Shown: in pieces, positions 1 to 64,000 of the stretch | Numbering within the stretch: the stretch's first letter is position 1 | Layout of the letters: each line of letters starts with the position of its first letter | Assembly: GCA_018657525.1 (NCBI GenBank) | Contig: JABHWZ010000004.1 | Location: 147,261-211,260, forward strand | Source: an archaeon | GTDB taxonomy: Archaea > Nanobdellota > Nanobdellia > Pacearchaeales > GW2011-AR1 | Length of the DNA stretch: 64,000 bases | Direction of reading: 5' to 3' | Translations under genes and position numbers: made by a program | The notes under the pieces: model-generated | The model's database searches: none | The model's input: only the letters and a program-made list of their open reading frames with translations | What the model was told of the DNA's origin: nothing

Positions 1-3
1 TTT

Positions 4-942
4 TCAAGCCTTAACAGAATCTTCTGATACCTGATGCACTGTTTCTGCTTCTTTAGCCGGAGCAGTTTGTTGACTAGCTTTTTGTTTAGCTATCTCATTT
101 TTACTATTAGAAATATTCCCATTCAATTCTTTAAGCTCCTTTTGCTTTTGGTCTATCTCTGCTTGCAAATCAGCAATTTTATCTTTATTCTTGATAGCAT
201 CAATCTTCGCCTGAGCCTGCTTTAGCTCTTCTTCCGCACCTTTTAACTCTTCATCTTTTGCTGACGCTTGTGCTTGCTGGGCTTTTAAATCGCTCAACTT
301 TGTAACCTTAATTTCTTTAGGACTTTTATTCTTTTTTCTTTTAAATAACCAAATTACTAAAACCAAGATTATTAATCCTAAAACTCCCCCTCCCACATAA
401 TACATAATCTTATTACTAGGCACTAAATCAGAAATAGCAAACCCACTAATGCCTGATGATTCATCTTCATTATCAACTTCTGTTTCATTCGTCGTAACGT
501 TTGCATCAACTTCTAATTCCTCGTCGCCAATTTCACTCTCATTTATTTCAGGAGTTGGAATTAATTCAAAACTATCTGGAGCAACCTCCAAAGAAATATC
601 TTCTCCAGGCTCAAATTCTTTAGTAAATTTTTTAGACATCACTTTTTCATGTTCAAGTGTTTTAATAAACACAATTATATTAAATTCTTCGTCAACTGAA
701 TAATTAAAATAAACATCCCCGAATTGATTTGAAATTCCAATGAATTGTTCGTATGAATGAAAATTTGACGACTTGGGATCAAACGCAGTCGCCTGCACCT
801 CATGCAATGGCAGCGTCTTAATTTTGACTCGAGTATCAACTGCACTAATAAAACCAACTAAAAATATCAACAATACGAATATTGCAAACCCTCTTTTTTT
901 TATCATCATATTTTTTCCGTGCCTCATAATTCCAAGATGCAA
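4..942 (-). CDS. Membrane protein with signal peptide, C-terminal TM and cytoplasmic coiled coil; unknown function
   Basis: N-terminal hydrophobic segment, TM 'MYYVGGGVLGLIILVLVIWLF', then K/E/Q-rich heptad-like tail; true start may be an internal Met. Confidence 0.7.
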   Translation of the reverse strand: MHLGIMRHGKNMMIKKRGFAIFVLLIFLVGFISAVDTRVKIKTLPLHEVQATAFDPKSSNFHSYEQFIGISNQFGDVYFNYSVDEEFNIIVFIKTLEHEKVMSKKFTKEFEPGEDISLEVAPDSFELIPTPEINESEIGDEELEVDANVTTNETEVDNEDESSGISGFAISDLVPSNKIMYYVGGGVLGLIILVLVIWLFKRKKNKSPKEIKVTKLSDLKAQQAQASAKDEELKGAEEELKQAQAKIDAIKNKDKIADLQAEIDQKQKELKELNGNISNSKNEIAKQKASQQTAPAKEAETVHQVSEDSVKA

Positions 943-1019
943 AGATATATTAATTAAATTTTTCGCATTTATAAATATTGCTCTACTCTGGCGAAATGTT
1001 TAAAAACTAAGATTTCTGT

Positions 1020-1139
1020 ATGAAATTAGAACCAAAGGTTCTAAAACGAGGTTACAAAATGACAGACGAGATGGAATTTCTTGAAAACGAGGACTCTTTC
1101 GAAGAGGATCTAGACTCTTTAGATTTAGATAGCGATTAG
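1020..1139 (+). CDS. Tiny acidic protein (39 aa, MKLEPKVLKRGYKMTDEMEFLENEDSFEEDLDSLDLDSD)
   Basis: Manual translation; below the cutoff of the ORF track. Confidence 0.35.
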   Translation: MKLEPKVLKRGYKMTDEMEFLENEDSFEEDLDSLDLDSD

Positions 1140-2092
1140 TCATCGCCAATTTTTATTTCTATTTTATTATTTTTTTTATCCAACTCAGAAAACTCTGTCC
1201 TAATTTCATATTCTATTTCATCAATTCTTAACTGAGAAATCCAAATATTTGAAAACATTAAAACTCGACCATAACCCATTTGCATTGATTCAATCTCCAC
1301 CTCTTCAATTTGTTTTCCATCTACAAAAATAATTAGTTTAGAATCTGACGCATCTTTCAATCCAATATTTCGAATACTAATATTTGTACTTAAGTATTTC
1401 CCCTCGAGATTTGCACTTACTTTTTCAATTAACAAATCTGGCAAACTTTCAGCCACATAAACATTATCTATCAACTCGAAAATATCTGGCCCAATTATTT
1501 GATCACAATTTGTAATGTTATACATAATATTATTTCTGTTCAAAGAATGTTCAAATCCCAAAACATGAAGCAACTCATGAATTGCAATGTTTGGATTCTT
1601 GCAATTTGATTCTTTTATCAAACGAATTTGCCCGTGTTGAATTATATTAAATTCCCCTCCTTGAGTTATGTTTGTTGGGCCCCCTTCCCCCGCAATAAAA
1701 AGCCCCCCATTCATTTCTCGCGTTTCATCACAAATAATCAAAATATCTTCGTCATCTAAAACTTCATAAAATTCTAAAACAGTATCACCCTCGATAAATT
1801 CAAAAGCCTGTTTCATATTGTAAGTTTTCTGCAAAGAACAATCATCAATTTTATAAGAAATTTTTTTCTCAGGAAAACGCATATTTTCATAAAACTGCAT
1901 ACTTGCAGAAACCCCTAAACTAAAATTTGAATGTGCAGGAACATTTTCAAAATAAACTCCGCCCCGAGGCACAAACCAATAAAAAGTCAAAAGCCCAAAC
2001 ACTAAAATCAAAAATAAAAGTCCCAACACAATCTTCAACCCGCTTTTTTTCTCCTCTTCCTCGTAATCATATTTAATAAACATAGTTAACAA
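1136..2092 (-). CDS. Membrane-anchored metzincin/matrixin-like zinc metalloprotease with C-terminal CARDB-like domain
   Basis: N-terminal TM; HELLHVLGFEHS matches HExxHxxGxxH; followed by 'NNIMYN' Met-turn-like segment. Confidence 0.75.
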   Translation of the reverse strand: MLTMFIKYDYEEEEKKSGLKIVLGLLFLILVFGLLTFYWFVPRGGVYFENVPAHSNFSLGVSASMQFYENMRFPEKKISYKIDDCSLQKTYNMKQAFEFIEGDTVLEFYEVLDDEDILIICDETREMNGGLFIAGEGGPTNITQGGEFNIIQHGQIRLIKESNCKNPNIAIHELLHVLGFEHSLNRNNIMYNITNCDQIIGPDIFELIDNVYVAESLPDLLIEKVSANLEGKYLSTNISIRNIGLKDASDSKLIIFVDGKQIEEVEIESMQMGYGRVLMFSNIWISQLRIDEIEYEIRTEFSELDKKNNKIEIKIGDD

Positions 2093-2130
2093 AATGAAGT
2101 TGAGTTTTTATATTTGATGTTTACAAAAAA

Positions 2131-2895
2131 TTATTTCCCATAATTAACTCGGATAGTTTTAGATTGAGTCATATTTCCACCTTTATCAGTTGCTCTAGCA
2201 AAATAGGTATGCTTTCCTTTTCTTCCAAGTTTTCTTAAATCTAATTCCCCTCTCCAACGTCCCTTATCCCCAAAATAAGAATCTGTTTTAAAAAATTCAC
2301 TATCTAAAACCTTTCCATCCTCATATAAAATTAAATCTTCAATTCCAGCATTATCTCCAGAATCATCTGCATTCAACATTAATTTTTTAGAATCAATAAG
2401 ATAAATTCCAAGACCCCCTAGAAATTCCGGGGGCAAATCTAATTCTTTTCCAGTAAATTCTAATTTCAAATCCTTAGATCTTCCCTTTTCCCCATCTTTA
2501 TCAATTGCCACAACATGGTGAATATGTTTTCCAGGTGTTGTTTTCTTTAAATAAAACACAGCATGAGGACTAGTACACCCTCCGGTTTTTTTTGAATCAA
2601 TAAGTTCGCCATCTTCATAAAGTTCCATCTCAACAATTCCCAAGTTACTCCCCTCATCAAATGCATTTGATCTAATTTCTGCACTTATTCCTGTCTTCCC
2701 CCTAGGATTTGAATAAATCCCAGTTATACCCCTGAATTTCGGAGCAGTCAAAGAAGGTTTAGTCAAATCATACTCAACAATTTCTTCTTTTTGCACTGAT
2801 TCTTTTTTATCTACTTCTGCAAGCTTTTCTCCTCCAAAAACTCCCCAAACTAATCCTCCTGCCAAAAGTAATGATTTTAATGTTTTCATAAACAC
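2131..2895 (-). CDS. Secreted protein, tandem paralog of the next gene
   Basis: Signal peptide; shared 'HxYFAxAxDKGGN..SK.IRVNYGK' C-terminus. Confidence 0.7.
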   Translation of the reverse strand: MFMKTLKSLLLAGGLVWGVFGGEKLAEVDKKESVQKEEIVEYDLTKPSLTAPKFRGITGIYSNPRGKTGISAEIRSNAFDEGSNLGIVEMELYEDGELIDSKKTGGCTSPHAVFYLKKTTPGKHIHHVVAIDKDGEKGRSKDLKLEFTGKELDLPPEFLGGLGIYLIDSKKLMLNADDSGDNAGIEDLILYEDGKVLDSEFFKTDSYFGDKGRWRGELDLRKLGRKGKHTYFARATDKGGNMTQSKTIRVNYGK

Positions 2896-2928
2896 TTTTA
2901 CTATTTCTAATTTATAAAGATTTAGATA

Positions 2929-3609
2929 TTATTTCCCGTAATTAACTCGGATAATTTTTGAACGAGCAACATTTCCGCCTTTATCAACTGCTTCCGCAAA
3001 ATAAGTATGCTTTCCTTTTCGTTTTAAATTTCTTAAATTTTCTACAAAAGAAGAACTTGGAAAATCTTTAAATTTTTTTCCATCTTCATACAAAACTGTT
3101 TTTTCTATTCCCTTATTATCTCCATAATCATTACCATTAAAAATTAACTCATCATCATGCATTGAAAACCAACTGATTATTGGGGGCAAGTCTAGGTCTC
3201 TCCCAGTAAATTCTAATTCTAACTTTTTAGATCTCCCTTGATTCCCATCTTTATCGATTGCGACAACATGATAAGTATGCACTCCAAGTTTTATCTTTTT
3301 GAGAGAAAATTTTACTGAGGGATTCTTTCCTTCTACTTTTTTTGAAGCAATAGGCATAGGTTTCTCGTCCTCATACAAATCAATTTCAACAATTCCCGCA
3401 TTATAGCCCTCATCCTTCGGAGAAACATAAATTTCTGCAGTTTTCCCTATTTTTTTTTGAGGCCTTGAAAAAAAACTTCCAGTATTATCAAATTTCGGAG
3501 AAATTAGGGAAAGTTTTGAGATATCGAATTCTTCAACTTTATCCCCACAACCACTTAAAAGTACACTAGCTAATCCTCCCGCCAAAAGTAATGATTTTAA
3601 TGTTTTCAT
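2929..3609 (-). CDS. Putative lipoprotein, tandem paralog
   Basis: Lipobox-like LLSGC after signal peptide; parallel domain layout with 2131..2895. Confidence 0.7.
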   Translation of the reverse strand: MKTLKSLLLAGGLASVLLSGCGDKVEEFDISKLSLISPKFDNTGSFFSRPQKKIGKTAEIYVSPKDEGYNAGIVEIDLYEDEKPMPIASKKVEGKNPSVKFSLKKIKLGVHTYHVVAIDKDGNQGRSKKLELEFTGRDLDLPPIISWFSMHDDELIFNGNDYGDNKGIEKTVLYEDGKKFKDFPSSSFVENLRNLKRKGKHTYFAEAVDKGGNVARSKIIRVNYGK

Positions 3610-3669
3610 AAATTTATTTACCTATATTTACTTATAAAGATTTAGATATTATTTCCCGTAAATAACTAT

Positions 3670-3996
3670 TCAAAACAAAGGACCCTTCAAAATATTTCCA
3701 GATTCTTTTAATACTAATTTATTTAATTCTTGAACAAGCCCTCTTGACAATTCACTAAATTCCTCTGCCTGTCTTAGCAAATTTTGTTTTCTTTCTGTAT
3801 CCCTTGTTTGATTTGCAGAATCTCTAGCTAATTTTATTACTTTTCCAAGAACTTGATTTAACTCAAATCCAGATTCATAAATTCTATCTTTAAACTCACT
3901 CGCATCTTTTAAACGTCCATCCCTCATTGCTTCCCTATAAAGTGCACAATATCCCTTGAAGTCTAACTCAACTTGCCCATATTCATCAGATAACAT
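3670..3996 (-). CDS. Hypothetical helical protein
   Basis: ORF in same-strand cluster. Confidence 0.5.
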   Translation of the reverse strand: MLSDEYGQVELDFKGYCALYREAMRDGRLKDASEFKDRIYESGFELNQVLGKVIKLARDSANQTRDTERKQNLLRQAEEFSELSRGLVQELNKLVLKESGNILKGPLF

Positions 3997-4026
3997 AAAA
4001 TAGTAAGTCCCTTCAAAATTATAAAC

Positions 4027-4332
4027 TTATCTATTTTCTAACGCGCCATCACGCAGAAGTAAATTTAAACCCTTTTCATTAAGCCTAATTCCAACTTCAA
4101 TTGCATCTAAATTTTTAAGAATTGATAACAATCTACATTTCTTTTCAGTAGATCTCAGTTCTTTGATTCTCATTTTCCATAATTCCAAACCCATATTATT
4201 GAACTCAAAAAGAGAATCGTATGTATCTTGCACAATTCCTTTTACCATTTTTCCTTCACTAATCATCTGTTCATATAAATCCCTCTGACGTTGAAAGTTA
4301 TCGAAAGCTTTTTGATATTCTTCCCTATCCAT
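4027..4332 (-). CDS. Hypothetical helical protein
   Basis: ORF in same-strand cluster. Confidence 0.5.
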   Translation of the reverse strand: MDREEYQKAFDNFQRQRDLYEQMISEGKMVKGIVQDTYDSLFEFNNMGLELWKMRIKELRSTEKKCRLLSILKNLDAIEVGIRLNEKGLNLLLRDGALENR

Positions 4333-4448
4333 AAAAAAACTAAAAATAAACTAATTATAAAACTATCTATTTTAACATTCCATAAAAAGAAACACATTTA
4401 ACAATAATCCCATTCCAAACATTCATTAAAAAAATAAAAAATAAAAAA

Positions 4449-4466
4449 CCCCAATTAAATTGGGGG
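4449..4466 (-). terminator. Hairpin followed by T-rich tract downstream of the acidic ORF
   Basis: ccccaattaaattggggg stem; on the minus strand it is followed by TTTTTTATTTTTTATTTTTT. Confidence 0.6.
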
Positions 4467-4480
4467 TGTAATTAGAAAAT

Positions 4481-4744
4481 TTATTCAGCTGCTTCTTCAG
4501 CAGGTGCTTCTTCAGCTGATTCTTCTGAAGCCTCTGATTCATCTTCTGATTCAGTATTTTCTGAAACTTCTTCAGATTCCGCTTCAGCTGCTTCTTCAGC
4601 AGGTGCTTCTTCAGCTGCTTCTGCTTCAACGGCTTCTTCTTTTGCTTCTTCAGTTGCTTCTTCAGCGTCGCCAGTAGCTTCTTCAGATTCCGCTTCAACT
4701 ACTTCTTCAGTTGCTTCAGTTTGTGTTTCTTCGTTTTCTTCCAT
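4481..4744 (-). CDS. Acidic low-complexity E/A/S repeat protein
   Basis: Repeated EEAPAEEAAE; start at 4744, hairpin terminator after stop. Confidence 0.55.
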   Translation of the reverse strand: MEENEETQTEATEEVVEAESEEATGDAEEATEEAKEEAVEAEAAEEAPAEEAAEAESEEVSENTESEDESEASEESAEEAPAEEAAE

Positions 4745-4863
4745 GGTATATTACCTCATTTAATTACTATTCTAAATAAAACTCCTTTTAAAAAATTTTG
4801 GGTTTACTTAATAGTGAATTCTGAAAAGACAAGCTTTTTAAAGAAAATGAGGATTAAGGATAT

Positions 4864-6204
4864 ATGACTAATGACAAAGAATCTGAAGAAATAGATAAGT
4901 CAAAGATTCAAAAACTATTCGAAGAAGAAATAACAAAACCATATTATAAAATTGATTATTTAAACGATTTCAAACTTCCCTACAAAAAACTAGATGTCTC
5001 GATAATTATTCCGACAAAGAACAGATCCCCTTACAAACCCAACTCATTAAAAAGCGAACTAAATCCCCTAGCTTGGGCAATTGATTCTTGTTTAATACAG
5101 AAACCTAAAATCAATGAAATCATAATCATAGACGATAAAAGCAATGATTATACAAAACAAGTCGTCGAATCATTTAGAGACCAAGCTAAAAAAGCAGACG
5201 TAAAATTAATCTACATAAAAAACAAAGTTCAATTAGGCAATGGTGCATCAAGAAACGTAGGATCAAGATTAGCAAATTCAAAATACCTTTTCTTTACAGA
5301 CGACGATTTAATAATGGCTCCCTATGCAGTCTTCGGCGCATATTATACTTTTGAATTATTAGAAAAGAAAGGAGAAAAAATCGGATTAGTCGGCCTCCCA
5401 GTTTATTTCAGAAAATCATTCCCCTCAAAAATCCTTTCAAAAAAAGAAATTGGAATCTTAGATTACACAAAAGGAATAATTAAACCAAACAAAGATGCAT
5501 TCATCCAAGAACTATTAACAAAAGAAAAATCTAATAAATTTTTAGATAATGAACTAAACATATTAAATCCAATAGAAATTCAAAATACAAACGCCTACGG
5601 CATTTGTTTAAGACAAGCTTTTGAAGACGTCGGAGGATTTCCAAATAAAATAGTGCGAGGAGAAGACAGAGAATTCGGAAGCAAATTAATTGAAAATGGT
5701 TATGATTTATATTTCAGCTGTGACATAAAATTCCAAGGAGTTCACGGAATGTTTGGATTCAATAACGGAGTTCTATTTGAGGGACAAGACTGGTTTAGAC
5801 AATCAGGAGGGAAGATTTCATTAAAAAAAATGATGAAAGAATGTGACAAGCCAAAAGAATCAACAGGCGCCAGAGTCGGAGTAAATCAATATATCTACCA
5901 GCAAATCATGTCTTTCTTTATTTCAACTTACAAGAGAAACAAAAAAGGAGCGATTAACTGGACAAAAAGAGTTTACAAAAATTTTGTTTTAAAAGGAGAT
6001 AGTGCATCAATTGGTTCTCAAAAAATTCCTCCATTAAACGAAGAAGAAAGAAAATCCATGTGGCTATCAGCAATTAATCAAGGATTAAAATTCGTCAGAG
6101 ATGAAGAAAAAAAAGCACTACAAAAACTTAACAAAACAATTCGAGAACTTCAAAAAGAAAGTAAAGCAGACAAAAATATTATCTCAATATTAGAAAGATT
6201 ATAA
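4864..6204 (+). CDS. Family 2 glycosyltransferase
   Basis: DVSIIIPTKNR, 'FFTDDDL' DxD-like, 'RGEDREFGSKL' acceptor motif. Confidence 0.85.
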   Translation: MTNDKESEEIDKSKIQKLFEEEITKPYYKIDYLNDFKLPYKKLDVSIIIPTKNRSPYKPNSLKSELNPLAWAIDSCLIQKPKINEIIIIDDKSNDYTKQVVESFRDQAKKADVKLIYIKNKVQLGNGASRNVGSRLANSKYLFFTDDDLIMAPYAVFGAYYTFELLEKKGEKIGLVGLPVYFRKSFPSKILSKKEIGILDYTKGIIKPNKDAFIQELLTKEKSNKFLDNELNILNPIEIQNTNAYGICLRQAFEDVGGFPNKIVRGEDREFGSKLIENGYDLYFSCDIKFQGVHGMFGFNNGVLFEGQDWFRQSGGKISLKKMMKECDKPKESTGARVGVNQYIYQQIMSFFISTYKRNKKGAINWTKRVYKNFVLKGDSASIGSQKIPPLNEEERKSMWLSAINQGLKFVRDEEKKALQKLNKTIRELQKESKADKNIISILERL

Positions 6205-6824
6205 TGATAAAGGAAAAAGAAGGGTGGCAATCTAAAGTAAAATTTTATAATAATTATGTTATCAAAAAATTAAAATCTCCACGGGAAATTGAAGAAGGTA
6301 TTAAACAATATCTAAAGAAAAAAAATAAATCACATGAATTAAAAGAACTTGTTAAAAAAACAATCAAACTAACCAACACTTCACTAAAAATAATTAAAAA
6401 AACAAAAGCACCGAAAGATTATTTTGGAAACCCAGAATTTATCGGCCCTCGTGAAATAAAACAAGACCGCGCAATTTTAATGAGTGACGCTCTAGAAAAC
6501 TTAATTTCTAAAAATAAAATAAGTGAAGCACAAAAATTAATAGACCAATACATAAAATTAATTTTAAACTTATGGCAATATAAAATTCATGAATTAAATT
6601 ACAAATTTTATTCGAATTATGGCGTAATAAATAACCAAGTTATTTTACTTGACTTCTTAGAAATCACCGAAGATAAAAAAGAAGTTATTGATTATATCAA
6701 AAATAAAAAATGGGACAGCAAAAAAGATTTAAAGAAAAGAATCCCCCCAAAATTAATCGAATATTATATTAAAAAAATGAATGAAAATATAAATTTAAAA
6801 AACCTAGAAAAATTCTGGAAATAG
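6204..6824 (+). CDS. Hypothetical protein in glycosyltransferase cluster
   Basis: Overlaps preceding GT gene by 1 nt. Confidence 0.6.
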   Translation: MIKEKEGWQSKVKFYNNYVIKKLKSPREIEEGIKQYLKKKNKSHELKELVKKTIKLTNTSLKIIKKTKAPKDYFGNPEFIGPREIKQDRAILMSDALENLISKNKISEAQKLIDQYIKLILNLWQYKIHELNYKFYSNYGVINNQVILLDFLEITEDKKEVIDYIKNKKWDSKKDLKKRIPPKLIEYYIKKMNENINLKNLEKFWK

Positions 6825-6858
6825 AGGGCTTTAAAAAGATAATTTTCGAAGATATACT

Positions 6859-7686
6859 ATGATAATAAAACAAAACAAAAAAGAGCTTTATTGGAATATT
6901 GTTTCTGAAGATGAAATGAAAAAGATGTTAAAAACAGCCAAAGTTGATTATAAAAAAGCTATCAAAAATATGAAAATAACAGATTATCAAAAAGATTATA
7001 TCTTGAATGAAAAAGTTAGAGGAAAAGTAACAGAACTAATTGTTAAAAAAAATAAAATAAAAAACCCCCGAGTTTTAGATATTGGTGCGGGATTTGGGGC
7101 ATTAGGCATTTCACTTGCAAGAAATTTTAACACGACTTCTATCGACGTTAATCCTTCAACACTAAAATTTATCGAATATAGAGCACAACAAGAAAAAGTA
7201 AATCTAAAAGTTAAAAAAATAAATCATTTATTCTATGGATTGCCTTTCGAAGACAAAAGTTTTGACATTGTTGTTATGAATGGTGTTTTAGAATGGGTGG
7301 CCTCAAGTATAGAAGGAGATGTTAAAACAATTCAAGAAACAATATTAAAAGATATTTCTAGAATCTTAAAAAAGAACGGAACATTAGTCTGGGGAATTGA
7401 AAATCGATTAGCATGGGATTGGATGAAAGGAAAAACAAGCCACGTTTCAATAAAATATATTGACCTAATGCCGAGGTGGCTTGCTAACATAATTTCAATG
7501 AAAAAGAAAGGACAGAAATACAGAACTTATATTTATTCAAAACCCACTTACAAAAAAATGTTAAAAAAAGTTGGATTAAACGAAATAGAATTTTATACAG
7601 CTTACCCCACATATCAAAAACCAAAGACAATTTTAAAAAACAAAAATCCTTTTGTGAATAGTTTTATAATCTTTTCAAAAAAATGA
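6859..7686 (+). CDS. SAM-dependent methyltransferase (class I)
   Basis: VLDIGAGFGALGISLA motif I; FDIVVMNGVLEWV. Confidence 0.85.
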   Translation: MIIKQNKKELYWNIVSEDEMKKMLKTAKVDYKKAIKNMKITDYQKDYILNEKVRGKVTELIVKKNKIKNPRVLDIGAGFGALGISLARNFNTTSIDVNPSTLKFIEYRAQQEKVNLKVKKINHLFYGLPFEDKSFDIVVMNGVLEWVASSIEGDVKTIQETILKDISRILKKNGTLVWGIENRLAWDWMKGKTSHVSIKYIDLMPRWLANIISMKKKGQKYRTYIYSKPTYKKMLKKVGLNEIEFYTAYPTYQKPKTILKNKNPFVNSFIIFSKK

Positions 7687-8876
7687 AAATTCTTTTTCAA
7701 TGCCCAAAATATCTTCCCGACCTAGGAGGGATAGAGATTAGCACATCTAAAATAGCAAAAGAATTAATCCAAAGAGGACATGAAGTTTCAGTTTTATGTG
7801 AAAAGACTTCTGATTCTCAAAAAGATTTTGAGATTATGGAAAAAGTCAAAGTGTTTAGATTCTTAAATAATCCTCTTGGGAAATTTTTTAATTTTTTAAA
7901 TTTTCAAAGTCTCCAAATAAGTTTAAAAAAATATGGCAAAAAATTTTATAAAGAAAACAAATTTGATATAATTATCTCGAGGGCATTCTTTTTCATTAAA
8001 CCCACTAAACAGATAATTCCAAAAACTCCACTTATGTATATTCAACCCTCTGTTGGATATATCGCAATGCAAAAATCCGCTGAGAACTCACCTTGGATAA
8101 GAAAAAAAATTAGTAGATATTTAAAATCATTAATTTCATATTCAATGGAAAAAAGGGCACTAAAAAATGCAGACAGAACTCTTTCAAGAAGCAAAAGTAT
8201 GGATCAAATAATACAAAAAGTTTTTCATTCCCCAAAAGAAAAAATTGGAAAATTTACACAAATAGCAAATTTAAAAGATTTTCAACCCCGAGAAAAAGAT
8301 GCAAAGCTATTAGAAAAATTACAAATAAAAAATAAAAAAATAGTCTTAACAATTTCAAGATTAAGCCCAGATAAAAACAATCTAGAACTGATAGATATTT
8401 TTAAAAATACAAACCCAAAAAATTCTGTCTTATTAATTGTCGGGGGTGGAAGCCAAGAAAATGAAATTAAAGAAAAAATTAAAAAATTAAAAATGAAGAA
8501 TAAAATTATAATGGTTGGGGAACAAAAAAATACAAAAATATATTATAATCTTGCAGATATTTTTGTTACAACATCTAAACAAGAAGGATTCCCAAATGTT
8601 TTTTTAGAAGCAATGGCGTCAGGAATTCCCATAATTGGATTTAAAGAAAATCCTCCAGAAATTACAATCCCAACCAATGAAATAATTCAAAGTAAAAAAA
8701 TAGGATTTGCAGTAAAGGATAAAAAAGAATTTTCAAAAAAAATTAATATATTATTAAAAAATGGTAAATTAAGAAATCAGATGAAACAAAAAGCAATAGA
8801 AGAAGTAAAGAAATATTCTTCAAAAAAAATATGTGACAATTTACTTTTAGAAATAAATAAAATAATGCCCAAATGA
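7683..8876 (+). CDS. GT4-type glycosyltransferase
   Basis: N-terminal 'PDLGGIEIS', C-terminal 'EGFPNVFLEAMASGIPII'. Confidence 0.9.
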   Translation: MKILFQCPKYLPDLGGIEISTSKIAKELIQRGHEVSVLCEKTSDSQKDFEIMEKVKVFRFLNNPLGKFFNFLNFQSLQISLKKYGKKFYKENKFDIIISRAFFFIKPTKQIIPKTPLMYIQPSVGYIAMQKSAENSPWIRKKISRYLKSLISYSMEKRALKNADRTLSRSKSMDQIIQKVFHSPKEKIGKFTQIANLKDFQPREKDAKLLEKLQIKNKKIVLTISRLSPDKNNLELIDIFKNTNPKNSVLLIVGGGSQENEIKEKIKKLKMKNKIIMVGEQKNTKIYYNLADIFVTTSKQEGFPNVFLEAMASGIPIIGFKENPPEITIPTNEIIQSKKIGFAVKDKKEFSKKINILLKNGKLRNQMKQKAIEEVKKYSSKKICDNLLLEINKIMPK

Positions 8877-9907
8877 AAATCTTAATATGTTCAGATATAT
8901 ATCCTGGTTTAGCAGGAATCGCACAGTACTGCCAAGAATTATCTAATGTTTTAAAAAGAGAACATCAAGTTACAATTCTAACCTCTAAACAACCTTTACA
9001 AAAAAAAGAAGAAATTCTAAATGAAATAAAAATCATCCGTTTACCTCACGCAGAAGTCGAACAATTTATGCAAAAAAATAAAAAAAATTTTAATTTGGTA
9101 ATAATCAGGTGGTATAGATATTTATTACCCGCAACACAATTTTTCGAAAATACAATTTATATTTTACCCTCAATACGAAAAGCAAGTTATAAATCAATTT
9201 ATACAAATTTAAAAAAAAGAGAAATAGAAAAATCAAATGTAGAAGAAAAAGGTATGCAAAAATGTAAATTTATAATTTATCCAAGTAAAAATGTAAAAAA
9301 ACAAGCAAAAGAAGAGTATGGAATTAATCGAGGAGAAATAATTTCCCACGCAGTAAATTTAGAAAAATTCAAACCCTCAAAAGAAAAAAAGATTTATGAT
9401 ATCTTAACTGTCGCAAATTTAAGCGATAAAAGAAAAGGAATCGACAAATTAATTAAAGTTGCCAAAAATTCCCAAGCGAATTTTTTTGTTTTAGGAAAAG
9501 GAAAACTAAGAGAAGAATATGAAAAAGAAATAAAAAAAGAAAACATTAAAAATTTTAAATTTTTAGGCCAAAAAGAAAGTCAAAAATACTATCCAAAATC
9601 TAAAATTTATGTTTTACCCTCGAGATATGAAGCGTTCGGCTTAGTCCTTTTAGAAGCCATGGCTTGTGGAATTCCTTGCATAGCCTTTCAACCAGATGGC
9701 AAAAAAATAAAAACCGCTTCAGATGAAATAATAATAAATAAAAAAACAGGATTCTTAGTTAAAAATGAAAAAGAAATGGCTAAAAAAATCAACCTTCTTT
9801 TATCTAACGATAAATTAAGGAAAAAAATGGGAAAAGCCGCAAGAAAAAAAGCTGAAAAAAATTCTTGGGAAAAAAAGGTAAAACAAATTTTAAATTTATT
9901 TCAATAG
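8873..9907 (+). CDS. GT4-type glycosyltransferase
   Basis: 'SRYEAFGLVLLEAMACGIPCIAF'. Confidence 0.9.
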   Translation: MKILICSDIYPGLAGIAQYCQELSNVLKREHQVTILTSKQPLQKKEEILNEIKIIRLPHAEVEQFMQKNKKNFNLVIIRWYRYLLPATQFFENTIYILPSIRKASYKSIYTNLKKREIEKSNVEEKGMQKCKFIIYPSKNVKKQAKEEYGINRGEIISHAVNLEKFKPSKEKKIYDILTVANLSDKRKGIDKLIKVAKNSQANFFVLGKGKLREEYEKEIKKENIKNFKFLGQKESQKYYPKSKIYVLPSRYEAFGLVLLEAMACGIPCIAFQPDGKKIKTASDEIIINKKTGFLVKNEKEMAKKINLLLSNDKLRKKMGKAARKKAEKNSWEKKVKQILNLFQ

Positions 9908-9976
9908 ATTTATTAAATAATTTCAATATCAAAAAAAATTCAAAACCCTTAAAAACAATCACTCCCTCTCTAAAAT

Positions 9977-10438
9977 ATGAAATGTATCTTCTGTGAATTT
10001 AATAAAAACAAAAAGTTTCATTCATTAAAAAAAGAATATCCTTTGATAATAGTTTACCAATCAAAAAATATCTTAGCATTTTTGAGCAATCCAAATAATG
10101 TAGGCCACTCTGATTTATTGATTATCCCAAAAAAACATTTTGAATTTATAGAAGAAATACCCCCCAAAATTCAAAATGAATTAATCAGACTAAGTTCTAA
10201 AGCAGCAGGAATCTTAAGAAAAAAATATGGTGGATCAAATATTTTACTAAACAATGGACGCTCAGCTGAACAATGGATACAACATGTGCACTTTCATATA
10301 ATCCCGAAAATTTCAAAAAAAGCCACAATTTTAAATAAATATGTTGGAAAAAATCCTTGGAAAAATTTATCAGTAAAAGAATTTACAAAAATATCAAACA
10401 AACTAAAACAAGATTTCAAAACCCTTAAAAAGGATTGA
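9977..10438 (+). CDS. HIT family hydrolase
   Basis: HVHFHIIP histidine triad. Confidence 0.9.
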   Translation: MKCIFCEFNKNKKFHSLKKEYPLIIVYQSKNILAFLSNPNNVGHSDLLIIPKKHFEFIEEIPPKIQNELIRLSSKAAGILRKKYGGSNILLNNGRSAEQWIQHVHFHIIPKISKKATILNKYVGKNPWKNLSVKEFTKISNKLKQDFKTLKKD

Positions 10439-10455
10439 ATCTTTAAAATCTCAAG

Positions 10456-11058
10456 ATGGTTAATTTAATCGAAGTCCTTTCGGGATTCAATCCGCTTCCA
10501 GAAGCAAGTTTCGATGAAATAATAATCAAAAGTATTTTCACATTAGCAATAATCATTATTGGAGTATTTTTTGGAAAATTAATTAGCTACGGTTTAAAAA
10601 ATCTATCAAAAAAACTTGAGCTACACAAACACATTCAAAATAGTTTCATAGGATTAATTTTAGTATTTATCCGCTGGTCAATATATTTACTTTTTTTGAA
10701 TCTAGCATTAAAATATTTAGACATTAAACCATTGACAAATTTATTTAGTACAATTTTGATAACTGTCCCAGCATTTGTTACCGCCCTCCTTATCTTAACT
10801 GTCGGCTTCGCACTCGCAATTTATTTGCGCGGAGTTATCGAAGACGCAGAAGTCACAGGATGGGATTTAATCTCAAGAACAATGTTTTATTTTGTATTAT
10901 ATGTCTTCGGAATATATGCTTTAAGAGTTGCATTAGTGCCGTTCAGTGAATCAACAATTAATTCGATTATCTTAATACTTACTGCAGTTATTTCGGCAAG
11001 TGTCGCATACGCAATGGTCAAAAAAGGCAAAATCGAACACATCAAAGAACTAAAATAA
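10456..11058 (+). CDS. Multi-TM protein resembling the TM region of small-conductance mechanosensitive channels
   Basis: Several TM helices; 'LLILTVGFALAIYLRGVIE'. Confidence 0.55.
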   Translation: MVNLIEVLSGFNPLPEASFDEIIIKSIFTLAIIIIGVFFGKLISYGLKNLSKKLELHKHIQNSFIGLILVFIRWSIYLLFLNLALKYLDIKPLTNLFSTILITVPAFVTALLILTVGFALAIYLRGVIEDAEVTGWDLISRTMFYFVLYVFGIYALRVALVPFSESTINSIILILTAVISASVAYAMVKKGKIEHIKELK

Positions 11059-11214
11059 TTATCTATCCCGACTCATTTTTCTTTTATTATCATGGTACCT
11101 TTGAAAATTCTTTTCGCACAAAGCCCCGATTCTTTTACAATTTGAGCCTTCTTCAGAATAAAGTTTAACTTCTTTTCTTCTCCCTACGCTATTCAAATAA
11201 TAAATTTGAGCCAT
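11059..11214 (-). CDS. Small basic protein (51 aa, MAQIYYLNSVGRRKEVKLYSEEGSNCKRIGALCEKNFQRYHDNKRKMSRDR)
   Basis: Manual translation; not in ORF track. Confidence 0.4.
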   Translation of the reverse strand: MAQIYYLNSVGRRKEVKLYSEEGSNCKRIGALCEKNFQRYHDNKRKMSRDR

Positions 11215-11388
11215 AATAAAAAACAGAAAATAACCTTTAAAAAATTAACGAAAATTCAAAAATAACCAAAACCAATAGCTTTAAAAGGCCCTTTCAACAC
11301 AAAATTCTATATTAAGATGTTAAAGTCTTGGACAAAGGTCTAAAGGCTTGTTCAAGAAGAATTCTTGGAATATTATTAATAACGCAAA

Positions 11389-13068
11389 ATGAATAAATTT
11401 GAAAAACTCGGACTTAGTCCAGAAGTTGTTTCTGTTTTATCGAACATAAATATCACAGAGCCGACCGAAATACAAGAGAAGGCAATCCCTCTAGCCTTGC
11501 AAGGACACGATATAATTGGAGGCTCAGCAACTGGCTCCGGAAAAACCTTAGCATTTGCATCTGCCCTTCTTGAAAAAATAACTTCCAACGAATTCGTACA
11601 AGCAATGGTACTTACACCGACGCGAGAACTAGCAGACCAAGTCGCAACATCAATAAGAAATTTTGCCAAAAATAAAAAACTAAAAACTATTGCAGTTTAC
11701 GGCGGAGTAGATATTCAACAACAAATCAGAAAAATTCGAAACGCAGACATTTTAATCGGTACCCCTGGAAGAGTATTAGATCACTTAAATAGACAAACTC
11801 TAAAAACAGACAAAGTTAGTTTCCTAGTTTTAGACGAAGTTGATAGAATGTTTGATATGGGTTTCCAAAGAGATGTAGAAAAAATAATCCAACAATGCCC
11901 AACTAAAAGACAAACAATGCTTTTCTCTGCAACAATTTCTCCAGACATAGACTACCTAACAAAAAAACATACAAAAAACGCAAAAACAGTTTCAGTCCAA
12001 CCAAACGTAGATCCCAAAAAACTAAAACAAATATTTTACGACGTCGACACAAATAAAAAATTCTCATTACTAGTCCATTTATTAAAAGAAGACAAAGACC
12101 ACCACACAATGGTTTTCTGTTCGACAAGAAGAAACTCAGACTTTGTAGCAGACAATTTATTCAAATTAGGAATCAAAGCAAAAGCAATTCATGGCGGATT
12201 AGTACAAAATAAAAGAACCAGAATAATTAATGAATTCCAAAAAAAAGAAGTAAATGTTTTAATCTGCACCGACGTTGCAGCAAGAGGACTTGACATAAAG
12301 GGCGTGAGCCATGTTTATAATTATGATTTGCCCAGAGAAACTAAAGATTACATTCATAGAATCGGAAGAACAGCCAGAGCAGGAAAAGAAGGAATTGCAA
12401 TAAACATTTTATCGAGCCGAGACTATGAAAGCTTTAGTGACATAGTAAACAGGGAAGCAGTCACAATCACAAAAGTCGAACTTCCAATTTTCCCAAAAAT
12501 AATGATTAAAAGAATGAATACTCCAAGAGGAAACAGCTTCAATAGAGGATCAAGTTTTAGAAGTCAAGGTAACAGGGGAAATAGTGGCCCAAGATCATTC
12601 GGAAGAAATAATTCACAAGGAAAAGGCTCAAGTTCTTCAAGACGAACTAACAATTCAAGATCATTTAGTAGAAATAATTCAGGACCACGAAGAGACTCTT
12701 CAAGCTCAGGAAGGAGATTCTCCTCAAGAAGCAGAGACAACAAACCCAGATCCTTCGGAAATAATAGAGATAGTAATTCAAGATCATTTGGAAATAAACC
12801 AAGATCATTTGGCAAAGATAGCAGAAAACCATTTAACAGAGATAATTCAGGACCACGAAGAGACTCTTCAAGCTCAGGAAGGAGATTCTCCTCAAGAAGC
12901 AGAGACGACAAACCAAGATCGTTTAACAAACCAAGAAATAACTCGGGAGAAAACGAAAGACCAAGAAGAAATTTTAAAAGTTCAGACCGAAGAACAAATT
13001 CAAAAAGACCATTTAATAAATCAAGAAATGATTCTGGAAAAAAACGAACTTTCAAACGAAGAGATTAA
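11389..13068 (+). CDS. DEAD-box RNA helicase with long R/S/N-rich C-terminal tail
   Basis: GSGKT, DEVD, SAT, 'HRIGRTARAG'; tail with repeated GPRRDSSSSGRRFSSRSRD. Confidence 0.95.
   Translation: MNKFEKLGLSPEVVSVLSNINITEPTEIQEKAIPLALQGHDIIGGSATGSGKTLAFASALLEKITSNEFVQAMVLTPTRELADQVATSIRNFAKNKKLKTIAVYGGVDIQQQIRKIRNADILIGTPGRVLDHLNRQTLKTDKVSFLVLDEVDRMFDMGFQRDVEKIIQQCPTKRQTMLFSATISPDIDYLTKKHTKNAKTVSVQPNVDPKKLKQIFYDVDTNKKFSLLVHLLKEDKDHHTMVFCSTRRNSDFVADNLFKLGIKAKAIHGGLVQNKRTRIINEFQKKEVNVLICTDVAARGLDIKGVSHVYNYDLPRETKDYIHRIGRTARAGKEGIAINILSSRDYESFSDIVNREAVTITKVELPIFPKIMIKRMNTPRGNSFNRGSSFRSQGNRGNSGPRSFGRNNSQGKGSSSSRRTNNSRSFSRNNSGPRRDSSSSGRRFSSRSRDNKPRSFGNNRDSNSRSFGNKPRSFGKDSRKPFNRDNSGPRRDSSSSGRRFSSRSRDDKPRSFNKPRNNSGENERPRRNFKSSDRRTNSKRPFNKSRNDSGKKRTFKRRD
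12674..12738 (+). repeat. 65-bp direct repeat, copy 1, within helicase tail
   Basis: Same as 12842..12906 by reading. Confidence 0.9.
12842..12906 (+). repeat. 65-bp direct repeat, copy 2
   Basis: Same as 12674..12738. Confidence 0.9.
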
Positions 13069-13104
13069 AATCAAGTCTCATCAAACCAATCTAACTTTCT
13101 AAAA

Positions 13105-13581
13105 TCAATTTTTAATTTTTTTAAAAAACTCATTTAATTTTTTTCCAAAAACAAACCACTCCTCTCCCTTACTAGACCAGTCCTCTTTTTTATTTAATTC
13201 CATACTTTCTTCAGGGGTACAAATCAAATCGTAATTAATTGAAATAGAAGTGTCTGTCTCTCCATCCCATTTATTAAAATTACTAAAACCTTTATCCAGC
13301 GTTGCATCAACCCTTATCCATTCACCTTTTATTTTTATTTCAACAAAAGGATGAACATCATGATTAGCTGGAGCCTGTAAAACCAAATCTTTTGGTAATG
13401 ATTGTTTATCCCAAGAAAACTTAGTCACAATTAATCTTGCTTCATATCCCAATTTCTTAAATTCATTTAAAAGTAATCTATTTTTATCCCAACATCTAAA
13501 TCCCTGATCTTCAACCGATTCTGAAATATGATAAGGAATATCTCTTATCTTTTCAAAAACTTTTATGCGTATTTCTTTCAT
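13105..13581 (-). CDS. Transglutaminase-like (papain-fold) protein
   Basis: C/H/D order: 'GFRCWDKNRLLLNEFKKLGYEAR' ... 'HPFVEIKIKGEWIRVDATLD'. Confidence 0.6.
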   Translation of the reverse strand: MKEIRIKVFEKIRDIPYHISESVEDQGFRCWDKNRLLLNEFKKLGYEARLIVTKFSWDKQSLPKDLVLQAPANHDVHPFVEIKIKGEWIRVDATLDKGFSNFNKWDGETDTSISINYDLICTPEESMELNKKEDWSSKGEEWFVFGKKLNEFFKKIKN

Positions 13582-13611
13582 CCTACTTAATAGGATTTAT
13601 CCCTTATAAAA

Positions 13612-13899
13612 TTAATTCTCATCAAACCAATCTAATTTTCTCCACTTCGGCAACTTCTTAATTGCACACTCGCACTTACAAGCATCAGAATGGCTTTCAC
13701 AATATTTCACTCTTAACAATTCCTTAAATCCCTTCTTACAAACATATTTACTTCCTTTCCCCGACGCATGAACTTTCATCCTAGCCTCAACATCATTAGA
13801 AACCCCCGTATAAAATGAACCGTCCTGACACTCAAGAATATAAACACACCATTGCTTTTTCACAACCTTCTCGTGCCCTTTAAGGTATAGATTATCCAT
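13612..13899 (-). CDS. GIY-YIG domain protein (UPF0213-like)
   Basis: 'WCVYILECQDGSFYTGVSNDVEARMKVH'. Confidence 0.9.
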   Translation of the reverse strand: MDNLYLKGHEKVVKKQWCVYILECQDGSFYTGVSNDVEARMKVHASGKGSKYVCKKGFKELLRVKYCESHSDACKCECAIKKLPKWRKLDWFDEN

Positions 13900-13947
13900 A
13901 AATGACTAATCAAAAAAGTATTTAAATAAACTCCCACAAGATTAATT

Positions 13948-14325
13948 ATGCCACAAAAATATTATCAAGGAATCAAACATGATCCTTTAACTGAAGAAGA
14001 AGTCAAACAGAAATATAAAGACATTCAAGAAGAAATACTAGAAGTAATGGCATGGAAAAAAGAGACAGAAGCCAATTTAAATAATGAAAAAATTTCACCG
14101 CAAAAAAGAGGCGCTGCAAAAAGAGCAATGAAAAAAATCAAAAGAAGAATTGATACAGTTCAAGGACAAATAATTTACTGGAAATTAAGAGTTGCCGGAG
14201 AGAGCCATTTCAAAGCGAGCATTGAAAAAAACGAATACTGGGCAAAATGCAATGAAGAAGCTGAAGCAGAGAAACATAAGATAGAAGAAGCAGAACTTCC
14301 AAAGTTATTAAAAAATAAGAAATGA
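13948..14325 (+). CDS. Hypothetical charged helical protein
   Basis: ORF. Confidence 0.5.
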   Translation: MPQKYYQGIKHDPLTEEEVKQKYKDIQEEILEVMAWKKETEANLNNEKISPQKRGAAKRAMKKIKRRIDTVQGQIIYWKLRVAGESHFKASIEKNEYWAKCNEEAEAEKHKIEEAELPKLLKNKK

Positions 14326-14353
14326 AAAAGAAACTTTAAATCATACCTTTATT

Positions 14354-14560
14354 TTATTTCTCAAAAAAAGCTTTTTGAATAATCGGGCGCACATTATAGC
14401 CTAAACCAAATCCAATAAACAACATTCCAACAAATTTATTATTATTTAAAAAAGCAATACCTACTACAACCAAACCCGCCCCCAATGTATCTTGAATTTT
14501 CATTTCTTCCCCCCTGTTCCAACTATTCCAAAGATTGCTCCAACAAAGCCACCAAAACAA
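14354..14560 (-). CDS. Small membrane protein
   Basis: TM segment; part of micro-protein cluster downstream of integrase. Confidence 0.5.
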   Translation of the reverse strand: MFWWLCWSNLWNSWNRGEEMKIQDTLGAGLVVVGIAFLNNNKFVGMLFIGFGLGYNVRPIIQKAFFEK

Positions 14561-14749
14561 GTAATTAATAAATCCCTAGTTGTCCAATACCAATGTTCTC
14601 TTTTTAGCATTTTATAGCCCCCTCATTCCAAGAACAAATACAATTCTTAAAATCCATTCCCCAATGGTCACTTTGAATCACCTACCTCAATTGATTTCAT
14701 AAGTTTAATATTATATATTAATTAATAAATGTTATTAATCACAAATATT

Positions 14750-14920
14750 TTAATTTTTTATGATAGATTTCGGCATTAAAAAAACCAATAGAGCAAGGAC
14801 TAAAGCAACTACTGCAATTATTGCGTCTAGGTTACCTTGCGATTTTAAAACTAATCTAGAGAAAAGAAATGCAATTAATCCCATGGTTAAGATAAGATTG
14901 ATTATTTCCAGTTTTTTCAT
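14750..14920 (-). CDS. Small membrane protein (56 aa, two TM)
   Basis: Manual translation MKKLEIINLILTMGLIAFLFSRLVLKSQGNLDAIIAVVALVLALLVFLMPKSIIKN. Confidence 0.5.
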   Translation of the reverse strand: MKKLEIINLILTMGLIAFLFSRLVLKSQGNLDAIIAVVALVLALLVFLMPKSIIKN

Positions 14921-14997
14921 AATTATTAGATAGCCTGATTATTAATAAAGGTTGCGATTTTCATTCCTATATACTTCTAGGGAAAGAGAAATTACTT

Positions 14998-15267
14998 TTA
15001 TTTGGTTAAGGAGGTCTTCTTGCCATTTTTTATTCTATCGACTAGGACATCTATTACAAAACCCACAAAAAACCAAATAGGAAAACTTAATATTATGGCT
15101 ATAACAAAATTAGGAGATTGAAAAAAGTTGATCCATGCAGGAGGACTTGCAAACCAGACAAGAAATTGATAGGAAGAAAGGTCCAACATTACCTCTAGAT
15201 CAATAATAAGAATGAATAAATAAATGGCTGGTAGCCAAAACTTAAATTTTTTAAAAAAAGTTTTCAT
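14998..15267 (-). CDS. Small membrane protein
   Basis: Two hydrophobic segments. Confidence 0.55.
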   Translation of the reverse strand: MKTFFKKFKFWLPAIYLFILIIDLEVMLDLSSYQFLVWFASPPAWINFFQSPNFVIAIILSFPIWFFVGFVIDVLVDRIKNGKKTSLTK

Positions 15268-15310
15268 ATAAATTATAAGAAAAACCCATTAATAAAACTA
15301 ACTAAAACTT

Positions 15311-15547
15311 TTACAATTGGTTTAATTTTTTAGGCATGAAACTATATACTATTCTCCCTAATATTAAAAGAATAAATATCCTAAATGCAAGAAGGAATTT
15401 TGGATTTACTTCGGGAAAAAGTTCACTTCCTAAAGATAAGTTTGGAATATCTACAAATAATAGAATTTTTAATTGTTGCAAAAAGAAATAGATTGCAACT
15501 ATAAAGAAGATGAAGAATATTATTTGTTTAACTTTTTCTTTTTTCAT
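15311..15547 (-). CDS. Small membrane protein
   Basis: Two hydrophobic segments. Confidence 0.55.
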   Translation of the reverse strand: MKKEKVKQIIFFIFFIVAIYFFLQQLKILLFVDIPNLSLGSELFPEVNPKFLLAFRIFILLILGRIVYSFMPKKLNQL

Positions 15548-15645
15548 TTTAATTTTAGATATATTGTGTAACTTACTATTGCAAATGCTACCAATCCGAC
15601 GATAATTCCAGCAATATATAAATATTTAATTATTTTCTTCCTCAT
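15544..15645 (-). CDS. Single-TM microprotein (33 aa, MRKKIIKYLYIAGIIVGLVAFAIVSYTIYLKLK)
   Basis: Manual translation; ATGA overlap with the 15311..15547 start. Confidence 0.45.
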   Translation of the reverse strand: MRKKIIKYLYIAGIIVGLVAFAIVSYTIYLKLK

Positions 15646-15838
15646 GTTTTAAAATTAAAATTGTAGCCCCTATTCCTATAACTGCTCCAATAAAAATTAT
15701 ACCAATATATATTTTAAATAAAAAATCCATTTTTGGATAGAGGACATAACCGCCAAGACTTGCAATTAAAAATATTCCAAAAATATAACTAATAATATAA
15801 ATTAGCGTTATGTCTTTTTTTGTTTTTGAATTTTTCAT
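15626..15838 (-). CDS. Small membrane protein (two TM)
   Basis: Hydrophobic segments; 3' end overlaps the 33-aa ORF. Confidence 0.5.
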   Translation of the reverse strand: MKNSKTKKDITLIYIISYIFGIFLIASLGGYVLYPKMDFLFKIYIGIIFIGAVIGIGATILILKHEEENN

Positions 15839-15849
15839 TTTTTAAATTT

Positions 15850-17097
15850 TTATTCTATTTTAACTACTACTTCTTTATTTAATAAATTATTCTTTCCAGC
15901 AACCTGAAGTAATTTCTTTATACTATCTTTTAACAAATTTAATTCTCTTTTTTGTTTTTCAATATTTTCTTTTGTTCTTTCCATTCTCTGCCCTACAAGT
16001 TTTTCACGTTGCTTACTTTCTTCTAATTCATTCTTAACATCTTCTAAATTATTATTATAATGAATTTTCTTTGCTCTTTTACGATTAATAGCTAAATAAT
16101 TAATATAAGCTTCTAACCATTTACTCTGGGGGGAATGTCCAAGTCTAAGGTTTATATCTTCTACGTGCCATCCCTGAGCAAATAGATAACATGCCATTCC
16201 TGATCTCAAATCTTTCCAAGAAGGTTTCTCATCATTTGGTTCACATTTAACTCCTGCTCTTTTAACGACACTATCAAATATTTGAAGAGCTTGTCTATAT
16301 TTAAAACTAAAAATGAAATCATCATTTTTAAATGGAATTATTTTTCTTCTAAACTTACCCTTCTCGTCTCTATATTCTACTTCCTTTCCGTATTTGAAAA
16401 GGGCATCCAAGTATCTTAATGTTTCAGAATAAATTGTAGGCTCACTTCTTGTTTGCCTACTTCTCTTTAAATTTTCTTGAGGAAGATAAATTAAATATTC
16501 TTCTTGTTTTGTATCTCTATTTAATTGTCTCTTAAAATGTTTTACTTTTAACTCTAAAAGAGCTGTTATATTCTCCCCAATATCCCAAGCTAACCAGAAT
16601 AAAACAAAATGTTGAGGCTTATGTAAAAAGTTTAACATTCTTTTAAAATTCTCTTCACTTATGAACCGAACTTGTTTTTTTCTTTTGTCTGTAAAAAATT
16701 CCAAAGCATTTTCTACCACCTCTCCTAATCCTGCAAGTTTAAATGGTTTAGATTTGAAAACTTTATTATAATAACCTCTTCTATCTATAAATCTTTTTCC
16801 AGAACGATTTTTAATTTTTCCATCCTCTAAATCATTATAGACTTGTTTAATTTCCTCTTCTGTTAATTTGTTCCAAGCCTTATTCTTAAACCACTTGTTT
16901 ACATTTTTAAATTTGTTTATATATCCATAAAGGGTTTTGTAAGAAGATTCATCTATTTTAGGTAAATCATTTTGTCGTTTTAATTTCTCTTCTTCCCATT
17001 CAAAAAATTTCTTGAATAAATCTTTGTTATATTTTATAATAGAATTATCATTTAAGAGTTCTGTTTTTGCTTTTTTGTACCTCTTTTCAAAGCTCAT
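15850..17097 (-). CDS. Tyrosine recombinase/integrase
   Basis: C-terminal 'WKDLRSGMACYLFAQGWHVEDINLRLGHSPQSKWLEAYINY' fits the ..R..GH..Y catalytic arrangement; lies by a tRNA 3' end; C-terminal coiled coil. Confidence 0.8.
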   Translation of the reverse strand: MSFEKRYKKAKTELLNDNSIIKYNKDLFKKFFEWEEEKLKRQNDLPKIDESSYKTLYGYINKFKNVNKWFKNKAWNKLTEEEIKQVYNDLEDGKIKNRSGKRFIDRRGYYNKVFKSKPFKLAGLGEVVENALEFFTDKRKKQVRFISEENFKRMLNFLHKPQHFVLFWLAWDIGENITALLELKVKHFKRQLNRDTKQEEYLIYLPQENLKRSRQTRSEPTIYSETLRYLDALFKYGKEVEYRDEKGKFRRKIIPFKNDDFIFSFKYRQALQIFDSVVKRAGVKCEPNDEKPSWKDLRSGMACYLFAQGWHVEDINLRLGHSPQSKWLEAYINYLAINRKRAKKIHYNNNLEDVKNELEESKQREKLVGQRMERTKENIEKQKRELNLLKDSIKKLLQVAGKNNLLNKEVVVKIE

Positions 17098-17154
17098 AAT
17101 TCAGTTACACAAGAGAGCTTTTTAAACTCTCCTAATGTGCAACATCTTACGCCA

Positions 17155-17226
17155 CGCCCACGCCGGGAATCGAACCCGGATTTCTTGCGCGACAGGCAAG
17201 TGTCTTAGCCATTGGACAACGTAGGC
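17155..17226 (-). tRNA. tRNA-Asp (anticodon GTC)
   Basis: Cloverleaf on minus strand: GCCTACG/CGTGGGC acceptor stem, CTTGC-CTGTCGC-GCAAG anticodon arm, GGTTCGATTCC T-arm, discriminator G; CCA not encoded. Confidence 0.95.
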
Positions 17227-17258
17227 AAACTAATAATTATCAATAATGATTTTCATTT

Positions 17259-17861
17259 TTAAATCTTCTCTTTTAACAAATAATCTCTCAACTCTCCAAC
17301 ACTTTCAGCAACATCAAATTCATTCTCCCCTTTTCTAAATTGTTCCCACCCCGCCGAATAACCAACCCCCAAAAACCGAGTCTTAGTCACAACTGAATCC
17401 TCATAATCCCAATGAGTATCGCCCATCATCCCTCTTGACTTCCCAGAATATTCCCGTGCAATAAACTCCAAACTTTCTCTTTTCCTCCCAAAATCATCCC
17501 TAGTCAAAACTAAATCAAAATAAGACAAAATATCTTTTCCAAAATGATGTAAATTTCTTTTATTATTATGTGTAGCCAAACACAGAACTTTCCCAGCAGA
17601 TTTCAATTCCTCCAAAACTTGCGGAATCCCCTCAATAATTGGGCAATCATAATTCAAAAAATCCTCAGAATGAAAAACCTTTGCCATTTCCCTAGGAAAC
17701 CCAACCATTCCCCAAAAATCTTCTCTATGACTTTGAATAGCTTTTCTAAAACGAGCCCCAATTACATCTACAGCAACCCCAATTACATCTGACAACGCTT
17801 GCATATGCGCCGGAAAAGAGTCAACTAAAACCCCATCAAAATCAAATATATTAACTTCCAT
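17259..17861 (-). CDS. HAD-superfamily hydrolase
   Basis: 'FDFDGVLVDSFPAHMQAL', 'MMGDTHWD'. Confidence 0.9.
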   Translation of the reverse strand: MEVNIFDFDGVLVDSFPAHMQALSDVIGVAVDVIGARFRKAIQSHREDFWGMVGFPREMAKVFHSEDFLNYDCPIIEGIPQVLEELKSAGKVLCLATHNNKRNLHHFGKDILSYFDLVLTRDDFGRKRESLEFIAREYSGKSRGMMGDTHWDYEDSVVTKTRFLGVGYSAGWEQFRKGENEFDVAESVGELRDYLLKEKI

Positions 17862-17908
17862 AAAATAACTCAGAATATTACTCTTTTAAAGATTGTGTCC
17901 TAAAAATA

Positions 17909-19189
17909 TTATTTCTTCCCAATCTTTTTTTTATCAGGCAAACCAATAACTTTCTTCCCGCCCATATAAGATTGTAAAACTTTCGGAATTTTAATCACAC
18001 CGTCTTTTTGCTGATTGTTATTAATAATTGCTATGAAAATCCTATTTGCAACTCCTCCAGTAGCATAAATTGTATGTGCAAATTCTTCCTTTCCTTCACC
18101 AATAAATTTGATATTTCCCCGTATAGCTTGAAAACTTGCAGTCATTCCAATACTTCCCAGCTCTCCCCATCTTTCTTCTGCTCCAAGCCATCCCTCAACA
18201 TCCTTTTCCAATATTGCTTTATTTGGCATATCGTTTGCTCTATGTGTAATTATTCTATGTGGAATTTCTAAAGTGTTATAAAGTTCTTTCAAATCTTCAA
18301 AAATTTGATTATATTCAGTCTCTTCATTTTCTGGAATTGTTATATGAGTAAGTTCAACTTTATCAAATTGATGCGTCCTATAAAGTCCCTTATCATCTGC
18401 ATGATTTCCTGCTTCCCGACGGTAACAAGGAGTATAGCACATAAACTTTTTTGGCAACTCCTTTTTATTAAATACGTCATCTTTAGAAATTGCCAAAACT
18501 GAAATTTCTCCAGTTCCAACAAAGACTTTCCCGTCCTCAGTTTTGTATACTTCTTTTTCTCCTCCAGGATAATGTCCTGTAATGTAAAGATTTTCTTCAT
18601 TTACATAATATGGAGGGATCAATTCAAAATAACCTTTCTCTCTCCAAAAATCAAGAAGAAAATTTGTAATTGCTCTATTAAATCTAGCGGCATCTCCCCT
18701 TAACATCCAAGCTCGATCTCCTGCAGCCTTAATAGCCCGTTTAAAATCTGCCAAATCTAAATCTATTAAAATTTCCCAATTTCGCTTTGGTTTAAAATCA
18801 AATTCAGGCTTTTTTATCTTACTTTCCCAATCAACCCTATCAACATCACTTATAGGCACATCATCGTGCAATGTGTTCGGAATTTTATAAACTAAAACAT
18901 TATACTCCTCATCCAATTCCTTAAATTTTAATTCCATTTCTTTTATCTTTTCATTATTATTTTTACTTTCTTCTATAAATTTCTTAAAATCTTTTTTCTG
19001 CTTTCTTGCTTTATTAATATTTTCAGTTAAAACATTCCTTTCTCTTCTTAAATCATCTAAATCTTTTTTTGTTTTTTTCCATTCTTCATATTTTTCTAAA
19101 AGCAAATCCACATCAACATCTAACTCTCTCGCTTTTACCGAATGTTTAACAATTTCTAAATTTTCTTGTATATATTTGATATTTAACAT
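17909..19189 (-). CDS. serS: Seryl-tRNA synthetase
   Basis: N-terminal coiled-coil arm, class II motifs 'CYRREAG..TRGLYRTHQFDKVE'-like segment. Confidence 0.95.
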   Translation of the reverse strand: MLNIKYIQENLEIVKHSVKARELDVDVDLLLEKYEEWKKTKKDLDDLRRERNVLTENINKARKQKKDFKKFIEESKNNNEKIKEMELKFKELDEEYNVLVYKIPNTLHDDVPISDVDRVDWESKIKKPEFDFKPKRNWEILIDLDLADFKRAIKAAGDRAWMLRGDAARFNRAITNFLLDFWREKGYFELIPPYYVNEENLYITGHYPGGEKEVYKTEDGKVFVGTGEISVLAISKDDVFNKKELPKKFMCYTPCYRREAGNHADDKGLYRTHQFDKVELTHITIPENEETEYNQIFEDLKELYNTLEIPHRIITHRANDMPNKAILEKDVEGWLGAEERWGELGSIGMTASFQAIRGNIKFIGEGKEEFAHTIYATGGVANRIFIAIINNNQQKDGVIKIPKVLQSYMGGKKVIGLPDKKKIGKK

Positions 19190-19279
19190 CTTATTAATCC
19201 TATAAGTTTTGAATCGATAATATTTATAAGTATTTCTATTATCCCGAACCTTTAAAAATAACTAACCACTAAACAAAAT

Positions 19280-19939
19280 ATGGCAGAGGTGACAGAACAG
19301 ATTCTAAATGCATATAATATCTTACTTAGCAAAATCCCTCCAATCGCCCAAACATTTATTCAACTTTTCCTATTAGTCCTTTTAGTATTCGGTTACGCAT
19401 GGTTCATCTGGAAACTCTACAGATTCATCGCCCACAAAAATATCCTCGGACTTAATTTAAATAAATACAACAAATCAGAACATCCCTTCTTCGCAAAACT
19501 CTTCGCCGGCCTTCTCTACTTTGTAGAATACATTTTAATTTTACCATTCTTAATATTTTTCTGGTTTGTAATATTTGCAATATTCCTAATTCTTATAACC
19601 GAGGGTATAGAAGTTTCAGCAATACTAATAATCGCCACAATAATCGTTGCTGCAATCCGAATGACATCATATTATTCTGAGGACCTCTCAAAAGATTTAG
19701 CCAAAATGCTCCCGTTTACTTTACTGGCCGTCGCTATAACAAAACCAGGATTCTTTAACTTCACACAAATAATCACTCACCTCCAAAAAGTACCCTCGGT
19801 ATTCGGTCAAATAATTACTTACTTAAGTTTCATAATTTTCCTAGAAATAATTTTAAGAGCATTAGATTTTACAATCTCATTATTTGGCTTAGAAGAAACA
19901 ATAATTCCAGAAGAAACAGAAACAGCAAATCAAAATTAA
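19280..19939 (+). CDS. Polytopic membrane protein
   Basis: Multiple TM helices. Confidence 0.6.
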   Translation: MAEVTEQILNAYNILLSKIPPIAQTFIQLFLLVLLVFGYAWFIWKLYRFIAHKNILGLNLNKYNKSEHPFFAKLFAGLLYFVEYILILPFLIFFWFVIFAIFLILITEGIEVSAILIIATIIVAAIRMTSYYSEDLSKDLAKMLPFTLLAVAITKPGFFNFTQIITHLQKVPSVFGQIITYLSFIIFLEIILRALDFTISLFGLEETIIPEETETANQN

Positions 19940-19956
19940 TCTTCACAACAAAAAAT

Positions 19957-20364
19957 TTATTCTTCTAAAATATTAGGAAAAATTTCTTCATATTCAAATT
20001 TTTCCTTTTTTAACCACCCTTTAACTCCGCTTAATTGCTTCTTAATCGCCCCATAAGTTTTTGGCGCATTACCAATTACTGGATAAATATAATAATAAAA
20101 ATGAATCCCAGAAGAAGTCTCCTCTCTTTGAGATTCAGTGCACTCCCCCACATGACCTGGACAAAAAATAGAAACAAATCCCCGATGATTGATTAATTTA
20201 TCCAATTTTTTTAAATAGTCAAGTCCCTCATTAATAACTCCACAATCAATTTTAATCGCCGCTGGCAAAAGAGTTTTCTCTCCAGAATCTAACCCTGCAT
20301 TAGAATATCTTAAAGTTTCATCTCGCATCGCCAACTCTAATAAACTCAACCCCATAAAAAACAA
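19957..20364 (-). CDS. Hypothetical protein
   Basis: ORF. Confidence 0.5.
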   Translation of the reverse strand: MFFMGLSLLELAMRDETLRYSNAGLDSGEKTLLPAAIKIDCGVINEGLDYLKKLDKLINHRGFVSIFCPGHVGECTESQREETSSGIHFYYYIYPVIGNAPKTYGAIKKQLSGVKGWLKKEKFEYEEIFPNILEE

Positions 20365-20403
20365 AAGAATTCAAACTTTAAATAATTTTAGCAAATTAAT
20401 AAT

Positions 20404-20592
20404 TTATCTATTACTTTCAAATTCATAAAATCCAACAGAAGTTTCTGACACTACAGAAGATTCATTAAGAACAGAAAAATCATACGCAGCATCATGAGAA
20501 TCGATATAACTTCCCCACTTTCGATTAGCAACCTGTTTCATATGTTTTAGCCCATCTTTCATCTCTGCCTTTGAAACTAATGTTTTACTCAT
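20404..20592 (-). CDS. Hypothetical small protein
   Basis: Overlapping same-strand cluster. Confidence 0.4.
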   Translation of the reverse strand: MSKTLVSKAEMKDGLKHMKQVANRKWGSYIDSHDAAYDFSVLNESSVVSETSVGFYEFESNR

Positions 20593-20798
20593 TTATAATC
20601 CCTAAAGTTAGCGCTGAAACGAGCACACTCTTCTTCTGGACTTGTAACTCGATGTCTTGCTGGCACTCCTGAAGAAACAGGCGGTAACGGACAAGGCATA
20701 TCTTTAGTGCTATTAACAGCACCAGGCTTATCTCGAAGTATACATCTAACTCCAGGAAAAGATTCAATTTTTATTACTACATATTCTCCTTTAACCAT
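20589..20798 (-). CDS. Hypothetical small protein (MVKGEYVVIKIESFPGVRC...)
   Basis: Internal start chosen because the upstream gene ends at 20800. Confidence 0.4.
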   Translation of the reverse strand: MVKGEYVVIKIESFPGVRCILRDKPGAVNSTKDMPCPLPPVSSGVPARHRVTSPEEECARFSANFRDYK

Positions 20799-20799
20799 T

Positions 20800-21000
20800 T
20801 TAATTTCTATATTCTCCTTCGATTTTTTCCGGTGCATAAAATTCTTGAGTAGAAATAACTCCCAAATTGATTTCAAAACTATCTGGTTTTTGACCAAACC
20901 GTCTCCCATAAAGTTTACTCCCAGCAACAATCAAGTCTGCGCCTTCTTTCCTCATTGCTCCCCGAGTTATTCTAGATTCTACCATATCCAACTTAACCAA
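20800..21000 (-). CDS. Hypothetical small protein
   Basis: ORF in cluster. Confidence 0.4.
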   Translation of the reverse strand: MVKLDMVESRITRGAMRKEGADLIVAGSKLYGRRFGQKPDSFEINLGVISTQEFYAPEKIEGEYRN

Positions 21001-21027
21001 AACTTCTTTTTAAATATTTGTGTAATT

Positions 21028-21774
21028 TTAACCCAACTTATCTCTCGCAAATTCCAAATCCTTCTCAACCTCTTTCTCGTCGATACTAACCTCTAAAGTC
21101 ACATTCGCATCGCAAGGCAAAATCCTTTTAACTAATTCAATATCTAATTCACTATCTCGCAAATTAATATGCTCTATCGTTCTATTATCTTTTTCCCCAC
21201 ACAAATGAAAATGAACCGGTTTCAAATCTAAAAACTTTTTACAAAATACTTCAAATCCTAAACTATTCTCTCCATAAGACCTCGAAGCATGATTTATATC
21301 AAAACAAAAACCACAACCCAAATTATCCAAAATATATTTAATATAATCTGGACTTGCTGCTGGACTAAAGAAACTCCGATCTATAGACTGAGGCAAATTC
21401 TCAATCACAATTCTCGGATCATTAATTTTCTGAAAAGTTTTGATAAAATAAGCTAAAGAACAATCCTTGTCATAAATCCTCCCAGGATGAACAATAATAA
21501 ATTCTGCATTAACTTTATCCGCCAACCCTCGAGAAAATGCAATTGATTCTAAATTTACCCTTTCTTTTTTTGGATCACAATGATTCACCCCAAATCCCTG
21601 ATGCTCTGCATGAACTATAATTGGAATTCCTTTTTCAACATACTTCTGCAAATAAGAATAATCATTTCCCCGAATCGCCTGCACTTCAAAAAAATCTGCT
21701 TTACCTACAAAATAATCAAAGAACTTTTCATCATCAAAATTCTTAACTCCAAATTTCATAAAAAAAAATCGCAA
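21028..21774 (-). CDS. TIM-barrel sugar-phosphate isomerase/AP endonuclease-like protein
   Basis: 'IPIIVHAEHQGFGVN', 'IVIENLPQS', 'GFCFDINHASRS'. Confidence 0.7.
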   Translation of the reverse strand: MRFFFMKFGVKNFDDEKFFDYFVGKADFFEVQAIRGNDYSYLQKYVEKGIPIIVHAEHQGFGVNHCDPKKERVNLESIAFSRGLADKVNAEFIIVHPGRIYDKDCSLAYFIKTFQKINDPRIVIENLPQSIDRSFFSPAASPDYIKYILDNLGCGFCFDINHASRSYGENSLGFEVFCKKFLDLKPVHFHLCGEKDNRTIEHINLRDSELDIELVKRILPCDANVTLEVSIDEKEVEKDLEFARDKLG

Positions 21775-21864
21775 TTTAACTTTTTAAATTTAATTAAGGA
21801 TTAATTGCCCAACAAAATTATCTCAATAACAACTTTTAAAAAGAATCATTAATTTAAATTTAAA

Positions 21865-22473
21865 ATGGAGTTGATAAAAACATTAATACTTTTAAGCATT
21901 GGATTCGTAGCTTTTTTTGCAACAGGCATCGATGACACTGTTGCTTATGCTGGTTCCTACCTAAATAACAAAAGCAAAGACCATAAAAAATTAATTTCAT
22001 TTGGAATAATCCTCGGAACTTTGATTGCATTAGGAATCTCAATTTTCGCAGGTTCACTAATGGCAGTAATCCCATCTCGACATCTTATTGGAGGGGCAGT
22101 ATTAATCACATTAGGATTACTCTCTTTTGTTCACGGAAAAGGACAAAAATACCAAAAAAAAGAACATCTTTCCAAACTTCAAAAGCATATAAACAAATCA
22201 AGATATAGAACCCATAGTAATCTTAAATTCGTAGGTCTGGGAATGCTACTTTTTTTCGGAACAGGAGTTGATGATATTATTGCTTACTCAAATTTAATAA
22301 TGGCAAAAGGAGCATGGCTAGCAATTTGTACTGGAGTTTTAATGGCAACTTTTGTATCATTAATTATCGCGCATTTTTTATCCGATAAATTAAAAAGATT
22401 CAGTCACCCAGAAAGAATTGGCGGAGGAATTATTATCCTTATTGGTGTGCTTCTTGCATTAAAAATTTTATAA
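21865..22473 (+). CDS. CadD-like transporter with internal repeat
   Basis: 'FFATGIDDTVAYAGSY' repeated as 'FFGTGVDDIIAYSNLI'. Confidence 0.65.
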   Translation: MELIKTLILLSIGFVAFFATGIDDTVAYAGSYLNNKSKDHKKLISFGIILGTLIALGISIFAGSLMAVIPSRHLIGGAVLITLGLLSFVHGKGQKYQKKEHLSKLQKHINKSRYRTHSNLKFVGLGMLLFFGTGVDDIIAYSNLIMAKGAWLAICTGVLMATFVSLIIAHFLSDKLKRFSHPERIGGGIIILIGVLLALKIL

Positions 22474-22542
22474 TTCTCAAGCAGTAACCTTTTTAAACCA
22501 AATACAACATAATTTAATATCCTAAAAGGAACAAATAAGAAA

Positions 22543-22851
22543 ATGCCAAAAGTAAGAATCAAACTAAACAGTAGCGATATAGACGCACTTAATAATATTT
22601 GTAATTCTATTAAAACTATTGCGAAAAAATCCGGCACACCAATGGGAGGACCAGTTCCACTTCCAACAAAAAAACTCAAAGTTACAACACGAAAATCTCC
22701 ATGCGGCGACGGAACAGCAACATTCGACAACTTTGAAATGCGAATCCACAAACGATTAATAGACCTTCCAGCAAAAGAAGCAGTGCTACATCACATCATG
22801 AAAATGCAAATTCCTAAGAACGTTAATATTAAGATAGAAATGAAAGATTAA
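22543..22851 (+). CDS. rps10: 30S ribosomal protein S10 (uS10)
   Basis: 'GGPVPLPTKKLKVTTRKSPCGDGTATFDNFEMRIHKRLIDL'. Confidence 0.95.
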   Translation: MPKVRIKLNSSDIDALNNICNSIKTIAKKSGTPMGGPVPLPTKKLKVTTRKSPCGDGTATFDNFEMRIHKRLIDLPAKEAVLHHIMKMQIPKNVNIKIEMKD

Positions 22852-22922
22852 TCTTTCTCAAATGACTGAAGAAGAAATCCAACAATTATTAACAAAATCT
22901 AAATAATCTATCTCCTTCCCTA

Positions 22923-23213
22923 CTAATCCTCTGCAGGCAAAGAAGTTTGTTTTGCATATAATTCTAAAAACTTGATTTGAACTCTAGCTCCCCCTTGCCT
23001 TAACTTATCTGCTAAAGATTCAGCAATAGTGCAAAAACCTGTCCCAGAATGTAACCTCAAAATACGTTCCCTGTATTGAAAATAATTTTTATCATTTAAA
23101 CTCCCTTGCCAATCATCAGCCGCCTCCTCAAATTTTCCTTTTGAAACAGATTCTTCTTTAATTTCTTTCCAATCTGCCATTAATCTTTCAACACATTCTT
23201 CTGGACTTACCAT
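22923..23213 (-). CDS. Hypothetical protein
   Basis: ORF. Confidence 0.45.
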   Translation of the reverse strand: MVSPEECVERLMADWKEIKEESVSKGKFEEAADDWQGSLNDKNYFQYRERILRLHSGTGFCTIAESLADKLRQGGARVQIKFLELYAKQTSLPAED

Positions 23214-23299
23214 ATTAAAACAATCCCCATCCCCTTTTTAAAATTATTCATATTCCACACAATAGATTTATTTAAAAAGATAAAAAAACTTTTTCTTAA

Positions 23300-24469
23300 A
23301 TGAGAGGAAAAATAGAGGCGACACCTAACGGTATAGATAATTTAAAAGATGCATTAAGATTCTGTCAAAACTTTGCACGATTTTGTTATAGTGAAAAAAC
23401 AATTGAAGAAGTTGGAGAAGAAGAGTACAATAAAATTTTAATGGAAAAAGTATTAATTAATAGGGGCCATCATTCTCCATTAGAGCAATTCACTATCAAC
23501 TATGTTTTCGAAGACCTACCCAAAGCTCTAGCAATGGTCCTTAACAATCAAAAATTCGGAGGCACTACAGAAAAATCAGCCAGATACACTTTTATTCCAG
23601 AGGACCTAGAACCAAAACAAAGAGAAAAATATATGAAATGGCACTCATGGTTCCAAGGAGGAATTGAAGCAAAATATCCTGAATCAGAATTTCCAAAACT
23701 ATACAAAAAAGGAAGTGACGGAAAAACTCCTGTAAAAAAACTATCTCAAGAAAACGCTCGTTACATGGGAAGCGTTTTTATTCCGACAAGAATGGGACAT
23801 AAAATGGACTTAGCTTACCTAAACAAAGTAGTCTATGGATTTAAACAATTCATCAAAGAAGAAAGAGACACACCAAATTATTTCAAAGGCGAATTAATAA
23901 AAAGCATGCAAAAATTTATAGAACTTCCTGAAGTCCAAAGATTCACTTATCAAGAAGGCTTTCCTCAAAAAGGTGGATTAAAATTAAATCTATTTGGACC
24001 AGCAAATGAAATAAATTACGGAGAGTCAGTTTATTCAGCCAATGACATTGCAAGCTTTGCGTCCCTAGCTCAAAGACATCGACATAGAACAATAGATCAT
24101 CATATTATAGCTGGCTACAGCCTAGGAGCCCCATTAGGATTTTTTGTCCCACCTTTAGTTGAAGAAAATAACAAAATAGCAGAATGGAGAAGGGACTTAT
24201 ACGAAATCGCAAAAGGGGACATTCCTCAAGGTCAACTAGTACGTTTTGGATTTTCAGGAAACACTCGAGAACTTCCAATGATGACTTCAGAAAGAGAATG
24301 CAACAACGCACAATTAGAAACAAATATTGGAATTACAAAATTCTTAAAAAGATATGCAAAAGAAGTCCCAGAAATAAGATTATTAATTAAGCCAGATTGC
24401 CAAAAAGAAGGATGCCCTCGAGGGGGATGTTACTTGGGTCCCGCAGAATATGGGAAGAGGATGATTTGA
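23300..24469 (+). CDS. thyX: Divergent ThyX-type flavin-dependent thymidylate synthase
   Basis: 'RGHHSPLEQFTINY', 'TTEKSARY', 'AQRHRHRTIDHH'. Confidence 0.7.
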   Translation: MRGKIEATPNGIDNLKDALRFCQNFARFCYSEKTIEEVGEEEYNKILMEKVLINRGHHSPLEQFTINYVFEDLPKALAMVLNNQKFGGTTEKSARYTFIPEDLEPKQREKYMKWHSWFQGGIEAKYPESEFPKLYKKGSDGKTPVKKLSQENARYMGSVFIPTRMGHKMDLAYLNKVVYGFKQFIKEERDTPNYFKGELIKSMQKFIELPEVQRFTYQEGFPQKGGLKLNLFGPANEINYGESVYSANDIASFASLAQRHRHRTIDHHIIAGYSLGAPLGFFVPPLVEENNKIAEWRRDLYEIAKGDIPQGQLVRFGFSGNTRELPMMTSERECNNAQLETNIGITKFLKRYAKEVPEIRLLIKPDCQKEGCPRGGCYLGPAEYGKRMI

Positions 24470-25083
24470 TGGAACGCGGATTATATATTATGTTAGAAAG
24501 TGGAGAAGGATTAGGTAAAGATTATCAAGCCGATTTATTAGAACCCTGGCTAAAACAATTTGGAAAAGTAATAAATACAAAGGAACCAGGAGGAACACCC
24601 GAGGCAGAAAAAATAAGAAAGATACTTTTAGATCCATCAAATGAATTGGATGATTTAACTGAACTATACTTATACCAAGCTGCAAGAAGAGATTTAAACC
24701 AAAAAGTAGTTCTGCCAGCAATAGATTCTGGAGAAATTGTTCTATGCAAAAGAGGATTTCCGTCAACACATGCATATCAAGGATTTGGAGGAGGAATGGA
24801 TTTGAATTTAATTGATAATCTAAATCAAAGATCAATGCAAGGAATAATGCCTGATAAAATCTTCATAATAGATGGAGATCCAGAAATTGGACTAGCAAGA
24901 GAAACAGATAAAGACAGATTTAATGCTAAAGGGTTACCCTATCATCAAAAAGTTAGAGAAGGATACTTGGATATAGAAAAAAGATATCCCGAAATAACTA
25001 CAATTATCCCCTACCTAGATGGACATCCAGAAAAAATGCAACAACAAATACAAAACGAATTAACTTCCCGTTTCAATCTTTAA
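24469..25083 (+). CDS. tmk: Thymidylate kinase-like protein with altered P-loop
   Basis: 'TKEPGGTPEAEKIR', 'LYQAARRDLNQKVVLPAIDSGEIVLCKRGFPSTHAYQG'; ATGA overlap with thyX. Confidence 0.75.
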   Translation: MERGLYIMLESGEGLGKDYQADLLEPWLKQFGKVINTKEPGGTPEAEKIRKILLDPSNELDDLTELYLYQAARRDLNQKVVLPAIDSGEIVLCKRGFPSTHAYQGFGGGMDLNLIDNLNQRSMQGIMPDKIFIIDGDPEIGLARETDKDRFNAKGLPYHQKVREGYLDIEKRYPEITTIIPYLDGHPEKMQQQIQNELTSRFNL

Positions 25084-26452
25084 AAATATCTTTCAAAGTT
25101 TTTTCCCCAACTTCTTTACTCAAACATTTAAAACAAACATCTTTTCCAGAAGCAGAATCAATCTTCAATGAATCCAAATCAAACAATCCTCCACAATAAG
25201 AACATCGCTTCAAACAACTTTCGCAAACCGCGTCCCCGCTGAATTCCATAATCTTAACATGAGATTTACATTTAAACTTCCCACATTTTGAACAACGAAC
25301 CGCACACTTTTCACAAATCTTTTTTCCGCACTGTGCGCAAACTTTTTTTAAACAAATATTGCAAAAAATCTCATTACAAGATTCACATCTTTCCCCACAA
25401 TTTCTGCAAGTTAAATGCCCAGAAGAACATAAAATAATTTCATCCAATTTCAAATTACAAGAATCACAGAAAAAATCTGAAGATTTTTTTTCCAAAGGAT
25501 CAAACTCAAAATGCACGATCCTTGCATTTTCCTCATTCTTAAAAAACACATCACAAGAATAAACTGGATAATAAATTATCGTTGTATTCATTAATCTTGT
25601 TTTAATATCTAAACTATGTTTTTGAATTTCATCTTTTATACAAAACTCTTCTTCTTTTTTCAGCTTCTCTAACTCTGGATTATTTTTTAAATTAATAATA
25701 TCTTTTTTAATCTTCAAAATTTTATCCTCTTCACCCTCTTTCATCTCCAAACCTTTTAATTTATTTTTTAATTTTTCTAAAGAACCACTAAATTCCTGAA
25801 TATGAGTTTCATAATGCTGTTTCACTCTTTTAATCTCTTTATCTAAAATCTTACTAAGATTTTGAGAAACTTCCTGAACTTTTTCTTCAAGCAAAAAGTT
25901 CAATTTATTTTTAGCAAGCTTATAAAATTCTTGAACATTTTCAAAAGCAACATCTCTTTTTTTACCCTCCAATATTTCATACTTTTCTAAATCAAAATCT
26001 ATAATTTTACCATCCTTAACAAAAACATTTGTTAAAACTTGTTTTTTATCATTCAAATATTGGAAAGTTGTAATAAAGGAAAAACGAAGAAAAAAATTAT
26101 TTTGATGTTTTTTTGTTATATTTGTAATCTTACAATTCCTCAAAAGAATTTTTTTTTCTAATTCTTCTTTAATTTCCGGATTAAAATTAATTTTTAATAA
26201 AGTTGTTTGTCCTCGCCCATCTAAATAATCATTAATTGACTTTAATAAAAAGCTCCCAGAAGACAAAACTTCAATTTCAGAAGAAGCTACTCCTTTTTCA
26301 AATGCAAATTTATACGACCCTTTTCTTCCACAAAACTTTTCGAAACTCTCTGGAACATTTTTAACAAATAAAACTCCCCCTTTAAAATTAACCTCACATT
26401 GCAAACTCTCAAAAAATTTTGAAACAAAATTCTTCACTCTTTCACTTTCCAT
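25073..26452 (-). CDS. Coiled-coil protein with C-terminal multi-CxxC (zinc-ribbon-like) region
   Basis: Serial CxxC from 'FFCDSCNLKLDE' to 'CSYCGGLFD..CFKCL'; overlaps SNF2 gene end. Confidence 0.75.
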   Translation of the reverse strand: MESERVKNFVSKFFESLQCEVNFKGGVLFVKNVPESFEKFCGRKGSYKFAFEKGVASSEIEVLSSGSFLLKSINDYLDGRGQTTLLKINFNPEIKEELEKKILLRNCKITNITKKHQNNFFLRFSFITTFQYLNDKKQVLTNVFVKDGKIIDFDLEKYEILEGKKRDVAFENVQEFYKLAKNKLNFLLEEKVQEVSQNLSKILDKEIKRVKQHYETHIQEFSGSLEKLKNKLKGLEMKEGEEDKILKIKKDIINLKNNPELEKLKKEEEFCIKDEIQKHSLDIKTRLMNTTIIYYPVYSCDVFFKNEENARIVHFEFDPLEKKSSDFFCDSCNLKLDEIILCSSGHLTCRNCGERCESCNEIFCNICLKKVCAQCGKKICEKCAVRCSKCGKFKCKSHVKIMEFSGDAVCESCLKRCSYCGGLFDLDSLKIDSASGKDVCFKCLSKEVGEKTLKDIFKD

Positions 26453-28227
26453 TCTCCCAATGCCTCCTTGGTATAATCTTTTTCTTTCTCATACTCTTCA
26501 ATTCCACCCTCAATTATTTCGGCTATTTTATCAACTTCTGAAGAAAAAATATTCAAATTATTTTTAGAATCAATAAAAGAATTCATCAATCTCTCTTCAA
26601 TTTTACTCTTTCCAGTTTTCCCCTCGTCGTCCAAACCCAAATTAAATAAAATAATCGGCAATTCCCCAATAACCAATCCAACACAACACATTTTATTTAT
26701 AATTAAATCCACTACATACTCTTCCATTGTATGTTTCGTCGCCAAACTATAAATATTCATGTCATTTTTTTGACCTATTCTATCTAACCTACCAATTCTT
26801 TGCTCTACTGACATAGGATTCCACGGCAAATCATAATTAATCAAATTCTTACAGAACTGAAAATTCAACCCCTCACATCCAGTCTCAGTACTAATCATTA
26901 TATTCGCTGATTCCTTAAATTCCTTAATTCTCTGAGTCTTCTCTTCTCTATCCAATCCCCCCATAAATTCCACAACTTTCAAATTATAAGGTTCTAATTT
27001 CTCAGCAATATATTTCAAAGTTGTAGGATGTTTTGTATAAATTAAAGTCTTAGAATTAGAATCTTCTTTTAAAACTTTTTCCACAATTTCAATTAACTTA
27101 TCCATTTTTGAATCAATTTTCAAATTTTTATATTCATTCAAAATCTGTCTTGCAATTTCTTTAGTTTTTTCATGATACTTATCATCATTAATAATCCTTG
27201 TCAAAGATTCCATAGCAGAACGCGACGAACTAGTTATCTTTGGTAAAATAGCAAAAACAATTAACCGACTATTGATCGGAGTTCCATTAGCCGCAAAATA
27301 CTGAGTTTTTAATAAATCGCAAATTGCATTATAAATATCAAGTTCTTTTTGAGTCGGTTCCACTGCTACAATCTTCGGAATTCTTTTTTTATAATCAATT
27401 CCAATCTTACTTCTAATTCTTCTAACCATAACTTCCTGTAACCTCTCCCTAAGTTCCTTTGGATTCAAAGGATACCTTTTGTTACCCTTATTCAAAAACT
27501 TTTTTCGAAACTCTTTAATCGTCCCGAGATGTCCTCGTTTCAATAAATGCAAAAGATTATACAATTCTAATAAATCATTTTGAAATGGAGTCGCAGTCAA
27601 TAATAAAAATCTTTTTTTCTGAATCTTATCCACAAATTTCCAACGCACAGTATTTTTAGCTTTAAGTTTATGAGCCTCGTCGACAATTAAGATATCCCAA
27701 GAGATTTCATGAGCCTTAGAATGTTTATATTTTTTATTCTCTTTATTATAATTCTTAACCCTATCAATAGATGCGATTAAAAAATTGGACTGTTCCCAAC
27801 TTGATTCGTTTTCAATAATTGTAAAATCAAGTTCAAATTTTTCTTTTAATTCCGCAACCCATTGATCAACTAGCGACGGAGGGGTAAGAATTAAGGCTTT
27901 TTTGACAAAGCCCCTCATAATACATTCTTTCAAAACAATCCCTGTTGTAATTGTTTTACCCAACCCTACCTCATCCGCCAACAAAGCCGAACCATTTAAA
28001 TCTCGAAGAATTTGCAAAGCCCCCTCTGTTTGATGTGGCAGATTATATTCCAAATTTCTTTTTATAACATCGTAAGACAAAAGTTCATTTATCTCAGTCT
28101 CTTTAGAAATCTCTTCTGCTTCAACTTTCAAATTCAAAACTTCCTCAGATTCAAATTCCTGTTTATCTAATTTCTCAAATAAAAGATCATCCTCTGAAAA
28201 AGATTGATTAATAACAATATCGACCAT
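26434..28227 (-). CDS. SNF2-family helicase
   Basis: 'ALLADEVGLGKTITTGIVL', 'ILIVDEAHKLK', 'LLLTATPFQN', 'EQRIGRLDRIGQ'. Confidence 0.95.
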   Translation of the reverse strand: MVDIVINQSFSEDDLLFEKLDKQEFESEEVLNLKVEAEEISKETEINELLSYDVIKRNLEYNLPHQTEGALQILRDLNGSALLADEVGLGKTITTGIVLKECIMRGFVKKALILTPPSLVDQWVAELKEKFELDFTIIENESSWEQSNFLIASIDRVKNYNKENKKYKHSKAHEISWDILIVDEAHKLKAKNTVRWKFVDKIQKKRFLLLTATPFQNDLLELYNLLHLLKRGHLGTIKEFRKKFLNKGNKRYPLNPKELRERLQEVMVRRIRSKIGIDYKKRIPKIVAVEPTQKELDIYNAICDLLKTQYFAANGTPINSRLIVFAILPKITSSSRSAMESLTRIINDDKYHEKTKEIARQILNEYKNLKIDSKMDKLIEIVEKVLKEDSNSKTLIYTKHPTTLKYIAEKLEPYNLKVVEFMGGLDREEKTQRIKEFKESANIMISTETGCEGLNFQFCKNLINYDLPWNPMSVEQRIGRLDRIGQKNDMNIYSLATKHTMEEYVVDLIINKMCCVGLVIGELPIILFNLGLDDEGKTGKSKIEERLMNSFIDSKNNLNIFSSEVDKIAEIIEGGIEEYEKEKDYTKEALGEWKVKE

Positions 28228-28289
28228 CTTGGAAGAAAGAAATTTTACGCTTTTTTAAATATACTACTTCAAAAATTCTAATCTCTAAA

Positions 28290-28646
28290 TTACTTCCCTC
28301 TCTTATCTTTTTTCTTTCTCCCTTTCCTTCCCTTTCTTTTCTTTGGAAACGGCACAACATTCTCTTGCTCTCCTTCAGTAGAAAAATATCTCTCTTTTCC
28401 AGTTCCGTGCTCCAAATATCTTCGAAGATGATAACACCCCTTCCTTTCACAACTACGCAATAATCTTTTTCCAGTAATTATCCCATCATGTTCCCTATAA
28501 TCGCAAAACGCCACGTATCTTCCCACTCCTTTTTTATCTCGTACAGAATTACAAAGCCCTCTTCTCTCTAACTCTTCCTGGTAAATATAAGAATTTCCTT
28601 CTATACGTGATGGAGTCCATTCAAAAACATCTGCTTTTTGTCCCAT
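28290..28646 (-). CDS. Small basic Cys-containing protein
   Basis: Lys/Arg-rich tail; chosen over overlapping 28208..28450. Confidence 0.45.
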   Translation of the reverse strand: MGQKADVFEWTPSRIEGNSYIYQEELERRGLCNSVRDKKGVGRYVAFCDYREHDGIITGKRLLRSCERKGCYHLRRYLEHGTGKERYFSTEGEQENVVPFPKKRKGRKGRKKKDKRGK

Positions 28647-28700
28647 AAAAAAACAACCAAATAACTCTTTTTAAAATTAATTGTTTGAAAAATCCTTAAG

Positions 28701-28812
28701 GGAATCGTTCGCAGGAGGCAAAGAGAAAACGATTCTCACTCACAAATCTCTGACGAGATTTGTCAACCTATTTTTTTCTACCACTGTAGGTTCTTTTTTT
28801 AAAAAAAGAACC
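28701..28812 (+). repeat. Dispersed intergenic hairpin repeat, copy 1
   Basis: Core AGGAGGCAAAGAGAAAACGATTCTCACTCACAAATCT, stem ACAAATCTC-TGAC-GAGATTTGT, 'CTACCACTGTAG', palindrome GGTTCTTTTTTTAAAAAAAGAACC. Confidence 0.8.
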
Positions 28813-28847
28813 CCAAGTTTTAAAAACCAAATTTCCCAATTTAAATA

Positions 28848-29408
28848 ATGAACAAAACAACAATCTTTATAATTGTTGCAGCAATACTAATCATAGGTTT
28901 CTTATTCAAGGGACCGCTAACAGGAAACACAGCAAAAATGGAAAATTCAAAAGTTTTAATGAAAACATCAATGGGGGAAATTGAAATAGAATTATACGAA
29001 GACGAAATGCCCATCACAGCAGGCAATTTCAAAAAGCTCGTTCAAGAAGGATTCTACGACGGAGTTATTTTCCATAGAATCATTGATAATTTTATGCTCC
29101 AAGGTGGAGACCCGACTGGAACAGGAATGGGCGGACCAGGTTATGAAATCAAGGACGAATTCACTAAAACAAAATTAGATGAAAACAACAGAGGAACACT
29201 TTCAATGGCAAACGCCGGACCAAACACAGGCGGATCACAATTCTTCATAAATTTAGTAAACAATAATTTTCTCGACGGAAAACATCCTGTTTTCGGAAAG
29301 GTCACAAAAGGAATGGACGTCATAGACAAAATAGCAAAAGTTCAAACAAACGCGCAAGACAGACCAATGGAAAAAGTAGTAATGGAATCAGTTAGTTTAG
29401 TAGAATAA
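28848..29408 (+). CDS. Cyclophilin-type peptidyl-prolyl isomerase with N-terminal TM/signal
   Basis: 'GVIFHRIIDNFMLQGGDPTGTGMGGPGYEI', 'NTGGSQFFI'. Confidence 0.95.
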   Translation: MNKTTIFIIVAAILIIGFLFKGPLTGNTAKMENSKVLMKTSMGEIEIELYEDEMPITAGNFKKLVQEGFYDGVIFHRIIDNFMLQGGDPTGTGMGGPGYEIKDEFTKTKLDENNRGTLSMANAGPNTGGSQFFINLVNNNFLDGKHPVFGKVTKGMDVIDKIAKVQTNAQDRPMEKVVMESVSLVE

Positions 29409-29484
29409 TTTTAGGTTTTTAATAAATTAATATTTATCTCGTTTTTAATTATTGAGTTTAAGCAAATCAAAAGATTTATAAGGG

Positions 29485-29500
29485 TATATCATCTGATATA
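29485..29500. promoter_or_regulatory. Inverted repeat TATATCA-TC-TGATATA, possible operator
   Basis: Seen just upstream of the wHTH/RelE module. Confidence 0.5.
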
Positions 29501-29553
29501 ACTATGAAAAAGGTAATGAAAGTGGGTGCTCTAGGAGAACGCGGGGATAAAGA

Positions 29554-29853
29554 ATGAATTTACTAAGAATGGAAAAGAAAACTCTTGCAAGATCACCAAG
29601 ACTAGACACTGTACTAATGGTAGAAAAGTTTATACAAGAAAAAGATGGAGAATACAAGAAAAAACAGCTTTGGGAGAGCTTACCTAAAAAAATGATGTAT
29701 CAAACATACAGCACAATAATAGATTACTTACTAATTTCTGGAAAAATTTCCGTAGACAGTGAAGGAAAAATTGGGTGGATATTTTATCCTGAAGAAGCGA
29801 AAGAACGACTTAAGATGGCACACCTAACTTGGAAAGGAGGAAAGAAAAAGTGA
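29554..29853 (+). CDS. wHTH-like putative antitoxin (module 1)
   Basis: 'SPRLDTVLMVEKFIQ...QTYSTIIDYLLISGKI' parallels 54451..54714; next gene RelE-like. Confidence 0.6.
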   Translation: MNLLRMEKKTLARSPRLDTVLMVEKFIQEKDGEYKKKQLWESLPKKMMYQTYSTIIDYLLISGKISVDSEGKIGWIFYPEEAKERLKMAHLTWKGGKKK

Positions 29854-30170
29854 GAAAACCTTGCGAAATACAATTCGTAAACAAAAAAGTCCATGAGACA
29901 TACAAAAAATTAAAAGAAAAACCATTAAAAGATCAACTAGAAAAGGCATTATGCGACATAGAAGAAAATCCTTTCTGTGGAATTCAAATTCCAAAAAAAC
30001 TAATTCCAAAAGACTACATAAAAAAACACAACATCGGTAACGTGTGGAAATATAATCTCCCTGGAGCATGGAGACTTATTTATTCAATACGAGGCGGGGA
30101 AGTAACAATCATCACAATTATTCTAGATTGGATGGATCACAAAACATACGAAAAGAAGTTCAAATACTAA
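29850..30170 (+). CDS. RelE/ParE-like toxin (module 1)
   Basis: 'NVWKYNLPGAWRLIYSIRGGEVTIITIILDWMDHKTYEKKFKY'; GTG start overlaps antitoxin stop, preceded by aaaggagg. Confidence 0.75.
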   Translation: MRKPCEIQFVNKKVHETYKKLKEKPLKDQLEKALCDIEENPFCGIQIPKKLIPKDYIKKHNIGNVWKYNLPGAWRLIYSIRGGEVTIITIILDWMDHKTYEKKFKY

Positions 30171-30216
30171 TCTGCCTATCTGTCCCTCCAATCATCGCTT
30201 TTTATCTAACCTAAAA

Positions 30217-30462
30217 TTATTTCTTTCTCATAATTATATCAAGAATAGCTAAAATAATTCCGACGCCAAATAAACTATAAGTAAGCCACCGATTACTATC
30301 ATTAAAAATAATTCCCATAAAAATAAAAATAAATGCAACACTCGTCAACGGCGTAAGCGGCTTCACTTTCTTATTCATCCTCATAACGAAAGCAACCAAG
30401 GCTAACACTATCAAAACTGCGATAAGAATCATAATGTATATTTGTGACGCGACCATGACCAA
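30217..30462 (-). CDS. Small membrane protein
   Basis: Three hydrophobic segments. Confidence 0.5.
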   Translation of the reverse strand: MVMVASQIYIMILIAVLIVLALVAFVMRMNKKVKPLTPLTSVAFIFIFMGIIFNDSNRWLTYSLFGVGIILAILDIIMRKK

Positions 30463-30556
30463 TCAATCCAAAACAATTATTTAAACCCATCGCTACTATT
30501 ATCACTAAAGGTGTAACAAGTAATCAAATCGCTACGCTCGTATAACAAAAACAAAC

Positions 30557-31027
30557 CTATCTATTCAAACTCCAAATGGCCCAATTCAAAAAACTAGCAA
30601 AACCTACCCAAAGAAAATAAGGTATTAATAAATATCCAGCAAATCTATTTACAAAATAAAAATAAAATCCAGTAGTAATAATAAATATCAATAAAATAAA
30701 AATTTCTACTAAAGACCATAAAGGACTATTAATTCCAAAAAACAAATAGCTCCAAAGAACATTGAGTATAAACTGTGATCCAAAAAAAACTAAAGCGACA
30801 GTTCTAACATTTGAAGAGGGTGCTACCCAAACAAGATAAAGTGCTATCCCCATTAAACTAAACAATAAAGTCCAAACCGGACCGAACACCCAACTAGGTG
30901 GATTAAAACTAGGCTTGTTGATATTTTTATACCACCCCCCGTCAGAAGCAGTCCAAATCGCGCCAAAAGAACCAATTAGATTACACGCAATAATAAGACC
31001 TATTAATAAAAACCAATTCACTCTCAT
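30557..31027 (-). CDS. TspO/MBR family protein
   Basis: 'GGWYKNINKPSFNPPSWVFGPVWTLLF..MGIALYLVW', five TM. Confidence 0.9.
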   Translation of the reverse strand: MRVNWFLLIGLIIACNLIGSFGAIWTASDGGWYKNINKPSFNPPSWVFGPVWTLLFSLMGIALYLVWVAPSSNVRTVALVFFGSQFILNVLWSYLFFGINSPLWSLVEIFILLIFIITTGFYFYFVNRFAGYLLIPYFLWVGFASFLNWAIWSLNR

Positions 31028-31103
31028 ATAATCTTGAACAAAAGTATATTTATAAAATATCCCTCACCAAAAGAACTATATAATTCCTTTATATAATAGT
31101 AAA

Positions 31104-31520
31104 ATGGTAAGAATAAACTTAGTCAACCCCAAGAAACTTTCAGATCAACATCTAATCGCCGAATACAACGAAATCCTAATGCTAATTGGCCACATCAAAA
31201 AATTCCCAAAAATAAATAACCCTCCAAAAAACTACACATTAGGAAAAGGTCATATAAACTTCTTCAAAAATAAGACAAAATACCTAAAAGCCCGACACGA
31301 ACTAATTAAGAAAGAAATGAAAATCAGAGGATTCAAAACCAACAAAACAATAAAGTTATCTCAATTTAAAAAAGAGCAAAAAGAAAACTGGAAACCCAAA
31401 AAAACAGATTTAGAAATCATCAAAAAAAGAATAATAAGTAAAATAAAACTTAAAACAAATTATTACAGATATTACAAAGAGAAAAAGAGTGCTAAATTTT
31501 TAATTGAGTTATTGAAATAA
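31104..31520 (+). CDS. Hypothetical basic protein
   Basis: ORF. Confidence 0.5.
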   Translation: MVRINLVNPKKLSDQHLIAEYNEILMLIGHIKKFPKINNPPKNYTLGKGHINFFKNKTKYLKARHELIKKEMKIRGFKTNKTIKLSQFKKEQKENWKPKKTDLEIIKKRIISKIKLKTNYYRYYKEKKSAKFLIELLK

Positions 31521-31679
31521 TCAACCATAAAAATAATCTCATCCCTAATTATTCAATTCTCCCTGGTAATTACTTTCCTTCGGAAAATCCTGCGGAACGC
31601 GGATTTGAAGAATTCCCTTAAAATAAATCCCAATGAATATAAATATTTAAAAAGAATCAACTCCTGAATATATTATAAA

Positions 31680-31883
31680 ATGAGAAACGTAGAAGAACAA
31701 AAAGAAGCTAGAGAATATCTAGCAGGAATTGATTTCAATGATCCAAAATATAACAGGGCTGTTCTCGGCACTGAACCTGGAGTCCAAGTTCTAGATGGTG
31801 AAAGTCCAAGTGAAGTTGTAAGAGTTGGAGGGGGATATGAACCTGGTTCTAGAAAGGCAAGAGAGGAAGAAATAAAAAGATAA
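31680..31883 (+). CDS. Hypothetical small protein
   Basis: ORF; overlapping antisense ORF also open. Confidence 0.35.
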   Translation: MRNVEEQKEAREYLAGIDFNDPKYNRAVLGTEPGVQVLDGESPSEVVRVGGGYEPGSRKAREEEIKR

Positions 31884-31942
31884 ACAAGCCTTGAATCCAT
31901 TTAAATTAATATGTATAAATTTCTTAAAAGGATAAATTAATT

Positions 31943-32527
31943 TTAACCTGAATAATTAAGTCTCGGAACTTCTTCTTGTCTCAAATCCCAAACACTTTCT
32001 CTAATATAATCATCTTGCAAATTTTTAAAAACATAAATTCCAATTCCACCAACTCTCTCAGGTTGCCTACCTAAAAGTTCTAATTGAGGTTCTTCATCTA
32101 AACATCCATCCCTCTCACCCAATTCTAAAGAAAGCTTAGCAGCAGTCGAGAATCTTTGATCATTTTCACTATTAGATTTGCCTACATCAAGATAAGACTT
32201 CGGCAACAAAGTAATCCCCCCAAGATTCATTCTATGTCCCTTCCACAAAATATTAACAGTTAAAGGATATTGAACTAAAAAAGAATCATTAAGATAATTT
32301 TCATTATCAGTAATTGTTCCAACTACTTCCCTAAATCTCCTTGAATAATCCCCTTGAAGCTTTTGCAAAATATCTGGTAAATTTCCAGAAATAGGTTTAT
32401 AAGTACCAATCTCAACTGGCTCTTCTAAACCTTCTTTTTCTCGAACCCTATGAATAATTAATTCTGACAAAGTTCTTTCCTCAGGAAACATACCTATAAA
32501 ATCATAACTAGACATAAAATACCCCAA
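31943..32527 (-). CDS. Hypothetical protein
   Basis: ORF. Confidence 0.5.
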   Translation of the reverse strand: MGYFMSSYDFIGMFPEERTLSELIIHRVREKEGLEEPVEIGTYKPISGNLPDILQKLQGDYSRRFREVVGTITDNENYLNDSFLVQYPLTVNILWKGHRMNLGGITLLPKSYLDVGKSNSENDQRFSTAAKLSLELGERDGCLDEEPQLELLGRQPERVGGIGIYVFKNLQDDYIRESVWDLRQEEVPRLNYSG

Positions 32528-32636
32528 GATTCCAACTATTTAAAGATTTATATCCCTAAATAAACAACACATTCAAAATCTAAATCTTAAAAAATAACAC
32601 AACAATCCTTAAAAATATTCAAAAACATTTTTCTAA

Positions 32637-34364
32637 ATGAAAGAAACATTACTCAAATATATTCAAGAAAATAATTTATCTCCGTTTACAAATTCTAAAA
32701 CCCCCCTCTCAAAAACCAACAATTCATACAAAACTCGTGACGCAAAATCAATCCATAATAAAGTTCTAACAAAAATATCCCAAAATTTTATTTTTCCAGA
32801 AACAACAAATCTACTAAATATCTTCAACTTCATAAATCAATTACAAGAAATAGAAAAAAGACAAAACTTTTTTCAATCAATTAAAAAATTAGGAAAAATT
32901 GAAAAAAGTTTTTTACAAAATATCTCTATTCCAAATAAAACTTGGAGTCCAGCCTATGACGTAGTCGTAGTTACCGAAGACACAGATACCTTCTCCAAAT
33001 TAAAAGAAAAAAACTGCCCTGCACAACTTCTAGTTTCAGAAACAGACATTGCACTTTTAGAAAACCGCGACATAGTCCAAGTCCTCGACTGCGACGAATA
33101 CAAATTAGTTTTGGAAAGACTCGACCAATCTGTCTTCCTTAACTCATTAGACGAAGCCTACCTCGAAAGACATCTTGAACAACTCTCCACATGGCAACAC
33201 AATTTAACAATCCTCCAAAACAAAAACCTTGGACAAAGAACAAATGAAATAATAAATTCCTTATTTCCTCTTTTAGATTTAATCCAAGACAAAAAATTAA
33301 AAATATTAACTCACGAAGAAATTGAAAACAAAATAGAAAAAATAAATGAAGAAATTACAGAAAAAATAAAAGAGCTAAGTATCTCGGGAGAATCTCTAAT
33401 GCAAATGTTAAACAAAGGAGTACTCCCAGAAAATATTAAAGAAATTGTAAGAGAAACTATCATCAAATACGAAATCCCTCAACACATTTTGAATATCCAA
33501 GTACCAGTTTCCATCGACGAACCAGAACTGGAAAAACTCATTAAACAGCAAAGCTCAAATGAGTTTTCAGGAGTGGCTGAACAAATTAAATCAAAAGCAG
33601 AAGAAATAAAACAAATCCCCTCAAAATTAAACGAACTTTCAAATCAACTTATAACTTTTGATTTCATTTCGGGCATTTCACAATTTATCGAAGAGCAAAT
33701 GCAATTTCCAGAATACTCTAATTTATTATCAATCTTTGAATCAAAAAATATTTTCCTAGCAAATCCCCAACCAATAAACTTTGAATTAAACTCCAACTAT
33801 AAATGCTCAATTTTAACTGGAGCAAATTCAGGCGGAAAAACAACTTTGATTGAACATTTAATTCAATTAATTTCATTATCAAACCTTGGATTACCAGTTT
33901 ATGGAAATTTGAAACTCCCGCTCTTTGAAGAAATTTATTACTTTGCGAAAAATAAAGGTTCAGCAAGCAAAGGAGCTTTTGAAACATTATTAACACAGAT
34001 GTCAAAAATCCAACCCGGAAACAAAACTTTAATCCTCGCCGATGAAATAGAAGCCGTAACAGAACCAGGAGTCGCAGGAAACATTATCTCAGCCACAGCA
34101 GAATATTACATCAATCAAAATTGCTTTTTAGTAATCGCGACCCATCTCGGACACGAAATACAAAAAGTCCTCCCTCCATTCACACGAATCGACGGAATCG
34201 AAGCAAAAGGCCTAACAGACAACTTTGAATTAATCGTAGATCACAACCCAGTTCTCGGACGCCTCGCACATTCAACCCCCGAACTCATAGTAGAAAAAAT
34301 GGCAAACTCAGAACAAAAAGAATATTTTAAATTTCTAAATAATTATTTAAAAAATAAAGCATAA
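32637..34364 (+). CDS. MutS-family ATPase (no obvious mismatch-binding domain)
   Basis: 'LTGANSGGKTTLIEHLIQL', 'LILADEIEAVTEPGVAGNI', 'LVIATHLGHEIQ'. Confidence 0.85.
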   Translation: MKETLLKYIQENNLSPFTNSKTPLSKTNNSYKTRDAKSIHNKVLTKISQNFIFPETTNLLNIFNFINQLQEIEKRQNFFQSIKKLGKIEKSFLQNISIPNKTWSPAYDVVVVTEDTDTFSKLKEKNCPAQLLVSETDIALLENRDIVQVLDCDEYKLVLERLDQSVFLNSLDEAYLERHLEQLSTWQHNLTILQNKNLGQRTNEIINSLFPLLDLIQDKKLKILTHEEIENKIEKINEEITEKIKELSISGESLMQMLNKGVLPENIKEIVRETIIKYEIPQHILNIQVPVSIDEPELEKLIKQQSSNEFSGVAEQIKSKAEEIKQIPSKLNELSNQLITFDFISGISQFIEEQMQFPEYSNLLSIFESKNIFLANPQPINFELNSNYKCSILTGANSGGKTTLIEHLIQLISLSNLGLPVYGNLKLPLFEEIYYFAKNKGSASKGAFETLLTQMSKIQPGNKTLILADEIEAVTEPGVAGNIISATAEYYINQNCFLVIATHLGHEIQKVLPPFTRIDGIEAKGLTDNFELIVDHNPVLGRLAHSTPELIVEKMANSEQKEYFKFLNNYLKNKA

Positions 34365-34398
34365 CAAACTTTATAAGATAATTAATTAATAAAAAAAC

Positions 34399-34875
34399 AT
34401 GATAAATCTCACATGGGAAATATTAAAAGACCCAGAAATAACCTTATCTAAAAAATTAATTGCATTAAAATTACCCTTAGTATATTGTGCAGAAAATTTA
34501 AAAGATTATAATGAAAATAAATCTACATTACGATTTCCATTATACAAAAGAATTTTATTTTTTAATAAAGATCCTGCCATATCTGCAATACTTTTTAGAA
34601 ATTTACAAATACACGAAACAGAGCAGAAACTACCTAATCATACTAGATTAAAATTATCTGATTCTATGGGGGAAGCTTATATTTATTGGGATAATAATTT
34701 AGACCTCTCATTTCACTCAGGGGAAACAGTCCCAGCGATAATTGGACTCTACCAAATAAAACAGAGAGTTCTCCTTGGAGGACTAATTATAAGAGAAATT
34801 CCACCGAAAGGCAAGAAAAAAAGAACTACAATTCCTCAAGTAAGAAATCTTCCACTCCCTGTTCTCGGATATTAA
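34399..34875 (+). CDS. Hypothetical protein
   Basis: ORF. Confidence 0.5.
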   Translation: MINLTWEILKDPEITLSKKLIALKLPLVYCAENLKDYNENKSTLRFPLYKRILFFNKDPAISAILFRNLQIHETEQKLPNHTRLKLSDSMGEAYIYWDNNLDLSFHSGETVPAIIGLYQIKQRVLLGGLIIREIPPKGKKKRTTIPQVRNLPLPVLGY

Positions 34876-35077
34876 ATAACAAAATTCATAGATATTTTAT
34901 ATTAAGATAATTCTAATTACCCAAACTCAAAAATATCCCTCACTAAAACGTCGCCTTTTCTCTCTATTATTATCTCCAAAAAAATCATCTTCATCAAGCT
35001 TAACTTTTAAATTTATGTGTGCAAATTAGATTATAAATAACAATTAAATTTATAAAAGAAAAAACAATTAGTTAATT

Positions 35078-35386
35078 ATGGAAAAAGATATTGGAAAAAT
35101 TTCTAAGAATGATGAAACAGAAATATTAATCCGAGTCGATGACTTCGGCGGAAACAGAGGATTAACAATCCGAGAGTTCGTAACTTCTGAAAGATACACT
35201 GGATTCACAAAAGCAGGGGTAAGAATCAAAGCCGACGATTTCCCCAAGTTCAAAGAAATGATTAATTCAGTTTCAGTAGAAGAAATGGCAGAACCAGTTA
35301 CTGAACCCGGGCAAGAAACTTTGCCCGAAGCTGAAGCAAAAGCAAAGGAAGAACCAACTAATTCTGAAGAAATGCCAGATTACTAA
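35078..35386 (+). CDS. PC4/p15-like ssDNA-binding coactivator domain protein with acidic tail
   Basis: 'NRGLTIREFVTSERYTGFTKAGVRIKADDFPKFKEMI' resembles PC4. Confidence 0.6.
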   Translation: MEKDIGKISKNDETEILIRVDDFGGNRGLTIREFVTSERYTGFTKAGVRIKADDFPKFKEMINSVSVEEMAEPVTEPGQETLPEAEAKAKEEPTNSEEMPDY

Positions 35387-35387
35387 A

Positions 35388-35567
35388 ATGTTATCAAGAG
35401 AAACATATGAAATAACAGAAAAATTTAGAGAAGAAATAGATGATGCAAATAAATATTTATTTCCAGGAGAATTAAAAAGTAATTATTATGAGCTCCCGAT
35501 TCTTTCTCCTCCCGAATCAGAAACAAAAGAAAAAGAATCTAATTCTGAAGAAATGCCAGATTACTAA
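35388..35567 (+). CDS. Small protein (59 aa) sharing C-terminal NSEEMPDY with the upstream gene
   Basis: Manual translation; not in ORF track. Confidence 0.45.
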   Translation: MLSRETYEITEKFREEIDDANKYLFPGELKSNYYELPILSPPESETKEKESNSEEMPDY

Positions 35568-35636
35568 AAAAATTAATTAGAAATATATTCAAAGTTTATT
35601 TAAAAACTTTGTCTATCTCTTTGCTATCCAGCAAAA

Positions 35637-35975
35637 CTAACTTGCTGCCACCCCTTTAACCGCCCGTACCCCGAGATGAGGATCCTGGAAATCGGGATTC
35701 CCATTGCAAAGGAAATTCGGGTAGTTCTGAAAAACATCAAACCCCGCAACTCTTCCATCTTCTGGGGCCCAAAAATATAAATCTCCTTCAGGAACATCTG
35801 CTCTTGGAAGCCCTTGTTTTGTTGGATTGTTTAACCATGAATCTAAACTAATTCCAGGAATTTTACTTTCTCCCAAATAATCTTCTAGTTTTTCTGCTTT
35901 TGTTTTGTTTTGAGTTAGAATATACATTCCATCAGATCTTTGTTCAAAATAAGCGTCAAGCCATTCTGATCTCAT
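35637..35975 (-). CDS. Protein with possible FGE/SUMF-like C-terminal segment
   Basis: 'GDLYFWAPEDGRVAGFDVFQNYPNFLCNGNPDFQDPHLGVRAVK'. Confidence 0.45.
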   Translation of the reverse strand: MRSEWLDAYFEQRSDGMYILTQNKTKAEKLEDYLGESKIPGISLDSWLNNPTKQGLPRADVPEGDLYFWAPEDGRVAGFDVFQNYPNFLCNGNPDFQDPHLGVRAVKGVAAS

Positions 35976-36348
35976 AGATTTCTGGTCTTTCTGTTTTTAC
36001 ATGTTTTAGGAATTCTATAAATTCAGGAATTGTTAACATTCTTGAATTTTCTTCTGCTAGAGCATTATGACATTCATACCAGTTTTTATTTTGATGAGTT
36101 CTTTGTTCTGCAATCTGAAGTTTTATTGAGGGGATGTAAATGAAACCGGGCATTGATGGGACGGTTGCTGGTTCTCTTTCTTCTTCCTCCTCTTGAACTT
36201 CTGGTTTTAGAGTTGAAGGTTTTAGTATTTGATCATTAAAAACAATGACTCCTGCTTTGACTAATCTGGGTATATGTTCTTTAGGATTCTTTGGAATGTA
36301 AATTTCTTTTTTTCTTGGAGTGTCTCCGATTATTTGTAGTTGTTTCAT
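35956..36348 (-). CDS. Protein with 'MKQLQIIGDTPRKKEIYIPKNPKEHIPRL' N-terminal module
   Basis: N-terminus matches 56416..57237; start chosen at the internal MKQLQ (the ORF track starts at 36426). Confidence 0.55.
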   Translation of the reverse strand: MKQLQIIGDTPRKKEIYIPKNPKEHIPRLVKAGVIVFNDQILKPSTLKPEVQEEEEEREPATVPSMPGFIYIPSIKLQIAEQRTHQNKNWYECHNALAEENSRMLTIPEFIEFLKHVKTERPEIYEIRMA

Positions 36349-36493
36349 GTTTTTGAGAGAAATAAGGAACTTATAAAGTTTGTGATTTGTCACCTCTAAA
36401 AAAAGGTAACTTGATAATTTATGCATAAGGTATTTGATTCCAAATCTTTATAATCTATAAAAAGCATATTTATATGAAATTGACTGTGATAAA

Positions 36494-37990
36494 ATGAGAC
36501 TAAATATTTTATTTGGAGGGCCGGCTGGAACTGGACCGAATATCTTAACGCACATCTTAGCTGAAGCCCTTGTCGCAAAAGGTTATTATGTTTTTTATGC
36601 GCGGGATTACCAGTCATTAATAAGAGGGGGGCATAACTTCAATGTTTTAACTATCTCAGAAGAACCAGTTAATTCGAATGATTCGGAAATAGATGTTTTA
36701 GTCTGTTTAGATGAGACAACTAAAAAAATGCATGAGAAAGATTTGAAAAAAGACGGAATTTTAATCTCAAAAGAAAAAGAACCGAATATGTATTTTGCTG
36801 GAAGAATCTTTAAACTTTTAGGATTAGAGCTAGAAGATTTGTATGCACAATTCAAAAAACTTGAGAAAAGATATGAAGAAAATGTTAAAGAATCAAAGCA
36901 AGGTTATGAAGAAGAAAAAGAAACGATGAAACTTCCTGAATCTCCGAAGATAAAAGCTAATTTTAGCAATGGTTCCCAGGGGATTAGAGATGGTGCTTTG
37001 AAGTCTGGACTTGAAATTTATTATGCTTATCCGATGACTCCTGCGACTCCAGTTTTAACTGAATTAAGTCAGGCTATGTTGGATAAAAAAAATAAGCATC
37101 TTACTGTTGAGTTAGAAAATGAAATTGCGGTTGCTAATGCAGGGGTTGGCAGTTGTATGGCCGGGGGGAAGGTAATGGTTGGGACATCGGGGGGAGGTTT
37201 TGATTTAATGGGGGAAACTTTAAGTTTAACTGGAATTGCAGAAATTCCTTTGGTGTTTTATTTGGCACAAAGACCTGGGCCAGGGACAGGAGTTGCCACT
37301 TATACTGGACAGGGAGATATGAAAATTGCGTTGAATTCTGGACATGGGGAATTCTCGAGGATTGTCGTTGCTCCGGGGGATCCGCTTGAAGCAGAAGAAT
37401 TAACTAATGCCGCGTTTTACTTTTCACACAAATTTAAGACACCCTCAATAATTTTATCAGACAAACATCTAGGAGAAAGTTTTTATACTGGAGTTGGAAA
37501 ACCTGAATTAGAAAAAATTGAGGTTACAACAAAGTTGAGTAGGTTTAATTCTTATGAAGTTGATTCGGAAAGTTCAGCTACAGAAGATCCCAAGATTATT
37601 GAAAAGGAAATTATTAGAAGAATGAAGAAAATATGGGAGATTGAAAAAGAAGCGAAAAAATTTGAGGGATATAAAATTTATGGAAACGAAAATTCTGAAA
37701 ATGTTATAGTTAGTTGGGGAAGTACTAAAGGAGCTATTTTAGATTCAATAAAAGAATTAGATGTTAAATTTGTTCAAATTTTATTTTTAGAACCTTTTTC
37801 AAAAGAAGTTGCAAAAGAGTTAGAAGGAAAAAATATTCTTTTGGTCGAGAATAATTCAACTGCACCTTTGGCGAATTTAATTAGAGAAAAAACTGGGATA
37901 GTTATTGAAGACAAAAATAAAATATTGCGTTTTGATGGGCGGCCGTTTTTAGCAGATGAATTAAAAATGGAGATCAAGAAAAGAATATGA
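36494..37990 (+). CDS. korA: 2-oxoacid:acceptor oxidoreductase alpha subunit with fused gamma domain
   Basis: N-terminal 'GPAGTGPNILTHILAEAL' gamma-like; 'YAYPMTPATPVLTELS', 'QRPGPGTGVATYTGQGDM'. Confidence 0.9.
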   Translation: MRLNILFGGPAGTGPNILTHILAEALVAKGYYVFYARDYQSLIRGGHNFNVLTISEEPVNSNDSEIDVLVCLDETTKKMHEKDLKKDGILISKEKEPNMYFAGRIFKLLGLELEDLYAQFKKLEKRYEENVKESKQGYEEEKETMKLPESPKIKANFSNGSQGIRDGALKSGLEIYYAYPMTPATPVLTELSQAMLDKKNKHLTVELENEIAVANAGVGSCMAGGKVMVGTSGGGFDLMGETLSLTGIAEIPLVFYLAQRPGPGTGVATYTGQGDMKIALNSGHGEFSRIVVAPGDPLEAEELTNAAFYFSHKFKTPSIILSDKHLGESFYTGVGKPELEKIEVTTKLSRFNSYEVDSESSATEDPKIIEKEIIRRMKKIWEIEKEAKKFEGYKIYGNENSENVIVSWGSTKGAILDSIKELDVKFVQILFLEPFSKEVAKELEGKNILLVENNSTAPLANLIREKTGIVIEDKNKILRFDGRPFLADELKMEIKKRI

Positions 37991-38337
37991 AACAGAAAAC
38001 AAATATTTTGATTAGCACGTTATTATTAATGGCACTCGGATTGATTTTATTAAAATATCTGCCAATGTATTTTTTTGGGCAAAATATTCTTTTTGATGCA
38101 TCGCAACATATTGTGCTTTTGGCTTTTGGACTTTACTTTATTTATATTTTTATAGAGAATAAACCAAAGATTAGAATTCCGTATATGATTCTGTCGGCAA
38201 TGCTCTTGACAATTATTGGGATTCAAAGAATTATTGCTAAGGCACATAATGAATATGGAGTTCTGCTAGGATTTTTAGTTGCAGGTATTTCAATTTTGAT
38301 TCCGCGGTGGAAAGAAGTTCGGAGGGTTGGGAAATGA
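37987..38337 (+). CDS. Small membrane protein in kor operon
   Basis: Hydrophobic segments; ATGA overlap with korA. Confidence 0.65.
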   Translation: MKQKTNILISTLLLMALGLILLKYLPMYFFGQNILFDASQHIVLLAFGLYFIYIFIENKPKIRIPYMILSAMLLTIIGIQRIIAKAHNEYGVLLGFLVAGISILIPRWKEVRRVGK

Positions 38338-38801
38338 AAATAAGAAAAGCTACTAAAAAAGATGAAAAAGAATTTTTGAAAGTTCAGAAAAAAGCTTTTC
38401 CAAATTTAAATTCTAAAAAACAAGCACTTTATTTTGAAGAAAAAATTAAGAAAAAAGAAATATTTGTTGCGGAGCAAAAGGGAGAATATGCTGGGCATAA
38501 TTGTTTTGGAAAATATTTGTTAGCCCCCCCATTTTCACGAGGAGTTTTTTTAGAAGAACTAGCAGTAAAGAAGAAATTTCGTGGCGAAGGAATTGGAACA
38601 AATTTAATAAATGCATTAATCAAATTCTGTAAAAAGAATAAAATAAATATGTTTTATTTAAGCACAGGGGATTTTAAAGCAAATAAAGCAATTAAATATT
38701 ACAAAAAATTGGGTTTTAAAATAGTTGGGAAGATGAAAGATATTAACCCAAAATCTGAATATAGTTATGGAGAAATTTTCATGGCGAAGGTGATAAAATG
38801 A
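38334..38801 (+). CDS. GNAT-family acetyltransferase
   Basis: 'LEELAVKKKFRGEGIGTNLINALIKFCKK', 'AIKYYKKLGFKIVG'; ATGA overlap. Confidence 0.85.
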   Translation: MKIRKATKKDEKEFLKVQKKAFPNLNSKKQALYFEEKIKKKEIFVAEQKGEYAGHNCFGKYLLAPPFSRGVFLEELAVKKKFRGEGIGTNLINALIKFCKKNKINMFYLSTGDFKANKAIKYYKKLGFKIVGKMKDINPKSEYSYGEIFMAKVIK

Positions 38802-39622
38802 AAAAATCTCCTAAGGGAATTATAGAGGATATAAAAGATCCACATTTGGAATCTGCATATCTAAAATTTCCAGGTAGAGAAATGCAAGAAGTAAGTCTAG
38901 AAAGAAATAGAAGAAGTGTTTCATCTGATCCACAAAAAATAGAAAAATTAGTCATGGAACGATGTAAAGTTGCAGAGAAAAGATATAATATGGGGCTTGC
39001 AGTACATAGTAAAATTCATACTCATCCAACAGAAAAGGGGAAACCTTATGGAGCACTGCCAAGTAGAAGGGATATGACTAATTTTTTGGGTAATACCCGA
39101 ATAAGAAATATGGTAATCGCGCAAACTGATCCAGATACTGGAAAAACTCAAGGATATTTTGTATTAAGAAAAAAGGGGGGAGCAATTCCTAGATTTTTTA
39201 AGGACCCAGAGGAGATAAAGGAGGGGGTTGGATTTTATGGTAGAATTGGATTTGCGGCAGGTAGCCCAAGTATGGCCCTTAAACAATTTGCAGAGGGATT
39301 TAATCTTCAATATCGATGGATTCCGGCTAAAGGATATGAACTTGCAGATGAAACTAAAGGTAATCTTTGGAGTTTTGTAAAAAGAAATTCGGAAGGAGCA
39401 TTAGAAAAAGGATTACAAGGAGCAAAACAAATTGCCATTATTATTGGATTTATAGGGGCATTATTCTTTCTCTCCCCAAAAATAACTGGCCACTCCATCG
39501 GGAATAGAATAAATCCTACCACAATTGGCATTATAACAATTTTATTTATTCTTGGATTAACAATCTTTTATCTTAGGAAAAGATATTTAATAAAAAAACG
39601 TCTGGAGATTAATATAAAATGA
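38798..39622 (+). CDS. JAMM/MPN-like metalloprotease-fold protein with two C-terminal TM helices
   Basis: 'HSKIHTHPTEKGKPYGALPSRRDM' fits HxHP...SxxD with a longer spacing; ATGA overlap. Confidence 0.5.
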   Translation: MKKSPKGIIEDIKDPHLESAYLKFPGREMQEVSLERNRRSVSSDPQKIEKLVMERCKVAEKRYNMGLAVHSKIHTHPTEKGKPYGALPSRRDMTNFLGNTRIRNMVIAQTDPDTGKTQGYFVLRKKGGAIPRFFKDPEEIKEGVGFYGRIGFAAGSPSMALKQFAEGFNLQYRWIPAKGYELADETKGNLWSFVKRNSEGALEKGLQGAKQIAIIIGFIGALFFLSPKITGHSIGNRINPTTIGIITILFILGLTIFYLRKRYLIKKRLEINIK

Positions 39623-40473
39623 CAAATAAAAATCCAATTGTTTTTAGTGGAAAAAATATTCGCAGAATTTGGCATGACAAAGGTTGGTTTTTTTCTGTGG
39701 TAGATATAATTGAAATTCTTACTGAATCTAAAAATCCAAGAAATTACTGGAATATGTTGAAGATTAGAGAAAAAGAATCTTCTGGAATTGAACTGTACAC
39801 AATTTGTGTACGATTGAAATTAACGGCTTCAGACGGGAAAATGAGGGAAACAGACTGTGCGAATAAAGAAAGTGTTTTTAGAATAATCCAGTCTATTCCT
39901 TCCAAAAAAGCAGAGCCATTCAAAAGATGGTTAGCAAAAGTTGGAAGCGAAAGAGTTGATGAAATAGAAAATCCTGAATTGGCTCAAACAAGAATGAAAT
40001 CTTTATATGAAAAAAAGGGTTATTCGAAAAATTGGATTGATAAAAGATTGAGAGGGATTGCAATAAGGCAAAATTTAACAGATGAATGGAAAAATCGAGG
40101 AGTTGAAGAAAATGTTGAGTATGCTATTTTGACTAATGAAATTAGTAAAGCTACTTTTGGCAAAACCATCAAAGAATATAAAGAGTTAAAAAATTTAAAT
40201 CAAGAAAATCTAAGAGACCATCTGGATGAATTGGAATTGATTTTTTCGATGTTGGGAGAAAAAGTTACAACTGAAATCACCCTTAATAAAAATGTGCAAG
40301 GATTCAAAGAATGTGAAACTGCAGCACAGCAAGGAGGAGAAGTGGCTGGAAATGCTCGGAAGGAAGCTGAATTAAAAATTGGAAAATCAGTTGTTTCTAA
40401 AGAAAATTATCTTCAAGATAATGAAAAGAATAAAAAGCAGAAAAATAATATTTTAGTAGAGGTTGGGAAATGA
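39619..40473 (+). CDS. BRO-N/DinD-like protein
   Basis: 'NIRRIWHDKGWFFSVVDIIEILTESKNPRNYWNMLKIRE', 'RWLAKVGSERVDEIENPELA'. Confidence 0.75.
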   Translation: MTNKNPIVFSGKNIRRIWHDKGWFFSVVDIIEILTESKNPRNYWNMLKIREKESSGIELYTICVRLKLTASDGKMRETDCANKESVFRIIQSIPSKKAEPFKRWLAKVGSERVDEIENPELAQTRMKSLYEKKGYSKNWIDKRLRGIAIRQNLTDEWKNRGVEENVEYAILTNEISKATFGKTIKEYKELKNLNQENLRDHLDELELIFSMLGEKVTTEITLNKNVQGFKECETAAQQGGEVAGNARKEAELKIGKSVVSKENYLQDNEKNKKQKNNILVEVGK

Positions 40474-41249
40474 AAAACTTAAACACTTCAACAACTCCGA
40501 CATGGTGTCCGGGATGTTTTAATTTTCAGATACTTGCGGGAGTGAAAAAAGTTCTTGCTGATTTAAAAGGCGAAACTGCAATTGTAACTGGAATCGGTTG
40601 TCACGCTAAACTTTTTGATTATGTTAATTTGCCTGGGATAAATACTCTTCATGGTAGAGTTCCTCCTACGTGTTTGGGTTTAAAAATTGCAAAACCGGAT
40701 TTGAATGTTATTGGATTTTCAGGGGACGGAGATGCTTATGCAGAAGGGATGGCGCACACAATTGCGGCTGCGCGTTATAATTCTAATTTTAAATATGTGG
40801 TTCACAATAATCAGGTTTTTGCTTTGACTGTTGGGCAACCAACTCCGACTTCGCCAAAAGGTTTTGTGGATAAGACAACTCCGCGCGGAGTTAAAATTCC
40901 TCCGATTAATCCAATTAAATTAATGCTTTCTGCGGGGGCAACTTTTGTTGCACGAGTTTTTGCAGATATTAATTCAGTTGAAGAAGTTTTGAAAGAAGCA
41001 ATGAAACATAAAGGATTTGCATTTATTGAAGTTATACAGCCGTGCATAATTTTCCAACCGCAAACTGGATACAAAGAGAAGATTTATAATTTACAAGAAA
41101 GCGGGCATGATAAATCTGATTTAAAATCTGCGATGGAAAGAGCAGATGAATTTGATTATCAAAAAGTTGAAGAAAAAACAAAAATTCCGACAGGAATTTT
41201 TTATCAAACTGAGAAACCTATTTTTGAAAAAGAAATAAGGAAGGATTAA
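40470..41249 (+). CDS. korB: 2-oxoacid:acceptor oxidoreductase beta subunit (TPP-binding)
   Basis: 'WCPGCFNFQI', 'GIGCHAKLFDYVN', 'GDGDAYAEGMAHTIAAARYN'. Confidence 0.95.
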   Translation: MKNLNTSTTPTWCPGCFNFQILAGVKKVLADLKGETAIVTGIGCHAKLFDYVNLPGINTLHGRVPPTCLGLKIAKPDLNVIGFSGDGDAYAEGMAHTIAAARYNSNFKYVVHNNQVFALTVGQPTPTSPKGFVDKTTPRGVKIPPINPIKLMLSAGATFVARVFADINSVEEVLKEAMKHKGFAFIEVIQPCIIFQPQTGYKEKIYNLQESGHDKSDLKSAMERADEFDYQKVEEKTKIPTGIFYQTEKPIFEKEIRKD

Positions 41250-41701
41250 TTTATATGATTTTTTCCCCTTAAAATATCTCTTAATCTTTTGTATACAGGA
41301 GAAGAATCTTCAATGGTTAGTGCATTATATTCTCTAGGCGAATTTATTGAAAGAATTAAACCCAGTGAAGGAGATTTACACACTGAAGTATAAATATTTA
41401 AAAAAGAACTATTACCAAGATCCCATGGATGAGAATTTCCTCTATTAGAAAAATTTACTCTAAGGTTTGGAACTAAACTGTCTTCTTGTGCTTTTTTTAA
41501 CATACGTGAATATCTTCCTACTACGACTTCGGATTCTTCATCTTCAGGTTTAAGCCACCTAAATGATTGAGGATTGTTTGGATATCTTTCTATTTCCCCC
41601 ATACAAGGAATTTTTTGAGGGTCAGTCAATAACTCGATTGTCTCACTAAGAGTCCATTCATGATTAAATCCAAATCCTTTTAATTGTTGTTCAGTCCACA
41701 T
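41246..41701 (-). CDS. Hypothetical protein
   Basis: ORF. Confidence 0.5.
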   Translation of the reverse strand: MWTEQQLKGFGFNHEWTLSETIELLTDPQKIPCMGEIERYPNNPQSFRWLKPEDEESEVVVGRYSRMLKKAQEDSLVPNLRVNFSNRGNSHPWDLGNSSFLNIYTSVCKSPSLGLILSINSPREYNALTIEDSSPVYKRLRDILRGKNHIN

Positions 41702-41732
41702 AAAATTATTACTTATAATTTGTTTTTAAGGA

Positions 41733-42311
41733 TTATTGTCTTAATTCATACACTTTCAATGTTTCATAGAAAACCTTTTTCTCTGCTATTTTTTTCTTTT
41801 TCCAATTTCCCCATTTTATTCCTTTTGTTAAATTTGAAACTAACAAAAATATTTTGCCGTTTTTCTCTAAATGCTTTTTTGCTTGTTGTAAAAATTGATT
41901 AATTATTTCTCCTCCAAGTTTCCCTCCTGTTGTTGCTATTCTTGATTCTTTTGGCTCTCTTTTGTCTTCTGGCAAGTAGGGAGGGTTGAAAATAATAAAA
42001 TCAAATTTGCCTTTTACTTTCTCCAATAAATTTGATTTTTTACAGAAAAAGTTTAATTTTTTACAATATTTAACTGCTTCAAGATTTATATCGACTCCCA
42101 AAATATTTTTATTTTTTAGCCCTAACTTTTTTGCAGTTCTCAATTGAATTCCAGAACCTATTCCTATTTCCAAAAATTTTAAATTTGCATTTTTAATTAA
42201 TGAATTGGGGATTTCCTTATTTGCACTGCTCAGTGTGTCCCTTTTTGCGAATTGCTTGGACAAAGTTTCTTGTAACAAATATGAATCTTCTGCAGGTTGG
42301 TAAATTGTCAT
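41733..42311 (-). CDS. HemK/PrmC-like methyltransferase
   Basis: 'FLEIGIGSGIQL', 'FIIFNPPYLP'; ATG at 42311 preferred over TTG. Confidence 0.85.
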   Translation of the reverse strand: MTIYQPAEDSYLLQETLSKQFAKRDTLSSANKEIPNSLIKNANLKFLEIGIGSGIQLRTAKKLGLKNKNILGVDINLEAVKYCKKLNFFCKKSNLLEKVKGKFDFIIFNPPYLPEDKREPKESRIATTGGKLGGEIINQFLQQAKKHLEKNGKIFLLVSNLTKGIKWGNWKKKKIAEKKVFYETLKVYELRQ

Positions 42312-42312
42312 T

Positions 42313-42777
42313 TTAAGCAAAAAAATTATTTATAAAATCTACTACTGCGTCCCTAAAGAAAAACAAGGAGGAAAGGGTTCCGATAAGTAGAAGTAATAAA
42401 ATTCCTAAGAAAATTACGAACATTTCGCTTTCAAATAATGACTTTGGTTTTTTTTCTCCATAGTTAGAAACTTGAGGTGATTTTATTGGGGGCGTCTTTA
42501 TTCTTGAACCTCTGTATTGAAAAATTTTTTGAGGTGATTTTTTGGAAGAGGTTTGTATTGAAGAAGTAGTTTTAATTTTTTGGGGCGAGGTCGGATTTTT
42601 TGCAGAATAACCTGGTTGAGTCTTTTCAGCGAGTTGATCCAATTGAAGAGCTTTAGCAACAGCATCTATTTCTTGCTTTGGATAACCTGCATTAAAAAAA
42701 GTAATTGACGCATGTTGCAAGGATTCCCCTCGAGCCATTGCTTGTTTTATCCCCTCATAAATTTCTTGATTAATCAT
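42313..42777 (-). CDS. Single-TM protein with UBA-like N-terminus
   Basis: C-terminal TM; ATGA overlap with RNase J-like gene. Confidence 0.55.
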   Translation of the reverse strand: MINQEIYEGIKQAMARGESLQHASITFFNAGYPKQEIDAVAKALQLDQLAEKTQPGYSAKNPTSPQKIKTTSSIQTSSKKSPQKIFQYRGSRIKTPPIKSPQVSNYGEKKPKSLFESEMFVIFLGILLLLLIGTLSSLFFFRDAVVDFINNFFA

Positions 42778-44123
42778 TTTTTCAAATTCAAAGTTTGTCC
42801 ATCTTGCATTAAGTGACATTCCTTTCCTGCTCGATAACCTAATTCTCTACAAAGTTCAATCATGGGGGTTAGTTGTTGGGTTGATCCATGAGACGGGATT
42901 ATATTTTGAGGTTGAAGTATCTCAATTAAATCTCTTAAATCTTCTCTGCCCCCGTGACCGGAAACATGGACCTGGTCGAAAATTCTTACTCCTGTTTTTT
43001 TTAATCTCTTATCTAAATTTTCTTTATTCGCAATATTAATTGGAGCAGGAATTGTTTTTGATGCAAAAATTACATGATCTTTTGGTTGAAATGAGAAAGG
43101 CAACTTTGATCTGGATAATCTATCTAAAATACTCCCTGGTTCCCCTTGGTGGCCAGTACATACAACTAAAGATTTTGCTCTATTTCTTTCAACTCTTTTT
43201 AACATTGAAGCAACTTGGCCTTTGTAGCTTCCGATTTGAACCTTATTTAGAAAAGGACACAAATTGACATTTTTCGCGGCAGAGACATATTTATTTAAGC
43301 TTCTTCCAATAAAATAAACATTCCGATTAATTTTTTTTGCAAAGTCTACTATGCTTTTCAACCTGGCGATGTGCGAAGAGAATGTCGCTACAAATATTGC
43401 GGCCCGTTTATTTTCTACAGTCAATAATACTTCCTCCAATAAAACTCGTGCAACTTTTTCGCTTGGTGTTTTTCTTTCAGAACTTGAATAAAGAGAATCG
43501 ACAATTAATACTTTTACTCCTTCTTTTGCGATTCTTTTCATGGCTTCATAATTTGGGGGTAAACCTACGATTGGAGTATTATCTAATTTGAAATCATTTG
43601 CATATACTACAACTCCCTCAGGTGTATGGATTGCAATCATTGCTGTTTGAATAGTTGAATGGGTTATATTGATAAATTCTGCACGATAATTTCTTTTTTT
43701 TCCTTTAACTTCAAAAGTTCCGTTTGGTTTGACAGTAGATATCTTATTTGGCATCCTCATTTTTTCATCATCTAAGAGTTTTTTTAATACCTCAATTGTG
43801 AATGGGGTTCCAACGACCGGCGCATTATATCTATAACTTACATAGGGAACAGCACCGACATGATCTAGATGGGCGTGACCAATTAGCATTGCTCTGACTT
43901 TATTTCTGATTCCTAATTTGTCTAATAAAGTATCATCTGCAATTCCTCCGATATCTCTTAATTTTTTTTCAGAATATGCTTTTTGATTACGTTCTTGTTC
44001 TTGTAGCTCGACTATTGCCGGCAAATAAAAACCTGAATCTAAAATAATCGCGTCGTCTTGCAATTCAATTACAGTCATATTTTTCCCAACTTCATTAAAT
44101 CCACCGATAGTATGTATTTTCAT
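42774..44123 (-). CDS. Beta-CASP ribonuclease, RNase J family
   Basis: 'IGHAHLDHVGAVPYV', 'CTGHQGEPGSILDRLSRS', 'HVSGHGGREDL'. Confidence 0.95.
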   Translation of the reverse strand: MKIHTIGGFNEVGKNMTVIELQDDAIILDSGFYLPAIVELQEQERNQKAYSEKKLRDIGGIADDTLLDKLGIRNKVRAMLIGHAHLDHVGAVPYVSYRYNAPVVGTPFTIEVLKKLLDDEKMRMPNKISTVKPNGTFEVKGKKRNYRAEFINITHSTIQTAMIAIHTPEGVVVYANDFKLDNTPIVGLPPNYEAMKRIAKEGVKVLIVDSLYSSSERKTPSEKVARVLLEEVLLTVENKRAAIFVATFSSHIARLKSIVDFAKKINRNVYFIGRSLNKYVSAAKNVNLCPFLNKVQIGSYKGQVASMLKRVERNRAKSLVVCTGHQGEPGSILDRLSRSKLPFSFQPKDHVIFASKTIPAPINIANKENLDKRLKKTGVRIFDQVHVSGHGGREDLRDLIEILQPQNIIPSHGSTQQLTPMIELCRELGYRAGKECHLMQDGQTLNLKK

Positions 44124-44220
44124 TTTTCCTCTTTATTTATTTTAAATTAAATGATTGTGAGTTTATATATTTTCTTATGTCGAACGTAAAGTTTAAGAGG
44201 TAAATAGATTAAGATTAATT

Positions 44221-46905
44221 ATGGAAAAGAGGAAGAGTATTTTTGCTCTATTGGTAATTATTTTTTTATTCAGTGCGTTATCAATTAATTCGAGTTCTCC
44301 TACTGCACATGTTGAAACAGAGGTTTTTGAACAACTGGAAGAAACCAATAATGTGCGAGTTATGATCGAATTTAAAGAAGACAATAAATTCAGAAAAATT
44401 AAAGGAGATGAGTTGGGAATTAAAGTTAAACATAATTTTGGGAACAAAATTTCTGCTATGATTAATGCAGAGGATTTAGACCAATTACAAGATAATCCAA
44501 AAGTTAAAAAAATTAAAATTATGGGGGTTAAGCATATTTCGCTGTCAGATTCTGTGCCATTGATTAATGCATCTATTGCGTGGCCAATTCAAATTGAAGG
44601 AATAAACGTTACGGGGATAGATGAAACTATTTGCATAATTGATACTGGGGTAAATTATAGTCATCCGGATTTGGGGGGATGTTATGGGGAAAATAATGTT
44701 TCTTCGGATTGTAAAATAATTGGAGGGTTTGATTATTGTGCTGACGACGTAACTTGCACTACTAGTGATAATAATCCAATAGATGTGAATGGGCACGGGA
44801 CACATGTGGCAGGAATTGCTGGTGCTAATGGAACAGCTAAAGGGGTTGCACCTGGAGCAAAAATAATAATGATAAAAGCGTCTAACTCTACTGGAACTTT
44901 TTGGGACGATGACTTGAAAAGTGCAATTGATTGGTGTGTCAATAATGCTTCTGCATTTAATATTTCAGTTATCAGTATGAGTCTTGGGGGAGGACTTTAT
45001 GATTCATATTGTGACGGAGTTGATGATTCTGAGGACTTAACCTCTTCGATAAATAATGCTATTGCAGTAAATATTTCAGTTGTGGTGGCCACAGGCAATG
45101 ATGCAAATTATACCCATGTTGCAAGCCCGGCTTGCATTCAAAACGTCACTGCCATTGGAGGAACAGATAAATCAGATGCTATTTATTCAGGGGGGAATAG
45201 AAACAATTTAACTGACTTGCTTGCTCCAGGAGTTTCTATCACATCCACGTATTTGGGACCAACTGGCTATGCAATTGGAAGCGGGACATCAATGTCGGCT
45301 CCGCATGTTGCTGGAGCTTTTACACTTCTTAGACAATTTTATAAATTGCAAACAAACAAAATTTTAACTCCATCAGAAATAGAAATTGCTTTTAATAATT
45401 CTGGAAAAATAATTAATGATGCCTCGAGCAATTTAAATTTTTCAAAGATTGATATTTACGGAGCTATCTTATTGCAAGATGATAAATCACCAAGTGTAAC
45501 ATTAATTAATCCAAATAATTCTCTCTCGACCCTCGAGGATAATCAAAGTTTTAATTGTAATGCAACAGATGAAATTGGTTTATTGAACATGACTTTTTAT
45601 TTATGGAATTCTACAGGAGTTGTCAATCAAACCAATCTAAGTATTAACGGGATTTTTGCTCAGCAAGAATTTAATGAAACTGGTTTGTCTTCTGGAAATT
45701 ATCATTGGAATTGTTTGGTTTATGATTCTCAGAATAATTCAGCATTTGCCAGTTCTAATTTTAGTTTAACTATTTCAGACATAAGTGTTTCTTTAGAATC
45801 TCCAACTAATTTCACTTTTACTAATGTGAACCAAACTTTGAATTGTTCTTCAAATACTGAAGTAGGTATTGAGTTATCTAATGTTACTTTATTTGTTTGG
45901 AATTCTACGGGAGATATTATTTATAATTTAACAAACAACATTTCGGGAACAACAAATTCCTCTTCATTCCAGTACAACTTTTCAGAGGCAGAAGAATTAA
46001 AATGGAATTGTTTGATATATACTAATATTTCAACGTCCTCGTTTTCGTCTTCTAATTTTACAATAACTTATGATACTACAAATCCGAATATTACTCTTCT
46101 TAATCCAAGCAATTCAGATTCAAGTAACACTGGGACCTCCACGGTTATTTTTGAGTATAATGTTTCTGAATCAAATATTGATGATTGTAGTTTGATAATT
46201 AATGGGGAGGTGGATCAAACAGCCTCGGATGTTAGTGTGAGTGAGGCAAATAATTTTTCAAAGTCTTTGGCATCTGGAAGTTATAATTGGAATATTAATT
46301 GTACGGACTTGGCAAATAATTTAGAAAGTTCAGGAATTAGAAGTTTGACAATCAATGCAGCGGCAGCAACTAGTGGTGGGGGCGGGGGGGGAGGAGGCTC
46401 TACAACAACTTCAACTAAGAAAGTTTATAATGTGGCTAAAAAAGAATTTCAGCAAGGGCATAGTCAATTAATAAAAAAAGGGGAACAAATGAAATTTGCT
46501 TATCAAAATCTTAATCATACCTTGACTCTAAATCAAACTTTTGGCCAAACAGCGATAGTGATTATCCAAAGTAATCCAATAACGTTAGTGATAAATTTAG
46601 GGGAAACAAAAAAGATTAATCTTGATGAGGATAAAACTTATGATTTGGAAGTAAGTTTAATTTCGGTTTCAACAAGTGCAGAGATTAAAATAAAATCAAT
46701 TAATGAAACTATTCCTACTAAACAAATTTCTGGAGGGGGGAATTCAAGCTTTGTAGTTGAAGAACTTGGAGTAAAAGAATTTCAAGATTATCCTTGGTAT
46801 TGGGGAGTATTTATAATAGTTGTAATCTTAGGAATAGGAATTTACAAGTTTGTGAAAATTAAATTATCAATTAAACTTAGAAAAGCTGGACCAAAGAAAA
46901 AATAA
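44221..46905 (+). CDS. Secreted subtilisin-like S8 protease with Ig-like repeats, Gly-rich linker and C-terminal TM
   Basis: 'IIDTGVNYSHPDL', 'NGHGTHVAGIAGA', 'GTSMSAPHVAGAF'; GGGGGGGGS; C-terminal TM. Confidence 0.95.
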   Translation: MEKRKSIFALLVIIFLFSALSINSSSPTAHVETEVFEQLEETNNVRVMIEFKEDNKFRKIKGDELGIKVKHNFGNKISAMINAEDLDQLQDNPKVKKIKIMGVKHISLSDSVPLINASIAWPIQIEGINVTGIDETICIIDTGVNYSHPDLGGCYGENNVSSDCKIIGGFDYCADDVTCTTSDNNPIDVNGHGTHVAGIAGANGTAKGVAPGAKIIMIKASNSTGTFWDDDLKSAIDWCVNNASAFNISVISMSLGGGLYDSYCDGVDDSEDLTSSINNAIAVNISVVVATGNDANYTHVASPACIQNVTAIGGTDKSDAIYSGGNRNNLTDLLAPGVSITSTYLGPTGYAIGSGTSMSAPHVAGAFTLLRQFYKLQTNKILTPSEIEIAFNNSGKIINDASSNLNFSKIDIYGAILLQDDKSPSVTLINPNNSLSTLEDNQSFNCNATDEIGLLNMTFYLWNSTGVVNQTNLSINGIFAQQEFNETGLSSGNYHWNCLVYDSQNNSAFASSNFSLTISDISVSLESPTNFTFTNVNQTLNCSSNTEVGIELSNVTLFVWNSTGDIIYNLTNNISGTTNSSSFQYNFSEAEELKWNCLIYTNISTSSFSSSNFTITYDTTNPNITLLNPSNSDSSNTGTSTVIFEYNVSESNIDDCSLIINGEVDQTASDVSVSEANNFSKSLASGSYNWNINCTDLANNLESSGIRSLTINAAAATSGGGGGGGGSTTTSTKKVYNVAKKEFQQGHSQLIKKGEQMKFAYQNLNHTLTLNQTFGQTAIVIIQSNPITLVINLGETKKINLDEDKTYDLEVSLISVSTSAEIKIKSINETIPTKQISGGGNSSFVVEELGVKEFQDYPWYWGVFIIVVILGIGIYKFVKIKLSIKLRKAGPKKK

Positions 46906-46915
46906 AAAAGGCAAA

Positions 46916-47203
46916 ATGAAATCATTAAAACCATCATTAAGAGAAAAGAAAAGATACTTATTAGTCGAAGGCAAGAATCTGAAGTTAAATATTCCTTTGG
47001 CAATTAAAGATTTTATTGGGGTGTTGGGAGTAGCAGACACTTCCTTGAAAACAATCAAATTTGGAGAGAACTGGGCAATAATTTCTATCAACAAAAAAAT
47101 GCTTGATAAAGTTCGGGCGTCTTTTTCTGTTTGGTCAGAAAAGATTGAAGTGAAAAAAGTTAGTGGCACGTTAAAAGGTCTAAAGACCTTGCGAACAAAA
47201 TAA
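46916..47203 (+). CDS. rnp2: Pop5-like RNase P protein component 2
   Basis: 'PSLREKKRYL...ASFSVWSEKIEVKKVSGTLKGLK'; upstream of psmA as in other archaea. Confidence 0.7.
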   Translation: MKSLKPSLREKKRYLLVEGKNLKLNIPLAIKDFIGVLGVADTSLKTIKFGENWAIISINKKMLDKVRASFSVWSEKIEVKKVSGTLKGLKTLRTK

Positions 47204-47281
47204 ATTTTATCCGGAAGGATTAGGAAAGAAGTAGAATTCTAGGACAATAATCCTTTTAAAGGAATAATTAGTTAAAAATTT

Positions 47282-47686
47282 ATGCCAACAAAACAAGATT
47301 ATTTGAAACAGGCAGAGGAAGAAATTCTAGAAGTAATTAAAGATAATGGAAGATGGGAATTGTTTAAACAACAAGTTGAATTAAGATGGTGGCTTCAGGA
47401 TTTTGTTGATGACTCAAAAAGAGAGGCAGCATTAGAAAGTTGTGGAGAAAGTAGGGCATCATTACAACACGCTTATCTCGAAGTTTCTATGGAACATGTT
47501 TGTGATTCGTGTGACTATAACCCAAAGCGCAGAAGGGGAACAAATAAATGTCGAGCTAAGAGAAAATATGAGTGCAATTTTGAAGATGATTCATCACCGC
47601 AACATACTGATAAAACAACTCCCCCAGAATGGTTAGATGATGAGCAAAATTTATGCCCCAATTTATATCTTGATTTCACTAAATGA
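47282..47686 (+). CDS. Hypothetical Cys-containing protein
   Basis: 'HVCDSCDYNPKRRRGTNKCRAKRKYECNF'. Confidence 0.55.
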   Translation: MPTKQDYLKQAEEEILEVIKDNGRWELFKQQVELRWWLQDFVDDSKREAALESCGESRASLQHAYLEVSMEHVCDSCDYNPKRRRGTNKCRAKRKYECNFEDDSSPQHTDKTTPPEWLDDEQNLCPNLYLDFTK

Positions 47687-47745
47687 TTTGCCCACCACAA
47701 GACTTTTAAATTACGCCTTCTCTAAATTTTCATAGGATTAATAAA

Positions 47746-48465
47746 ATGGATATGCCAACAGACATGCAGCATCAAGCAATGGGTTATGATAGAGCGGCGC
47801 AGACTTTTTCGCCTGACGGCCATATTTTACAAGTAGAGTATGCTGAAAAAACAGTGCGACTTGGAAGTTCTAGCATCGGCATGGTTTGTGTTGATGGCGT
47901 TTTTATCCTTGCTGACAAAAGAACAGAAGACAAATTAATTGTTAAAAAATCTGCCAATAAGATTTATGAAATTGATGAAAATATTATTGCGAGCGTTGCT
48001 GGGATTACTGCTGACGCGAGGGTGTTAATTGAAAAGGCCCAGGTTTTGGCCCAACAGCATAGGATAACTTATGACTCCCAAATAGAACCAGAATTAATGA
48101 TTAAAGAAATATCAAATGTGAAACAGCAGTTTACACAATATGGGGGAGCAAGACCGTTTGGAGTTTCTTTAATGCTGGCGGGAATTCATGGCAAAGTTTC
48201 AGAGCTATACACTTCAGATGTGACTGGGAATTACTTTTCTTATTATGCAAATGCAATTGGTGAGAACGACGACAGATTCAAAGAATTGTTAAGGGAAAAA
48301 TACGCCAAAGAGTTAACATTAAAAAAAGGAATCAAATTAGCATTAGATATTTTCAAAGAAGTGCAAGGAAAGAAATTTGATTTGAACCGTTTTGAATTAG
48401 TTTATATTAATTGTGAAGATAGACAACAAGTAAGACTAGAAGGGGAGGAAATTGAAAAGTTATAA
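47746..48465 (+). CDS. psmA: Proteasome alpha subunit
   Basis: 'GYDRAAQTFSPDGHILQVEYAEKTVRLGSSSIG'. Confidence 0.97.
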   Translation: MDMPTDMQHQAMGYDRAAQTFSPDGHILQVEYAEKTVRLGSSSIGMVCVDGVFILADKRTEDKLIVKKSANKIYEIDENIIASVAGITADARVLIEKAQVLAQQHRITYDSQIEPELMIKEISNVKQQFTQYGGARPFGVSLMLAGIHGKVSELYTSDVTGNYFSYYANAIGENDDRFKELLREKYAKELTLKKGIKLALDIFKEVQGKKFDLNRFELVYINCEDRQQVRLEGEEIEKL

Positions 48466-48466
48466 A

Positions 48467-48652
48467 ATGGTGACTTATGACAAACCAGATTCATCGCAAA
48501 GAATTACTCTTCCTAGAGAAACTATCGAAGCAATAGATAGATTATATGCAGATTTGCTGGAAAATGAAGAAGAGAATCTAAAAAAAATGAGAGAATCAAG
48601 AATAACCATTGGAGGCCCACAGGATTGTTGTTGTGGGAAATATATAAAATAA
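48467..48652 (+). CDS. Small hypothetical protein (CCCGKYIK C-terminus)
   Basis: TAA-A-ATG junction with psmA. Confidence 0.5.
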   Translation: MVTYDKPDSSQRITLPRETIEAIDRLYADLLENEEENLKKMRESRITIGGPQDCCCGKYIK

Positions 48653-48653
48653 A

Positions 48654-48854
48654 ATGGCAGATGAATATATTGACGGAGTTAAAGTTGAAACAGCAGAAGA
48701 GCACTTAGGAAAAATACTTACTGAAAGAAGCAAAAGGGGAGAACCGGATCATGAGGGAGAGGCCTTCTTATTAGCCCAGGTTTTGGGAAAACCAGGGGAA
48801 ATAGAATATATGTGTTTATATAAACCGGAATACACTTTGGAGGATAATAAATAA
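48654..48854 (+). CDS. Small hypothetical protein
   Basis: TAA-A-ATG junction. Confidence 0.5.
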   Translation: MADEYIDGVKVETAEEHLGKILTERSKRGEPDHEGEAFLLAQVLGKPGEIEYMCLYKPEYTLEDNK

Positions 48855-48855
48855 A

Positions 48856-49248
48856 ATGGAAACCGCAGAATCAGCACCCAGAAAATATGCACATGACAAT
48901 CCACAAGTTGTTAATGCACAAAAAGGAGAATTAATTGATTTTGGACATCCAAGTTCTCCGTCAGTTGTTTTAGAAAACCAAAAGGGGATTCTTGTAATTG
49001 CTAATCATCTAAGGGAAGGTTATTTTCCTGTTGATATCTATAATTGGAATGAGGAGCGTGAAAGATTAATGTTGAGTGATGATTCCAACAGGGATAAATT
49101 TAATTTAGGATTTGAATTACCAGAAAGAACTCCCCACGTTTACCTTGGTTTAGTTAAGCAATGCAGAGTTCCGCGATCAATCATTGATTTTGTGCATAGA
49201 CAAAAAAAGAAAGCAAATCCACTATTTATGATGGGGTGTAATTTCTAA
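48856..49248 (+). CDS. Hypothetical protein
   Basis: TAA-A-ATG junction. Confidence 0.55.
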   Translation: METAESAPRKYAHDNPQVVNAQKGELIDFGHPSSPSVVLENQKGILVIANHLREGYFPVDIYNWNEERERLMLSDDSNRDKFNLGFELPERTPHVYLGLVKQCRVPRSIIDFVHRQKKKANPLFMMGCNF

Positions 49249-49553
49249 TGAATCAAGAAAGAAAAACATGGCTTGTTGAAGGAGCAAGAGTTCCTGAAGG
49301 ATTTAAAGAAGGAGCGAAAGTGGGAGATACCTTAAAGTATAGTCCGGGACATGTTAGAGTTATTGGCTCTGTCCCAAATGAGTTTTCTGATAGTTATTCT
49401 ATAGTGCGTAGAAATATGGCGAAAGAGCCGGAAACTTTTTTAGAAAGAATCATCTCTTGCCTGAATGGAAACTATTTTAATGGAACATATTTGGGAGTAG
49501 TCGAAGGACAGAGGGAGAGTGATTTAAAATTATTAGATGAGGCTGGATTGTAA
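49248..49553 (+). CDS. Hypothetical protein
   Basis: TAATG overlap. Confidence 0.5.
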   Translation: MNQERKTWLVEGARVPEGFKEGAKVGDTLKYSPGHVRVIGSVPNEFSDSYSIVRRNMAKEPETFLERIISCLNGNYFNGTYLGVVEGQRESDLKLLDEAGL

Positions 49554-49554
49554 A

Positions 49555-50232
49555 ATGACGTCGACAACCGCAAGAATTACTAGAGAAGGAAAACAATTTG
49601 AAGTTTTAGTGGATATGGAAGAAGCTTTGAAATTTCGAAAGTCTGGAGGCAGCGAGGGAACAATAATGTTAGAAACAGATGTTATTTTTTTAAATGTAAA
49701 ACAAGGGGAGAAAGCGTCGCAAGATGATTTGCAAAAAGTTTTTGGAACAACAGATGTGCAAAAAATTGCAGAGGACATTGTTAAGCGAGGGGAAATTGAA
49801 GAGTCGCAAGAGCATAGGAACGCAGAGCAGGAAGCAAAGTTTAAACAGGTTGTTGATTTTTTGACTACAAACGCAATTGATCCGCAATCAGGAAATCCAA
49901 TTACAACTGAAAGAATCAAAAATGCTTTAGAGCAAGCGCATGTGCAGATTAAGAATAAACCAATTGAGGATCAGATTAAAGATATTCTGCCGGAATTAAC
50001 TAAAATTATTCCTATAAAAATTGAAACTAAGAAAGTCAAGATTACAATACCTGCACAATACACTGGGCAAGCGTACGGAGTAATTGCAAAGTATAAAGAA
50101 TCAGAAAACTGGAAAGACAACGGAAGTTTGGAAGTTTTGGTAAATGTTCCAGCGGGACTGATTATGGATTTTTACGACAAGCTAAATTCAATCACGCACG
50201 GAAGTGCGTTAACCGAAGACATTAAAGAATGA
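49555..50232 (+). CDS. sbds: SBDS ribosome maturation protein
   Basis: 'TARITREGKQFEVLVD..A', 'NPITTERIKNALEQAHVQI'. Confidence 0.95.
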   Translation: MTSTTARITREGKQFEVLVDMEEALKFRKSGGSEGTIMLETDVIFLNVKQGEKASQDDLQKVFGTTDVQKIAEDIVKRGEIEESQEHRNAEQEAKFKQVVDFLTTNAIDPQSGNPITTERIKNALEQAHVQIKNKPIEDQIKDILPELTKIIPIKIETKKVKITIPAQYTGQAYGVIAKYKESENWKDNGSLEVLVNVPAGLIMDFYDKLNSITHGSALTEDIKE

Positions 50233-50331
50233 TTTTTTCTACAAAACATTTAAAAACCTAAAAATTCTATTTTTTGTGTATCAGAGAATCGATAAGTGTA
50301 TTATTCTCTTATCATTATAAGGATAAGTAAA

Positions 50332-50667
50332 ATGGAAACGACATCAAAAACAAGCACAAGTTTGAGACCAGACCAATTAGCAAGAGCAAATAATTTATTA
50401 ACGGCAGTTAAAGAAACTGAGGGATTGTATACAAATTCAAATGGAAACTATGAAGTTGTGGGCGGAGACGGAGTTTTTAATTATGGAAAAGATGATTTGA
50501 GAGCAGCTATGCAAAAAAGGGGATATGGTGTAACTAATGCGTGTTCTGGGAGAGTTATTTTTACTGGAGAAAAACCACTTTCTTCGGAAGTAATTGAAGC
50601 TATGAATACTGAATATCACTCAAGTTTAAGACAAAGAAAAATAGGAGAAGAATTCAGAGTTATATAA
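50332..50667 (+). CDS. Hypothetical protein
   Basis: Start chosen at METTSKTS inside the ORF that begins at 50296. Confidence 0.5.
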   Translation: METTSKTSTSLRPDQLARANNLLTAVKETEGLYTNSNGNYEVVGGDGVFNYGKDDLRAAMQKRGYGVTNACSGRVIFTGEKPLSSEVIEAMNTEYHSSLRQRKIGEEFRVI

Positions 50668-50668
50668 A

Positions 50669-51370
50669 ATGGCAGACAAAGAAGAAAGAAAAATTGTAAT
50701 TCCTGGCGAAACTATTGTATCAGGGGATGAATACCTTCCTGGAGAGGGGACAGAAAAAAACGGCCAAGATATTATTGCACTAAAATATGGTTTAGCTGAA
50801 GAGCAAAACAAATTAATCAAATTAATTCCTTTATCTGGAAAGTTCTCTCCTCGACGAGGAAATGTGGTTATCGGGAAAGTTGAAGAGTTAACATTTAATG
50901 GTTGGGTCATAGATATTGGCACTCCAGAACGAGCATTTTTATCATTAATGGAAGTTCCGAGATTTGTAAACAAAGATGCCCTAGAAGAAGTTATGGCGGT
51001 TGGAGATATCGCGGTTTTAAAAATTTGGTCGATTAATAAACGTGGAATTGATTTAAGTCTTAAGGCGAGAGGATTAGGAAAAATTGGGGAAGGGTTAATT
51101 GTTGAAGTGAACCCGAATAAAGTTCCGAGAATAATCGGTAAAGAAGGTAGCATGATAAAATTAATAAAGGACGAAACTGGATGTAATATCACAGTGGGAC
51201 AAAATGGATTAGTTTGGATTAAGGGCGAGAAAGTTGAAGACGAGCTTTTAGCTAAAAAGGCGATTTTATTTATTGAGGAAAATTCATTTGTATCTGGATT
51301 AACAGAAGAAGTAACTCAATGGTTTGGGAAGAATAATGGAAAAGGTAATACTGCGGAGGACAAAGAATAA
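50669..51370 (+). CDS. rrp4: Exosome subunit Rrp4 (S1 + KH)
   Basis: 'GNVVIGKVEELTFNGWVIDIG', 'RIIGKEGSMIKLIKDETGC'. Confidence 0.95.
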   Translation: MADKEERKIVIPGETIVSGDEYLPGEGTEKNGQDIIALKYGLAEEQNKLIKLIPLSGKFSPRRGNVVIGKVEELTFNGWVIDIGTPERAFLSLMEVPRFVNKDALEEVMAVGDIAVLKIWSINKRGIDLSLKARGLGKIGEGLIVEVNPNKVPRIIGKEGSMIKLIKDETGCNITVGQNGLVWIKGEKVEDELLAKKAILFIEENSFVSGLTEEVTQWFGKNNGKGNTAEDKE

Positions 51371-51371
51371 A

Positions 51372-51578
51372 ATGGATTTATATGAATGTTCAAGCAAAGA
51401 TGGATGCCCTAGAAAAGCAATGGATCATTTTAGTTCGGCAAAGGTAGCAGCAGTTAGATGGGATGGGCAAAACTACTCTTGCCAATATCCTGGTTGTGTC
51501 GCTATTAGCTGCCCTGAAACGACAGAAAGAACTTTGCAAAGAAAATTATTAGAAACAATGAGGGGGAATCAAAAATGA
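51372..51578 (+). CDS. Small Cys-containing protein
   Basis: TAA-A-ATG junction with rrp4; 'YECSSKDGCPRKAM...YSCQYPGCVAISCP'. Confidence 0.55.
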   Translation: MDLYECSSKDGCPRKAMDHFSSAKVAAVRWDGQNYSCQYPGCVAISCPETTERTLQRKLLETMRGNQK

Positions 51579-51805
51579 ATGAAATAAGAGTTGGAAGAAA
51601 TTTTACAAGTCAAAATGACTTAGAAACTTTTGCAAGAACTGCAATACTCAATCTTGATAAATCTTTAAGAATTTACGATTTTAATAGCCCCACTCAACAA
51701 AGACATGTTGTAGCAGCAATTCAAAATTGTATGGCTCATGATAAAGGACACTATTCCCATGACTCAAATGAAATTAGAGGAGAATACGAAGTTACAGAAT
51801 TATAA
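51575..51805 (+). CDS. Small hypothetical protein
   Basis: ATGA overlap. Confidence 0.5.
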   Translation: MNEIRVGRNFTSQNDLETFARTAILNLDKSLRIYDFNSPTQQRHVVAAIQNCMAHDKGHYSHDSNEIRGEYEVTEL

Positions 51806-51813
51806 AAATTAAA

Positions 51814-52524
51814 ATGACAGAATTTAAAAGACCAGACGGCAGAAAAATTGATGCAACTCGACCAATGAAAGCGAAAGTTGGAATTGTAAAAAATGCTGAT
51901 GGTTCAGCCCTATTTCAGTTTGGCGGAACTATTGCAATTGCGGCAGTTTATGGTCCTAAAGAAATGCACCCTAGAAATAAAAGAAATCCTGCTAAGGGAA
52001 CTTTGAGATGTACCTATAATATGAATAGTTTTTCAGTTTCAGATAGAATCAGACCAGGACCTTCGCGAAGAAGCACTGAGATTTCTAAAGTAACTGAGTG
52101 GTCACTTGAACCAATTGTTATGTTAGGAGATTATGCGGGACAAGTAGTTGATGTTCATATTCAAATTATCCAGGCAGATGCCTCGACAAGATGTGCAGGA
52201 ATCAATGCAGCAGCGATGGCGTTGGCTCAAGCTGGAATTCCTATGACTGATTTAGTTTCAAGTATCTCAATCGGAAAGTTAGACAAACAACTTGTTGTTG
52301 ACGTCGATAAAGCAGAGGAAGACTGGGAAGATGGAGAGGGCGCAACAGACATTGCCCTTAGTTTTGTTCATAACAACGAGAAATTATCTCACATTCAATT
52401 AGACGGTTACATTACTGCAGAACAATTAAAAGAAGCGGTTGAATTAGGTAAACAAGCAACAAAGAAAGTCTATGAACTTCAAAAAGAAGCTTTAAAGAAT
52501 CCAGGCAAGGAGGTTAGTGCATAA
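51814..52524 (+). CDS. rrp41: Exosome subunit Rrp41
   Basis: 'RPDGRKIDATRPMKAKVG', 'GPSRRSTEISKVTEWSLEPIV'. Confidence 0.95.
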   Translation: MTEFKRPDGRKIDATRPMKAKVGIVKNADGSALFQFGGTIAIAAVYGPKEMHPRNKRNPAKGTLRCTYNMNSFSVSDRIRPGPSRRSTEISKVTEWSLEPIVMLGDYAGQVVDVHIQIIQADASTRCAGINAAAMALAQAGIPMTDLVSSISIGKLDKQLVVDVDKAEEDWEDGEGATDIALSFVHNNEKLSHIQLDGYITAEQLKEAVELGKQATKKVYELQKEALKNPGKEVSA

Positions 52525-52525
52525 A

Positions 52526-53323
52526 ATGAAAACACCAAAAATAACAATAGATAGAATTAAAAAATATTTAGCTGAAGGCAAAAGATTCGACGGTAGAAAA
52601 CCAGAAGAATTCAGAGACTTGGAAATAGAATTTGGAGTTTCTAAAAAAGCCGAAGGTTCAGCGAGGGTAAAGTTGGGGAATACTGAAGTTATAGTTGGAA
52701 TCAAAATGGGAGTTTCAGAACCATATCCAGATTCTCCGAATAAAGGTAATCTAATGGTTACAGCAGAATTACTTCCATTAAGTTCGCCTAGAATAGAAGC
52801 TGGTCCTCCAAGATTTCCTGCTATTGAATTAGGAAGAGTTATTGACAGAGGTTTAAGAGAGAGCCACTTTATTGACTTTGAAAAATTATGTATTGAACCA
52901 GGGAAAAAAGTTTGGACACTGTTTGTAGATATTTATACAATAAATGACGACGGTAATTTGTTAGACGCTGGCGGAATTGGAGCAGTAGCTGCTTTAATGA
53001 ATGCTAAAATTCCTAAATATGATGAAGAGAATTCAAGAGTTTTACATGATGAACATTCAGAAGAGAATGTTCCATTAACAAAAGAAAGACCGATTTCAAT
53101 CACAGGTTATAAAGTTGGGGATAAAATATTATTTGATCCAACAAGAGAAGAAGAAGATGCTGGAGAGACAAAGGTTACAGTTGGTATTTCGCACGGGATA
53201 ATCTCATCAATGCAAAAAGGTAATGAAACAGATTTAGATACAGAGATGTTTGGAGAAATGATTGATATGGCTGAAAAAGTCTGGCAAGATTTAGTTACTA
53301 AAATTGAAAAGTTTATAAAATAA
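52526..53323 (+). CDS. rrp42: Exosome subunit Rrp42
   Basis: 'EGKRFDGRKPEEFRDLEIEFG', 'RVIDRGLRESHFID'. Confidence 0.95.
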   Translation: MKTPKITIDRIKKYLAEGKRFDGRKPEEFRDLEIEFGVSKKAEGSARVKLGNTEVIVGIKMGVSEPYPDSPNKGNLMVTAELLPLSSPRIEAGPPRFPAIELGRVIDRGLRESHFIDFEKLCIEPGKKVWTLFVDIYTINDDGNLLDAGGIGAVAALMNAKIPKYDEENSRVLHDEHSEENVPLTKERPISITGYKVGDKILFDPTREEEDAGETKVTVGISHGIISSMQKGNETDLDTEMFGEMIDMAEKVWQDLVTKIEKFIK

Positions 53324-53334
53324 GAATTGTTAGA

Positions 53335-53811
53335 TTGGAGATGGATTCATTAGATAAAATACCTTATGATAAAAAAGAGAAAAGTTGGATTAAGAAAACA
53401 ATAATTTTTGGGTTAGTGACAATTGTTTGTATTTTGCTTGGTTTATTTTTATTTAAATTAGGGGCAGAAAAGAGTAATGGGATAAACCTGGAGAGTTCAT
53501 CAAGTATTTATCTTATTTTAATCAGTGGAATTTTTTATTTTGGAGGGATTATTTTAATTCCAATATGCTTAATACTTTTCGGAGTACTATCTATAAAATT
53601 TTCTAACTATACAGAAGAGCAAAAACATGGAGTAAAAAAACAATTTGTATATCTTTTTTGGGAATATTTATTTGTAATTCCGTTTTTTATGATTATTATT
53701 TTTACTGGGTCCGACGATAATTGGGGATTAGGTTTAATTTTACTTCCATTCTTCGGGATAAATCTTCTCTTGAATATAATCGCATTGTTTAAGACTCTCA
53801 GCAACATTTAA
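53335..53811 (+). CDS. Polytopic membrane protein
   Basis: Several TM helices. Confidence 0.6.
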   Translation: MEMDSLDKIPYDKKEKSWIKKTIIFGLVTIVCILLGLFLFKLGAEKSNGINLESSSSIYLILISGIFYFGGIILIPICLILFGVLSIKFSNYTEEQKHGVKKQFVYLFWEYLFVIPFFMIIIFTGSDDNWGLGLILLPFFGINLLLNIIALFKTLSNI

Positions 53812-53835
53812 AAAGGGAAATTAATCTTACATAAT

Positions 53836-54216
53836 ATGGAAAGCGCAAATTTTACAAAATATGAGAAAGCAAGGATTCTTGGAGCGAGAGGTTTACAGAT
53901 TGCAATGAATGCCCCGCTTTTGATAAAAATTGATCAAGGGGATTTAGAGAAGATTAAATTTGATGCTCTTAAGATTGCTGAAATAGAATTAAATTCTGAT
54001 ATCTTGCCTATTTCAGTTAAAAAACCGTTCCCTAAGAAAAAAGAAGAAAAGCTTAAACGAGCCCCAGAGAAAAAAATTACTGAGGGTAAGAAAGCAGAGA
54101 TTGAATCTCAAGAAGAAAAAGAAATTGTTCAAGCAGGGGAAATTATGGAGTTGGCTAATCCTCAAGAAGAAGCAGAGGAATCAGAAGCTCCCAAAGGTAA
54201 TCCTGAAATAGAATAA
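53836..54216 (+). CDS. rpoK: RNA polymerase subunit Rpo6/RpoK with acidic C-terminal extension
   Basis: 'FTKYEKARILGARGLQIAMNAPLLIKI...ILPISVKKPFP'. Confidence 0.85.
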   Translation: MESANFTKYEKARILGARGLQIAMNAPLLIKIDQGDLEKIKFDALKIAEIELNSDILPISVKKPFPKKKEEKLKRAPEKKITEGKKAEIESQEEKEIVQAGEIMELANPQEEAEESEAPKGNPEIE

Positions 54217-54217
54217 T

Positions 54218-54376
54218 GGGTTTTCTTTTTTCAAAAAAAGAAACTACAGTGGTAGAAAATGGGTTTTTCTTTTAGAAAAAGAAAAGCTACAGTGTAAAAG
54301 AAAACTAAAATTAAAATCTTGAATAAGATTTGTGAGTGAGAATTTTCTTCTTTTTGCCTCCTATGGAAAATTCCCG
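54218..54376 (-). repeat. Dispersed intergenic hairpin repeat, copy 2 (opposite orientation)
   Basis: Core 54326..54362 matches 28713..28749 at 33/37 positions (hand count); 'CACTGTAG' twice; A/T-run hairpins. Confidence 0.8.
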
Positions 54377-54428
54377 AGGGGTTCTTTTTTCAAAAAAAGA
54401 TTATTGAAATCAGAACATTTATATATAG

Positions 54429-54442
54429 TTATATACATATAA
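54429..54442. promoter_or_regulatory. Inverted repeat TTATAT-AC-ATATAA, possible operator/promoter
   Basis: Directly upstream of module 2. Confidence 0.45.
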
Positions 54443-54450
54443 ACTTATAT

Positions 54451-54714
54451 ATGATGAAACAAAAGATAATTCACTATCCAAATTTGAAGACAGTTCTAGC
54501 CGTGGAAGAAGTTTTGAAAAACGCTGAATTAGCGATAAGTAAAGAAGAAATTAAAAGGCGACTTGGAATGGGGATAATGCATCAAACACTGAATCTAATT
54601 TTAAGATATCTCGGAGAAAGGGGGATGGTTTTGGAAGGAGAAACAGGAGTTTTATGGATATATAATCCGAGTTCAAAATTAAAAAAGGCCATTTCAAAAG
54701 GAAGAGAAATTTAA
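54451..54714 (+). CDS. wHTH-like putative antitoxin (module 2)
   Basis: 'YPNLKTVLAVEEVLK..ISKEEIKRRLGMGIMHQTLNLILRYLGERGMV'. Confidence 0.65.
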   Translation: MMKQKIIHYPNLKTVLAVEEVLKNAELAISKEEIKRRLGMGIMHQTLNLILRYLGERGMVLEGETGVLWIYNPSSKLKKAISKGREI

Positions 54715-55089
54715 ATGTTGAATAACCGAGAGATTAAAGTTATTCTTTCTGAAGAAGCAGATAAAGTTTACACTGAATTAAATGAAATTGTGGGACAGGA
54801 AAAATTAAAACGTATTAAAAGTTCATTTCATCAGACTTTGTTAAGATCTATTTTAAGAATCAAGGATTTACTAAAAAGTAACCCTTTTGCTGGGAACCAA
54901 ATCCAAAAAAATAAAATTCCAAAGGGATATATTAAAAAATATGAAATTGAAAATCTTTGGAGGATTGAGTTAGCAAATAGGTGGAGACTAATCTATACAA
55001 TAAATGGAAATGAAGTGGAAATAACTAACTTTATTTTAGATATTTTTAATCATAAAAATTATGATAAGATATTTAGATATAAACATTAA
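54715..55089 (+). CDS. RelE/ParE-like toxin (module 2)
   Basis: 'NLWRIELANRWRLIYTINGNEVEITNFILDIFNHKNYDKIFRY'. Confidence 0.8.
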   Translation: MLNNREIKVILSEEADKVYTELNEIVGQEKLKRIKSSFHQTLLRSILRIKDLLKSNPFAGNQIQKNKIPKGYIKKYEIENLWRIELANRWRLIYTINGNEVEITNFILDIFNHKNYDKIFRYKH

Positions 55090-55131
55090 TTCTACCGCCA
55101 AACTTAAATACTTTTGATTAGTTTAATTTAT

Positions 55132-56391
55132 ATGAAAATATCAGAGGTGAATGCAAAGGCCATTAAGGATTCTAGAGGAGATGATACTATTGAAATTTCT
55201 ATCACTACTGACGTTGGAAAATTTTCTTCTAGTGCGCCAAATGGAAAGTCTCGGGGGAAATTTGAGGCGAAGCCGTATAAAAAAAGTTTAGAGGGAGACA
55301 TAGATACTTTGAAAAATTTTAGTGATTATTTTTCTGAAGATAGTTTAGAAAAGTTTGAGGATTTGCGTAGAGTTGAAGATATTGTCGAGGGAAATATTGG
55401 AGCAAACAGTTTGTTTGCGTTGGAAAGTGCGTGTTTGAAAGCTATGGCTAAAGAAAAAGGAATTGAAGTCTGGCAATTTATTAATTCAAAAGCTAAACTT
55501 TTTCCGCGGTTAGTTGGGAATTGTATTGGAGGAGGGGCCCACTCTGAATCGCGCCGCTCGGCGTCCCCCGAAACACGGGCCGCTCGGCATACTCCAAAAA
55601 GTTTGAATTCTGGAGCAAATACTGGGGGAAAAAAGCCTGACTTTCAAGAGTTTGTTTTAATTCCAGATTCAAAATCTGTTTTGAAATCTCAAAATACAAA
55701 TAAATCTGCTAAAGCGAATGCAGAAATAATTTTGAAAAATATCGACGAGAATTTTAGTAAAAAGAGAAATGATGAAAGTGCTTGGTTGACTTCATTGGAT
55801 GATAAAAAAGCTCTAGAAGTTTTAATGGATTTGCGGGTTAATGCAAATGATGAACTTAAAATTAAAATGGAGGGAGGATTAGATATTGCAGCTTCGAGTT
55901 TTTTTAAGAGAAAAAAATATCATTATCAAAATCCCAAATTAGATAGAATAACAGAAGAACAGATGTTTTATTTGTCGAATTTAATTAAAAATTTTGGTTT
56001 GTTTTATATTGAAGATCCGTTTGAGGAAAATGATTTTGAAAGTTTTTCAAAGTTATTGAAAGCGTTTTCAAAGAGCCTAATTGTGGGGGATGATTTGACT
56101 GTTACAAATTACGTAAGACTTGAAGAGGCGATTAAGAAAAAATCAATTAATGGAATTATTGTAAAGCCGAATCAGACTGGTTCTTTATTGGAGGTTAAAA
56201 GAGTTTGTGAATTAGCTAAGAAAAATAATATTAAGATTATTTTTTCGCATAGAAGCGGGGAAACAGATGAAACTATCCTCGCTGATTTAGCATTTGGGTT
56301 TGGGGCTGATTTTTTTAAGTGTGGAATTGAGGGAGATATTAGAGAGAAGAAGATTGATAGATTAATTGAGATTGAGGCGGGTTTGAATTAA
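55132..56391 (+). CDS. eno: Enolase with unusual internal insertion
   Basis: 'SRGDDTIEISITTD', 'DFQEFVLIP', 'FYIEDPFEENDFESF', 'IIVKPNQTGSLLE', 'FSHRSGETDET'. Confidence 0.9.
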   Translation: MKISEVNAKAIKDSRGDDTIEISITTDVGKFSSSAPNGKSRGKFEAKPYKKSLEGDIDTLKNFSDYFSEDSLEKFEDLRRVEDIVEGNIGANSLFALESACLKAMAKEKGIEVWQFINSKAKLFPRLVGNCIGGGAHSESRRSASPETRAARHTPKSLNSGANTGGKKPDFQEFVLIPDSKSVLKSQNTNKSAKANAEIILKNIDENFSKKRNDESAWLTSLDDKKALEVLMDLRVNANDELKIKMEGGLDIAASSFFKRKKYHYQNPKLDRITEEQMFYLSNLIKNFGLFYIEDPFEENDFESFSKLLKAFSKSLIVGDDLTVTNYVRLEEAIKKKSINGIIVKPNQTGSLLEVKRVCELAKKNNIKIIFSHRSGETDETILADLAFGFGADFFKCGIEGDIREKKIDRLIEIEAGLN

Positions 56392-56415
56392 TAATGCACC
56401 AATCTAACTTAAGGT

Positions 56416-57237
56416 TTAATTAAATTTCATTACCCGAAAAGCAAGATCTTCAGCACGCGGATCCCTTTGGCAAGCAAGAATAATCCTGCGTGAATCATTG
56501 CCCAACCTCACAACCCCCACATATTTTTCTCTGGGTCGTGAATTAAATCTCCATAAATAAGTGGGAGATTTAATTAATTTTTGACTTATTCTATCTAATC
56601 TTTGGATGTCATTTGTTCCAAGAACTAAAGATAAAGATTGTGTTTCATGGGGGGGAATATCTCCAATCCAGCTACTTCTCCCAACTAAATCTCCCTCCAA
56701 AGTATATTCATCTGAAGTCCCATAATTGTGAATTACTTTATCTTGTTCTCCCTCAGGCATATAAACAATTCTGGATAAAGTATTTGGAGATTGTCGCATC
56801 CAAGATTGAATAAACTGGATTAAATTATGGTATTCTTCTGGATTAATTTTACCTTCTAACTTTGTAGATGCTTCAAAGATTGCCCAGAGAGTATTTGATG
56901 CGCAAGCATAAGGATTTCCATTTCTTTTTCCTCTTTCTGAATATTCTGCTAAAGCGTCTTGATTCATTGAGGGAGTCATTTGTTTCATCAATCGATAAGT
57001 TGAAATTTCTCCTCGGTCCTCAACATTGGGAATTGTAAAATATGCCTCTGCTTCTATTGTTTGAGGAACATTCCTTTCTTCCTCCTCTCGAACTTCTGGT
57101 TTTAAGATTGGAGTTTTTGGTGTTTGATTATTTAAAGTTATAATTCCTGCTTCGATTAGTCTGGGTATATGTTCTTTAGGATTCTCTGGAATGTAAATTT
57201 CTTTTTTTCTTGGAGTGTCTCCTATTATTTGTTTCAT
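56416..57237 (-). CDS. Protein with 'MKQIIGDTPRKKEIYIPENPKEHIPRL' N-terminal module
   Basis: N-terminus shared with 35956..36348; adjacent to MoxR-like ATPase. Confidence 0.65.
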   Translation of the reverse strand: MKQIIGDTPRKKEIYIPENPKEHIPRLIEAGIITLNNQTPKTPILKPEVREEEERNVPQTIEAEAYFTIPNVEDRGEISTYRLMKQMTPSMNQDALAEYSERGKRNGNPYACASNTLWAIFEASTKLEGKINPEEYHNLIQFIQSWMRQSPNTLSRIVYMPEGEQDKVIHNYGTSDEYTLEGDLVGRSSWIGDIPPHETQSLSLVLGTNDIQRLDRISQKLIKSPTYLWRFNSRPREKYVGVVRLGNDSRRIILACQRDPRAEDLAFRVMKFN

Positions 57238-57238
57238 T

Positions 57239-58849
57239 TTAATCCCCCTCTAACTGAGAAGAATCATGATTTTGAGACTGGAAGTTTTTTCTTGTAAAAT
57301 CTGCAGTGTCTTCTATATGACCTAATGGTACCTCTCGATTATCTTCAAATTCTAAAGGCCTTGTAGTTAATACATCGCGCAAAGTTTGAGCCTTCTTAAT
57401 TTCCTCATAAGGATGACCATTGATACTACTCTTCACATCCAAATCTAATCCCTTAACTGCTGTAAGTAAATCTTCTTCAACTTCCACAGATGCACAAATT
57501 TGTTCTGGTTCTCCATCTTGAAATAAATTAGTAAAATAAAAAGCTGTTCTACCATTCCTAGCTGCTTCTAATGCAGAGCATATTTTATCTTTTTCTCCGC
57601 CATAATCTGCTCTTAATCTATTTGCTAAGGCACGAGTCATTGCTGCTTCCCGATTATGATATGACTCTCTAAGAATTTGGTCTTTTAAAATTCCGCCATG
57701 ATTGTGAGAGTGCCCAGCACATAATTCAAGGGCGGCAAACACTAAATCGCTTGACTCAACTGGAATTTCTCTTTTTCCTTTTTCTGCTCTCCATTTATTT
57801 TTTAACTTTGCCATAAAGTCTAATGCAGAAGCGTAACCTTTCATTGAACCAAACATTCTTAGCGAACCTGAAGTTAATTGTCTACACAGCGGGTCCCCTT
57901 TTTCACCTTGTGTTGTATCTCTTGAACAACCCGAACAATCTACTGGCCATTCACCACCTTCCATAAAATCTTTTCTTTGTTTTTTTCCAGAATCATCTTT
58001 TCCAGGGCAAAACGCCAAACCATTGAGATAAGCAAAAGCTGCTTCAGCTTCTACTCCGAGATTAACTGATTCAGAGCTGATTATTTTAGAAGCTGTAATA
58101 ACTTTATCCATAACATTTCTTGAGGTAGCTCTTCCCTTGAAAGTTGATGAAGTTCCTGGGTTAAGTAATTCAATCCATTTTCTATCTTCTTCTGTTGGAC
58201 CAAATTCTTGTGATCCTAGATTTAAAATAAAGGGGAATCTATCATATAATGAAAAAGATGCATCGTTAGTTGAGTTGTAATTTGTATCTCGTGGATCGTT
58301 TGAAGTTACTCCACATAAAAAATAACCCTCCTTACCTAATTCCAAATCTAATCCATGTTGATTATATCTTCCCTGAGTTACTCCTTGCAGTGCCCCCTGC
58401 ACCGGTCCAATCGCGTGAAGAATTTCGTCTAAGAATAACATTGATGCGTTGTGTCTTCCAGTTGACTTCCATTGAAATCCATCTCCAGGAATTTTTTCTT
58501 GTTTATCAAAACCTAATTCGTCTGATTGAGTTCCGATTAAAACTTCGGCCATGTAACAATCTCCAGAACTTTCAGCCCCAGGATTGAATTGTCCTCCTGC
58601 GAGATAATGTCGAAAATCATCTAACCAAAGTGATTTTCCGGTTGCACTTGGACCCATTAACCAAAACGGACCTCCTTGAAGAACTCTTGCAGTTAAAGCG
58701 TCAGCGACGGTTAATCCTCCAACTTTTCCAGGCAACGGTCTTGTGTTAATTGCTCTGGGTTCAGTTCTATAAATATCTAAAACGTTTTGTCCGGCCCGGT
58801 AAGCTTCGATTGCTCTATCTCCAAACCGTACATCTTCATAAGTTAAATC
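57239..58849 (-). CDS. MoxR-like AAA+ ATPase
   Basis: 'LMGPSATGKSLWLDDF' Walker A, 'SMLFLDEI' Walker B, 'YFLCGVTSNDPRDTNYN'; open frame runs to about 58849, upstream of the TTG start in the track (58735). Confidence 0.85.
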   Translation of the reverse strand, partial: DLTYEDVRFGDRAIEAYRAGQNVLDIYRTEPRAINTRPLPGKVGGLTVADALTARVLQGGPFWLMGPSATGKSLWLDDFRHYLAGGQFNPGAESSGDCYMAEVLIGTQSDELGFDKQEKIPGDGFQWKSTGRHNASMLFLDEILHAIGPVQGALQGVTQGRYNQHGLDLELGKEGYFLCGVTSNDPRDTNYNSTNDASFSLYDRFPFILNLGSQEFGPTEEDRKWIELLNPGTSSTFKGRATSRNVMDKVITASKIISSESVNLGVEAEAAFAYLNGLAFCPGKDDSGKKQRKDFMEGGEWPVDCSGCSRDTTQGEKGDPLCRQLTSGSLRMFGSMKGYASALDFMAKLKNKWRAEKGKREIPVESSDLVFAALELCAGHSHNHGGILKDQILRESYHNREAAMTRALANRLRADYGGEKDKICSALEAARNGRTAFYFTNLFQDGEPEQICASVEVEEDLLTAVKGLDLDVKSSINGHPYEEIKKAQTLRDVLTTRPLEFEDNREVPLGHIEDTADFTRKNFQSQNHDSSQLEGD

Positions 58850-58995
58850 TTTTTTTTTGTGTCATTCTATTAGTAGTGTATTTACCTAAAAGTAGTATAA
58901 AATCTGACTTTATAAATGTTTCTACATTGTAGTTATTTTAAAAGAGTAACAGATTGATTACAAACTTTTATAAATGAATTTTTCTGTGAATTCGT

Positions 58996-59838
58996 ATGAG
59001 TGAAGACATTATTGAAACAATAGAAGAAAATATCGAAGAAGTGGCAGGAGCAGTAGAGGAAGTTGTAGAAAAAGTAGAAGAAGTTATCAAACCAAAAGAC
59101 TTAGCCAAAAAAGCTGAAGCAGAATCGAGTGAAGATTCAGATATCGCAGCAAAAAAGAAAGCTCTTTTAGCAAAAGCCGCGGAGCTTAAAGCTAAGTTGG
59201 GTGCAGAAGGACCTCAGACAGAAGAGTTAAAAGAACAAGTTAAGATTAAAAAGAAAACTGACATGTTGATTCCTCTGGAAGAATATGTTAAAGCGGGAAT
59301 TTATTTAGGCACAAGAGTGGTTACTCCAAACATGAAACCTTTTGTTTACCGAAGACGTGCCGACGGGTTGGCAATTTTTAACACAGATTTAATTGATGAA
59401 AAATTAAAAGAAGCTATTAAATATTTATCTAAATTTAATCCAGAAGATGTTGTTCTGGCGTGTAAAAGACAAGCAGGTTGGAAGCCAGCAAGAATGTTTA
59501 GTGAATTAACTGGTGTTCGGGTTTTCACAAAAAAGTATCCGGCAGGAATTTTAACTAATACTCAATTAGAAGATTTCTTTGAGAATGAATTGACAATTGT
59601 TACAGATTCTTGGTTGGATAAAAATGCGTTAAAAGACACAATGGATGTTCATAAAAAAGTTTTAATGATTTGCGATACAAATAATTTTTCTCAAGGAGCA
59701 GATCAGATAGTTATTGGGAATAATAAAAGTGGAAAAAGTTTAGGAGTTATATTTTATCTTTTAGCAAAGGGGTATTGTAAGGCTAAGGGAATTGACAAAG
59801 AAATTCCAGAATTGGAATGGTGGACTGGAGAGGAATAA
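58996..59838 (+). CDS. rps2: 30S ribosomal protein S2 (uS2) with long N-terminal extension
   Basis: 'YVKAGIYLGTRVVTPNMKPFVYRRRADGLAIFNTDLIDEKL', 'VRVFTKKYPAGILTN'. Confidence 0.95.
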   Translation: MSEDIIETIEENIEEVAGAVEEVVEKVEEVIKPKDLAKKAEAESSEDSDIAAKKKALLAKAAELKAKLGAEGPQTEELKEQVKIKKKTDMLIPLEEYVKAGIYLGTRVVTPNMKPFVYRRRADGLAIFNTDLIDEKLKEAIKYLSKFNPEDVVLACKRQAGWKPARMFSELTGVRVFTKKYPAGILTNTQLEDFFENELTIVTDSWLDKNALKDTMDVHKKVLMICDTNNFSQGADQIVIGNNKSGKSLGVIFYLLAKGYCKAKGIDKEIPELEWWTGEE

Positions 59839-59952
59839 TTTCTCCAGCAATTCCCAATCACTATTTTTTACCTTTACCCCTTTTCTTATCTGAAAACCCA
59901 AAATCGTAATTGCTCACCATCAACAACGTCTAGGATAAAACACTTATTTTTT

Positions 59953-59974
59953 ATTACAATAGAATTTAAAAAGT
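59953..59974 (+). promoter_or_regulatory. Duplicated promoter-like element attacaatagaatttaaaaagt (copy 1)
   Basis: Exact 22-nt match to 60448..60469; precedes 59982 gene. Confidence 0.55.
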
Positions 59975-59981
59975 TTCATTC

Positions 59982-60440
59982 TTGATTTTTATTATGCAAA
60001 ACATTCTTATAAATAGGAGATTATTAGGGTTACAAACAATTAAATCTCCTGCATTATATTTTGGGCATCCAATTACAGAATATGGAACTGAGAAAGAGCA
60101 AGAACTTGTGCAGAAAATTAAAGAAGAGTTTCCAGAATATAATGTTTATAATCCAAACAAGTCAATTAATTTAGAAAACTATAAAATTTGGAAGCAAGAA
60201 ACAGGGAGGGGAATGAACTATTATTTTAATATTCTTTTGCCTGAAATGCTTGGGGGAATTTTTTTGCCTTTTAAGGATGGGATGTTTGGGGCAGGAGTTG
60301 TGGGAGAGGCGGAATTTTTATTAGAAAGAAACCTGCCTGTTTGGGAAATTAATTATTCTGGTAAAATAAAAGATATTGATTTGGATGCAAAAAGAGTTTT
60401 GAGTATTGCAGATACAATCAACAGAGTTCATCCCAAATAA
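59982..60440 (+). CDS. Possible nucleoside 2-deoxyribosyltransferase-like protein
   Basis: 'ALYFGHPITEYGTEKEQELVQKIKEEF..YNVYNP'; weak. Confidence 0.4.
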   Translation: MIFIMQNILINRRLLGLQTIKSPALYFGHPITEYGTEKEQELVQKIKEEFPEYNVYNPNKSINLENYKIWKQETGRGMNYYFNILLPEMLGGIFLPFKDGMFGAGVVGEAEFLLERNLPVWEINYSGKIKDIDLDAKRVLSIADTINRVHPK

Positions 60441-60447
60441 TGTTTTA

Positions 60448-60469
60448 ATTACAATAGAATTTAAAAAGT
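60448..60469 (+). promoter_or_regulatory. Duplicated promoter-like element (copy 2)
   Basis: Exact 22-nt match to 59953..59974; precedes 60492 gene. Confidence 0.55.
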
Positions 60470-60491
60470 AAAAAATGTTTTTTAAAATATA

Positions 60492-62159
60492 ATGGTTAAA
60501 AAGAGGGCCACTCGAAAGACTAGAAGATTTCCGCATAAGACTTATGTAATTACTTCTGCGCAAGGTATTCAATCTCCTTATTCAGATAAAATGTATGGAA
60601 GAGATAAATCTAAGGGAAGGCCATTATTTCATTTAATAAAAAATATCCAGGACTATGTTGATCTTAGGGGAGGAGAACTTATAATTGGGGGAGTTCCTGG
60701 AGCGAATGTTAATGAAATAGAATTGCATCCATTTTTTCGCGAAAAATTTCCGGACAATCTTTGGCTAGAAAAAGATTCAATTACCCGTAATGAACAAAAC
60801 AAAGCAAAAGAAAGAGCCAAAAGAAGCAAATGGGAAAAAAGAAAGAAAAGCTGGTTAGAAAAAAAAGCAGGAGAGGCAGAGGAGGATTCAGTCCCAATAA
60901 TTGCTGAAGATTTTCCGTATAATCAACCAATGCATTATTTTTGGAAAGACATCCCAGATACAGCATATCAAAGATTAGATGAGAAAAGACTTAATGAACA
61001 TCTCAGTCTTAGAGGGGTTCCAATCCGTCCGCAAAATAGAAATCCTTTTTCTGGAAAAGAAAGATTAACAAAAGAACATGTTGGAAGCTCAGTCATAATT
61101 CCTTCTCCCAAAAAAACAATTAAGGCAATCCCTCAAGGGGAAGGGGGAGAGTATCCAAATTTATTAATGAGTACTTGTGCTTGCACAGAACCAAACTATA
61201 ATCTGGGAAATTTAGGTTTTGATGCTAAAGAAGATCATGCTTATGGAGCGGTAGTGGTAGATGTCCTTGATGATAAAATCTTTCTAGCTAGAATTGCTCC
61301 TGCACACAAGAATGGTACATTCATTGATTTAGGGATGAAATGTGTTCCGGGTAAAAATCCGGAAAGAGCTAATGTTGTTGCGATGGTCGTAGGAGATTCA
61401 CATGTTGCAGATATTAATCCTAAAGTAGACCGGGCTAATAGAGATATGATGAAACAACTAAGACCACACCACACACATTTTAATGATGTGTTTGCCGCTC
61501 AATCACTTGGATTCCATAATATGGATGATATGATTTATAGGGCTCATGCTTATGAAGATGGGTTGACAAGTTTAGAAAAAGAATTAGAAACTACTGCACA
61601 ATATATAATTGAAAATGCTAAACTCGCTGGAAGATGGAATGGAGAAATAGTAATTAATCATTCTAATCACGACGATATGCTTTTCAGATGGTTAGAAAAA
61701 GAAGGCTATAGAAAGGATGAAGAAAACTTTTTTATTGGACACCAACTTATTGGAAAGAAAGTTACTCGTCAAAATTGTTTTAGAAAAGCAATTGAACTAT
61801 TTACTACAATTCCGGAAAATGTTACTTTTTTAGAAGCAGGGGAAGATCGTAAGTATCATGGGTATCTTTGTTCTTCTCATGGCCACCGTGGGATTAATGG
61901 ATCTAGAGGTTCATTATCTCAATTAGAAAAAACTTATATTAAAATAATTATGGGTCATGTTCATAGACTAGAACAGTTGAGAGAAGGAATTTCTGTGGGA
62001 ACAAGTACCAATATCCCACTTCCATACCAATTAGGAAATCCGTCGACGTCAATGGCAGGAAATGCAGTAGTCTATGAAGGGGGTCTTGCACAAGCAATTC
62101 CAATTGTTAAAGGAAAATGGGCAAGAAGTGATATTTTAAAATTCTTAAAAACTCATTAA
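60492..62159 (+). CDS. Calcineurin-like metallophosphoesterase, phage-type appearance
   Basis: Motif order GDSHVAD ... 'INHSNHDDML' ... 'SSHGHRG' ... 'GHVHRLEQL'. Confidence 0.6.
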   Translation: MVKKRATRKTRRFPHKTYVITSAQGIQSPYSDKMYGRDKSKGRPLFHLIKNIQDYVDLRGGELIIGGVPGANVNEIELHPFFREKFPDNLWLEKDSITRNEQNKAKERAKRSKWEKRKKSWLEKKAGEAEEDSVPIIAEDFPYNQPMHYFWKDIPDTAYQRLDEKRLNEHLSLRGVPIRPQNRNPFSGKERLTKEHVGSSVIIPSPKKTIKAIPQGEGGEYPNLLMSTCACTEPNYNLGNLGFDAKEDHAYGAVVVDVLDDKIFLARIAPAHKNGTFIDLGMKCVPGKNPERANVVAMVVGDSHVADINPKVDRANRDMMKQLRPHHTHFNDVFAAQSLGFHNMDDMIYRAHAYEDGLTSLEKELETTAQYIIENAKLAGRWNGEIVINHSNHDDMLFRWLEKEGYRKDEENFFIGHQLIGKKVTRQNCFRKAIELFTTIPENVTFLEAGEDRKYHGYLCSSHGHRGINGSRGSLSQLEKTYIKIIMGHVHRLEQLREGISVGTSTNIPLPYQLGNPSTSMAGNAVVYEGGLAQAIPIVKGKWARSDILKFLKTH

Positions 62160-62543
62160 TTATTTTATTCTAAAAAATAACCACTGATCATTTTTCTTTT
62201 TGTCGTCGCTGTCTTTGAAATCTGCTTTTATTAAACAATATTTTCCTTTTAGGATTTTTCCTTGAAGTATAAAAACTAATTTTTTTGGAGATTTAGATTC
62301 GAAAGAATAATTTCCCTTGTCCCAAATTCTGACTCGTCCTTTTCCATAACCTTCTTTTATTTCTCCTTGAAAATTTGCATAAGATTTTGGATGGTCCTCG
62401 ACGCTAATTGCTAAGCGTTTTAAATTCTTTGACCTCGGAGGCTGTTTTGGAACCGCCCAACTTTTTAAAACTCCGCCTGATTCTAATCTTAAATCCCAGT
62501 GCAATTTTTTTGCTCGATGTTCATGAATTACAAATATTGGCAT
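62160..62543 (-). CDS. Stand-alone LigD-type 3'-phosphoesterase domain protein
   Basis: 'FVIHEHRAKKLHWDLRLESGGVLKSWAVPKQPP', 'VEDHPKSYANFQGEIKEGYGKGRVRIWDKG'; start at MPIFVIHEH. Confidence 0.9.
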   Translation of the reverse strand: MPIFVIHEHRAKKLHWDLRLESGGVLKSWAVPKQPPRSKNLKRLAISVEDHPKSYANFQGEIKEGYGKGRVRIWDKGNYSFESKSPKKLVFILQGKILKGKYCLIKADFKDSDDKKKNDQWLFFRIK

Positions 62544-62603
62544 GCAAAAATAAAGAAAGGTTAGTATAAAAGAATTTTGATGGTATTTAATATAATTAAT
62601 TTT

Positions 62604-62637
62604 TTGTAATTTGTCTTGCTCCGTCGACAAATTACAA
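62604..62637. repeat. Hairpin: 12-bp inverted repeat ttgtaatttgtc / gacaaattacaa, 10-nt loop
   Basis: Seen directly. Confidence 0.75.
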
Positions 62638-62713
62638 TTTTGTAATTTTTTTATCGCAGAAATAATCCCCTCTTTTCATTTGTCCTCGAAATAACTATTT
62701 TTAACGGGCAAAA

Positions 62714-62725
62714 CATTTATAAATG
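62714..62725 (+). promoter_or_regulatory. Putative TATA box of the rRNA transcript (catttataaatg)
   Basis: TATA-like element about 0.2 kb upstream of 16S start. Confidence 0.5.
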
Positions 62726-62941
62726 CAAATTAGATGGATTAAATGTAACTAAGATGAGTGCCTTAATAAAAGTCATGTTAAAAGACCGTAAGGTATGATG
62801 TATGTAGTAAGTTACTTAGTTGTAATGATCGAGTCAATTCTAATAAATATGTAGCTAATAGTAGGAATTTGTGTGAAGTGGTTTTCTATCTTATATGAAA
62901 ATCGCGCTGAGAAATTTTCTTTGAAAATTTTTATGAAGTTA

Positions 62942-64000
62942 AATCCAGTTGATCCTGCTGGCGGCTGCGGCTCTCTGGTTTGTACTTAGGCATGCAAGTT
63001 TTTTTTAGTTTCTTCGGAAATTGAAAGGCAAACTGCTCAGTAACACGTAGCTAACCTACCCTTAGGTCAAGGATACCCTCGGGAAACTGAGACTAATACT
63101 TGATAAGAGATAAACCCTGGAAAGATTCATCTCTGAAATTCGAGCCTAAGGATGGGGCTGCGGCGGATTAGGTTGTTGGCGGGGTAATAGCCCACCAAGC
63201 CGAAGATCCGTAAGGGCTCTTAGCGGAGAAGCCCTGAGACGGAATCTGAGATACTATTCCGAACCCTACGGGGTACAGCAGTCAAGAATCTTTTACAATG
63301 CACGAAAGTGTGATAGAGCGAGCCAGAGTGCCTTGCATTTGCAAGGCTTTTACTAAATTTAAAAAGTTTAGCGAATAAGGACTGGGTAAGACTAGTGCCA
63401 GCCGCCGCGGTAATACTAGCGGTCCAAGTCGCAGCCATTTTTATTGGGTCTAAAACATCCGTAGCTTGTTAAGCAAGTCTTCTGTGAAATCTCAATTCTC
63501 AAAGTTGAGGCGAGCAAAAGATACTACTTAGCTAGAGACTGGGAGGCGTAACGAGTACGTTTAAAGTAGTAGTTAAATGCTTTAATCTTAAACGGACTAA
63601 CAATAGCGAAGGCACGTTACGAGAACAGTTCTGACAGTAAGGGATGAAGGCTAGGGGCGCAAATGGGATTAGATACCCCAGTAGTCCTAGCAGTAAACTC
63701 TGCACACTAAACATCAGTACCTCTTCGAGAGGTATTGGTGCTGAAGGGAAGCCGAAGAGTGTGCTACCTGGGAAGTATAGTCGCAAGGCCGAAACTTAAA
63801 GGAATTGGCGGGGAGACACTACAACGAGTGACGCGTGCGGTTTAATCAGATTTTACACTGAAAACCTCACCAGGAGCGACAGCAGAATGAAGGTCAGTCT
63901 AAGGGGCTTACCTGACACGCTGAGAGGAGCTGCATTGCCGACGTAAGCCTGTGCCGTGAGGTGACCTGTTAAATCAGGTAACAGGCAAGACCCACATGTA
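62942..64000 (+). rRNA. 16S rRNA, 5' part, truncated by window end
   Basis: 'atccagttgatcctgctggc', 'gtgccagccgccgcggtaa', 'attagataccccagtagtcc', 'aaacttaaaggaattggcggg'. Confidence 0.98.

Follow-up and report, generated by a model that had tools for sequence, protein, structure and literature searches.

A recurrently filled gene slot between the korA and korB genes in an order of DPANN archaea

Results

The korA-korB locus

The window (the whole 64-kb stretch of DNA analyzed here) contains a run of six plus-strand genes in which the two subunit genes of a 2-oxoacid:ferredoxin oxidoreductase enclose four others. The six open reading frames and five 4-nt ATGA overlaps that an earlier note had described for this run were all recovered in place, between positions 36494 and 41249. 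The run is closed by korB, and the downstream neighbor lies on the minus strand. The features are:

36453..36478, + strand: candidate TATA-type archaeal promoter region CTATAAAAAGCATATTTATAT, directly 5' of korA (read by eye)
36494..37990, + strand: korA, fused gamma/alpha subunit of 2-oxoacid:ferredoxin oxidoreductase, 498 aa (Pfam and solved relative)
37987..37990, + strand: ATGA overlap 1, korA/membrane gene, with SD-like TGGAGATC upstream
37987..38337, + strand: small membrane protein, 116 aa, resembling the C-terminal part of PAP2 (PF01569, below cut-off)
38326..38340, + strand: 15-nt repeat GTTGGGAAATGAAAA, copy 1, at the membrane gene end, including ATGA overlap 2
38334-38337, + strand: ATGA overlap 2, membrane gene/GNAT gene (sequence)
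38334..38801, + strand: GNAT N-acetyltransferase, 155 aa (PF00583, 4e-15)
38798-38801, + strand: ATGA overlap 3, GNAT gene/JAMM-motif gene (sequence)
38798..39622, + strand: JAMM-motif protein with two C-terminal transmembrane helices, 274 aa (conserved motif)
39619..39622, + strand: ATGA overlap 4, JAMM-motif gene/BRO gene, with SD-like CTGGAGATT upstream
39619..40473, + strand: Bro-N/DinD-like protein, 284 aa, PADLOC candidate defence family PDC-S13 (PF02498, PDC-S13)
40462..40476, + strand: 15-nt repeat GTTGGGAAATGAAAA, copy 2, at the BRO gene end, including the korB ATGA (overlap 5)
40470-40473, + strand: ATGA overlap 5, BRO gene/korB (sequence)
40470..41249, + strand: korB, TPP-binding beta subunit of 2-oxoacid:ferredoxin oxidoreductase, 259 aa (Pfam and solved relative)

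The domain content of korA and korB provides solid grounds for regarding both as genuine 2-oxoacid:ferredoxin oxidoreductase (KorAB/OFOR) subunits. KorA combines a Pfam POR (gamma) domain (7.4e-17) with POR_N (alpha; 6.4e-39) and gave the sole POR-family match in the genome, which is 84% complete, while KorB carries TPP_enzyme_C (2.1e-29), PFO_beta_C (6.9e-11) and a CxxC motif; their best solved relatives are 5b48_A (3.4e-63) and 5b48_B (4.6e-47), respectively. Matches of KorAB to the NCBIfam equivalogs that specify substrate class lay under the cut-offs, as did that of KorA to OAFO_sf. Both genes match the archaeal two-subunit enzyme (5b46-5b48) in sequence and domain order, although KorA of the window has 498 aa versus 627 and, unlike in that system, four genes split the pair. 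The distance between korA and korB is 2479 nt, and the adjacency that is usual, if not strictly defining, for such genes is absent.

Reading by eye places a probable TATA-type promoter ahead of korA, from which a message starting translation at 36494 would be near-leaderless. All five junctions of the run show the ATGA/TGATG overlap of termination-reinitiation operons as well as an SD-like motif ahead of the start, and one ribosome is probably able to translate the whole run. For the GNAT frame, an alternative GTG start lies upstream at 38307; the ATG at 38334 yields the overlap.

The four inserted genes

The membrane protein matches PF01569 (PAP2) only with its C-terminal part and under the cut-off (3.5e-5, 24 bits). 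Homologues occupy the korA-korB gap in four related genomes (G084, G151, G150 and G152); the PAP2-like slot genes of relatives end in a TAA stop with no overlap, whereas the tail of the window copy is remodelled to ATGA. The GNAT label given previously is correct (PF00583, 56.6 bits versus a cut-off of 20.7). The label "JAMM-like" fits the third protein in its motif (E18, H74-x-H76, S89-x2-D92, following the E...HxH...Sx2D pattern), but not by any profile or structure: no match was found among Pfam, PHROG or PDB profiles, and a fold search with a low-confidence model (pLDDT 58.9), predicted from the single sequence, yielded nothing meaningful. Residues E18, H74, H76, P88 and D92 are invariant across eight homologues; a distant homologue (L179), in an alignment of 13, is missing the histidines.

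For the fourth protein, the BRO half of the earlier BRO/DinD label stands (Bro-N, PF02498, E 1.2e-10), whereas the DinD half does not (PRK11525 of NCBIfam, 23 bits versus a cut-off of 242). Residues 1-275 of 284 match PADLOC family PDC-S13 (E 4.6e-119), and the protein also matches phrog_15286 (1.8e-93). By these profiles the gene, for which a DNA-damage context had been proposed, appears better placed in PDC-S13, a candidate phage-defence family. It is 71% identical to its copy in another genome (G020), the korA of which is just 51% identical to that of the window, which suggests transfer of the BRO gene. Base composition was also considered as a sign of horizontal transfer; GC content is 0.27-0.34 in the inserted genes, 0.35-0.36 in korA and korB and 0.32 in the window, and these differences are not decisive.

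A recurrent slot with changing contents

We surveyed 99 korA-korB loci of one DPANN ("Pacearchaeota"-type) order of tiny symbiont-type archaea, counting a slot as filled when the gap was at least 200 nt and contained same-strand genes. By this definition, and in assemblies that are fragmentary for all genomes surveyed, 49 of the 99 slots are filled and 50 are empty. A filled slot carries between one and four genes, all on the same strand and mostly ATGA-coupled, and the four-gene array of the window is the longest found. The 78 captured open reading frames, the short ones of which may be false (and with a gap in G008 that includes a tRNA-Asp), form 46 single-linkage families, with at least one family seen in no other slot at 30 loci. 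Sister genomes differ (for example, L132 is empty and L145 filled at a summed branch length of 0.14), and the filled or empty state changes 33 times on the korAB tree versus 32.6 times in shuffles, leaving no phylogenetic signal. On the grounds of the 46 families and the absence of such signal, we rejected one ancient insertion followed by losses. Within this order, the junction of korA and korB is an insertion slot, filled recurrently and with fast turnover; the four genes of the window are not a fixed cassette.

At nine loci outside the order (L058-L060, L062-L067), no inserts were present and the subunit genes are adjacent. The expectation that korA and korB normally adjoin thus holds at these nine loci but at only about half of those within the order, and the comparison with relatives (inserts at 0/9 outside loci) backs the view that a central metabolic operon has taken in additional genes. 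The earlier note had also asked whether the insertion is unique to this assembly; because filled slots hold different genes, this is true of the gene set, which is absent from the other genomes of the order, and false of the slot, which is filled elsewhere. At rrp41-rrp42, the single control pair, inserts occur at 4 of 40 loci; in matched genomes, kor slots are filled more often (16/39; Fisher p = 0.0018), which weakens the idea that insertion is a general property of conserved gene pairs.

ATGA overlaps and SD-like motifs at the slot

The script that called open reading frames was simple and chose an ATGA start whenever one was present, and the background was obtained under the identical rule. 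Four-nucleotide overlaps join 44 of 360 neighboring same-strand pairs at the kor loci of the order (12%), or 44 of the 212 pairs lying no more than 50 nt apart (21%); given these backgrounds, five overlaps out of five, as in the window, would arise by chance with a probability of about 3e-5 (4e-4 for close pairs). Against the same 44/360, ATGA is found at 34 of 50 empty korA/korB junctions and, in filled slots, at 37/49 left, 21/29 inner and 26/49 right junctions, the rule failing at 12/49 on the left and 23/49 on the right. Immediately outside the pair such coupling is rare (6/94 after korB, 9/94 before korA). An SD-like motif accompanies 50 of the 84 ATGA junctions, versus 8% of control positions. 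Copies of the BRO gene outside the slot are ATGA-coupled to an upstream frame of at least 50 aa in 0 of 29 cases, indicating that the ATGA is carried by the site rather than by the gene.

Acetyltransferases and the possibility of functional recruitment

Among 825 flanking genes there are 6 GNATs, whereas the 78 captured frames include 16 (p = 1e-13 by Fisher's test; p = 1e-11 when matched for size). They are diverse, with a median pairwise identity of 24% and 11 groups at 40% identity, and their presence changes 14 times on the tree for 15 loci. This excess, spread over some 11 types, is what would be expected if the slot selected for genes, mainly GNATs, with products that draw on or adjust the acyl-CoA or ferredoxin made by KorAB; in the same direction, of the six flanking GNATs, two (L100) directly follow korB. 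We hold such recruitment to be a tentative possibility: about 80% of captured frames are non-GNAT with no obvious acyl-CoA link, and GNATs may simply be common travelling single genes. Recruitment is compatible with a junction that captures genes generally, and can hold on top of it.

Insert ends and competing origins

Targeting of the junction by an integron-like or transposon-like process, whether site-specific or driven by a mobile element, would account for the high turnover of the slot. It would also agree with BRO copies that are dispersed, repeated and often fragmentary and with the 15-nt repeat lying on both sides of the GNAT-JAMM-BRO segment; the first 12 nt of the repeat (GTTGGGAAATGA) occur only twice in the 64-kb window, at 38326 and 40462. 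This repeat, however, ranks first among 59 within-locus pairs and may have arisen from chance plus SD constraint. Captured families include no recognized integrase or transposase, and insert ends share no recurrent attachment sequence, repeat or end besides ATGA/SD. A test for extended target-site duplications or a shared attachment sequence, run on the 84 ATGA junctions, showed no excess. Since end similarity within a locus does not exceed that between loci (p = 0.22), no footprint of an insertion mechanism is evident, and we regard a dedicated element as improbable.

A still poorer account is the redox- or stress-linked accessory cassette envisaged by the earlier note, in which the four genes would act with KorAB. 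Although all four are tightly ATGA-coupled with korA and korB, no relative shares the set, the filled slots of relatives carry different, unrelated genes, JAMM-motif and BRO homologues in other genomes lie outside the slot, and no evidence of joint action of the four products was found; the fixed cassette was rejected. An assembly chimera is scarcely credible: the set occurs in one genome only, with no second member of its genus among those compared, but the overlaps at the junctions measure exactly 4 nt, four related genomes have the membrane gene in the identical slot, and comparable arrangements exist at 48 other loci.

Discussion

We consider it likely that the korA/korB junction acts as a gene-capture slot, in which genes are kept once fitted into a termination-reinitiation chain. 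The starting state would be an empty slot, usually an ATGA overlap coupling translation of KorB to that of KorA, into which unrelated genes would arrive from elsewhere; those with both ends fitting the chain, or remodelled to fit it, would be retained. Each unit of the chain would comprise an SD-like motif within the 3' end of the upstream gene followed by ATGA, at which terminating ribosomes would restart. Coupling of this kind has been demonstrated experimentally for other pairs in Haloferax volcanii and E. coli (Nat Commun 2019, PMC6728339), which have the same ATGA stop/start and SD-like motif in the upstream gene; at the kor slot, where coupling would operate likewise, the overlaps frame variable, unrelated genes between the subunits of one enzyme. 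A single promoter before korA would drive a polycistron of korA, captured genes and korB, so that shared transcription and restarting would tie the output of captured genes to the level of the core enzyme, and fast turnover would give each genome a different load. Some captured genes, GNATs above all, may draw on the acyl-CoA that KorAB produces. In the window, the membrane gene was presumably captured first, because its homologues sit in the slot of related genomes, and the GNAT, JAMM-motif and PDC-S13 genes would have come later, between it and korB.

A slot so frequently filled may be tolerated rather than favored. It is also conceivable, if rather doubtful, that the junction is an evolved gene-docking site, with SD plus ATGA serving as a translational adaptor through which incoming SD-ATGA-ended genes would be expressed in step with acyl-CoA production, and GNATs using the acyl-CoA product of KorAB would be repeatedly selected there, giving the oxidoreductase an output in metabolic sensing or acetylation.

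Mosaic operons arise by horizontal transfer, through gene displacement or insertion in situ, and contain foreign genes inside a conserved operon. The kor slot resembles them in this respect, but its inserts add rather than displace, and one junction is reused with different genes, usually with ATGA at both ends. With insertion hotspots, integrons and defence islands, it shares a fixed place and variable cargo, one item of which is a candidate defence gene (PDC-S13), but no integrase, attachment site or repeat was found, and the cargo lies inside the operon of one protein complex. A literature search on operon-internal capture slots returned nothing specific.

Operon theory expects the genes for one heteromeric enzyme to stand together; in this order, about half of the loci have the two genes of a core enzyme separated by changing genes, with the putative translational link mostly retained. 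The capture slot thereby offers a testable case of gene addition without new promoters in small-genome archaea, and the repeated arrival of acetyltransferases beside an acyl-CoA-making enzyme gives a starting point for the study of acetylation, of proteins or of metabolites, in organisms that cannot be cultured by themselves. As a separate observation, the four inserts between rrp41 and rrp42 likewise lie behind an ATGA end.

An ORF check of the window found all six open reading frames and five four-nucleotide ATGA overlaps claimed in an earlier note to be present. The source assembly is an 828 kb, 84%-complete archaeal genome, and the window's kor relatives are labelled mostly Pacearchaeota, Nanoarchaeota or Woesearchaeota, i.e. 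DPANN. The korA product has POR and POR_N domains (Pfam), the korB product TPP_enzyme_C and PFO_beta_C, and each matches solved 2-oxoacid:ferredoxin oxidoreductase chains.

Genes between korA and korB in the window, in order
Membrane protein, 116 aa; weak PAP2 match, below cut-off
GNAT
38798-39622, JAMM-motif protein; two C-terminal transmembrane helices
Bro-N protein; PADLOC PDC-S13, 4.6e-119 over nearly the full length; phrog_15286

The earlier labels of the last two genes stand in part. The "BRO/DinD-like" product is a Bro-N protein with a strong PDC-S13 match, but failed the DinD cut-off; the "JAMM-like" assignment of the 38798-39622 product rests on motif conservation, profile and fold searches having given no support. 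S13 is among candidate systems that are mostly bacterial and were probably gained by archaea through transfer, and several of its kind are enriched in DPANN (PMC12988326). The C-terminal two-helix segment of the JAMM-motif protein (residues about 190-270; TGN..I.NL....SN..G..LF..GL.G...YF+RK) is matched in many other, apparently unrelated proteins from some 45 genomes of the order; it appears to be a widely shared membrane-anchor module and may perhaps be a sorting signal. The 35956-36426 (-) gene, which lies a short way upstream of korA and points away from it, encodes a protein with no Pfam match, whose start is nearly identical to that of 56416-57237 (-) (IIGDTPRKKEIYIP+NPKEHIPRL++AGII); the two form a paralogous family without a name.

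Varied genes occupy the korA-korB junction across the order

Comparison with relatives suggests that the korA-korB junction is tolerant of, and probably favoured by, captured genes. Of the order's 207 genomes, 117 were found to carry korA; 100 regions were fetched from these fragmentary assemblies, with ORFs called by script, and 99 loci, window included, have korA and korB in order. The gap is under 200 nt in 50 loci and 238-2479 nt in 49, the window's (2479 nt) being the longest. The 49 longer gaps hold 78 captured same-strand ORFs, which form 46 single-linkage families. They include 16 GNATs, five serine hydrolases, five of the window's membrane-protein family (window's included), small membrane proteins, kinases, phosphoribosyl- and nucleotidyltransferases, a methyltransferase, a deaminase and others, with counts from Pfam and some names read by us from the sequences. 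No inserts occurred in nine loci from outside the order. One gap (locus L137, genome G008) holds a tRNA-Asp at 5776-5859 (-), on the operon strand. In L049 and L129 (genome G159, contig C2), korA apparently lies in two ORFs (query 1-119 and 128-498), which appears to be a frameshift or a real gene fission.

On a KorA+KorB tree of 97 loci, sister genomes are usually unlike in content: L132 is empty and L145 holds a GNAT, L078 is empty and L082 filled, and L134 and L141 have one GNAT in common, the rest differing. Filled or empty state has no phylogenetic signal on this tree (33 changes, no fewer than the mean of 32.6 for shuffled labels), GNAT presence takes 14 changes for 15 loci, and 30 loci carry a family seen in no other slot. 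Slot genes are gained and lost faster than the present genome set can resolve.

ATGA coupling and control comparisons

Among neighbouring same-strand pairs flanking the order's kor loci, called by an identical rule, 44 of 360 (12%) overlap by 4 nt (21% where no more than 50 nt separate the two genes), so that five of five in the window is unlikely by chance (about 3e-5; 4e-4 for close pairs). All five starts are preceded by a Shine-Dalgarno (SD)-like motif. ATGA also joins 34 of 50 empty slots and, in filled ones, 37 of 49 left junctions, 26 of 49 right junctions and 21 of 29 joints between captured genes; SD-like motifs lie upstream of 50 of 84 ATGA joints versus 8% at displaced positions. 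The rule is a property of the site: the analysis covered 29 BRO homologues at other places, and not one shares an ATGA with an upstream ORF of 50 aa or more. Slot relatives of the membrane gene end in TAA without overlap; the window copy has an altered tail closing in an SD-like sequence and ATGA. Experiments on other gene pairs, in archaea and bacteria, have established termination-reinitiation at ATGA-type overlaps (PMC6728339). An SD-ATGA chain would let a newcomer be expressed while leaving KorB translation unbroken, and some newcomers may be under functional selection.

The exosome pair rrp41-rrp42, likewise subunits of one complex, shows that ATGA joints other than korA-korB also capture DNA: 4 of 40 genomes drawn from the same set (L247, L252, L271, L272) have about 200-285 nt inserted between its genes, in every case behind the ATGA end of rrp41. 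Among matched genomes, 16 of 39 have a filled korA-korB slot (Fisher p = 0.0018 versus rrp41-rrp42). Because rrp41-rrp42 is seldom split and ATGA-coupled ORFs are rare directly outside korA-korB (6/94 after korB, 9/94 before korA), the pair's interior is unusual, on the thin evidence of one control pair.

GNATs are over-represented among captured genes

GNATs account for 16 of the 78 captured ORFs, whereas in the flanks the figure is 6 of 825 genes (p = 1e-13, or 1e-11 with size matching); genomes of this group average about 3.4 PF00583 matches (126 in 37). The diversity of the captured GNATs, with a median identity of 24% and 11 groups at the 40% level, shows that they arrived on many occasions. 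KorAB-type enzymes produce acyl-CoA and GNATs use it; a functional link through this metabolite could underlie the excess. Most captured genes have no acyl-CoA link. GNATs also gather downstream of the pair, as two directly follow korB in L100, where the korA-korB gap is empty.

Assembly of the window's array

The window's membrane gene lies directly after korA; in the slots of G084, which the tree places as sister to the window's genome, and of G150, G151 and G152 it adjoins korB on its 5' side. This difference makes it probable that GNAT, JAMM-motif and BRO genes entered later, between membrane gene and korB. A 15-base repeat, GTTGGGAAATGAAAA, brackets these three genes (38326-38340 and 40462-40476), and its 12-base core is absent from the rest of the window. 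As end similarity is not higher within loci than between them (p = 0.22; 59 within-locus pairs), the repeat is only suggestive of an insertion trace. The BRO gene appears to travel between genomes as a fast-moving single gene, because the window copy is 71% identical to that of G020, compared with 51% for the corresponding korA proteins, and PDC-S13-like BRO genes recur within genomes (G116 and others), with as many as eight in one, counting both full and partial copies. Fragments and stop-containing remnants are numerous, and identity between genera is mostly 50-71%.
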